Of a stretch of 50,608 bases of DNA, positions 1-50,608 are shown piece by piece. The notes beneath the pieces are model-generated. The model was given only the letters and a program-made list of their open reading frames with translations. It did no database searches and was not told the DNA's origin. Location: the NCBI GenBank assembly GCA_016931385.1, contig JAFGEV010000204.1, forward strand, positions 1 to 50,608, read 5' to 3'. The stretch comes from Prolixibacteraceae bacterium. GTDB taxonomy: Bacteria; Bacteroidota; Bacteroidia; Bacteroidales; Prolixibacteraceae. Both the position numbers and the translations under genes were made by a program. Numbering within the stretch: the first letter of the stretch is position 1; each line of letters opens with the position of its first letter.

Positions 1-3140
<3,140 letters not shown>

Positions 3141-3217
3141 TTAAAACACCTGATACATTGAAAGTCATAAGTCCGTTGGTTATTAAATAACTTTTTATTT
3201 TCACTGATTATTTGCTC

Positions 3218-3670
3218 CTAAAACAATGAAGCTATTTTTTTACAAAGTGATTCAAGAAGCATGACATCCTGATTTGAAAACGGGGCATATGCATGTGAAT
3301 CAATATCGATTTCGGCCACAAAAACATTATCTTTTAAAACAGGCACCACAATTTCCGATTGCACTTCAAGGCTGCACGCGATATAACTCCCTATTTTTGA
3401 TACATCCTGAACAACCATGGTTTTTTTGCTTTCGGCAACCTGTCCACAAACCCCTTTTCCCAAAGGTATCTCAGTATGCTCAGTAGGCTTTCCTTCATAG
3501 GGGCCAAGTTTTAAACAATTACCTGCCTGATCGAACAAATAAAAGCCAACCCAATCGTAATACTGGACTTCTTCTTTTAAGAGTTTGCAAACTTCAAGTA
3601 GAATTTCGTCTCTTTCAGTGAATGAAGCCAAAATATCATCGGCCTTATTAAGAATATTATCCAACAGCAT
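3218..3670 (-). CDS. GAF domain protein, free methionine-(R)-sulfoxide reductase-like
   Basis: IPLGKGVCGQVAESKKTMVVQDVSK...YIACSLEVQSEIVVPV...IDIDS pattern of YebR/MsrC-like GAF proteins. Confidence 0.8.
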   Translation of the reverse strand: MLLDNILNKADDILASFTERDEILLEVCKLLKEEVQYYDWVGFYLFDQAGNCLKLGPYEGKPTEHTEIPLGKGVCGQVAESKKTMVVQDVSKIGSYIACSLEVQSEIVVPVLKDNVFVAEIDIDSHAYAPFSNQDVMLLESLCKKIASLF

Positions 3671-3692
3671 AATCCTTCAAACAATAAAAATA

Positions 3693-4145
3693 TCAAGTAA
3701 TTACAACCTCCTTTTCGTGGGTGATTTTTTCACAGAAATGACATTTCAATTCAATCGGATCTTGATTAACAACTAAAAAACGGGTTTTAACGGGTTCATT
3801 GTTGGTAATGCATTTTGGATTGAAACATTTTACAATGGAAATAATCTCATCGGGAATTTCAACCACCCTTTTTTCAATTACTTCATAATTTTTTATAATA
3901 TTTAATTTTGCGTGTGGTGCAATTAAAGCAATTTTATCAATTTCCTGCCCCTGGAAGAAACGGTTTGCAACTTTTATAATACCCTTTTTGCCAAGATGTT
4001 TGCTATCGAGGTTTGTCCCAAATGTAATCATATCGTTGCTATTGTACAGGCCCAAAATGTTTATAACGTCAAAAAGCCTGTCGGCGGGAATGTGGTCAAT
4101 TACAGTACCATCCTTTATCGCGCTAACTTGCAATGCTTTATCCAT
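3693..4145 (-). CDS. pyrI: Aspartate carbamoyltransferase regulatory subunit
   Basis: Typical PyrI sequence with C-terminal zinc cysteines CFNPKC...CHFC; directly downstream of pyrB. Confidence 0.96.
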   Translation of the reverse strand: MDKALQVSAIKDGTVIDHIPADRLFDVINILGLYNSNDMITFGTNLDSKHLGKKGIIKVANRFFQGQEIDKIALIAPHAKLNIIKNYEVIEKRVVEIPDEIISIVKCFNPKCITNNEPVKTRFLVVNQDPIELKCHFCEKITHEKEVVIT

Positions 4146-4155
4146 GTTTATTTTT

Positions 4156-5067
4156 TTAAATTAAACCCATTAAATGAGAAATAATCGCCTGCCGGGTGTA
4201 TACACCGTTTTCAGCCTGTGTAAAATAGTATGCCTTTGGATTTTCATCAACATCGGCATTAATTTCATTAACCCTTGGTAACGGGTGAAGAATTTTCATC
4301 GTTGGTTTCGTGTTATTTAACATTTTATTCCGAAGAATATAGACATTTTTCACCTTTTCGTATTCAATGGGGTCATTAAACCGTTCTTTCTGAACACGGG
4401 TCATGTATATGATATCAGCTTCAGAGATAATACTTGTAAACTCACGATGCTCGAAGAACCGGATGCCTTTTGAAGTTAAAAATCGTTTGTATTCATCGGG
4501 CATGGCCAACTCGGGAGGTGCAACAAAGTTAAAAATCGGGTTGTCGAATTCTGAAAGTGCCATAAGCAGGGAATGTACTGTACGCCCATATTTCAGGTCA
4601 CCAACCATAAAAATGTTGATATCATCGAGCCTTCCCTGTGTTTTAATTATCGAGTACATATCAAGAAGAGTTTGCGTAGGATGCTGGTTAGCGCCGTCTC
4701 CGGCGTTTATTACCGGCACTTTTGAAACTTCGCTTGCATAACGCGCGCTTCCCTCGAGTGGGTGCCTCATCACGATTAAATCGGCGTAATTGCTTACCAT
4801 GCGTATGGTGTCGTGAAGGGTTTCCCCTTTGGTAACACTTGACGATGAAGAATCGCTAAAGCCAATTATTTTTCCACCAAGCCTGTTTATGGCGGTTTCA
4901 AAGCTCAAACGTGTTCGTGTTGAAGGTTCGTAAAAAAGTGTTGCCACTACTTTCCCCTTTAAAAGGTCCTGGTTCGGCTTTTCCTCAAAACCTTTAGCCA
5001 ATTCCATAATCCTCAGATATTCTTCCTTGTCGAAATCTGTAATTGAAATCAAATCTCTTTTTTGCAT
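4156..5067 (-). CDS. pyrB: Aspartate carbamoyltransferase catalytic subunit
   Basis: [25 protein letters not shown] and HPLPRVNEI motifs. Confidence 0.98.
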
Positions 5068-5097
5068 CGAAATCTTTTTATCAAATTCACTTTTTTA

Positions 5098-5135
5098 ATA
5101 AAAAATAAAAAACCAATAGAATAAATCCATTGGTT
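5098..5135 (-). terminator. Rho-independent terminator or attenuator upstream of pyrB
   Basis: Minus strand AACCAATGG-ATTTATTC-TATTGGTT followed by TTTTATTTTTTATT. Confidence 0.6.
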
Positions 5136-5278
5136 CAAATAGCAATTTCATAAATCGGATAAATGGGTTATCGAAACAACACACCCAATATTACCTTTTT
5201 CAATAATTTTTCTGATTTTCATTAAAGCATAAATTTAATAGATTTTGTTAACTAATGCTATACATAAGTATGCTTTTT

Positions 5279-5890
5279 TTATTCTTTTCTATATTTTACA
5301 ATCAGGCCGTCAACTTCATTCAATATTGAAATTGTTTCATTGACCATGGTTAACTTTACCGAAATTAAATACTTGCAATTTATTCCGTAATTTTCTTTTA
5401 AAATGCTTGCATTACAATCCTTAATAATCCTGTTTACAGTATTTTGCAAAGTATAATCAAACTCAAGGGTGTATTTTTCTTCAATTGTCCTTATAACAAT
5501 TTCAGCATTTTGAAGAGCATTTGCTGAAGCTTGTTTATACGCATTTGCCAGGCCACTAACCCCCAATAATGTTCCTCCAAAATAACGGACAACAACCAGC
5601 AATACATCCGACACATTATTACTGCATAACTGGCCGTAAATTTGCCTACCGGCAGTACCTGGTGGCTCACCATCATCGTTCATACGGTAATCTTCGCCAG
5701 ATGGCCCGATTCGGTATGCATAGCAATGATGCCTGGCCGAATGATGCTCTTTTTTTAATGTGGCTATATACTCCTTAACCTCAATCTCACTTCTAACCGG
5801 GTATGCAAAGGAAAAGAATTTGCTTCCTTTTTCCTTGTATAAACCTTCTACCGCTTGTTTAATGGTTTGATATGAATCAACAATTTCCAT
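5279..5890 (-). CDS. YigZ/IMPACT family protein
   Basis: KGSKFFSFAYPV, HHSARHHCYAYRIG, DDGEPPGTAGRQI, VRYFGGTLLGVSGL motifs. Confidence 0.94.
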   Translation of the reverse strand: MEIVDSYQTIKQAVEGLYKEKGSKFFSFAYPVRSEIEVKEYIATLKKEHHSARHHCYAYRIGPSGEDYRMNDDGEPPGTAGRQIYGQLCSNNVSDVLLVVVRYFGGTLLGVSGLANAYKQASANALQNAEIVIRTIEEKYTLEFDYTLQNTVNRIIKDCNASILKENYGINCKYLISVKLTMVNETISILNEVDGLIVKYRKE

Positions 5891-5901
5891 TAAATTGAAT
5901 C

Positions 5902-5932
5902 ATAAAAAAGGCAGATCGTTTGACCTGCCTTT
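5902..5932 (-). terminator. Rho-independent terminator downstream of dnaA
   Basis: Minus strand AAAGGCAG-loop-CTGCCTTTTTTATG. Confidence 0.7.
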
Positions 5933-5935
5933 CAT

Positions 5936-7363
5936 TTATACTTTTAAACGCTTTTCAATTTCTTCAACATCATACCTGAATTGCTTATCGGTGTCGATCA
6001 GGTTATTTACTGTTTTGCAGGCATGAAGCACTGTTGCATGATCTTTATTTCCAATTTGTGATCCGATAGACGCCAATGACGATTTGGTCAACGATTTTGA
6101 AAAGAACATTGCAATTTGTCGGGCCTGCACAACTTCCCTTTTTCTGGTTTTCGACTGCAGGGAGTCAACGGGCATATTAAAATAATCACAAACAATTTTT
6201 TGAATGTAATCGATTGTAATTTCATGCTTGCTTTGTTTAACGATCTTGTTGATCATATCGATAGCAAGCTCAATGGTTATTTCCCGCTTATTAAGCGTTG
6301 ACTGGGCAAGCAGAGAAATCATTGCGCCCTCGAGTTCCCTGACGTTAGTTGAAATATTTTGTGCAATATATTCCAGGACTTTTTCAGGCATTTGAAGGCC
6401 ATCCTTATAGGTTTTTTTCTGAAGAATCTTCAAACGGGTTTCATAATCAGGTGTTTGAAGGTCGGTTGTTAACCCCCACTTGAAACGAGACAATAAACGT
6501 TGTTCAATTCCTTTTATTTCGATGGGTGCCTTATCGGAAGTCAATATCAGTTGCTTCCCAAGCTGATGTAAATGGTTGAAAATATGAAAAAAGGTTTCCT
6601 GGGTTTTTTCTTTCCCGGCAAATTCCTGTACATCGTCTAAAATAAGTACATCAATCATTTGGTAAAAATGCAGGAAATCGTTGCGTGTATTGTTTCGTGT
6701 CGATTCAGTATATTGTGTTTGAAATTTATTTGAGTTTACATATAAAACAACTTTGTCGGGAAACCGCTCTTTCACTTCAATTCCAATTGCCTGAGCAAGA
6801 TGTGTTTTTCCCAAACCACTTTCACCATATATAAAAAGAGGATTAAATGATGTACCTCCCGGATTCTGTGCCACTGCATAACCAGCTGACCTTGCCAATC
6901 GATTGCATTCCCCTTCAATAAAATTATCAAAAGTATTTTCCTTTTTTAATTGTGGGTCGATATGCAGTTTTTGTATACCAGGTATGATAAAGGGGTTTTT
7001 TATTGTTGTGACGTTATTATTGATTAACGCGTTGACTGGTTTGTTGTTTAATTTTGAATTGTTATTTGTAGGATAGTTTACTGTAAGCGAGTCGGATTTA
7101 AACTGGGAATTGCTCATCACAACATTGTACTCAAGCTTTGCATTTACACCAATGACCTTACGTAAGGTTTTTTTCAGAATATCAATATATTGCTCCTCTA
7201 AATATTCATAAAAAAATGGACTGGGCACCTGTATTGTCAACACTTCACTTTCAAATTTAAGTGGCTTAATAGGCTCGAACCATGTCCTAAAACTAACAGG
7301 CTGAATGTTATCTTTAATGATTGACAGACAATCATTCCAAATTTGGTGGTGGCTCTTAAGCAT
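5936..7363 (-). CDS. dnaA: Chromosomal replication initiator protein DnaA
   Basis: Walker A GESGLGKTHLAQAIG, Walker B VLILDDVQ, C-terminal DnaA-box binding signature IGNKDHATVLHACKT. Confidence 0.98.
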   Translation of the reverse strand: MLKSHHQIWNDCLSIIKDNIQPVSFRTWFEPIKPLKFESEVLTIQVPSPFFYEYLEEQYIDILKKTLRKVIGVNAKLEYNVVMSNSQFKSDSLTVNYPTNNNSKLNNKPVNALINNNVTTIKNPFIIPGIQKLHIDPQLKKENTFDNFIEGECNRLARSAGYAVAQNPGGTSFNPLFIYGESGLGKTHLAQAIGIEVKERFPDKVVLYVNSNKFQTQYTESTRNNTRNDFLHFYQMIDVLILDDVQEFAGKEKTQETFFHIFNHLHQLGKQLILTSDKAPIEIKGIEQRLLSRFKWGLTTDLQTPDYETRLKILQKKTYKDGLQMPEKVLEYIAQNISTNVRELEGAMISLLAQSTLNKREITIELAIDMINKIVKQSKHEITIDYIQKIVCDYFNMPVDSLQSKTRKREVVQARQIAMFFSKSLTKSSLASIGSQIGNKDHATVLHACKTVNNLIDTDKQFRYDVEEIEKRLKV

Positions 7364-7972
7364 TTTAGGCGTTTAATTTAAATTAGCGTTTCTTAAAAAA
7401 TCTTGAGTCCATAATTACTTGTTATTGCAAAAATGTGAAAAAAATTTCTTAAAAAAAATAGCTTGATCACTTGTTTTTTATTTTTTTTCATAAATGTTTG
7501 TTTTTCAATCATTCAAAAATAAAGATTATATTTTCATTCTTATAATTCTATTTATTAGTCATTTACACAAATTTACGATTATGTTAATAATCATAAGGGG
7601 AAAATATTTAATGAATTAAAATATTGAACATTTTTAATTTGTTTAAAACGCATATTTTTTATGTTTAATGTCAATCATTATTTATTTATTATATCTATTT
7701 ATATATATTTAAATCTATAAATTTTATCCTTTCAGCAACAGCCTGCAACTTATGCTATTTTTAAACTTTCAAGACATTAATCTTTTTTTAATGTTTTTTT
7801 AATTGAAACTTAATTCTTTTTTTTGGTTACAAATAATTATTAAAAACTCATTTTTAATTAAAATATTTTATACGAGTTTCTGATTAATGAGAATGAAAAA
7901 ATAAATGAATTAAAAAATTCATTTATACATAGCAAATCAATGTTTATATGTTGTAAAAAATAAAAAAAGAAA
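7364..7972. other. Very AT-rich intergenic region upstream of dnaA; possible replication-origin candidate
   Basis: About 600 bp with long A/T tracts adjoining dnaA; no perfect TTATNCACA box seen by eye. Confidence 0.3.
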
Positions 7973-9079
7973 TTACTCGAACTTAACCTTCACCCCATTT
8001 TGAATTTTGATTGGAAAACAATCGCCGAAGAGTTGTTTCGCATTTGGCAAAGATTTAAGAGTACTATCTTTCTCCTGCTCTACATGAATAATGTATTTGT
8101 AGATATCATTCTCTTTTAAATAGCAGACAGGTTTTATGGATTTAAACCTGACATCGTTGAAACCGAATTCTTGTTTTGAGGCAAAAATCTGAATCCCATA
8201 GAATGTACCTTTTATCATGTTTAAATTTGTTTGTGAATCAGGGTTAAAAAAAGGTGTCTTCAATTCCTTGCCATCTCCGTTTGTATATACTGCCAGATTT
8301 TTCTCATCAAAACGAAGTTTGTATTCAGCAAAAGCTTCATAAATTGAGTGTGCCAGGTCGTTTTGCCCTTTAAATGATTTTAAATATTTCAATTCTTCCT
8401 GATTACTTAAAAACCCCAGCTCGACCAGTACGCCTGGCATACTGGTTCTTCGCAAAACCAAAAAGCCTGCCTGCCGTACACCCCTGTCGTGGCGTTTTGC
8501 CTTGTCGGTAAAACTTGTTTGCAATTTTTCGGCGAAAAGCCTGCTTTGCTCCAGAAACTGGTTTTGAAGCATCTCGAACATGATATACGATTCGGCCGAA
8601 GTGGGGTCAAACCCCTCATAACGTGTGGTATAATCTTCCTCTAACAAAATCACAGAATTTTCCATCTTCGCTACTTCAAGGTTTTCTTCGCTACGGTGTT
8701 GACCTAATATATAGGTTTCGGCGCCTCTGACCCTTTCGGTTGAGCAATAATTTACATGAATCGAAATAAAAAGGTCGGCTTTTTCTTTATTGGCAATATC
8801 AGCCCGCTCCGATAAAGGCACGAAAACATCTTTATCGCGCGTAAAAACTACTTTTACATCTGGAAAATTGCGCTTGATTAACTGGCCTGCTTTTAGTGCA
8901 ACCTGTAACACAATATCCTTTTCGTACAATATTCCAATATTGGCACCCGGGTCGATACCTCCATGCCCTGGGTCAATAATCACTGTTTTAAGCGTAAAGT
9001 TTTGTTCCTGACCGTAAAACCTGAAGCAAAAAATCAGTATAAAAATAATAAGCGTAATTAATTTTTTGTCTGTTAACAT
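7973..9079 (-). CDS. N-acetylmuramoyl-L-alanine amidase (Amidase_3)
   Basis: VIIDPGHGGIDPGA, LFISIHVNYC, GVLVELGFLSNQEE motifs; N-terminal signal sequence. Confidence 0.93.
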   Translation of the reverse strand: MLTDKKLITLIIFILIFCFRFYGQEQNFTLKTVIIDPGHGGIDPGANIGILYEKDIVLQVALKAGQLIKRNFPDVKVVFTRDKDVFVPLSERADIANKEKADLFISIHVNYCSTERVRGAETYILGQHRSEENLEVAKMENSVILLEEDYTTRYEGFDPTSAESYIMFEMLQNQFLEQSRLFAEKLQTSFTDKAKRHDRGVRQAGFLVLRRTSMPGVLVELGFLSNQEELKYLKSFKGQNDLAHSIYEAFAEYKLRFDEKNLAVYTNGDGKELKTPFFNPDSQTNLNMIKGTFYGIQIFASKQEFGFNDVRFKSIKPVCYLKENDIYKYIIHVEQEKDSTLKSLPNAKQLFGDCFPIKIQNGVKVKFE

Positions 9080-9224
9080 TTTTTGACGCAGTTTTTATAA
9101 TAATCAATAGTCGATAAAGTTAATTCTAAACAGCGAAAGGTAACTAGTTATTTTTTTCTGAACAAGCGATCTTTCTTTAAAATAGGGTTCATTCTTACGA
9201 ACGAACCATTTTTTTAATTTATTT

Positions 9225-11966
9225 TTGAGCGACTTTAAAATTTTTAATTTGGCCTACATTCGAAACATACTTATTCTACACCTGTTAATTCATTTATGCA
9301 CAATTGCCTATACTCAAAACGAGGGGCAAGTTCCCCTTGCTATTGACTCAGTAGCCCAAAAAATTATTAGCGACACTACCATATACCCGATCGACTTTCA
9401 ATCAGGAATAGACTCACTTTCAATTCCTGATTCCCTTATGGCTATTAGCGACTCACTGTTGCAGGACAGTATAAAAAGCCAAAAAACATTTATCGATTCA
9501 CCTATCGATTACAATTCTACCGATTCAATGTCTATCTCGATTGAAGACGGAGAGCAGATTGTATACCTTTTTGGAGGGGCAGACATAAAATATGGCAGCA
9601 TTGAATTAACCGCAGAATACATAGCTGTTAATTTTAACAAGCGTGAAATTTTTGCCAGTGGCATAGCCGATTCAACCGGCAAATTAATTGGAAAACCACA
9701 TTTTAAAGAAGGACAGGAAGAATTTGATTGCGAAACCCTCAGATACAATTTTGAATCGGGGAAAGGTTTTGCCGAGAACGTTGTAACCGAGCAGCAGGAT
9801 GGCAAAGTACACAGCGCCAAGGCAAAAATGCTAAGCAAAGATATCTTTTGCATGGCCGACGGGAAATACTCTACCTGTGATGCCGAACACCCTCATTTCT
9901 ATCTGAATATTACAAAAGGAAAAATAGTTGGCAAAAAAGCTATAATTGCCGGCCCTTCGTATTTGGTACTGGAAGATTTCCCTATTTACTTTCCTCTGTT
10001 GCCCTATGGGTATATACCAACATTTAACAAAACTTACAGCTCTGGAATCATCTTACCTAAATACGGTGAAGAAAAAACATGGGGCTTTTACCTTAAAGAC
10101 GGAGGATTTTACTGGGCGGCATCCGATTATTTCGATGTGAGGATAACCGGCGACATTTATTCAAAGGGAACATGGGGCGTGAATGTAAATTCAAGATATA
10201 AGCTCAGGTATAAATTTTCAGGAAGTTTTGGTTTTAATATTAAAAACAATGTAACCGGGGAAAAAGGGATAAACCAGAATGTAAGCAAAAACTTCTCAAT
10301 ACAGTGGAGCCACAGCCAGGACGCCAAAGCAAACCCATCTTTCAAATTTTCAGCAAATGTGAATTTCTCTACCAGCGGTTACGATCAGATGAATGAATAC
10401 GACAACCACGAAAACTACCTTACAAACAGCAAATCGTCGAGCATTTCATTAAGCAAAGACTTCATGGGCACACCATTCAGGATGTCGGCCAACCTCCGTC
10501 ATTCGCAAAATTCAAAAGATTCAACCATTGCCCTTTCACTTCCTGAAATAACTTTTAGCATGCGCACCATTTACCCTTTCAGGAGCAAAAACAGGGTCGG
10601 GAAGAAAAAGTTCTGGGAAGATATTTCGTTTTCATATACCATGAACATGAAGAACACCATAAAAACAAAGGAATCAGAACTCTTTACTACGCCCCTATCG
10701 GAGTGGCAAAATGGCGTTAACCATTCTATTCCAATTACCCTGCCTTCATTCAGGCTGTTTAACCACATTAACTTCACCCCTTCAATAAACTATCGCGAAA
10801 CCTGGTTTTTTGAACACAAAGAAAAATATTGGGTTGACGGATACTTTGTTACCAACAATGAAACAGGGCTGCAAAAATGGGTTTCGGGTCATGTACAGGA
10901 AAACACCATCGACGGATTTAAGCGCAATTACGAATTTTCTGGCGGAGTTGGAGCCAGTACTATCCTCTATGGTCTTTATCAGATGAAAAATCCTAATTCG
11001 AAGATACAGGCAATCAGGCATAAAATGAGCCCGACAATTGGTTTTAACTACCATCCCGATTTTGGTGATCCGGCTTATGGCTTTTATGAATGGGTGCAGG
11101 TCGATTCTTTAGGCAATCTTCAACAATACAATATTTTTGAAGGCGGGGTATACGCTTCAACATCGAGAGGTGAAAGTGGCTCGGTAAGTTTCGGGCTTAA
11201 CAACAATATTGAAATGAAAGTGCTGAACGACAAGGATACAACCTCAACAGAGAAATTCAAAAAAATCCCAATATTCGATAACATCGGGTTCAGCGGGTCA
11301 TACAACCTTGCTGCCGACTCGATGAACCTTTCAACCATCAGCCTGAACGCCCGCACAAAAATTGCAGGAACCGTACTTAACATTAACGGCACCCTTGACC
11401 CATATGCCCTCGACAACAGGGGAAACCGCACAAAGGAATACATGTGGAACCAGGCTACCGGACTTGCCCGGCTTGGACGCATCACCAACCTGGGCACTGG
11501 CTTTGGCTTTAATTTCAGTTCCGATAAAATGAAGAAAAACAGGGAAGAAAAAGAAAAAAAGGCAGGAAAACAAGGTTCAGAAAAAAAAGAGGGCATGTTA
11601 TCGGAAAACCCCTCAGATGAAGAATTACAGTATCAGAAATTCGATATGCCCTGGCGTTTTAGTTTTAATTACAATATAAGCTATACGAATTACAGGGGCG
11701 ACCCAAAAATCAACCAAACCCTTAGCTTTAACGGGGGCATTGATTTTACCGACAAATGGAAAGCAACCTTTTCATCGGGTTTTGACCTTGAGGCCTTTAA
11801 GTTTACCCATACCCAGGTAACGGTAACCCGCAACCTTCATTGCTGGAGCATGTCGTTCGATTTTTCTCCTTTTGGGTTAAGGCCCTATTATTCTTTCAGG
11901 ATAAGCGCAAATGCAAGCATGTTACAAGACCTGATGCTGGAGAAAAAATCATACGATTTTCAATAA
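9225..11966 (+). CDS. lptD: LptD/OstA-family outer membrane LPS assembly-like protein
   Basis: OstA-like N-terminal region (GGADIKYGSIELTAEYIAVNFNKREIFA), long beta-rich C-terminus; TTG start; divergent from amidase as is common in Bacteroidota. Confidence 0.85.
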   Translation: MSDFKIFNLAYIRNILILHLLIHLCTIAYTQNEGQVPLAIDSVAQKIISDTTIYPIDFQSGIDSLSIPDSLMAISDSLLQDSIKSQKTFIDSPIDYNSTDSMSISIEDGEQIVYLFGGADIKYGSIELTAEYIAVNFNKREIFASGIADSTGKLIGKPHFKEGQEEFDCETLRYNFESGKGFAENVVTEQQDGKVHSAKAKMLSKDIFCMADGKYSTCDAEHPHFYLNITKGKIVGKKAIIAGPSYLVLEDFPIYFPLLPYGYIPTFNKTYSSGIILPKYGEEKTWGFYLKDGGFYWAASDYFDVRITGDIYSKGTWGVNVNSRYKLRYKFSGSFGFNIKNNVTGEKGINQNVSKNFSIQWSHSQDAKANPSFKFSANVNFSTSGYDQMNEYDNHENYLTNSKSSSISLSKDFMGTPFRMSANLRHSQNSKDSTIALSLPEITFSMRTIYPFRSKNRVGKKKFWEDISFSYTMNMKNTIKTKESELFTTPLSEWQNGVNHSIPITLPSFRLFNHINFTPSINYRETWFFEHKEKYWVDGYFVTNNETGLQKWVSGHVQENTIDGFKRNYEFSGGVGASTILYGLYQMKNPNSKIQAIRHKMSPTIGFNYHPDFGDPAYGFYEWVQVDSLGNLQQYNIFEGGVYASTSRGESGSVSFGLNNNIEMKVLNDKDTTSTEKFKKIPIFDNIGFSGSYNLAADSMNLSTISLNARTKIAGTVLNINGTLDPYALDNRGNRTKEYMWNQATGLARLGRITNLGTGFGFNFSSDKMKKNREEKEKKAGKQGSEKKEGMLSENPSDEELQYQKFDMPWRFSFNYNISYTNYRGDPKINQTLSFNGGIDFTDKWKATFSSGFDLEAFKFTHTQVTVTRNLHCWSMSFDFSPFGLRPYYSFRISANASMLQDLMLEKKSYDFQ

Positions 11967-12079
11967 ACAGGCAGAAGGCATAAGATAAACAGGCAGAAGG
12001 CAGAAGATAAAGAGGCAGAAGGCAGAAGATAAAGAGGCAGTAGATAAGACCATTCGTCAGTAGTCAGTAGTCAGTAGTC
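11966..12079. repeat. Intergenic tandem repeats: 22-bp unit (AACAGGCAGAAGGCAGAAGATA) x3.5 followed by (GTCAGTA)x3
   Basis: Direct reading; units start at 11966, 11988, 12010, 12032; heptamers at 12056-12079. Confidence 0.9.
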
Positions 12080-12119
12080 TTCAGGCGAGGACAGTCAATT
12101 GTCAGTAACAATGAATAAA

Positions 12120-12503
12120 ATGAAAAAAATCGTCACAACACAGGAAGCTCCATCAGCTATTGGCCCTTACAGCCAGGCTGTGGAGATTAACGGAATGCTT
12201 TTCATTTCGGGGCAGGTTCCCATCGACCCTGATTCAGGAAAAATTGTTGAAGGGGGAATAACCGAACAAACCATGCAGGTAATGAAAAACATTGGTGCAA
12301 TATTAAATGCAGCAGGTTACCAATTTCAGGATGTAGTAAAAAGCACTTGTTTTTTAAGCGATATGACCAACTTCAAAGCCATGAATGAAGTATATGGCAG
12401 GTATTATCCTGAAAATCCACCTGCACGTGCTGCCTTTGCTGTTAAAGAGCTTCCGCTGGGGGCGTTGGTCGAGATTGAAACCATTGCTGTAAAACAGAAA
12501 TAA
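12120..12503 (+). CDS. ridA: RidA family enamine/imine deaminase
   Basis: MKKIVTTQEAPSAIGPYSQAVEINGMLFISGQVPIDP...NPPARAAFAVKELPLGALVEIE; ORF track start 12099 is a TTG, ATG at 12111/12120 more likely. Confidence 0.95.
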   Translation: MKKIVTTQEAPSAIGPYSQAVEINGMLFISGQVPIDPDSGKIVEGGITEQTMQVMKNIGAILNAAGYQFQDVVKSTCFLSDMTNFKAMNEVYGRYYPENPPARAAFAVKELPLGALVEIETIAVKQK

Positions 12504-12572
12504 TCTGACATGTTTTTCCGGTAATCTCCATTCCGGATATCCCGAAGGAGGAAGCAATTCTCCTTTGCGATG

Positions 12573-12646
12573 AGCTTCGGCGATAAACCCGCCTTCGCTA
12601 AAAGCTTCGGCGATAAACCCGCCTTCGCTAAAGCTTCGGCGGCTAA
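12573..12646. repeat. 29-30 bp direct repeat AGCTTCGGCGATAAACCCGCCTTCGCTAAA, two copies plus partial third
   Basis: Starts at 12573, 12603, 12632; contiguous, no spacers. Confidence 0.9.
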
Positions 12647-12648
12647 AT

Positions 12649-12678
12649 AAAAAAATCCACCCCGCATAGAGGTGGATT
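12649..12678 (-). terminator. Rho-independent terminator of the rpsF-rpsR-rplI operon
   Basis: Minus strand AATCCACC-TCTATGCGG-GGTGGATT followed by TTTTT. Confidence 0.8.
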
Positions 12679-12716
12679 CGTATCTGTTTGAAAATATGTA
12701 CTGTAATTAATACTAG

Positions 12717-13163
12717 TTATTCTGAAACCACATCGAATTCAAAATCGATGATAACTTCTTTGTGCAACTTGATTTTGGCAGTGTGTTTACCAACTTCTTT
12801 CACTCCTTCTTTCGGAATTGTAATATGTTTGCGGTCAATCTCAATTCCCTTTTCGGCAAATGCCTCTGCAAGTTGAATGTTATTAACCGAACCGAAGATT
12901 TTACCGGTCGTACTGGTTTTTGCACCAATTGTAATTTCCAGGGCATTAATTTTTTCGGCAATAACAAGAGCCTCATCTTTAAGTTTGGCTTCTTTGTGCG
13001 CCCGTTGCCGGATGTTTTCGGCCAATACTTTTTTTGCCGATTCGTTGGCAACAATTGCCAACCCCTGCGGAATTAAATAATTGCGCCCATAACCATCTTT
13101 TACGTTAACGATATCGTCCTTCGAACCTAGTCGCTGAACGTCTTGTTTTAAAATTACTTCCAT
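12717..13163 (-). CDS. rplI: 50S ribosomal protein L9
   Basis: MEVILKQDVQRLGSKDDIVNVKDGYGRNYLIPQGLA. Confidence 0.98.
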   Translation of the reverse strand: MEVILKQDVQRLGSKDDIVNVKDGYGRNYLIPQGLAIVANESAKKVLAENIRQRAHKEAKLKDEALVIAEKINALEITIGAKTSTTGKIFGSVNNIQLAEAFAEKGIEIDRKHITIPKEGVKEVGKHTAKIKLHKEVIIDFEFDVVSE

Positions 13164-13179
13164 CTGTAAGTCCTCCTCC

Positions 13180-13449
13180 TTATTTCATTAAATCGGTTAC
13201 ATACGGCAGCAATGCGATATGGCGGGCACGTTTTACTGCTTGTGAAACTTTGCGCTGGTACTTTAACGATGTACCTGTAATGCGGCGGGGAAGAATTTTT
13301 CCCTGCTCGTTCAAAAACTTCTTAAGGAACTCAGGATCCTTATAATCGACATACTTGATCCCGTTCTTTTTAAAACGGCAGTATTTCTTTTTCTTAATCT
13401 CTACTGATGGTGGAGTTAAGTACCTAATCTCCGATTGATTTGATGCCAT
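13180..13449 (-). CDS. rpsR: 30S ribosomal protein S18
   Basis: [61 protein letters not shown]. Confidence 0.98.
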
Positions 13450-13451
13450 GG

Positions 13452-13802
13452 TTATTTCTCCTCTGCTTTAGCTTTTACTTTGTTACGCCTTTTCTCGCTA
13501 TATTCAACAGCATGTTTATCGAGCCTGAATGTTAAAAACCTGATGATGCGTTCATCACGACGGTATTCAATTTCAAGCTTTTCAATAAAGGTTGGTTCCG
13601 CCTTAAACTCGAGCAGATGATAAAACCCGGTAGATTTCTTCTGAATGGGATAAGCCAGTTTTTTCAGCCCCCAGTCTTCCTGGTGTATGATTTCGCCTCC
13701 GTTGGAGCTTACCATTTCACCAAATTTATTTATCACCTCTTTGAATTGTGCTTCCGACAAAACCGGTGTGGCAATAAATACTGTTTCATATTGATTCAAC
13801 AT
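13452..13802 (-). CDS. rpsF: 30S ribosomal protein S6
   Basis: [19 protein letters not shown]...[22 protein letters not shown]. Confidence 0.98.
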
Positions 13803-13851
13803 AAATGTTTTACCTTTTGAAATTATTACTTTATTATTTCTCTCATAAACC

Positions 13852-13895
13852 CCGCGTAATCGACCGGTAAATAATCGGTTACATGGATTCAGCGG
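13852..13895 (-). promoter_or_regulatory. Structured rpsF leader hairpin, candidate S6:S18 autoregulatory element
   Basis: Minus strand CCGC-TG-AATC ... ACCG-ATTATTTAC-CGGT-C-GATT-AC-GCGG nested hairpin about 50 nt upstream of rpsF. Confidence 0.4.
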
Positions 13896-13983
13896 AATTC
13901 GAGGCGCAAAATTAGAAATTAATTCCTTATAATCAAATTACCTGCTAATTTATATTCGTGAATTTAATCTGGATATTAGATGC

Positions 13984-14116
13984 TGGATGCTCGATGCTGG
14001 ATACTGGATGCTTGATCCTCGATCGTTAATCGTTAATCGTTAATCCCTAATCGTTAATCGCTAATCGTTAATCGTTAATCGCTAATCGTTAATAATAAAT
14101 CGTTAATCGTTAATCA
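13984..14116. repeat. Heptanucleotide-period repeat array, 19 units (TGGATGC to TCGATCG to TTAATCG)
   Basis: Unbroken 7-bp phase read directly across 133 bp. Confidence 0.97.
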
Positions 14117-14189
14117 GTATCCAATACTCGATATTCGGTTTTCAATTAATGAATGGTCTGTCTTCGATCTTCTCCCTTCCCTCTTTTTT

Positions 14190-14224
14190 GAATTTGTGAT
14201 TTGGAATTTGTGATTTGGAATTTT
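14190..14224. repeat. Heptad repeat (GAATTTG/TGATTTG) x5
   Basis: Units at 14190, 14197, 14204, 14211, 14218. Confidence 0.93.
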
Positions 14225-14267
14225 TTTACCAATGCCAATTTTATACATTTGGACAAATTATTTTTGG

Positions 14268-15911
14268 ATGATGTTTTGTAAAATTACTTTCATTTCTATA
14301 CTGTTTTTTCTGTTGGCAAATGTTGGTTCAGCCCAGCGCAATGCTTTTGAGAACCGGAATGCGCCATTGATTGTTGTTGGGATTACCATTGAACAGCTAA
14401 GGCCCGATTATATTACACGTTACTGGGATTCATTCCAGCAGGGAGGGTTTAAGCGCCTGATAAACGAAGGGGCCTTCACCCTTAGCGCCAGGCTCGATAT
14501 TCACAATATCAACAGTTCATCGGTTGCTGCTTCGGTATACACAGGCACTTACCCCGCCGAACATGGCATTGTGGCCAATAAGTGGTACCGACAACTTACA
14601 GGTGAATATATCCATTCATATAAAAACGATTATTATTTAACCCTGGGCAGCGACTCAAAGGTAGGAAACGCTTCAGCAAATATGTTGAAAGCTTATACTG
14701 TAGGTGATGCATTGAAACAAAACAGCAATTTCAATTCGAAAGTTTTTTCGGTTTCGTTAACGCCCGGCCCGGCAATTTTCAGCGCCGGACATGCTGCCGA
14801 TGGCGCTTACTGGTATGACATAACATCGGGAAATATGATTTCATCATCGTATTATATCGATGCTTTTCCTGATTGGATCAGGCTTTTCAACGATAAGAAA
14901 ATACCCGACACCTACCTTGAACGGGAATGGGATTTATTATTGCCCAAAGGTAGTTACAAGAATAAATTCAACGACGATTATATCCTTGAAAAAGGATACT
15001 GGAACAAATGGAACACATTTCCATACAGCCTTCCAAAGCTTTCAACCATGGCCGGATCGAAATACGAAGTTATGTGCATCACCCCATGGGGAAACAGGTT
15101 GATCAGGGATTTCGCTGTTCAACTAATCGAACGCGAAGGACTTGGAAACGATGAAATGCCCGATTTAATGGCCATTAACTTTACCTCGCTTGGCTTTGCC
15201 AACAAATGGTTCGGCCCGGTTTCAACCGAGATGCACGACCACTATCTCAGGATAGATCAGGATATTGCTTCTTTATTAAACTATCTGGACAAAAAAATGG
15301 GCAAAGATAATTACCTGGTTTTTTTGACTGCTTCATCAACCTGCGACTATGGGATTGAATTTATGAAGGAAGAAATGAATTTCAATGCAGGCGAATTTTC
15401 ACCACAAAGCGCCATGGCATTGTTAAAGGCCTATCTTCATGCACTGTATGGCCCTGGCGAGTGGCTGGTCGGGTACAATGAAGAACAAGTGTATTTAAAC
15501 CACAACCTGATTGATGCAAAAAGTAAATCGCTTGACGAAATGCAGGATAAAGCCGCCCTTTTTCTTAACCAGTTTGAAGGGATAAAAGCAGCCCTGCCCG
15601 CGCATGTAATCGAAAAAGGGAACCTCGACAATCCACGTTTTTATGCAATTGAAAACAGCTATTGCGTACAGCGTTCGGGCGATATAATGCTGCTTCTTGA
15701 AGAAGGATGGCAGCCCTCATACAAATACAACGAAGTAGATTACAGCACATATAACCAGGCGCCTGTAATATTTTTCGGCTCGGTTGTCCGTCCAGGCGAG
15801 ATTGTTGAACCTGTTGAAATTACCGATATTGCACCTACAATTTCACGGTTTTTAAAAATATTGCCTCCTGACAATACCCGTGGAAAAATTATTCAATCGG
15901 TTTTTTGGTAA
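14268..15911 (+). CDS. Secreted alkaline phosphatase-superfamily (PafA/type I phosphodiesterase-like) protein, predicted catalytically inactive
   Basis: Fold-level similarity to PafA family (GGFKRLINEG, ASVYTGTYPAEHGI, TDIAPTISRFLKI) with signal peptide MMFCKITFISILFFLLANVGSAQ; ligand motifs degenerate. ORF track start 14232; ATG 14268/14271 fits signal peptide better. Confidence 0.85.
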   Translation: MMFCKITFISILFFLLANVGSAQRNAFENRNAPLIVVGITIEQLRPDYITRYWDSFQQGGFKRLINEGAFTLSARLDIHNINSSSVAASVYTGTYPAEHGIVANKWYRQLTGEYIHSYKNDYYLTLGSDSKVGNASANMLKAYTVGDALKQNSNFNSKVFSVSLTPGPAIFSAGHAADGAYWYDITSGNMISSSYYIDAFPDWIRLFNDKKIPDTYLEREWDLLLPKGSYKNKFNDDYILEKGYWNKWNTFPYSLPKLSTMAGSKYEVMCITPWGNRLIRDFAVQLIEREGLGNDEMPDLMAINFTSLGFANKWFGPVSTEMHDHYLRIDQDIASLLNYLDKKMGKDNYLVFLTASSTCDYGIEFMKEEMNFNAGEFSPQSAMALLKAYLHALYGPGEWLVGYNEEQVYLNHNLIDAKSKSLDEMQDKAALFLNQFEGIKAALPAHVIEKGNLDNPRFYAIENSYCVQRSGDIMLLLEEGWQPSYKYNEVDYSTYNQAPVIFFGSVVRPGEIVEPVEITDIAPTISRFLKILPPDNTRGKIIQSVFW

Positions 15912-15997
15912 ATTTTATCAGTAATCCTGAACATGCAACTACTACAAGTTTTCTAAATCAGCATATCGCTCATTTAACTCATAGAAAGCAATTGGAA

Positions 15998-17311
15998 TTA
16001 AACAAACAGCTTGTTAAGCTTCTGCAAAGTGGCTTTTTTGAATTCCGACTTTATCAGAATTGAAATGTTATAACGGCTGCCTCCGTATGAAATCATCCTT
16101 ACCGGTATGCCTTCAAGGGCGTTGAATACCTGCTTCGAAAATACTTTTTCACCTGCAATCATGTCGCCAACTACACATACAATGGTATAATCATTGTCAA
16201 CTTCAACATCGCCAATTTCTTTTATCTCAGAAACAATTCTTTCGATGTTTTTATTATTATCGATTGATAAAGATATCGCAACCTCTGAAGTTGTAATCAT
16301 ATCGATAGATGTTTTGTACTTCTCGAATATCTGGAAAACAGTGCGAAGGAAACCATAAGCCATCAACATCCTGTCCGAACGGATACGGATTGCGGTAATA
16401 CCGTCTTTGGCGGCTACTGCTTTCAAGCCGGCAATGGTTTTGTCGTTCGAGATCAATGTTCCTTCACCTTCGGGATTCATCGTATTTTTTAACCTTACAG
16501 GAATGTTGGCATCTTTAGCTGGCAATATGGTTAAAGGGTGCAAAATTTTCGCACCGAAATAAGCCAGTTCGGCAGCTTCAACAAATAAGAGGTTTTCGAT
16601 ACGTTTTGTCTTTTCAACAAACCGTGGATCGTTGTTGTGGATACCATCGATATCGGTCCATATCTCTACCTCTTCGGCATTTATGGCAGCGCCCAGTAAA
16701 GTTGCCGTGTAATCGCTGCCCCCTCGCTGCAGGTTGTCGATATCGCCATTGGCATTACGGCAGATGTAACCCTGGGCTATGAAAATATCCTGATCGCCGG
16801 CTTGTGCTAAAACAGGTTTTATCAATTCTTTGATCTTTTTCAAATCGGCCTGTTTTTCTTCGTCTATCCGCATAAAATCAAGCGAAGGCAACAGGGCCGT
16901 TTTAATCTTGTTCTCCTGCAAAAGGTATGTAAACAGCGCAGTTGAAATTAATTCTCCCTGTGCCAGGATAATTTGTTCTTTGATTTCTGAAAAATCACCT
17001 TCGGTTTGTTCCTTCAGCAAATCGAAATGCCGGCAAATAACATCTTGACCCTTCCCTTTGTATTCCTCGCTGGAAAATAGTTCCGTAACTACTTTTGTGT
17101 ATTTAAGCTTTAACTCTTCAATCAATGATTTTGCTGCTTCCTTATCCCCTTTGTAAAGGCAACTGCTTATATCGACCAGCGAATTTGTAGTGCCCGACAT
17201 AGCTGAAAGAACAACTACTTTCGGTTCTTTTTCGGCAGTAATAATATTCATAACTGCCCGCATATTCTCAGGAGAGCCAACTGAAGTGCCCCCAAATTTC
17301 AATACCTTCAT
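15998..17311 (-). CDS. Aspartate kinase (monofunctional)
   Basis: MKVLKFGGTSVGSPENMRAV, GGSDYTATLLGAA, tandem ACT domains. Confidence 0.96.
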   Translation of the reverse strand: MKVLKFGGTSVGSPENMRAVMNIITAEKEPKVVVLSAMSGTTNSLVDISSCLYKGDKEAAKSLIEELKLKYTKVVTELFSSEEYKGKGQDVICRHFDLLKEQTEGDFSEIKEQIILAQGELISTALFTYLLQENKIKTALLPSLDFMRIDEEKQADLKKIKELIKPVLAQAGDQDIFIAQGYICRNANGDIDNLQRGGSDYTATLLGAAINAEEVEIWTDIDGIHNNDPRFVEKTKRIENLLFVEAAELAYFGAKILHPLTILPAKDANIPVRLKNTMNPEGEGTLISNDKTIAGLKAVAAKDGITAIRIRSDRMLMAYGFLRTVFQIFEKYKTSIDMITTSEVAISLSIDNNKNIERIVSEIKEIGDVEVDNDYTIVCVVGDMIAGEKVFSKQVFNALEGIPVRMISYGGSRYNISILIKSEFKKATLQKLNKLFV

Positions 17312-17468
17312 TTTAAAAATTTTAAAATTTTATCGTTGAAACAACTTTTTTGAATGAGCCACAAAGATTTAAAAAAAACTCATTCAAACGAAAAATGACA
17401 CATAATTTTAGGATTGAATTTAATAAATGAAACATTTTTAGGTGTTTCACTTAACAATTATCACCTTT

Positions 17469-18365
17469 TCACCAAAGCCGTGAGGGGTAACTGCCTGCTT
17501 CTATTAATTTCCTGATCCTCTCTATCACCACGGGTTTATCTTCCTGGTAAGTGACGCCAAACCACGACGCTTCGCTTGTAAGTACTTTTACCTTAGCTTT
17601 TTTTGAATTTATAAGGTCGCCAACATGAACAGGAATGAAAAATTCTGACTTTAATTCATTGCCTTCCTTTTTCAGGAAATCGACAAAACCTTCTTCGAGG
17701 TGGTTGAATAAGGAAGGGTGAAAGCCCCAGAAGTTCATTGAAACAGTTTCATCCCCCTGCAATTCTTTTCGGGAATCGCCATCCAGATAATAAATTCCCT
17801 TATCATCAGTCCCGATTTTTGTCAGCTCATCAATATCGACTAAGTTCTGATTGTGGTTTGTGACACACAACCCTCTTGAAACTGTTCCGTTTTCCGAAAG
17901 GGTTTTATCAAGCCGGTATCCTACCATTGCATATGTGGTTTCATCGGCTTCAGAAGACAGAAAACCGGCAACAGTCTGGTATGCTTCAAAGCCATAGAAA
18001 TCGTCAGCGTTAATGGCAGCAAAAGGCGTACCCACCACATCACGTGCCGAGCGGATAGCATGGCCTGTGCCCCAGGGCTTAACCCTTCCTTCGGGGATAG
18101 AAAAACCTTCGGGCAAATCGGTCAGTTCCTGATACACATACTCAACATCAATTTTCCCTGATAATTTATTGTCGAAACGCAATTTAAAGGCTTCTTCAAA
18201 ATCGCGGCGTATAATAAACACCACTTTCCCAAAACCGGCCCTTATCGCATCATATAACGAGTAATCGATAATGGCCTCGCCATTGGGGCCAATTTCATCC
18301 AACTGCTTTAATCCTCCGTAACGGCTACCCATCCCGGCAGCTAAAATCACTAATGTAGGTTTCAT
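17469..18365 (-). CDS. NDP-sugar nucleotidyltransferase family protein
   Basis: LVILAAGMGSRYGGLKQLDEIGPNGEAIIDYSLYDAIRAGF, INADDFYG. Confidence 0.9.
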   Translation of the reverse strand: MKPTLVILAAGMGSRYGGLKQLDEIGPNGEAIIDYSLYDAIRAGFGKVVFIIRRDFEEAFKLRFDNKLSGKIDVEYVYQELTDLPEGFSIPEGRVKPWGTGHAIRSARDVVGTPFAAINADDFYGFEAYQTVAGFLSSEADETTYAMVGYRLDKTLSENGTVSRGLCVTNHNQNLVDIDELTKIGTDDKGIYYLDGDSRKELQGDETVSMNFWGFHPSLFNHLEEGFVDFLKKEGNELKSEFFIPVHVGDLINSKKAKVKVLTSEASWFGVTYQEDKPVVIERIRKLIEAGSYPSRLW

Positions 18366-18380
18366 ATTTTATTTATTTAA

Positions 18381-18459
18381 TGGATACTGGATGCTGGATA
18401 ATATTTCAAATATGCATGAATATGATTATAGAGCATCTAATATCTAGCATCCAGCATTC
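18381..18459. repeat. Inverted pair of heptad repeats (TGGATAC TGGATGC TGGATAA ... AGCATCT AATATCT AGCATCC AGCATTC)
   Basis: Direct reading; right arm is reverse complement family of the left arm. Confidence 0.85.
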
Positions 18460-18463
18460 AATT

Positions 18464-20245
18464 TTAATCATGCGAAAAATCCTCAACATGTTTCCGGTAA
18501 TCGGAAAACACATTTGCTTTCGAAATAAACCCCAGATACTTCCCATTATTGAGAACGGCCAGATTATATCGTCCACTCGATTCAAATTTCTGGGCTACCT
18601 CGTCCATCGAATCCCGTGGCGAGATAAAATGTTCGGGCATGTACATCAATTCTTTAAGGCTGATGCTATCATACACATCCTGTTTAAAAATGAGGTGCCT
18701 GACATCGTCCATTTTAACCATTCCCAACAATGTTCCGTCATCGTCAACAATAGGGAAAAGGTTACGGTGCGAAACTGAAATCGCATTTACCAGGTCACGT
18801 AATTTTCCATCGGGTGGAAGTACTACAAAATCTTTTTCAATCAGGTCGGGCACTTTCATTATTGAAAGAATGTGTTTGTCTTTATGGTGTGTGACCAATT
18901 GTTTGCGCTGCGCCAACTGTATAGTGTAAACCGAATTTGGTGTAAGGGCGCGTACAGTTAAATATGAAAACGTGGCTGTAAGCATTAAAGGAACAAATAG
19001 TTTGTAGCCCCCTGAAATATCTGCAATCAGGAAAATGCCTGTCAGCGGTGCATGCAAAACGCCGGCAATAAGGCCTCCCATACCCATTAGCGCAAAATTC
19101 GAGGTTTCGACGTTTCCGAATTTTAAAACTTCTTTGCAAAAAAAGGCAAAAAATAAGCCTGTGTTTACACCAACGAACAAGGTTGGCGCAAAAATTCCCC
19201 CTACTCCCCCGGCGCCGAAAGTTGCAGAGGCAGCAATAACCTTTAACAAAACCACAAACACCAGCAAGATCATGGCCATGTATAGCTGATCGCCAAAAGG
19301 CACAAAAAGGCTTTTATCGAAAAGGTAACTTAAATCGCCTGCCAGGCCTTTGTTAATGGAATCGTAACCTTCGCCATACAACGATGGGAAAAAGAAGATG
19401 AGCAAACCCAGAGATAAGCCGCCAACCAGCAACCTTGTGGTTTTAGTTTTCAGTGTTGAAAAAAACTTTTCAATTTTCACGTAGGCTTTAATAAAATATG
19501 CTGAAACAAGCCCGGCAATAATTCCAAGCACGATGTAATATGGAAACCTTGAAAGTTCGAACATGCTTTTAACCTCGAAGGGATATAAAACATCCATCCC
19601 GAGAAACAGGTAAGAAATGAGCACAGCCGAAGATGAAGCCAACAATAATGGCACAAGTGAAAATGTTGTAAGGTCGATCATAATTACCTCAACGGCAAAA
19701 ACAATGGCAGCAATAGGGGCTTTAAAAATGGCAGCCATCGAGCCTGCACATGCACATGCCAGCAAAAGCATTGTGTACTTATATTCGAGCCTGAAAAAAC
19801 GGCTTAGTTGCGAACCATAGGCTGCACCGGTAGTAACCGTGGGGCCTTCGAGACCTACCGACCCGCCAAAACCTACAGTGAGCGCCGATGTCACCACCGA
19901 AGAATAAAGGTTGTGCCTGCTTAAATACCCTTTGCGCTTCGAAATACCATACAAAACATTGGGCACACCGTGCCTTACAGGCTTGCGAAGTACGAACCTG
20001 ATAAAAAGCACAGCCAAAGTGATGCCTATCAGCGGGTATATAAAATAAAGGTAGTTGTGCATTCCTTCGTTAAAAAAGCCTTCAACAAAGTTGTGGATCA
20101 GCTTTACCAGGTTTTTTATTACTACAGCCACAAAACCCGAAATAATGCCGATAACAATGCTGAGCAGCACAACAAAAGTTTTGGTGCTAAGGTGTTTGTT
20201 TCTCCACCTGTGAAATTTTTCGAGATTTTTCTGAAATCGGTTCAT
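18464..20245 (-). CDS. ClC family chloride channel/transporter with C-terminal CBS domains
   Basis: GGSVGLEGPTVTTGAAYGS, GAGGVGGIFAPTLFVG, two CBS-like repeats at C-terminus. Confidence 0.95.
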   Translation of the reverse strand: MNRFQKNLEKFHRWRNKHLSTKTFVVLLSIVIGIISGFVAVVIKNLVKLIHNFVEGFFNEGMHNYLYFIYPLIGITLAVLFIRFVLRKPVRHGVPNVLYGISKRKGYLSRHNLYSSVVTSALTVGFGGSVGLEGPTVTTGAAYGSQLSRFFRLEYKYTMLLLACACAGSMAAIFKAPIAAIVFAVEVIMIDLTTFSLVPLLLASSSAVLISYLFLGMDVLYPFEVKSMFELSRFPYYIVLGIIAGLVSAYFIKAYVKIEKFFSTLKTKTTRLLVGGLSLGLLIFFFPSLYGEGYDSINKGLAGDLSYLFDKSLFVPFGDQLYMAMILLVFVVLLKVIAASATFGAGGVGGIFAPTLFVGVNTGLFFAFFCKEVLKFGNVETSNFALMGMGGLIAGVLHAPLTGIFLIADISGGYKLFVPLMLTATFSYLTVRALTPNSVYTIQLAQRKQLVTHHKDKHILSIMKVPDLIEKDFVVLPPDGKLRDLVNAISVSHRNLFPIVDDDGTLLGMVKMDDVRHLIFKQDVYDSISLKELMYMPEHFISPRDSMDEVAQKFESSGRYNLAVLNNGKYLGFISKANVFSDYRKHVEDFSHD

Positions 20246-20382
20246 CTTTTTAAAATGCAGAACAAAAATATACTTTTGACATTGTGATCAAAAGAATATT
20301 CATTTTTTTATATTGTCCAGCTCAATTAATTGACCTCAATGAAAAAATGCCTTATATTGCCATCCGATAAAGTACAATAAAC

Positions 20383-21255
20383 ATGAAAATTGCACTCACA
20401 GGAGCCGGTGGTTTTATCGGACAACAATTAATTGGATATTTTACCCAGAAAGGCAATGAATGCATTATACTTGACCGTAGAGAAAGTATCGAAAAGTGGA
20501 AAGAAAAAATCTTAGCAGCCAGTGTAATTGTCAACCTGGCAGGATCACCAATTTTTGTGCGATGGAACAAAAAAAATAAAAAAATTATCCTGGAAAGCAG
20601 AATCTTAACTACCCGGAAAATTGTCTCAATTCTAAATTCATTGCCTTACGACGGGCCTCCAAAAACTTTCATTTCAGCTTCGGCCACCGGGATTTATCCC
20701 GATGACAAGTTTAAATCGTATGATGAATTTTCAACTGAAAAGGGAAGCGGTTTTCTTTCCGAAGTGGTTTCAAAATGGGAAGCCGAAGTTGACGACCTGG
20801 TCAATCCATCTGTAAGATTGGCAATAACCCGTTTTGGCATGGTAATGGATAAAAATTTTGGAGCCCTGGCATTAATGTTAAAGATTTTCAGGGCAGGGCT
20901 TGGCGGCCGTATAGCCAGCGGCAGGCAAATTACTACTTTTATCCATATAAAGGATGCATGCAGGGCCATTGAGTTTATTATCAAACAAAAAACAGCTACC
21001 GGCATTTTCAATTTAACAACCCCAAATCCTTTAACAAACAATGATTTTACTCGCATAATGGGGAAAAAACTAAAAAGACCTACTCCATTGATCATGCCAG
21101 GCTTTGTGCTTAAGATGGTTTATGGACAGGCATCGACAATCATGATAAACGGATCGACCTATTACCCCTCGCAATTGTTAAAAATGGGATTTGAATTCAG
21201 CTATCCAACTTTCGAAAACATTTTGGACAATCTTTTAAATATCAAAAAGAAATAA
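20383..21255 (+). CDS. TIGR01777 family (YfcH/SDR39U1-like) oxidoreductase
   Basis: [54 protein letters not shown]. Confidence 0.94.
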
Positions 21256-21265
21256 AAAAATTACC

Positions 21266-21979
21266 ATGATTGACTTTACTTCATTTCAGAAGCTTTCATA
21301 CGGACTTTACCTGATATGCTCAGAGCACAACGGCACAAAATCGGGATATGCGGGTAATACCGGATTTCAGGTTACTTCATCGCCGCAAACCATCGCGATC
21401 AGTTGCAATAAAGATAACTTCACATGCGGGATTATCGAAAAAAGCAGAAAGTTTTCGCTTTCGGTTCTGCAACTCGAACTTGATGTTTCAATCATTGGCG
21501 ATTTCGGTTTTAAATCGACGCGTGATATCGACAAATTTGAGAAGTATTCATACAAAACCGGGAAACTGGGAATACCAGTAATAACCGACTCCTGCACAGC
21601 TATATTTGAGTGCAAGGTTATAAATCAGGTCGATTGCGGTACCCATATCCTTTTTATTGGTGAAATTGAAGTTGCAGAAAAAATCAACGATCAACCACCT
21701 TTAACCTACGATTATTATCACTCGCATTACAAGATGCTGGCTCCTAAAAATGCACCCACCTACGTCGATCCCGAAAAACTTTCAGGCGGGCGTACGTATT
21801 CAACAACACCCGAAACAACCAATTCGGATTACGTGTGCATCATATGTGGTTATACCTACGATCCTGAAGTTGGCGAACCATCGCAGGGCATACCTCCCGG
21901 AACACCTTTTGAAGAATTGCCCGAAGATTTTGAATGCCCGGTTTGCAAAGCTGCAAAAGAATACTTCAGGGAAGCGTGA
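21266..21979 (+). CDS. Flavin reductase domain fused to C-terminal rubredoxin
   Basis: N-terminal FMN-binding split barrel; C-terminus [46 protein letters not shown]. Confidence 0.95.
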
Positions 21980-21983
21980 ATAA

Positions 21984-22119
21984 GGAACTGGGCTCAGGGC
22001 GCTGGCCATTGGCACCAAAAAGCCGACAGCCATCAGCAAAAAGCCCTAAACCAATAGCCTTCAGCCTTTTTAACTTCGGCCGGCAGCCTCATTGGAATTT
22101 GGATTTTGAAATTTGAAAT
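21984..22119. repeat. Composite heptad repeats: (GGCNNNN), (AGCCNNN)x7, (TTGRAAT)x4
   Basis: AGCCGAC AGCCATC AGCAAAA AGCCCTA AACCAAT AGCCTTC AGCCTTT at 22021-22069; TTGGAAT TTGGATT TTGAAAT TTGAAAT at 22092-22119. Confidence 0.88.
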
Positions 22120-22122
22120 TTT

Positions 22123-22359
22123 TTATAAACTCCTGTGTGTCCCGTCGCAAAAAGGCTTATTCTTTGTATGCTTGCACTGGCATAAGTAGTAGGTTTTCTT
22201 TTCAGTAACCTCAAAGGGCATAGGTGAAAATTCACTTCCCTTATGCGAACCATCGCAGAAAGGTTGGTTTTTACTTTCCCCACAGGCGCACCAAAAATAT
22301 TTTCCGGGCTCAAGTTCCATGGCGGCAGGGGCTTTCACTGCAATTTTTGGATCTTTCAT
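22123..22359 (-). CDS. Double CDGSH iron-sulfur domain protein
   Basis: CACGESKNQPFCDGSH and CQCKHTKNKPFCDGTH. Confidence 0.95.
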   Translation of the reverse strand: MKDPKIAVKAPAAMELEPGKYFWCACGESKNQPFCDGSHKGSEFSPMPFEVTEKKTYYLCQCKHTKNKPFCDGTHRSL

Positions 22360-24221
22360 TTTGATATAATTTTTGTTTTTGGTTTTTTTTGCATGTTCAC
22401 TTTTGTGTCAATTCCGGTAAGTTCACGGCTCGAATAAAACCTTTCAAGAATTGACCCGTCGTTTACCTCTTTCGAGAGTGAAACAATGGTTTGCTGCGGC
22501 ACATCATACACATCGAGGATAATTAACCCGTCGAGGCAATTGCTGAAACTCGGATCGACATTGAAGGCCAGAATTTTTGCGTTCAGGCTCAGGTACTTTT
22601 TAAGCAGCACCGGAATCCCGCTGTTCATTTTATCGATATCGCCAATCAGCCGGTCGAATTTGTTCAGGTCGGCCCCGGCGTTTTCTATTAACAGGTTCAC
22701 TTCGGGGCTTTCGCTAACAAAACGATAAGCCTTACGTGGCCTGATATATTTTGCCAAATCTCTGTTAAAATAATTTGCTGTAATAAACCTGATAATGGTA
22801 TCTTTTGAAACCGGTGAATAGTTGTTGCTTATACTCACGGGCCCAACCAGGTAGCGATACTGTGGGTTCTTTAAAAGAAAATATAGCAGCCCTTTCCACA
22901 ACATAAATAAAGGGAGGGGTTTGCGCTGGTATTCTTTAATTACAAACGACCGGCCTAGCTCAAGCGACTGTCGCAATATGTTTTTAAACCTGGGCCTGAT
23001 CCTGAAAAGGCTTTTAATATAAAAACCATTTATACCGAACTGATGTAAAATGTCGTTGCCTTTTCCAATGCGATAGGCTCCAACAATGCAATTTTCTTCG
23101 TTATCCCAAATAAACAACTGATTATAATACAGGTCATACTCGTCTATGTCGATTGACATATTTGTTCCTTCTCCAACCAGCCTGAAAGTAATCTCTCTGA
23201 GTCTTCCAATTTCATTCAGAATGCCTGGAATAAGTTTTGAAGGAGCACAATAAATTGTATAATTTTTCAGGCTGAAAAGGGTGTAATCACATTTTATTTT
23301 TTCTATCTCATTTTTAAGCGCAATCACATCAACTGCCGGAATTATTTCTTCTTGTCTGCTGATCTTCAGGGGAGGGCGTGTTTTAAAAAACTTTTTCACC
23401 TCAAAACTTTCATAAGCTCCCATGCTGTAAGTTTTAGCCCTTAAATACCGGCCAAGCTGGTGAATATCTGAAAATTTATCTATTTCGGAATGACGTATCG
23501 GTTGACTGATCCTAACTTTTATCAGCTTGTTTTTTTTGTTGAGCAATTCGCTCGGGAGTTTAATATTCTGCAATTGAGGGTTTATCATTCCCAAAAGATG
23601 AAACAACCTTGAGTTGGAGCCACTGAAATAGACAGGCAAAACCGGCACTCCCGACTTTTTTATCAACTTAAGTATAGAATACTGCCATTCGCGGTCATTC
23701 ACATTGTAATACTGGTCGTAACCCGATACTTCGCCCGCGGGAAAAATGCAAAGGCATCCACCTGATGACAAATGATTAAGCGGAAGCTTAATGTTCTTCC
23801 TCATTTTTATTGCTGCCTTTGAAGGCTCGTCATTCCCGTCGAATAAGAAAAAATCGTTCAATGGTGTAATTTTCTTCAGCAACGAACTTGCAAGTATTTT
23901 TACATCGGGCCGTTTTTCAGAAAGGATTTTAATAAGCAGCATCCCATCAAGCCCGCCAAAAGGATGGTTCGACACTGTGATAAAAGCGCCTGTTTCAGGA
24001 ATTTTTTCCAGGTCGGCGCTATCAATATCATACCTGATATCGAGTGTTTCCAATAATTTATCGATAAAACCCAAACCGCTTTCGTGCGCAAGTTCGGTGT
24101 AAAGCTTGTTCACCTTCTTCATTTGCATAAGGTGCATAACCAGCCTGGTGAATGCATCTCCCCCAAAAAACCTCGACGATCGGGTATTGGGATATAAGGT
24201 ATCGGGCGTGTTCAAATCCAT
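22356..24221 (-). CDS. Bifunctional OlsF-like / fused GlsA-GlsB-like acyltransferase (PlsC-type plus GNAT-type)
   Basis: N-terminal HX4D motif SNHPFGGLDG and FPAGEVSG; C-terminal hemolysin/OlsB-like GNAT region (LREITFRLVGEGTNMSIDIDEYDLYYNQLFIWDNEENCIVGAYRIGKG). Confidence 0.88.
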   Translation of the reverse strand: MDLNTPDTLYPNTRSSRFFGGDAFTRLVMHLMQMKKVNKLYTELAHESGLGFIDKLLETLDIRYDIDSADLEKIPETGAFITVSNHPFGGLDGMLLIKILSEKRPDVKILASSLLKKITPLNDFFLFDGNDEPSKAAIKMRKNIKLPLNHLSSGGCLCIFPAGEVSGYDQYYNVNDREWQYSILKLIKKSGVPVLPVYFSGSNSRLFHLLGMINPQLQNIKLPSELLNKKNKLIKVRISQPIRHSEIDKFSDIHQLGRYLRAKTYSMGAYESFEVKKFFKTRPPLKISRQEEIIPAVDVIALKNEIEKIKCDYTLFSLKNYTIYCAPSKLIPGILNEIGRLREITFRLVGEGTNMSIDIDEYDLYYNQLFIWDNEENCIVGAYRIGKGNDILHQFGINGFYIKSLFRIRPRFKNILRQSLELGRSFVIKEYQRKPLPLFMLWKGLLYFLLKNPQYRYLVGPVSISNNYSPVSKDTIIRFITANYFNRDLAKYIRPRKAYRFVSESPEVNLLIENAGADLNKFDRLIGDIDKMNSGIPVLLKKYLSLNAKILAFNVDPSFSNCLDGLIILDVYDVPQQTIVSLSKEVNDGSILERFYSSRELTGIDTKVNMQKKPKTKIISK

Positions 24222-24453
24222 ATTGAAATATTTATGAGGTTAAATTTAATAAACGGCGTGGAATGTTGCTATTGACCAATGATTTTTTATTGATGTCGAT
24301 TTTTAAAAAAATTGTCCACTCGATGAATACATTTGTATTATGATTTTTAAAAGAACAACAATCAATATTTCAAGGAATCACGTTAACCTGGAATATGTAT
24401 TGGAATAAATAAATATATTTGAAAATCATAAAACCTTAAACGAATCCTTATCG

Positions 24454-25206
24454 ATGAGAGCATATATGGCAATTTACTTATTCTTATTTTTAGCATTTTT
24501 CGCTTGTAAAGAAGAAAATATTGAAGTAAACCAACCCGAAAGCATTCAAGCTGGCAACAACTCCAATTTATTAGTACATTCATACGACAACCTGATCATT
24601 GGAGGTTACAACATGGAAAAATCTTTCGAACTAGACCTGGACTACGACAACAAAGCTGATTTCAGATTGACAAGCGAAATATGGGGGTCGCCCGGAATGG
24701 GGCAACATCCCGAAGTTCAATTATTAAGCCTTACACCACTCTGTTTATTAAATGGGTATAAATCATCTGATACGATATTTTATAATTTCAAAGCCGATAC
24801 AACAAACAATAACGATCAGTCAAAAGTGTACGTTAAACACACTAAAACATACTCTTGTGAGAAACTTGCTTCAGGTGATTCCATCGTATCCATTCAACCT
24901 GAGACGTTTAATTTACGTTATATAAATTCTGGCGGTAAAATATATAAATCAGATGATTATCTGGCAGGTAAATTTTCGTTAAGTGATATAACAACAGGTG
25001 ATATTGATGGCCCTTACAACTGGTATGATACTGTTATTACCTTTCGGAGCTATTATCATTTCACTTGCAATTCGGTTCCTAATGATGAAATCATTTATAT
25101 TGGAATTAAAATGAAAGATTCTATCGACGAAAAACTTGGATGGATAAAAATGGCCGTTATGCAACAATATGAAATTGCATTACTTGAAACAGCCATACAA
25201 CAGTAA
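24454..25206 (+). CDS. Hypothetical lipoprotein (paralog A)
   Basis: Lipobox-like LAFFACKEEN; paralogous to next ORF. Confidence 0.85.
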   Translation: MRAYMAIYLFLFLAFFACKEENIEVNQPESIQAGNNSNLLVHSYDNLIIGGYNMEKSFELDLDYDNKADFRLTSEIWGSPGMGQHPEVQLLSLTPLCLLNGYKSSDTIFYNFKADTTNNNDQSKVYVKHTKTYSCEKLASGDSIVSIQPETFNLRYINSGGKIYKSDDYLAGKFSLSDITTGDIDGPYNWYDTVITFRSYYHFTCNSVPNDEIIYIGIKMKDSIDEKLGWIKMAVMQQYEIALLETAIQQ

Positions 25207-25219
25207 AAATCATTGATCA

Positions 25220-26011
25220 ATGAAAATATTAAAACTTATTACCCTGATACCAATTCTTACAATTTTTGCTTGCGATAAAAACTGTTATGAATCTTCCCGT
25301 AATGATAACATATTTATGGGAGATATAACCAACATGTTAGTTACTCAGTACGATACGTTTATTATAGGAAATATTAATCAGGAAGCAAGCATCGAGTTCG
25401 ACATGAACAGAGATAATGTATCTGATTTTAGGTTAACCAGTAAACTAATAGGCTTGCCATACAATGCACAAAAGCCCGAAACGAAGTTTTTATGCCTTAA
25501 CTCCAACTGCAAAGTTTACGAGCAATACTCAACAGATACAATTTTTTATCGACACTACGAAGACATCTTATATAGTGATGATTGGCCGAATATTATTTCC
25601 ATCACACATCGAATTGGATTTTCATGTTACAGGATGACACATAATAATTCAGATTCCATTTTTTGTATACAACCCGCAACACTTTACCCTCACTATTTTT
25701 ATTCAACAGATGAAATTTCCAGGACGGATACATTTCTTTCTGACACCATCAACTTAAATGTAGGAAGTGATGGCTTCAATTTTGAAAATTGCCCACCAAC
25801 AGTGAATAGTGGCGGCCCTTACATCGAGAATGACATACCCGTTTATTATCAGGTTTCATATCATTACTCCTGCCATGCAATACCCAATAATGAGATTGTA
25901 TATTTGGGAATCAAATTAACAGATTCATTTGGGGAAAAATTAGGATGGATTAAACTCGCTCTAATGGACAGGTATAAATTATTAATATTCGAAACTGCCA
26001 TTCAGGAATAA
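25220..26011 (+). CDS. Hypothetical lipoprotein (paralog B)
   Basis: Lipobox-like TIFACDKN; shares DFRLTS, SDTIFY, YHYSC..PNNEIVYLGIK..EKLGWIKLA..ETAIQ with paralog A. Confidence 0.85.
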   Translation: MKILKLITLIPILTIFACDKNCYESSRNDNIFMGDITNMLVTQYDTFIIGNINQEASIEFDMNRDNVSDFRLTSKLIGLPYNAQKPETKFLCLNSNCKVYEQYSTDTIFYRHYEDILYSDDWPNIISITHRIGFSCYRMTHNNSDSIFCIQPATLYPHYFYSTDEISRTDTFLSDTINLNVGSDGFNFENCPPTVNSGGPYIENDIPVYYQVSYHYSCHAIPNNEIVYLGIKLTDSFGEKLGWIKLALMDRYKLLIFETAIQE

Positions 26012-26231
26012 CACGATTTATCAGTTTAAACTGATGGCAATTCATAAGGATGATTGAAATTTATTTGATTTCGACCCTGAATTTGTATTGGCTCTGATTT
26101 GCACCAAATACAGGCACCTTTCAAAATATTAATTTTCAATTTTTCTTTGTATCAAAAGCGTTAATCTGTTAACAAAACCTGAACTATTTTTCCGAATCAA
26201 CGTTAATTTACCCCATAAACTTATATCAAAT

Positions 26232-26261
26232 TTTGATTTTTCATTTTTATTTCTACATTTG
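26232..26261 (+). promoter_or_regulatory. Bacteroidota-type promoter of ilv leader (TTTG-N18-TACATTTG)
   Basis: -33 TTTG at 26232-26235, -7 TACATTTG at 26254-26261. Confidence 0.75.
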
Positions 26262-26281
26262 TTCCTTCAAATAATGAAACA

Positions 26282-26359
26282 ATGAAACGTTTACTGAACA
26301 TATCCATTCTTGTCAACATCGTCCTAGTGGTGGTGCTTGTCGTCATTTCGATGAAATGA
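26282..26359 (+). CDS. ilv operon leader peptide MKRLLNISILVNIVLVVVLVVISMK
   Basis: 25-aa ORF, 16 of 25 residues Ile/Leu/Val, followed by alternative hairpins and terminator before ilvD. Confidence 0.85.
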   Translation: MKRLLNISILVNIVLVVVLVVISMK

Positions 26360-26398
26360 GAGTGGTTTGTAACGCAGTAAATTAAAAATATTAACAGG

Positions 26399-26429
26399 CC
26401 ATTCTCTTAAAAGGGAATGGTTTTTTTTT
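26399..26429 (+). terminator. ilv attenuator terminator hairpin
   Basis: CCATTCTCTT-AA-AAGGGAATGG (10-bp stem, one wobble) followed by T9. Confidence 0.9.
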
Positions 26430-26436
26430 ATTGAGG

Positions 26437-26462
26437 CCTCCCCTAACCCCTCCTGGGAGGGG
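26437..26462. repeat. GC-rich palindromic element CCTCCCCTAACCCCTCCTGGGAGGGG
   Basis: CCCCTC-CTGG-GAGGGG hairpin in otherwise AT-rich intergenic DNA. Confidence 0.7.
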
Positions 26463-26490
26463 AAAAAGTAAATTTTTAAAAACTTATAAA

Positions 26491-28311
26491 ATGAACAAGT
26501 TAAGAAGCTCAACCTCGACACAGGGCCGCAAAATGGCCGGCGCAAGGGCGCTATGGCGTGCCAACGGCATGACCGAAGAACAGTTTAACCGTCCGGTGAT
26601 TGCCATTGTCAATTCGTTTACCCAGTTTGTCCCCGGCCACGTACACCTGCACGAAATTGGTCAATACTTAAAAAAGAAAATTGAAGCAAAAGGTTGCTTT
26701 GCTGCCGAATTCAATACCATTGCCATTGACGATGGTATTGCAATGGGGCACAACGGGATGCTTTATTCCCTCCCTTCGCGCGACCTGATTGCCGACAGTG
26801 TTGAATACATGTGCAACGCCCACACGGTTGATGCCATGATCTGCATTTCGAACTGCGACAAAATCACCCCGGGAATGCTCATGGCTGCCATGCGCCTGAA
26901 CATCCCTTCAATATTTGTTTCAGGCGGTCCGATGGAAGCCGGTAAAGTTGACGGTGAAAAATACGACCTGGTTGACGCGATGGTAATGGCCGCCGACCAA
27001 AACATTTCTGATGAAAAAATCTCAAGTGTTGAACGTTCGGCCTGCCCAACATGCGGTTCTTGCTCAGGTTTGTTCACGGCAAATTCAATGAACAGCCTCG
27101 CTGAAGCTATTGGCATGGCGCTGCCCGGAAACGGCACTATCGTTGCCACACACGCCAAACGGCTGGAGCTTTTTGACGAAGCTGCCGACCGCATTGTAAA
27201 AATCACTGAAGATTTTTATTTCAATGGAAATGAAAAGGTACTCCCCCGCTCAATCGCAAGCCGCGAGGCTTTCATGAATGCCATGACCCTCGATATTGGC
27301 ATGGGCGGAAGCACCAATACCATTCTCCACCTTCTGGCCATCGCCCACGAAGCCAAAGTTGACTTCAGCATGAAAGATATTGACGCCCTGTCGCGCAAAG
27401 TACCCAACCTTTGTAAAGTAGCCCCAAGTTCACGATATCACATGGAAGATGTTAACCGTGCCGGTGGAATACTTGGCATCATGGGCGAACTCGACCGGGC
27501 AGGATTGCTCGACACTACTGTAAACCGGGCCGACCAGCTTACCCTGGCCGAAGCGCTCGACCAGTTCGACATTATGCGCGATACCGTTACCGAAAAAGCT
27601 AAACAACGATACCTAGCCGCACCGGGCAACTACAAAAACCTTGTGCTGGCATCGCAGGAAAAATATTACAAAGAAGCCGATACCGACCGTGAAAACGGGT
27701 GTATCCGCGATCTTGAACATGCTTATAACAAAGAAGGAGGGCTCGCCGTACTTTTTGGCAACATTGCCAAAAGCGGCTGCATTGTCAAAACGGCAGGGGT
27801 CGATCCATCGGTTTTCCAGTTCCATGGTACAGCAAAGGTTTTTCATTCGCAGGAAGCAGCCTGCAACGGCATTCTTGGCGATGAAGTACAGGCCGGTGAC
27901 GTGGTTTTCATCCCGTACGAAGGGCCCAAAGGCGGGCCTGGCATGCAGGAAATGCTTTATCCAACATCGTATATTAAATCGATGAAGCTTGATAAAGCCT
28001 GTGCCCTGGTTACCGACGGCCGTTTTTCAGGCGGGACATCGGGCCTTTCAATTGGCCATGTTTCGCCCGAAGCTGCTGCTGGCGGCGAGATCGGGCTTGT
28101 CCGCAACGGCGATAAAATCGAAATCGATATCCCTGCCCGAAAAATAAACGTACTTGTCAGCGATGAAGAATTGAATAACCGCCGTATAGAGGAACAAGCC
28201 AAAGGCGACAAAGCCTTCACCCCAACCCGCGACCGCAAAGTCAGCAAAGCACTGCGGGCTTATGCTGCAATGGTTACTTCATCAGACAAAGGCGCTGTAA
28301 GAGAGATATAG
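26491..28311 (+). CDS. ilvD: Dihydroxy-acid dehydratase
   Basis: [67 protein letters not shown] at 26491 preferred over ORF track TTG at 26431. Confidence 0.98.
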
Positions 28312-28381
28312 GTGCTGGGAGCTGGGTACTGGGTACTGGGTTCTGGGTTCTGGAATTTGGAATTTGGAATTTGGAATTTTC
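28312..28381. repeat. Heptad repeat array, 10 units (GTGCTGG to GTACTGG to GTTCTGG to AATTTGG)
   Basis: Unbroken 7-bp phase read directly, starting immediately after the ilvD stop codon. Confidence 0.96.
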
Positions 28382-28418
28382 CTAAGTCTAATAATTAAAA
28401 ATAAATAAGAAAAAAGAT

Positions 28419-30122
28419 ATGAAAGAAAAAATAAACGGATCAGAAGCGATCATCCGCTCGATAATTGAAGAGGGGATTGATACAATTTTCGGATATCCCG
28501 GCGGTGCAATCATGCCAGTTTACGATGCCTTGTACGACAAAGGTGAAAAGTTAAAACACATATTAACACGCCACGAACAGGGAGCAATACACGCTGCACA
28601 GGGTTATGCACGGGTTTCGGGGAAAACCGCTGTATGCTTTGCCACATCGGGGCCGGGCGCAACAAACCTGCTCACCGGCATTACCGATGCAATGCTCGAC
28701 TCTACACCGGTTGTTTGCATAACCGGACAAGTAGCCTCGCCACTTTTGGGAACCGATGCTTTCCAGGAATCAGATATCCTGGGCATGTCGACCCCGGTTA
28801 CAAAATGGAACTATCAGATTACTGATGCATCTGAAATTCCGGAAGTGATGGCAAAAGCATTTTATATTGCACGTTCGGGGCGTCCGGGACCAGTACTCAT
28901 CGATGTTGCCAAAGATGTTCAGTTTGCCATGCTCGACTTCGAATACAAGAAATGCAACTGCATCAGAAGCTACATACCTTATTTGCCCATTGATGAAAAA
29001 CAGGTTAAAGCTGCTGCCGAAGCAATAAATAAGGCTCAAAAGCCCTTCTTGCTGTTTGGCCAGGGTGTATTGTTTTCACAAGCCGAAGAAGAGTTGCGGC
29101 AACTGGTTGAAAAAGCCGACATACCCGCTGCATGGACACTGCTTGGGGTATCGGCATTGCCAACCAACCACCCCCTTAACGTGGGTATGTTGGGCATGCA
29201 CGGTAATTACGGGCCAAATATAAAAACCAACGAATGCGACCTGCTTATTGCCGTTGGTATGCGTTTCGACGACCGTGTAACCGGAAAAGTTTCTGCCTAC
29301 GCCACACAGGCAAAGGTTGTTCACATTGAAGTAGACCCGGCCGAAATCAACAAAATCATTCCGGTACACTACCCGGTTTTGGGCGATGCAAAAAAAGTAT
29401 TAAGCAAACTTATCCCGCTGGTGAATGAAAACAAGCATACCGGCTGGATCAAAGAGTTTAAAGATGCTTACGAAACAGAGTTTGAAAAAGTAATTAAAAA
29501 CGACATTTACCGCAACAACGGAAAAATATCGATGGGTGAAGTGGTACGTGTTGCTTCTGAAAAAACCAATGGTGATGCCATTTGCGTTACCGATGTAGGC
29601 CAGCAACAGATGTTTGCGGCACGCTACTTCCAGTTCAACCATACCCGCAGCATGGTTACATCGGGCGGGCTTGGCACCATGGGCTTTGGCCTGCCGGCAG
29701 CCGTTGGCGCCCAAATTGGCCGACCTGACCGCACAGTGGTATCATTTATTGGAGATGGTGGTTTCCAAATGACCATGCAGGAACTGGGCACGATTGCCCA
29801 GGAAAAAATCCCGGTCAAAATCATTATCCTTAACAACAACTTTTTGGGTATGGTGCGCCAGTGGCAGGACCTGTTTTTCGAAAAACGCTACTCTTTTACC
29901 AACATTTCAGGCCCCGATTTTGTCAAACTTTCAGAGGCTTTTGGCATCCCGGCAAAACGGGTAATATCGAACAAAGACCTTGAAGGGGCCGTTAGCGAAA
30001 TGGTTGACCACGATGGCCCATACCTGCTTGAAGTAATGGTGGAAAAAGAAGACAATGTTTTCCCAATGGTACCTGCCGGGGCAAGCGTTTCAGACATTCT
30101 GCTTGAAAAACCTATAGCCTAA
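28419..30122 (+). CDS. ilvB: Acetolactate synthase large subunit
   Basis: FGYPGGAIMPVYDALYD, HEQGAIHAAQGYARVSGK, GDGGFQMTMQELGTI thiamine-PP motif. Confidence 0.98.
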   Translation: MKEKINGSEAIIRSIIEEGIDTIFGYPGGAIMPVYDALYDKGEKLKHILTRHEQGAIHAAQGYARVSGKTAVCFATSGPGATNLLTGITDAMLDSTPVVCITGQVASPLLGTDAFQESDILGMSTPVTKWNYQITDASEIPEVMAKAFYIARSGRPGPVLIDVAKDVQFAMLDFEYKKCNCIRSYIPYLPIDEKQVKAAAEAINKAQKPFLLFGQGVLFSQAEEELRQLVEKADIPAAWTLLGVSALPTNHPLNVGMLGMHGNYGPNIKTNECDLLIAVGMRFDDRVTGKVSAYATQAKVVHIEVDPAEINKIIPVHYPVLGDAKKVLSKLIPLVNENKHTGWIKEFKDAYETEFEKVIKNDIYRNNGKISMGEVVRVASEKTNGDAICVTDVGQQQMFAARYFQFNHTRSMVTSGGLGTMGFGLPAAVGAQIGRPDRTVVSFIGDGGFQMTMQELGTIAQEKIPVKIIILNNNFLGMVRQWQDLFFEKRYSFTNISGPDFVKLSEAFGIPAKRVISNKDLEGAVSEMVDHDGPYLLEVMVEKEDNVFPMVPAGASVSDILLEKPIA

Positions 30123-30165
30123 CCATAAATCAATTCAAGGTTATTTTAACTAAATAGTAAAAAAA

Positions 30166-30708
30166 ATGAAACAAGAATACATCATAACAGCATATTCTGA
30201 AAACCATATCGGGTTGTTAAACCGCATCACGATTGTTTTCACCCGGCGGAAAGTGAATATCGAAAGCCTTACCGTTTCCGAATCGGCTCACAAGGGCATA
30301 AGTAAATTCACCATTGTTGTAGAAACAACCGAAGAACAGGCCAGGAAAATTGTTCAGCAAATTGAGAAACAGGTTGAAGTACTCAAAGCTTTTTACCATA
30401 CCAACGATGAGATGATTTATCAGGAAATTGCCTTGTACAAAGTTTCAACCGACGACCTTACCGAAAGCAACAAGATTGAAATGCTTGTACGGAAACACAA
30501 TGCCCGCATTCTTGAGATCACAAAAGAGTATACCGTGATTGAAAAGACCGGGCACAAGGAAGAAACACAGGAATTTTTCAACGACCTCAATGAATTCAAG
30601 GTCATGCAGTTTATCCGCTCAGGCAGGATTGCCCTCACCCGATCACCCATTGAAAGGTTGTCGGAATTTCTGAAGGAAAGGGACGAGATTCTTTCAAAAG
30701 CTGATTGA
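30166..30708 (+). CDS. ilvN: Acetolactate synthase small subunit
   Basis: ACT domain with NRITIVFTRRKVNIESLTVSES; follows ilvB. Confidence 0.96.
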   Translation: MKQEYIITAYSENHIGLLNRITIVFTRRKVNIESLTVSESAHKGISKFTIVVETTEEQARKIVQQIEKQVEVLKAFYHTNDEMIYQEIALYKVSTDDLTESNKIEMLVRKHNARILEITKEYTVIEKTGHKEETQEFFNDLNEFKVMQFIRSGRIALTRSPIERLSEFLKERDEILSKAD

Positions 30709-30734
30709 ACCAAAAATATTTTTTGCAAATAACG

Positions 30735-30769
30735 GGGGTTGTAGCCAAAAACTACAGCCCCTTTTTTTT
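30735..30769 (+). terminator. Rho-independent terminator of ilvDBN
   Basis: GGGGTTGTAG-CCAAAAA-CTACAGCCCC followed by T8. Confidence 0.9.
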
Positions 30770-30967
30770 CGCGTTCAATATGTAAGTTACTGACAATATT
30801 CATCGGGCGTCAAGCCCTTTATTTTCTACTTTTGGAACAGTCTCATTTTACTACACCTGAAAGTATCGTAAATATAAATACAGGGTCATTGTTTTGTTCC
30901 GGGCAGTTTTTTTTAATTTTTTTTCTATTTTGTTGGCGAATTTATAACAAAACATAACCTTATAATA

Positions 30968-32869
30968 ATGAGAAAACCAAATTTAGAAAAGCTATTGCCT
31001 TGTATTTTAGTTGGTTTAACACTACTTCTGGCAACCTTCTCACTAAATGCCCAGGAACCAGTATCCGGGTATATTATCAGAATTAAAGAAAATAAAGTAT
31101 ACATTGACCTGACCTTCCCAAAAGTAGATATTGACACAAAAATTAATGTAATTAAAGAAGGTGAAGCCTTTATTCATCCAGTTACAAAAAAAGAAATTAA
31201 AGAAGAGGACGAGATTATTGCTCGGCTTGAAGTAAGCGATGTAAAAAGTGACTATTCAATTGCACGTGTGGTCCCGTCAAATGCCCTGAACCTGCTGAAG
31301 GAAGGTATGAAAATCACGGTCATACAAACTAAAGAAGAGGAAAAAACCTCAGATAACCTGTTTAAAAAATCGATGGCAATTGAGCCTTTAACGGTTTCGA
31401 ACATTCAGGGATTTTTAGGCCTTTATGTTGGCGATGTCCTCACCGAGAAGATGCTGGCAGAAGATCAGTTCCGTATCATCGACCGTCAGTCGCTGGGCCT
31501 TCAGATTGAAAAATATCTATTAAACCTGCAGACAGAAAACCAGGTGCTGAACACAATAAGTAACGGCAATATCGACTATATTATTTCTGGAACAATGTAT
31601 GAACCAGATGTGTCGGAAATTTCCTCAGGAATTCCGCTGCGAAATATGGTCAAGGTAGCCGGCTTCGCAGCCGAATTACTTACCGGAGAAGACCTTCATG
31701 TGGATGCCATATCGGAATTTGTTCCCAAACAGGTTGAAATGAAGAATCTGCGTTCGGTTGTGAAGGTAACGCTTAAAGTGATTGATGCTAAAACGGGAGA
31801 GATTGTCTTCCTGTGTACTGAGATGCAAGAAGCCATGGGACTGGGAGAAATTAATCTGGAAGGAGGAGTTCTAGGAGGTTTAAAATTGCAGGGAGGCGCT
31901 ACTACTTTTGCCAATACAATTACAGGTCAGGCAACTGAAAAAGCACTGACCAACCTTACCGGATATATTAATAAATTCTTTAATGGAGAAATTGGCACCA
32001 AAACTTATACCGGGAACATTATTTCATTAAGTGCGTTTTCAAAAGATAATAAACTTAAAATTATTTCCATTGAAGAAAATGATTCCGGTTTTACAGCTAC
32101 CTTAAATAAAGGCTCTCACAAAAAGAAACTTTTTAGCAATTTAAAAAAGGGAAATGCCTTTAACGTATATTGTCCAAAATACGATACCTCACTTATTTCA
32201 GGAGAAGTAAACAAATCAGGTAAAGATTTAATTGGGTTTGTAACATTGAAAGGAATCGAGCATGATCTTAGCCTTGGTAAACTTACCCTGAATCGAACAC
32301 TTCCTTTTGATCTGATAGTATCTGATAATAAACTTTTACCCAAACCAAACCATAAAAAAATTACCTTTTCGATCGGATACAATTTCCCGATATATTCAGA
32401 AACAGTTAGAAATGTAGATTTATTTGGATTTGGATTTGGTGAAGCATTAGAGATGATTTTTGAATTTGATGGTCCTGTTCGAATAAACCTGAAAGGTCTC
32501 TATCCTTTGACAAACTTTTATTCTCTTGGTCTTGGAACAGAAATTTTCTTTGATCAATCTTTGCATCTTGAAGAAAGCAGAGAAAGGATTAATCCCATAT
32601 TGTCCTGGTATATAAGCAATGAATTTTATTTGTCCCAAGGCAGATCTTGTCCATTTATTGAAGCAGGATTAGGATCGACCATTTACCGGGAGTCGACTAT
32701 TCTTGAAAGTACATTTTCGTATTACCTGGGTATTGGATATAAATACTATATCACAAGTAACTTTGGTATATTCTCGTCTTTAAAACTGGAACATCTTGGT
32801 CAAACGAATAATTATCTATTCCATCCCAATATTGATTTATTGTATTTAACATTTGGATTTTTCTTTTAA
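30968..32869 (+). CDS. CsgG-like domain protein with C-terminal beta-barrel-like region
   Basis: Signal peptide; central VSNIQGFLGLYVGDVLTEKMLAEDQFRIIDRQSLGLQIEKYL...NIDYIISGTMYEP...VKVTLKVIDAKTGEIV typical of CsgG-type domains; ends in alternating hydrophobic strands and LTFGFFF. Confidence 0.65.
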   Translation: MRKPNLEKLLPCILVGLTLLLATFSLNAQEPVSGYIIRIKENKVYIDLTFPKVDIDTKINVIKEGEAFIHPVTKKEIKEEDEIIARLEVSDVKSDYSIARVVPSNALNLLKEGMKITVIQTKEEEKTSDNLFKKSMAIEPLTVSNIQGFLGLYVGDVLTEKMLAEDQFRIIDRQSLGLQIEKYLLNLQTENQVLNTISNGNIDYIISGTMYEPDVSEISSGIPLRNMVKVAGFAAELLTGEDLHVDAISEFVPKQVEMKNLRSVVKVTLKVIDAKTGEIVFLCTEMQEAMGLGEINLEGGVLGGLKLQGGATTFANTITGQATEKALTNLTGYINKFFNGEIGTKTYTGNIISLSAFSKDNKLKIISIEENDSGFTATLNKGSHKKKLFSNLKKGNAFNVYCPKYDTSLISGEVNKSGKDLIGFVTLKGIEHDLSLGKLTLNRTLPFDLIVSDNKLLPKPNHKKITFSIGYNFPIYSETVRNVDLFGFGFGEALEMIFEFDGPVRINLKGLYPLTNFYSLGLGTEIFFDQSLHLEESRERINPILSWYISNEFYLSQGRSCPFIEAGLGSTIYRESTILESTFSYYLGIGYKYYITSNFGIFSSLKLEHLGQTNNYLFHPNIDLLYLTFGFFF

Positions 32870-33052
32870 CAGAAAGCATATCTTATGAAAAAAAATGTTT
32901 TCTATCAGGGCAATTTTTGATATTTCCTAATTCAGGAAGCAAACAGTCTATACATTAAATATTTGATAAAATATATTTTAACTTCTATCAATTATTCTAT
33001 AGCTTTATATCGATATTATTGTTTCGAAACAAATTCACAATTTGAATTTCTC

Positions 33053-34138
33053 ATGAATAGTAAAATTCCTCCGCTACGCAGTCAATTTAGGCGTTGGTAT
33101 GTTGTGGCTTTTATATTCTTCCCTACAGCCTGGCTAATCCAGTCGTGTTCAACAAGCTGCCATATTTGTGAAAAAGACAACACCAAAATCTACCAGGTTG
33201 AACTCAATGAAAAAGGTGCTGATCAGTATGGTTCCAACGAAATCATAACCTATTTCCAGCCCGATTCGCTTCAACGCGGGAGGAACAACAATTCCTTTTA
33301 CATAATTGACTGCGGCGAAGAAGAACCTTACAAGCTCCCAAAAGAAGAGTTGCAACAATTCACCGATTCAAGACGAAAAGAAATTAATGCCAGCTATGTA
33401 AAAAGAACTACCCGCACTTCCGATGCCGACCTTCCCCCTTTGTTGGTAAAACCCAATTCTGATGCTGTATGCAACCGGTACCGGCCTATAGTTAAAATTG
33501 AAGCCAGAGTTATGGGAGGTGTGAGGCTCGATGTGCCTGAATATTATTCGAAACCAGGTGCAGGCCAGATTGGCAGAGAATGGTTCGCGCTTTATGAACA
33601 AGGTGGGTTCGGGATTTTTGGCATCGAGGCTGCTGCCTTGCCCCGGATTTTCACCGTTGCTAAAAAACACAGTTTCAATATCGGCCCAATGATAGGCGCG
33701 TGGCCTGTTGACGGAGGTTTGTTTGTGCCGCTTTCTGTTCATCCGCGTTTTACTTTTCACGATATCACAAATCCCTTTAAGGGCGACTGGCTTAGCTGTA
33801 ATGCCATCTACCTGTTCGGCGATTATGGCCTTTCATTCCGAACCTTTAACATTGGGGAAAACAGCAACAATACATCCCTCAATTTCAACAATGACGGCCT
33901 GCCTGTCAATCATTTCTGGGATTTTGGCGTTGGCATCGACTTTTCGCAGTCGCCTAAAAGGAAGCATGACTTATCGTTTGATATTGGTTTCCGGCAAACA
34001 ACCCACGAGTTACCTGTTGCTCCGCTGGTATCGGATTGTATCGATGGAAGTGGAAACAGTGTAACAACAATCAATGAAAACTGCAGGACAACACGAACTG
34101 CACCCCAAGTATTTTTTAGAGTAGGAATTACCTGGTAA
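33053..34138 (+). CDS. Putative outer-membrane lipoprotein with C-terminal barrel-like domain
   Basis: Lipobox-like TAWLIQSCSTS; ends VFFRVGITW; ORF track start 32963, ATG 33053 fits the signal peptide better. Confidence 0.65.
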   Translation: MNSKIPPLRSQFRRWYVVAFIFFPTAWLIQSCSTSCHICEKDNTKIYQVELNEKGADQYGSNEIITYFQPDSLQRGRNNNSFYIIDCGEEEPYKLPKEELQQFTDSRRKEINASYVKRTTRTSDADLPPLLVKPNSDAVCNRYRPIVKIEARVMGGVRLDVPEYYSKPGAGQIGREWFALYEQGGFGIFGIEAAALPRIFTVAKKHSFNIGPMIGAWPVDGGLFVPLSVHPRFTFHDITNPFKGDWLSCNAIYLFGDYGLSFRTFNIGENSNNTSLNFNNDGLPVNHFWDFGVGIDFSQSPKRKHDLSFDIGFRQTTHELPVAPLVSDCIDGSGNSVTTINENCRTTRTAPQVFFRVGITW

Positions 34139-34148
34139 AAGATAAGAC

Positions 34149-36566
34149 ATGAAAAAAATAAGATACAACATAAAATATTTTGCAGGAATCCTAAGTATTG
34201 GCATTGCAGTTATACTTTTCTGGACATGTACAGATGACCTGTTCAAGGAAAAGTTGCAACAGATTTGCGAAGGAGAAAGCCAGCCGGTATTAATTCAGTT
34301 TAAAGCCAAAGCTGAAAGCGTTTGCGGAACAGGCGATTCACTGGGCATTCCCCGGAATGCTGTTGTAGAATTTTCATTCGCGACACAACTTCGTACCGAT
34401 ACAGCTTTTATTTACCTCGATGAAAATGGCGAGGGACAATATGAAATTGAAGAAGGCTGCACAGGCGTTGACCTGCTTTGGATTGATGCAGGTTATGGTG
34501 AAAATTATCTGTCATGGCAAAGGGATTCATTTGGCATTCTATGCTGCCAGGAAAACCTGATCGATTCGATCTACTTCCTTTGCAGCTCCTCTGAACCAAC
34601 AGCAGTAAACTGCGATGCGTTGAATGATACCATTGTAATAGATTTTAATACAAATGGAAAAATCACTGTCCTTACTACCGGTATTCCTGTATTTGAACAG
34701 GCAATAGTATCGGGAGATACCGTAAGTGTCGATTTCACAGAATTGCTGGCTTTCACAAGCAACTATCCGCAGATTAATGTAGATTACAGGCCCGGCATTG
34801 ACCTGAACCAACCGGTTTTTGAAGTATATGAAAGAAACCCGATGATACTGAGGTTTTCGTTGGACAACTCCCAGCTTCTTGAAATTGTAAACGAAGAAAT
34901 TTTACTGAAAACAACATGTGTAAACGATCCTGACAAACAGGGAAATATTTTAATTATTATCAATGCTGTGGTTGAAGAAGTGTCGTGCAATTGCCCGTTT
35001 GAAGATAATCCAATAACCTACAACTTACCTGCTACAGGCACTGAGGAAAAAGTTCCGGTTGGCAGCAGCATTGAATACATTGATTTAACAATTGCCTGGA
35101 ATACAATGGGTCTTGATACCAGCTGTACCCTCGTGATAGAGTCGATTGTTCAGGAAACCGGCAATTCCAATGACCATCCTGAATATTGGTCAAATCCGGT
35201 AATTACACCGGCTGCAGGCAATACATTCAAAAACCAGGACATAAATGTGCGTGCAAGTTTCACACCGTTAACGCCCGGAGCCAGCAAAGCCAGCTACACA
35301 ATATCCCTTCATGTTGAAAGTGCAACCGGCACCGTTGAAGGCCCCTGTTCTTTCACGCTTGAGTGCGAAGCTGTGGGATGTGAAAATTTCTGCCCTTCAA
35401 TAACAATATTGAACTCAGGGTCAAAACTCGAAGATGGAACAAACCTGGCATTAGGAAGCAAAATCGATTTTGGCTCAGGCTCAACCATAATCAGGGAAAT
35501 GAAACATACCATAACAACCGATTGCCTCGAGGAACTTGGAAATTATGAATCAGCCAGCTTCAAAATCGGGTATGAAAACGAGTTTGCCTGCAACGACTTA
35601 AACTTTGATTATGTGGTTACCGGTGATTACCCCAACGATATAGATGTCACAATTATATCACCGAACACTTTTTTGAACGGCATCGATCCTTTAGTTATAT
35701 TTATTACCTATGAGCCAAACACCAACAGAGAGGAAGGGACATATAATTATACCCTTGAGTTAACAGCCGGTGACAGCGATGGATTTTACTGTTCACAAAT
35801 AATTCAGATAACCGGTATAGTAGAGTCGATAACCTCAAAAATCAGTACCGGCTATACCATGTCGACATTCAGCCAAATTGCAGAAGACAACAAGGCCTCA
35901 GGTGCGGCCCATGTTGCATACAAAATTGATGAATTTGATGATATTAATAAAACGTATGGCAAGCTAACTTCAGGAATCATTAATTATGTCGAAACCGGCA
36001 CATACGACTTTCCAGGTTCGGAAGCCGATTATACTTTCTACTTCGATGTTGATAACCCGAAAGACTGGGAAACGAACTTCAACCAGGAGCCTGAATTATA
36101 CCTTGTAAACAATGACCTTAACAAATTTGAATACATTACACGCTACCCGGTTGCCTATTTAAGCGGTGCCGATGATCTGGACAGCCTTTGTTCTGAAAAA
36201 GGCAATTATGAACTCATACGCCATATTTTCATGAACGATTTTTCAACTTTTGCACCTGCTGGAATAACCCCAACTACGATACATAATTTCACATACACTG
36301 AAACACCTCTGATGTGGAGCAATAGTATACCCAAATCAGGGATCAATCATCCCGATGGTATCGAATTAAGGGAAGGCGGGGTATATGTTTTGTGGGATAA
36401 CCTTGAAATTCCTTCTTTCCTCGACAACAACAAAGTATATTGTCATTTGGCTTTACTCTTCATTTATGACATAAAAACCGGGGAGGAAAATAAAACACCA
36501 CTGACCAATGAAAACGGCAGGGCAACAGTAACATTCTACGTACAGTACCCACTTGAAGTACCCTAA
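34149..36566 (+). CDS. Large hypothetical lipoprotein with repeated Ig-like/BACON-like beta domains
   Basis: Lipobox-like VILFWTCTDD; repeated Cys-containing beta-rich segments; 10 bp after previous gene. Confidence 0.65.
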   Translation: MKKIRYNIKYFAGILSIGIAVILFWTCTDDLFKEKLQQICEGESQPVLIQFKAKAESVCGTGDSLGIPRNAVVEFSFATQLRTDTAFIYLDENGEGQYEIEEGCTGVDLLWIDAGYGENYLSWQRDSFGILCCQENLIDSIYFLCSSSEPTAVNCDALNDTIVIDFNTNGKITVLTTGIPVFEQAIVSGDTVSVDFTELLAFTSNYPQINVDYRPGIDLNQPVFEVYERNPMILRFSLDNSQLLEIVNEEILLKTTCVNDPDKQGNILIIINAVVEEVSCNCPFEDNPITYNLPATGTEEKVPVGSSIEYIDLTIAWNTMGLDTSCTLVIESIVQETGNSNDHPEYWSNPVITPAAGNTFKNQDINVRASFTPLTPGASKASYTISLHVESATGTVEGPCSFTLECEAVGCENFCPSITILNSGSKLEDGTNLALGSKIDFGSGSTIIREMKHTITTDCLEELGNYESASFKIGYENEFACNDLNFDYVVTGDYPNDIDVTIISPNTFLNGIDPLVIFITYEPNTNREEGTYNYTLELTAGDSDGFYCSQIIQITGIVESITSKISTGYTMSTFSQIAEDNKASGAAHVAYKIDEFDDINKTYGKLTSGIINYVETGTYDFPGSEADYTFYFDVDNPKDWETNFNQEPELYLVNNDLNKFEYITRYPVAYLSGADDLDSLCSEKGNYELIRHIFMNDFSTFAPAGITPTTIHNFTYTETPLMWSNSIPKSGINHPDGIELREGGVYVLWDNLEIPSFLDNNKVYCHLALLFIYDIKTGEENKTPLTNENGRATVTFYVQYPLEVP

Positions 36567-36574
36567 TTAATTAT

Positions 36575-39226
36575 ATGAAAATGAGAAAGTATCTATCATA
36601 TATCGTTTCATTAATATTGCTTGTTGCAATGTTAACTGGATGCAAATCAAAGAAAATTGCCCAGGGAACATCTCAAACCAAAGAGAATATAAAAACATCA
36701 TCATCACTTTTAAACCTGGGTTATCCAATAAATACGCCATCAGAAGAAGAGTTAAAAAGCAGCCTTTACGCTGAATCGTACTATTACCTTTTAGAAGATT
36801 CATCGCTTCAGTTTAAGGATAATGCACCTTTTATTGAATTCATCGATAAAGGGAAAAAAGAACGCATGTGGTTTGCATCAAGCCGCATCGATTCGTTTTA
36901 TGGCAAAAAGCCCACCAACCATTACCAGCAGATATATTATTCCGAAAGGGAAATTGGCGAAGGCAAATGGCCTGGTGAAGGATGGGGACAGGTAAAACGT
37001 TTCACGGTTGAAGCTGAACACCCGGTAATGAAACCTTTTATCGATTTATTTAACAGTGCAGTTAAAGGAGCGCCAACAATTGCAGATAATGTCATGGTCT
37101 TTGCCTGCGATCAGATTGATGAAGAAAAACTGGAATTATCGGAACTTAAAGACCTGTGGTTTGTTGAACGGCTTGAAGACGGAAAATTTTCAACCCCGAA
37201 AACTATCAATAAGCTGAACAATAGCCTAACCTGGGAATCACAACCTGCCTTATCTGCAAATGGAAAACACCTGCTTTTCGTTTCAAACCGGAATTTAAAT
37301 ATTGACAGTGAAGCCCCCGACCAGGCTGACCTGAATATATTTTACAGTTTCTTCGATGGTGAAAAATGGAGAGAACCAGTTGCCCTTGATAAACTGAACT
37401 CTTCGGCAATGGAAATCACCCCCCGGATATCTTCAACTGGAAACAAGGTGTATTTTTCTTCGAACAGGGACGGGAAATATTCAATTTACGAAGTACCTGT
37501 AAAATTGAACGACAAAGAAGGAGGCATGGAGATTACAGGTTATGTAAAACCATTTAATGCGCCACTGCTTGACTTAAAAAACGGGGCATCAGCAATTACA
37601 ACCCTGGCCGATGGTTCTAACCAGCAATACCCGTTATACTATTACAACACGTTCAATAAAAAAACGCCCCAGGCCTTCTTCTGGGCATCCGATTATAAAG
37701 AAGGCCTTGAAGGTACGATTGACATTTACGGGTGCAACATGCCATTTAACATCAACTATCACGTTGTGCTTGAAGATGTATGCAACATTGGCAGCCAGGA
37801 AATCATTGAACCTGTCATCGAAATTGAAGGGGACATGAATGAAATTGTTGACAGCTCATTTGCTACTTTTCATTTATATTCAGGCTTAAAATACAAGGTT
37901 ATTGGGGGATCGTTTGCCAGCACCTATTTCTGCGACATCGATTCAAGTTTTGTTATGACCGGGTATAGCAAAATCAAGAACCCGCAGAACCCTTGCCATC
38001 AATATGTCCATTCAAAAGCCATTGAAGGCGCTTCCGAAAGGTCTTTCCTTACATCAAAAAACGGAATGATACCAACATTTGAAGTCTATTCCGACACTTC
38101 AATATACGACACCATTCAAATTACAAAGGCTTGGGAGCGAAAGGAAAAGTGCCCGGTGGCTGAGGAGGTTCCAAGAAAACATGAACGGATAGCCTATTTC
38201 CAAACCGGGTACTGGGAAGTGAATACAACAGCCAATCTAAAACGTGATCTGGCCCTTTTACACGAAGGATTTGAGACGAAGCTCACAAACGATATCTACA
38301 CACCTGTTGAAGGTTTTGTCAGAAACAGAAGCGACTATAAATATTATTCATGGGGTGTCAATTTTCCGATACTTCCTAACGACGGTTACAGATACTCCAT
38401 AGCTAATGCACGCTGGATCGAACTTCATCCCAACAACCAGTACTGGGGCGACCACCCGGGTTATTCAAGCAGAATAAAAGAACGAATGGACGGGAGGCGT
38501 AACAGGATTGCACAATATCTTGATTACGCCGCCAAAGTTGATGAAAACCTGAGTTTCCTTACCGAGCGTATCGACAAGGAATATTTGAAAATGCTGGCAA
38601 AAAACAAAGAATTCCGCCCACAGCTTTTGATCGAGATTTTCGCTGTTTCTGATGAACGCGAAGTAACCAGGGGCTGGTACATTGGCGATACCGTGCAATA
38701 CAGGGCCTCAAAATACATTGAAAGAACTGACGGGTTCACCACTGAACCAGTGAAGATTGTCCCGCCGGTTGTTGACGAAAAGAATAAAGAAATAAAACAA
38801 ATCAAAGAGTGCTCAATAAACTTAAAAAGCGATGGTGATAATGGTACTATGCTGGGAATAAGCGCCACACGTACCGATGCCAATACAAACCTGTCAAAGC
38901 TCCGAGCATGGTTTGGTTATAAAGAAGTTTTAAACCACTTGAAAACAATTCCTGAATTCAATGAATTATTGGAGAATGGCAGGGTTGCCCTTCCCGAAAA
39001 TGAAATCGCCTATGATTTTGGGGAGTCAGATATTGTAATTATTACCCAGGGCCGCCGGCAGGAGGATATTGCAAATCCGAAAAGTCCATATCCCGATGCA
39101 AACAATCCCAGCGGCAACGGCTATTTCGATTACGATGACATACGCAGGATTGAAGTCAAGATCAGGTTAAGATATCCCGACGACCGAAGGATTATCCGAA
39201 AATTCTGTTGCGACCCAACGAATTAA
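36575..39226 (+). CDS. Lipoprotein with PD40/WD40-like propeller repeats and divergent OmpA-like C-terminus
   Basis: Lipobox-like AMLTGCKSKK; QPALSANGKHLLFVSNRN and PRISSTGNKVYFSSNRDGKYSIYEV; C-terminal ISATRTDANTNLSKLRAWFGYKEVLNHL...ITQGRRQ...IRRIEVKIRLRYP resembles OmpA-like order. Confidence 0.7.
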   Translation: MKMRKYLSYIVSLILLVAMLTGCKSKKIAQGTSQTKENIKTSSSLLNLGYPINTPSEEELKSSLYAESYYYLLEDSSLQFKDNAPFIEFIDKGKKERMWFASSRIDSFYGKKPTNHYQQIYYSEREIGEGKWPGEGWGQVKRFTVEAEHPVMKPFIDLFNSAVKGAPTIADNVMVFACDQIDEEKLELSELKDLWFVERLEDGKFSTPKTINKLNNSLTWESQPALSANGKHLLFVSNRNLNIDSEAPDQADLNIFYSFFDGEKWREPVALDKLNSSAMEITPRISSTGNKVYFSSNRDGKYSIYEVPVKLNDKEGGMEITGYVKPFNAPLLDLKNGASAITTLADGSNQQYPLYYYNTFNKKTPQAFFWASDYKEGLEGTIDIYGCNMPFNINYHVVLEDVCNIGSQEIIEPVIEIEGDMNEIVDSSFATFHLYSGLKYKVIGGSFASTYFCDIDSSFVMTGYSKIKNPQNPCHQYVHSKAIEGASERSFLTSKNGMIPTFEVYSDTSIYDTIQITKAWERKEKCPVAEEVPRKHERIAYFQTGYWEVNTTANLKRDLALLHEGFETKLTNDIYTPVEGFVRNRSDYKYYSWGVNFPILPNDGYRYSIANARWIELHPNNQYWGDHPGYSSRIKERMDGRRNRIAQYLDYAAKVDENLSFLTERIDKEYLKMLAKNKEFRPQLLIEIFAVSDEREVTRGWYIGDTVQYRASKYIERTDGFTTEPVKIVPPVVDEKNKEIKQIKECSINLKSDGDNGTMLGISATRTDANTNLSKLRAWFGYKEVLNHLKTIPEFNELLENGRVALPENEIAYDFGESDIVIITQGRRQEDIANPKSPYPDANNPSGNGYFDYDDIRRIEVKIRLRYPDDRRIIRKFCCDPTN

Positions 39227-39294
39227 CAATAGTTTGCGTTTTTGCAGTTTCCCTGAAATAATTAAAAAATAATTTCTCTGTAAAGCACACTAAA

Positions 39295-39316
39295 AAGCCG
39301 GGCTGAAACCCGGCTT
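39295..39316. terminator. Bidirectional terminator between convergent genes
   Basis: AAGCCGGG-CTGAAA-CCCGGCTT. Confidence 0.7.
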
Positions 39317-39350
39317 AGTCATCATAATCAATAGATTACTGATCGATATT

Positions 39351-40106
39351 TTATTCACTGATTTTTTTAAACCACATATACCATGCAAGGTTATATACAT
39401 CATCGGGGACCAAAGAAGGATTTTCTACATATTCCCGCGGAAGAGATGGGATCAACACATCATCACCCGGCCGCCAGTCAGAGGGTGTCATAACATTATC
39501 GCCGGCAACAGTTTGCAAGGCTGATACTGTACGCAAAATTTCATCCATGCTCCGTCCAATATCCATGGGATAAAATGAAACCATCTGTACAATATTTTCA
39601 GGATCAATTATGAAAACCCCACGAACCGATTTGGTTGAATTGGATGAAGGATGCAACATGCCATATTTCCTCGAAATTGCAAGGTTTTCATCAGCAACAA
39701 GCGGAAAGCTTATTTTTGCCGGTTTACGATCTTTATACGACATTCCTTCTATTGATTTCTTCCAGGGTTCGTGTGAATCAACAGGATCGACAGAAACAAC
39801 AACAAGTTCAACTCCCAGTTTTTTGAATTCATTCTGCAAATTGGCAAGCTCTAAAATTTCAGAAGTGCAAACAGGTGTGAAATCCTGTGGATGACTCAGA
39901 ATAATTTTCCAGCTATTCCCAAAGTCATTCGGAAAATTTAAAACACCTTGAGTTGATTCAGCAGAAAAAGAAGGGCATTTTTCACCAATCAATGGAATGG
40001 TTGATGAAGAGAGATTTTTGGAAGAAGTACTTTTTGAAAAAACCTGATTTGACCATAATTGAGTCATAATCAATAGAGACAAGAAAATAACTAACGATTG
40101 TTTCAT
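39351..40106 (-). CDS. Exported 1-Cys (Prx6-type) peroxiredoxin
   Basis: HPQDFTPVCTSEILELANLQNEF, GVFIIDPENIVQ; N-terminal signal sequence MKQSLVIFLSLLIMTQLWSNQVFS. Confidence 0.92.
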   Translation of the reverse strand: MKQSLVIFLSLLIMTQLWSNQVFSKSTSSKNLSSSTIPLIGEKCPSFSAESTQGVLNFPNDFGNSWKIILSHPQDFTPVCTSEILELANLQNEFKKLGVELVVVSVDPVDSHEPWKKSIEGMSYKDRKPAKISFPLVADENLAISRKYGMLHPSSNSTKSVRGVFIIDPENIVQMVSFYPMDIGRSMDEILRTVSALQTVAGDNVMTPSDWRPGDDVLIPSLPREYVENPSLVPDDVYNLAWYMWFKKISE

Positions 40107-40379
40107 TTTGATTGCTTTTAATTAATACTAATTTAGACTAAATAAACAAAAGAGACTGGTAAAGGTTTTGGATATTTACAATTATTTTAACTTGATTTTC
40201 AATTTCTTTCACTGAAGGAAATATTTTAAATTATGAAATATTGTATCGAAATGATAGCCACTTCTCTAATCTTTATACAATTGCCTGAAAAATTAAATTC
40301 AATTAAGCTTATTTAGAAAAAGTCTCAATAAGTTTTAAGCAAACGATTTCTTTCGTACATTTGCCGCGTTTCAAGGTTA

Positions 40380-42881
40380 TTGTTGGTGCTTACATTAGAT
40401 AAAATAAAAACAGGCGAGGTTGTGGTTGTTAAACGTGTAAACGGCCGCAGCGCATTTAAACGCCGGATTACCGAGATGGGTTTTGTAAACGGGAAAGAGG
40501 TTTTTGTAAAAAAGAACGCCCCTTTAAAAGATCCGATCGAGTACCAGATTATGGGCTATAACATTTCCCTTCGGCGCAGCGAGGCAGCGCTTATCGAAGT
40601 ATTGCCTGCCGGGCAAGCTGAAAATGATTTTACTGGCTACTATGGCACACTGTCTTTCGAAAAAAAAGTATCATCAAAAAACGGGAATTCAAATTGTCTG
40701 AATATTGTTTTCGTTGGCAACCCCAACGCGGGAAAAACCTCAATTTTCAATGCCATAACAGGTGCCCGTGAACACGTGGGCAACTACTCGGGCGTTACTG
40801 TCGATGCCAAAAAATTCACCCTTAAATACAAAGGTTTTTGCCTGAACCTGACCGACCTGCCCGGAACATATTCCCTTTCTCCCAACTCGCCCGATGAGCT
40901 TTTTGTACGCGACTATCTCCTCAAACAGCACCCCGATGTTGTGGTCAACGTGGTTGATGCTTCGAACCTTGAACGTAACCTATACCTTACCACCCAGCTT
41001 ATCGACATGGACATACAGGTAGTACTTGCCCTTAACATGTATGATGAGTTAAAGAAAAACGCCGTCAAGTTCAATATCGAACAGTTTGCTACCATCACGG
41101 GCATACCCGTAGTACCCACAATTGGAACTAAAAAAACCGGCATTAAACAACTCTTGGAAAAGATAATTGAGGTTGCCGAAAACAAAGACCCCCACCTTAG
41201 GCACATACACATTAATTATGGCTTCGAACTGGAAAAATCGATAAATGCCATACAGAAAAAGATATGGCAGGCATCGAACTACAAAAGGGAATATTCATCG
41301 CGTTATTTTGCCCTGCGCCTTCTCGAAAAAGACAAACACACCCAGGAAAACATTGACTACCTTGAAAATTCAGACGAAGTTATCCATACAGCGCTTGATG
41401 AGACCGAACGGCTTGAAAACCTATTGAAAGATGATGCCCAAACATTGATAACCAATGCCAGATATGGTTTTATTACCGGCGCTTTAAAAGAAACTTTAAA
41501 ATCATCGATACATAAAGGCACACAATCGGTATCGGATAAAATTGACCGCATCCTGACCGGGAAATATACCGGCTTTCCAATATTCCTGATCATTTTGTGG
41601 ATCATGTTTCAGGGAACATTCACACTTGGCAAATATCCTGCCGACTGGATAAATATGGGCGTAAGCCTGATTGGGACAATTCTGGGAAGAATTATTCCAA
41701 CAGGCCCGGCCAATGACCTCATTGTAGATGGAATAATAGGCGGTGTTGGCGGCGTACTGGTTTTTCTTCCCAACATCGTTATCCTGTTTTTCTTTATTTC
41801 ACTTATGGAAGATACAGGCTACATGGCCCGGGTTGCATTCATCATGGACAAACTCATGCACCTGATCGGGTTGCACGGAAAATCATTTATACCGTTAATA
41901 ATGGGTTTTGGCTGCAACGTACCAGCCATCATGTCGACAAGGACCCTGCAGAATCCCGGAGACAGGCTGTTAACCATGCTTATCATCCCGTTCATGTCGT
42001 GCAGCGCCCGCCTGCCGGTATATATACTCATTGCAGGCGCCATATTCCCCGGAAATGCAGGCACAATAATTTTTCTGGTTTATATCACTGGGATAGCATT
42101 GTCGATTTTCACAGCCCTTCTCTTAAAAAAAACGCTCTTCAGGGCGAAAGAAGCCCCTTTTGTTATGGAATTGCCGCCTTACCGGGTTCCTACCATGCGA
42201 TCGGCCCTGAGGCATATGTGGAACAAAGCACAGGAATACCTGAAAAAAATGGGCGGCATAATTTTGTGGGCTTCTGTTATTGTTTGGTTCCTGAGTTATT
42301 TCCCTCGCAGCAGTGAGAAAATTGAGAGCATGGAAAACCTGAAGGCAAAAGTTGAATATCAGATTCAGGAAATTGCTGAAGAAATGAATTCAGAAATAAA
42401 CATCGAAAAATCCGACAGCCTTTTGTTCCTGAATACTTCTTTAGCGATGCAAATACATGAAGAGCAACAATACAACTCGTACCTTGGCCGCATGGGAAGA
42501 GCTGTTGAACCGGTCATCAGCCCCATAGGCTTCGATTGGAAAATCGGGGTCAGTTTACTCTCAGGCGTAATTGCCAAAGAAATTGTGGTAAGCACCCTTG
42601 GGGTTTTGTACTCGGGCGATGATGACCAGTCGTTGAGGGACGCCATAAAAAAACAAACCCATGTGCGCGGAAAACGTGTTGGCCAAAAAATATACACCCG
42701 CCCCGTTACCCTTGCCCTGCTGGTTTTTGTATTGGTTTATATCCCCTGTATTGCTGTTATTGCCGCAATCCGAAAAGAATCGGGCAAATGGAAATGGGCA
42801 ATTTTCAATATTGTATATTCAACAACATTAGCCTGGCTTTTGGCATTTTTTGTATCGAAAATAGCCGGATTGTTTTTCTAA
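40380..42881 (+). CDS. feoB: FeoA-FeoB fusion ferrous iron transporter
   Basis: N-terminal FeoA SH3-like domain (residues 1-75); VFVGNPNAGKTSIFNAITG, DLPGTYSL, GFGCNVPAIMSTRTL. Confidence 0.97.
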   Translation: MLVLTLDKIKTGEVVVVKRVNGRSAFKRRITEMGFVNGKEVFVKKNAPLKDPIEYQIMGYNISLRRSEAALIEVLPAGQAENDFTGYYGTLSFEKKVSSKNGNSNCLNIVFVGNPNAGKTSIFNAITGAREHVGNYSGVTVDAKKFTLKYKGFCLNLTDLPGTYSLSPNSPDELFVRDYLLKQHPDVVVNVVDASNLERNLYLTTQLIDMDIQVVLALNMYDELKKNAVKFNIEQFATITGIPVVPTIGTKKTGIKQLLEKIIEVAENKDPHLRHIHINYGFELEKSINAIQKKIWQASNYKREYSSRYFALRLLEKDKHTQENIDYLENSDEVIHTALDETERLENLLKDDAQTLITNARYGFITGALKETLKSSIHKGTQSVSDKIDRILTGKYTGFPIFLIILWIMFQGTFTLGKYPADWINMGVSLIGTILGRIIPTGPANDLIVDGIIGGVGGVLVFLPNIVILFFFISLMEDTGYMARVAFIMDKLMHLIGLHGKSFIPLIMGFGCNVPAIMSTRTLQNPGDRLLTMLIIPFMSCSARLPVYILIAGAIFPGNAGTIIFLVYITGIALSIFTALLLKKTLFRAKEAPFVMELPPYRVPTMRSALRHMWNKAQEYLKKMGGIILWASVIVWFLSYFPRSSEKIESMENLKAKVEYQIQEIAEEMNSEINIEKSDSLLFLNTSLAMQIHEEQQYNSYLGRMGRAVEPVISPIGFDWKIGVSLLSGVIAKEIVVSTLGVLYSGDDDQSLRDAIKKQTHVRGKRVGQKIYTRPVTLALLVFVLVYIPCIAVIAAIRKESGKWKWAIFNIVYSTTLAWLLAFFVSKIAGLFF

Positions 42882-42992
42882 CCCGCTTTCAACTGTTTTC
42901 TATTGCTTTCCATCTCCTTCTCTTTTCAACACCATTTCTTCTTTCGGAATTAAAAATATATTTTTGCGCTCGATTTTTCAAAACTGAGGAGA

Positions 42993-44573
42993 ATGAGCTT
43001 AAAAAGCGAGATTGAACGCAGGAAAACCTTTGCCATCGTGAGCCACCCCGATGCCGGGAAAACCACCTTAACCGAGAAATTGCTTCTTTTTGGGGGGGCC
43101 ATCCATGTTGCAGGTGCGGTAAAAAGCAACAAAATTAAAAAAACGGCCACATCCGACTTCATGGAAATTGAACGCCAACGTGGCATTTCAGTTGCCACTT
43201 CGGTTATGGCTTTTGAATACAACGAATACAAGGTAAACATTTTGGATACGCCCGGCCATCAGGATTTCCAGGAAGACACCTTCAGGACCCTTACTGCTGT
43301 TGACAGTGTAATAATTGTGATAGATGCGGCAAAAGGTGTTGAACCCCAGACGAAAAAACTTATGGATGTTTGCCGTATGCGTAAAACTCCGGTCATTGTT
43401 TTTGTAAACAAGATGGACCGGCCATCGGAAGACACCTTCAACCTGCTTGAAGAAATTGAGAACCAGCTTCAAATCTCAACACGTCCTCTCAGCTGGCCAA
43501 TTAATAGTGGCCCCGGATTCAAAGGCGTATACAACATATACAGCTCAAGCCTTCAGCTTTTCAGGCCCAATGTACAGGAAATTGAAACAGGAATAAAATT
43601 CGACAATATTTATGACTCTGGACTGGAAAAACACCTGGGATCCGATGTCGAAATACTGCGCGAAGAATTGGAACTTCTCGAGGGTGTATACCCTGAATTT
43701 TCTGAAAGTGAATACCTCGCGGGAAACCTGGCACCGGTGTTTTTTGGCAGTGCATTATACAACTTTGGCGTTCAGGAACTCTTAAACACTTTTTTGAAAA
43801 TTGCCCCAACCCCCCGCCCCCGCCTGACAAATGAAAGGATTGTGAATCCGTATGAAGCAAGCTTCTCGGGCTTCGTTTTTAAAATACATGCCAACATCGA
43901 CCCAAACCACCGCAGCCGGATTGCATTTGTAAAAATATGCTCCGGAAAATTTGAACGGAACAAACCCTATACCCATACCCGTTTAAACAAAACCTTTAAG
44001 ATATCGTCGCCAACTGCATTTATGGCCGCCAAAAAAGAAGTTATCGACGAAGCATATCCAGGCGATATCGTAGGAATACCCGACAATGGAAATTTTATAA
44101 TCGGAGACACACTCACCGAAGGGGAAAACATCCACTATAAAGGCTTACCAAGTTTTTCGCCTGAAATGTTCCGATATATTGAAAATGCCGATCCTATGAA
44201 ATCGAAACAACTGGCAAAAGGAATCGACCAGTTGATGGACGAAGGTGTTGCCCAGCTTTTTACAAACCAATTTAACGGGCGCAAAATAATTGGATGCGTG
44301 GGACAGCTACAGTTCGAAGTAATCCAGTACAGGCTCGAGCATGAGTACGGAGCTAAATGCCGATTTGAACCGATACAAATGTATAAAGCCTGTTGGGTAA
44401 AAAGCAATGACAAACAGTTGCTTGAAGATTTCAGAAAACGTAAATCGCAAAGAATGGCCAAAGATAAAATTGGACGCGATGTATTTATGGCCGATTCACC
44501 TTTTATTTTGGACATGGCAAGGCAGGAATTTGAAAAAATCGATTTCCATTTTACTTCCGATTTCGACAATTAA
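42993..44573 (+). CDS. prfC: Peptide chain release factor 3
   Basis: [70 protein letters not shown]. Confidence 0.97.
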
Positions 44574-44785
44574 AAAGATATTGTAATCTCAATTTATTTT
44601 TTAAAACTACTTCGCTATAGATGTGAAGTGTATAGGTTACGCAATATTTTTTTATTTGAAATTAAAAAGAAACTATACAACAATAAACACCTGTATCCTG
44701 AGCACTTGCCTTTTTGCTATAAATTAACACATTCGCTTATATCATATTGAATATGTTTTCTTTTCACACGCCAACAAAAAACAAA

Positions 44786-44855
44786 GTGTAAAAAATACAC
44801 ATGAAGTTTTGTTTTCTAAAAAAATTTCTATCTTTACATTGTGTAACAAGTACAC
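44786..44855. promoter_or_regulatory. Two perfect palindromic operators GTGTA-N5-TACAC flanking a TAnnTTT-type promoter
   Basis: GTGTAAAAAATACAC at 44786-44800 and GTGTAACAAGTACAC at 44841-44855; TATCTTTA at about 44829 between them. Confidence 0.75.
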
Positions 44856-44870
44856 ACAAACCTTTTTTCT

Positions 44871-45605
44871 ATGTCGAAAATTATTCCAAATATTTCTGTC
44901 GATTGTGTTATCTTCGGTTTTGATTCAAACCAGTTAAACGTTCTTTTGGTTGAACGCAAACTTTTAGATGAACAAACCAGCGAAACACTCATTGATGACT
45001 GGACGCTTGCAGGATATCACATATTTGAAGAAGAAGATTTCGACACGGCGGCTGCACGTATTCTGAAACGATTATCGGGCCTCGACCACATATACCTTGA
45101 ACAGTTTTATGCTTTTGGAGGGGTTAACAGGCTGAACAAACCTAAAGACCAGTTATGGCTGAAACACCAACACGAAGGGTTCAGCGACAGGATTGTCACC
45201 GTAGGTTACTATTCGCTCATCGACAACACCTCAGTTACCCTGTCACTCAAGGAAAGAAATGTTAAATGGTTTCCCGTTTCGGAATTGCCTGAACTTGGTT
45301 TCGACCATGAGGAAATTCTGCAGAAGGCGCTTGAAAAACTTCGCACCAAATTACGCAACGAACCCATAGGTTTTGAACTGCTGCCTGAAAAATTCACCAT
45401 CTCGCAGCTTCAACGTTTGTATGAATCGATTTTAGGCCAAAGCCTCGACCGAAGGAACTTCAGGAAAAAGGTGATGCAAATGAAATACCTTATCCCGCTT
45501 AACGAAAAGCAGAAAGACGTGAAACATAAACCGGCCCAGCTCTTTTTATTCAGCAAAGATGTATACGAGCGGACCAAAAAGGAACGGTTCGATTTTACCA
45601 TGTAA
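44871..45605 (+). CDS. NrtR/AraR-type NUDIX plus winged-helix transcriptional regulator
   Basis: NUDIX-like N-terminus (VDCVIFGFDSNQLNVLLVERK...DWTLAGYHIFEEEDFDTAAARILKRLSGL) and C-terminal wHTH (FTISQLQRLYESILGQSLDRRNFRKKVMQMKYL). Confidence 0.92.
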   Translation: MSKIIPNISVDCVIFGFDSNQLNVLLVERKLLDEQTSETLIDDWTLAGYHIFEEEDFDTAAARILKRLSGLDHIYLEQFYAFGGVNRLNKPKDQLWLKHQHEGFSDRIVTVGYYSLIDNTSVTLSLKERNVKWFPVSELPELGFDHEEILQKALEKLRTKLRNEPIGFELLPEKFTISQLQRLYESILGQSLDRRNFRKKVMQMKYLIPLNEKQKDVKHKPAQLFLFSKDVYERTKKERFDFTM

Positions 45606-45678
45606 CCCAGTAGAAATATAATAACCCAGTCAATTAATTAAATAGCAATCAATTATTCACACCAGAAAAAATGCAGAG

Positions 45679-47292
45679 ATGGGAGGCGGCAACCAGAAAA
45701 TTAAAATTTTTGAAAAAATAGGTTACGCACTTGGAGATGGTGCAGCAAACATTGCATGGAGAGGCGTAGCTACTTTCCTGTTTATTTTTTATACCGATGT
45801 TTTTGGAATTAATCCTGCAGCAGTTGGCTTGCTGATGCTTATTGCCCGGTCGAGCGACGGAATAAGCGATGTGCTGATGGGCATCATCGGCGACCGCACC
45901 CATTCAAAATATGGTAAATTTCGCCCATGGGTATTATGGACAGCCATTCCGTTAGGGGTAATCCTTTCGTTATTGTTTACCGGCCCTAACCTGGGGCCTA
46001 CAGGAAAAATCATTTACGCGTACACTACCTATATCATTTTCACTTTGGTGTACACGGCCAACAATATCCCTTACGGGGCGCTGATGGCAGTGATGACAGG
46101 CGACAATAAAGAAAGGACAAGCCTGGGATCGTACCGTATGGTGGGCGCATTTGCCGGAGGAATGCTTGTACAGGGTGCACTCCTTTTCCTGGTTGTACAC
46201 TTCGGCAACATCAATCCTGAAATCAATGTCCAGCAACTTGAAGCAAAAAAGTATGAAGTCATAGTTTCAGCGCCGAAAAATGTCGAAAATGTGAACATTA
46301 AAACCGACGACAACATAGCCATGTTCACCTGGGCCGATGCGTCAATGCCCGATAGTATCAATGTGCCGACAAAAGGCAAAAGCTTTTCGATGGAAGCCAA
46401 AAAAGCTTATACATTTATCGTGACCGGTGAAGAGAACCTCAGCCCTGATGATATTACCATTATCGACCAGAAAAAAGGATACAGCAATGCAATTTATTTG
46501 CTTTCCGTTTTCCTGTCGCTTTTCCTGATAATAACCTTTCTAACAACCAGGGAACGTGTATTGCCACCAAAATCACAAAAAACTGATCTTGGCAAAGACC
46601 TGAAAGACCTGATCAAAAACCGTCCCTGGCTGGTTTTACTGATCATCGGATTATTGTTCAATATTTACAATTCCATCAAACAGGGCATTGTTGTAATATA
46701 TTTCACCCACTACGTGCATAACCAGTTAATGGCTGCTTCATTCATGGTAGGGCTGATGATTGCTTCTATTTTAGGAGCAATGGCCACAGCGCCGCTGGCA
46801 AAACGCCTGGGCAAACGAAAGTTGTTCATTTATGCGTTGATCTTTTCGGGCGCTGTAAATGCCCTTATTGCCTTTTGCAGCCCGGGGGATACAATTGGAA
46901 TTTTTGCAATAGGGCTGGTTTCAGAATTTGGCGCAGCCATATTCCCGACACTTTTCTTTGCCATGCTTGGCGACGCTGCCGATTACTCCGAATTTATTAA
47001 TAAGCGCAGGGCCACAGGGCTTGTATATTCGGCAGGTTCGTTTGCCACCAAATTTGGTGGTGGAATTGCCGGTGCAATAATAGGATTTGTGCTTGCAGCA
47101 TTCCATTACAACGGACAGGACATGGTTGCCATTGAGGGAGCAGTGCCCGGAATAAAAATGCTTATGAGCTGGATACCGACAATCATCACAGTGTTTGCTG
47201 CAGGTGTAATGACCCTCTACCCGCTCGACCAGAAAAAGATGGACGAGATAAGCATTGAACTGGGCAAGCGAAGAACAAACGAGGAAAATTGA
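45679..47292 (+). CDS. GPH (MelB-like) family sugar:cation symporter with internal extramembrane insertion
   Basis: GYALGDGAANIAWRG, DVLMGIIGDRTHSKYGKFRPWVL, NNIPYGALMAVMTGDNKERTSL motifs. Confidence 0.92.
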   Translation: MGGGNQKIKIFEKIGYALGDGAANIAWRGVATFLFIFYTDVFGINPAAVGLLMLIARSSDGISDVLMGIIGDRTHSKYGKFRPWVLWTAIPLGVILSLLFTGPNLGPTGKIIYAYTTYIIFTLVYTANNIPYGALMAVMTGDNKERTSLGSYRMVGAFAGGMLVQGALLFLVVHFGNINPEINVQQLEAKKYEVIVSAPKNVENVNIKTDDNIAMFTWADASMPDSINVPTKGKSFSMEAKKAYTFIVTGEENLSPDDITIIDQKKGYSNAIYLLSVFLSLFLIITFLTTRERVLPPKSQKTDLGKDLKDLIKNRPWLVLLIIGLLFNIYNSIKQGIVVIYFTHYVHNQLMAASFMVGLMIASILGAMATAPLAKRLGKRKLFIYALIFSGAVNALIAFCSPGDTIGIFAIGLVSEFGAAIFPTLFFAMLGDAADYSEFINKRRATGLVYSAGSFATKFGGGIAGAIIGFVLAAFHYNGQDMVAIEGAVPGIKMLMSWIPTIITVFAAGVMTLYPLDQKKMDEISIELGKRRTNEEN

Positions 47293-47348
47293 TGAAAACT
47301 TGATGAAACTTTTTTTATTGAAACATTAGAAACAGAAATTTAACAACT

Positions 47349-49787
47349 ATGAGATTTGGATATTTTGACGATTTAAACAGGGAATATGTAATTACAAATC
47401 CTCAAACACCCTGGCCATGGATCAATTACCTTGGCACTGAAGACTTTTTTTCACTGATCTCAAATACAGCAGGTGGCTATACTTTTTATCTCGATGCAAA
47501 ATTTCGCCGCCTAACACGCTATCGTTATAATAATGTGCCTATTGACAGTGGTGGCCGTTATTTTTATATTAAAGATGAAGATACTGTTTGGTCGCCCGGT
47601 TGGAAGCCATGCAAAACCCCGCTCGACAAATACGAATGTCGCCATGGCATGAATTATACCAAAATCACCGGAGAAAAAAACGGTGTAAAAGCAGAAGTTT
47701 TATTCTTTGTCCCTTTAAAAACCTGGGCCGAAGTTCAAAAGCTTACACTAACAAACAACTCTCCAGAAATTAAAAAACTGAAAATATTTTCTTTTACCGA
47801 ATGGTGCCTCTGGAATGCCGCTACCGACATGGAAAATTTCCAACGCAATTTTTCAACCGGCGAGGTTGAAATTGATGGTTCGGTATTGTACCATAAAACC
47901 GAATACAAAGAGCGCCGCAACCACTATTCATATTATTCGGTAAATACGCCGATACAAGGTTACGACACCGACCGTGAAACCTTTTTCGGGCTTTACAATG
48001 GCTTTGACGAACCACAAACCGTACTTGATGGCAAACCCCGCATGAGCGAAGCCCACGGCTGGTCGCCCATCGCATCGCATTACATCGAAGTTGAACTGCA
48101 ACCCGGCGAATCAAAGGATTTTGTTTTCCTGCTTGGATATGTTGAAAATGAACAGGATGAAAAGTGGGAATCGAAAGGAGTAATTAACAAAACCAAAGCA
48201 AGAAACACCATTGCACGGTTCAACACAAGCGAAAAGGTAGATGCTGCCTTTGCCGAACTCCGGAGCTACTGGGATAAGCTGTTAAGCATATATACCGTCG
48301 ACTCGGGCGATGAAAAGCTCGACCGAATGGTAAACATCTGGAACCAGTACCAGTGCATGATCACCTTCTGTTTCTCCCGTTCAGCTTCATTCTTCGAGAG
48401 CGGTATAGGCCGCGGTATGGGCTTCCGCGATTCGAACCAGGATTTGATCGGCTTCGTACACCAGATTCCCGAACGCGCCCGCGAGCGCATCATCGATATT
48501 GCATCGACTCAGTTCCCCGACGGAGGTTGCTATCATCAGTACCAGCCTCTCACAAAACGTGGCAACAACGATATTGGCGGCGGTTTTAACGACGATCCGA
48601 TGTGGCTCATCCTCGGAACAATCAGTTACATAAAAGAAAGCGGCGATTATGGCATTCTTGATGAAATGGTACCCTTCGACAACAACATGAGTGTTGCCCG
48701 TACACTGTTCGATCACCTTACCGTTTCGTTCGACCATGTGGTAAACAATCTTGGACCACATGGGCTACCCCTTATCGGGCGTGCCGACTGGAACGACTGC
48801 CTTAACCTGAACTGCTTTTCAAACGATCCTGATGAATCGTTCCAGACAACTGAGAACAAAACCGAAGGATCAAAGGCTGAATCTGTAATGATTGCAGGGC
48901 TGTTTGTAATATACGGCCAGGAATATGTCAGTTTATGCCATAAACTCGGGAAAAATAACGAAGCCGCACGTGCCCAGAAAGAAGTCGACAAAATGGTTGA
49001 AGCCGTGAAAAAACATGGATGGGATGGCGAATGGTTCCTGAGGGCTTACGACTATTACGGCAACAAAATTGGGAGTAACGAAAACGAAGAAGGAAAAATA
49101 TTTATCGAATCGAACGGCTGGTGCACCATGGCCGGTATTGGAAAAGATGAAGGACTGTGCAAAAGAGCGCTCGATTCGGTTAAAGAACGCCTCGACTGTG
49201 AATACGGTATTGTACTGAACAACCCCGCGTTTACAAAATATTACATTGAATATGGCGAAATCTCAAGCTATCCTAAAGGCTACAAGGAAAACGCGGGCAT
49301 TTTCTGCCACAATAACCCTTGGATTATGCTGGGGGAAATTGAAATTGGCCGTGGCGACCAGGCTTGGGAATACTTCAAAAAAATATGCCCGTCGTACCTC
49401 GAAGATATCAGCGACCTGCATAAAACCGAGCCTTACGTTTACGCTCAAATGGTAGCCGGCAAAGACGCTTTTAAGCCAGGCGAAGCAAAGAACTCGTGGT
49501 TAACAGGAACTGCATCGTGGAATTTTTATACCATCAGCCAGTACATCCTGGGCATACGCCCTGACTACGATGGCCTTAAGGTTGATCCTTGCATTCCTGA
49601 AAGCTGGGATGGTTTTAAGGTTACCCGCAAATTCAGGGGGGCAACCTACAACATCGAAGTTGTTAACCCAAACCATGTTAACAAAGGAGTGGCAAATGTT
49701 ACCATTGACGGAGAAATATACAATTCGAATAATTTACCTGTTTTCGAAGCCGGGACAACCCACTCGGTTTTAATTAAAATGGGTTGA
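47349..49787 (+). CDS. GH94 cellobiose phosphorylase
   Basis: [44 protein letters not shown]..., [59 protein letters not shown]; very close to clostridial cellobiose phosphorylases as recalled. Confidence 0.95.
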
Positions 49788-49813
49788 TTGGATAAACCTA
49801 CTGTTCAAATTGA

Positions 49814-49845
49814 AAAGGCCTGTGAATAAAAAAGCAGGCCTTTTT
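49814..49845 (+). terminator. Rho-independent terminator after cellobiose phosphorylase gene
   Basis: AAAGGCCTG-loop-CAGGCCTTT followed by TT. Confidence 0.8.
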
Positions 49846-49906
49846 CTTTGCAACAATGAAAAGGCCTTACATCATTTTTAATACTTTTGAAATAAAAAAT
49901 AATATC

Positions 49907-50488
49907 ATGCTCGATTTTTTAATGGAAAATAACCAGTCGGATATTTTTAAATATCTGATACTGCCCCTGATCATTTTCTTTGGCCGCATACTGGATGTAA
50001 CACTAGGAACATTCAGGATTGTTATGGTTGCAAAAGGAAATAAATTTTATGCCCCTATCCTTGGTTTTTTTGAAGTTTTGATATGGATACTCATCATAGG
50101 CAGCATTATGCAAAACCTCGACAACTGGCTCAACATTATAGCCTACGCGGCCGGGTTTGCAGCTGGCAACCTTGTTGGCCTGATCATTGAAGAACGTGTA
50201 GCCATGGGAATTGTGAGGGTACAAATCATCACGAAAAAGCCCGCCACTGAACTAATCCAAAAGTTAATTGAAAAAAAATACGGCATCACCCATCATGAAG
50301 CCGAAGGGGCCAACGGGAACGTCAACATTATTTACAGCATAATAAACCGAAAAAAACTTAAAGATTTTGTCGAGATCATACGAAGTTTTAATCCTAAAGC
50401 ATTCTATACGGTCGAAGATGTAAAATTTGTAAGCAACGATGTCACATACTATTTCTCGTTAAAACGAAGAATCAGGAAAGGGAAGTAA
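49907..50488 (+). CDS. UPF0316/DUF2179 family membrane protein
   Basis: FFGRILDVTLGTFRIVMVAKGNKFYAPILGFFEVLIWI, LVGLIIEERVAMG; ATG 49907 preferred. Confidence 0.9.
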   Translation: MLDFLMENNQSDIFKYLILPLIIFFGRILDVTLGTFRIVMVAKGNKFYAPILGFFEVLIWILIIGSIMQNLDNWLNIIAYAAGFAAGNLVGLIIEERVAMGIVRVQIITKKPATELIQKLIEKKYGITHHEAEGANGNVNIIYSIINRKKLKDFVEIIRSFNPKAFYTVEDVKFVSNDVTYYFSLKRRIRKGK

Positions 50489-50489
50489 G

Positions 50490-50524
50490 TAACTGGGTAC
50501 TGGGAACTGGTCGCTGGGTACTGG
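50490..50524. repeat. Heptad repeat (NNNCTGG) x5
   Basis: TAACTGG GTACTGG GAACTGG TCGCTGG GTACTGG; same family as 28312-28353. Confidence 0.92.
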
Positions 50525-50608
50525 TCTGTCTATGCCTGAATAAGGTTGACCTAATTATTTAAACTATTTTGTTTATTATAATGATAATTGGCTGTTAAAA
50601 ACGGGAGA

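Follow-up and report, generated by a model that had tools for sequence, protein, structure and literature searches.

Heptamer direct repeats, among them TAACTGA, are known from Beggiatoaceae, Cyanobacteria and five Bacteroidetes, in arrays that reach 43 copies (MacGregor 2015, PMC4679880). Gramella forsetii and A. sublithincola carry further heptamers in intergenic regions; these are missing from close relatives that share the gene neighbours (PMC4679880). The GGGANTN heptads of Xanthomonas are variable and form 70–75 inverted pairs per genome, and GGGGAYT repeats occur in Nostoc (PMC4692102). As summarised in PMC4679880, the LSSR survey of Mrazek et al. 2007, which covered units of 5–11 nt, found heptanucleotides to be the commonest class in most genomes and proposed polymerase slippage.

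The array analysed here occupies positions 13984–14116 of the window, a stretch of 50,608 nucleotides that represents one contig (C238) of a 4.59-Mb Prolixibacteraceae draft genome in 448 contigs (G000). It is a further case of the bacterial heptad arrays already described (PMC4679880, PMC4692102). A preliminary description of the locus knew of no formal equivalent in this group; intergenic heptamer direct repeats of Bacteroidetes are, however, on record (PMC4679880). Like those repeats, the ones found here are intergenic Bacteroidetes heptads that form assemblages of several heptamers and are absent from the same neighbourhood in close relatives. The Beggiatoaceae repeats mostly use one motif near start codons, whereas we find many motifs, drift within arrays and arrays close to stop codons. 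The focal units are of the TGGATNC and TTAATCG types rather than TAACTGA, and the nearest called start lies 115 bp beyond the end of the focal array. The likeness to the heptads of PMC4692102 extends to variability, intergenic position, location near the end of the upstream gene (28 nt on average), inverted convergent pairs and turnover between species, in arrays of 2–26 units. The motif described there forms a G-quadruplex, whereas 13984–14116 contains no run of three or more G. The 2007 survey, in the same summary, deals with series of repeats whose length exceeds statistical expectation, whereas the focal array has imperfect, drifting units. Cyanobacterial STRR sequences (Calothrix PCC 7601, heterocystous; as cited in PMC4692102) are likewise tandem heptads by their description there, but form fixed, named consensus families.

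The array between rpsF and a phosphodiesterase gene

The focal array lies in the gap between two divergent genes and thus upstream of both. Gene calls are plain ORFs. The gap and its borders contain the following features.

13452–13802, minus strand: rpsF (ribosomal protein S6), which opens the rpsF-rpsR-rplI operon (Pfam PF01250, PF01084, PF03948)
13852–13919, minus strand: rpsF leader or promoter region, near-invariant between G000 and its congener G001; the focal array begins outside the conserved part (comparison with G001)
13970–14018, plus strand: TGGATNC-type block, TGGATAT TAGATGC followed by units 1–5 (13984–14018) (sequence)
14012–14025, plus strand: intermediate units TTGATCC TCGATCG (sequence)
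14026–14116, plus strand: TTAATCG/CTAATCG block, units 7–19; the exact TTAATCGTTAATCG is unique to this spot in G000
14113–14138, minus strand: short tail of heptads in the opposite orientation, CGAATAT CGAGTAT TGGATAC on the minus strand (sequence, folding)
14186–14223, plus strand: second array in the gap, TTTGGAATTTGTGA/TTTGGAA, with a related TTTGGAA-like array at the equivalent place in G001 (repeat list, G001 comparison)
14232–15911, plus strand: type I phosphodiesterase/nucleotide pyrophosphatase family protein (Pfam PF01663)

Between 13984 and 14116 the nineteen 7-bp units follow each other without an indel, and the unit list of the preliminary description is exact for all 19. To the left of 13984 the array continues to about 13970 (TGGATAT TAGATGC). 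Identity at lag 7 is 0.802, with 101 of 126 positions equal; 3000 dinucleotide shuffles give 33.6 matches on average (sd 5.3) and never more than 54. The identity is 0.80 at lags 14 and 21 and 0.05–0.34 at lags other than multiples of 7. The array thus shows 7-bp tandem units beyond chance at an intergenic site, in a genome with a lag-7 excess over coding DNA, as expected of a heptanucleotide LSSR.

Every one of the 19 focal units has AT at positions 4–5 and a purine (A or G) at position 3, which gives a RAT core. The order of the units is not random (p = 0.00025) because like units cluster; the TTAATCG block taken by itself has a random order (p = 0.95). Similarity between units drops with distance, from 0.80 for units one apart to 0.59 for those ten apart, and the transition units TTGATCC and TCGATCG are placed at the junction between the two motifs. 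In G000, pairs of TTAATCG occur nowhere but at the focal locus.

A hairpin reading of the array was considered and rejected. The MFE structure pairs the left block with 14113–14138, a weak pairing that is no better than in shuffles (z of −0.86 and 0.04). Instead of complementary heptad arms within 350 bp, the focal array has only this short tail. An Rfam search of the window and of the focal gap gave no match.

Congener G001 has both genes in the same arrangement and keeps the rpsF leader and the TTTGGAA-like array, but its syntenic gap has no TGGATGC/TTAATCG array. The focal array therefore occupies the unconserved middle of the gap. G001 has gained a TGGATGC array elsewhere (L091, 9077–9114), where the matching gap of the window is only about 50 bp long.

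We counted 25 distinct TGGAATT/TGGRTAC arrays, and eight of them are no more than 200 bp away from a contig end; with 448 contigs, about one would be expected there. Since arrays break the draft assembly in this way, exact unit numbers are uncertain. C7, C20, C30, C129, C141, C212, C328 and C384 carry heptad arrays at their ends or close to them, roughly eightfold above expectation. The focal array lies 14 kb into its contig; an assembly artefact could still affect its copy number.

Arrays elsewhere in the window and in related genomes

The preliminary description counted at least six other gaps of the window with heptads, a slightly generous figure. Three arrays pass a strict lag-7 test:

12050–12086, plus strand: GTCAGTA heptad array
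22092–22126, plus strand: TTTGGAA-type array with convergent genes on either side and a related array at the equivalent place in G001
28307–28385, plus strand: compound array that begins at the stop codon of an ilvD-type gene and passes, in constant phase, from a TGGGTAC-type motif to TGGAATT; L075 (C404) repeats this compound order

The other three (11963–12040, 14186–14223 and 50500–50526) are weaker and appear on the TRF list only.

Genome-wide figures for G000 were drawn from sampled stretches. Over 223 kb of unselected sequence, intergenic DNA has a lag-7 identity of 0.2978, compared with 0.2870 (sd 0.0038) for lags other than multiples of 7 (z = 2.8); in 599 kb that were partly picked for matches, the lag-7 value is 0.3027 (z = 4.8). 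No lag-7 excess was found in the coding DNA of the sampled stretches. The preliminary description had proposed a genome-wide intergenic class of heptad repeats and had named an intergenic lag-7 excess as its test. With the excess present in intergenic DNA and not in coding DNA, the class is genome-wide.

The 599-kb sample contains 20 intergenic arrays at lag 7, 11 at lag 6 and none at lags 5, 8, 10, 11 and 13. The lag-6 arrays are mostly of the AAGGTT/GAGGTT/GGCTGA type, and some are CAG-like; drifting arrays of the former type were observed at L228, L230, L235, L009, L015 and L019. Two tandem copies of TGGAATT occur 27 times in G000 and those of its reversed control once; the corresponding counts for TGGRTAC are 11 and 0. 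Among relatives in the family the number of lag-7 arrays varies, and some have none in 100 kb. Across 299 genomes of the phylum, three copies of TTGAYAA are found in 27 and those of the reversed control in none, and three copies of TGGRWNY are found in 89, with its control also in a good number.

A second genome, G355, belongs to the same class and a different order. In a 320-kb sample of it, intergenic arrays number 34 at lag 7 and 0 or 1 at each other lag from 2 to 13. These arrays use quite different heptads, so what they have in common is unit length rather than sequence. Unrelated heptad motifs form inverted repeats there (L163, L179–L208, L209–L224), with arms of about 25 to more than 100 bp, and a palindromic core (TGCGAGACCTCTGGTCTCGCAC ... 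GTCGCCTCTGGCGAC) recurs inside several of the hairpins. A polarity of the arrays relative to the replication strand is suggested among the matches listed. Whereas the focal array is ordinary in itself, the set around it bears on why long repeats in bacteria favour seven-base units, and the inverted, mirrored arms of G355 could allow template-switch copying or hairpin selection to be tested.

Origin of the array

We consider it likely that replication slippage and point mutation gave rise to the focal array, an intergenic heptanucleotide simple-sequence array, and continue to shape it. Strand slippage during replication would add or remove whole 7-bp units, units would acquire point mutations, and a mutated unit could be amplified in turn (TTGATCC, TCGATCG, then TTAATCG). 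Since mutated units would be amplified successively, the motif drifts while the phase stays, and because slippage moves whole units, the phase would outlast any number of substitutions. The array sits between divergent genes, in a spacer with no apparent constraint on length or sequence, and we infer that this copy has no specific function.

In simulations of slippage and mutation, neighbouring units reach an identity comparable to that in the focal array and the phase is kept; as units get further apart, similarity declines less steeply in the simulation than it does in the array itself. Stepwise change of motif with phase kept is also seen at 28307–28385 and at L075, L085, L156, L157 and L163. 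Hexad arrays of G000 drift likewise in 6-bp phase, for example from GGCTGA through GGTTGA to GGTTAA (L228), and at L073 a single gap runs from heptad to hexad and back to heptad. Successive slippage and mutation, one of two explanations offered in the preliminary description, is thus supported by the order of the units, the simulation and the drifting hexads. The restriction of the lag-7 excess to intergenic DNA, the loss or gain of arrays between the gaps of G000 and G001 and the turnover among relatives in the bacterial precedents (PMC4679880, PMC4692102) also speak for it.

The other was a process or ligand that reads 7-bp steps. A protein or other ligand bound at this spacing, with selection keeping the phase and letting the sequence drift, would fit the invariant AT and the purine before it in 19 of 19 units. 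However, whole-unit slippage keeps the phase by itself, hexads drift in the same way and the 7-6-7 transition exists, so that a fixed 7-bp reader is not needed and is disfavoured. The array is, moreover, missing from the same gap in G001, and different arrays have no single core sequence in common. We regard such a ligand as highly improbable. Selection on a fixed core at the focal array was set aside: the RAT core is unusual, since a three-position core of equal constancy persists in only 1.4% of the simulated arrays whose ends differ as much, but this test was devised after the data had been viewed. The proposal that arrays are seeded by dispersal, with particular heptads or compound arrays copied between loci (through ectopic recombination or by a small mobile element) before local expansion, draws on the same compound array (TAGGTGCTGGG...TGGAATT x4...TTTTC) at window position 28307 and at 42.7 kb of C404, on specific heptads far above their reversed controls and on the recurrent palindromic core of several G355 hairpins. 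The focal array was found to have no conserved flank, no target duplication and no gene, and pairs of TTAATCG are confined to one place in G000; dispersal is, in our view, quite improbable as its source.

Heptad arrays might alternatively be gene-end elements, either a transcribed 3′ UTR that is G-rich on the coding strand or a hairpin that serves as bidirectional terminator or RNA stabiliser. Of the gene ends that face an array in G000, 14 of 23 are no more than 30 bp from it, compared with 4 of 18 for gene starts (Fisher p = 0.015; the second sample behind these counts was partly picked for matches), and the G-rich strand is the coding strand in six of seven tandem gaps. In G355, an inverted partner was found no further than 350 bp away for 37 of 42 arrays (0 for the reversed control), the G-rich arm comes first in all 20 scored pairs and, in several pairs, the two arms mirror each other's unit order more closely than shuffles do. 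The focal array, however, is upstream of both genes and not at a gene end, contains as much G as C and folds no better than shuffles. A strong inverted partner was found for none of 27 arrays in G000, and the strand bias is not seen in family relatives. A gene-end role is, in our view, an unlikely explanation. A broader reading joins these strands into one class of Bacteroidota intergenic arrays, with fixed length (7 bp, or in certain genomes 6 as well), loose sequence, a site at gene ends and, in some lineages, inverted mirrored hairpins. It would be explained by a length-specific generator together with a 3′-end role and would make the focal array a single-armed, displaced member; we think this unlikely.

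Slippage and mutation, the explanation we favour, leaves three features unexplained: the preference for length 7 (6–7 in this genome), the recurrence of particular heptads across the phylum and the focal RAT core. Mismatch repair misses loops larger than about 4 nt, and the length preference may stem from the replication machinery together with this blind spot for larger loops. Slippage that is blind to sequence does not predict the recurrence of particular heptads above their reversed controls; these heptads either slip more easily, or are copied between loci, or are selected.

Further elements near the gap

The rpsF leader at 13852–13919 (CCGCGTAATCGACCGGTAAATAATCGGTTACATGGATTCAGCGGAATT) is strongly conserved, has no match in Rfam and contains two copies of TAATCG, as found in the focal array. 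It is possibly a site of S6/S18 autoregulation. On the other side of the gap, TACATTTG at 14244–14251 is present in G001 too and fits the Bacteroidota −7 element (TAnnTTTG). As it falls within the called phosphodiesterase ORF, the true start of this gene may be an ATG just downstream.

Soon after the end of an L-PSP family gene, at 12573–12641, a 30-bp unit that contains AGCTTCGGCG and CCCGCCTTCGC is present in two and a third copies. A palindrome in the congener gap (L091), CGAAGCTTCGGGG, is related to this repeat.
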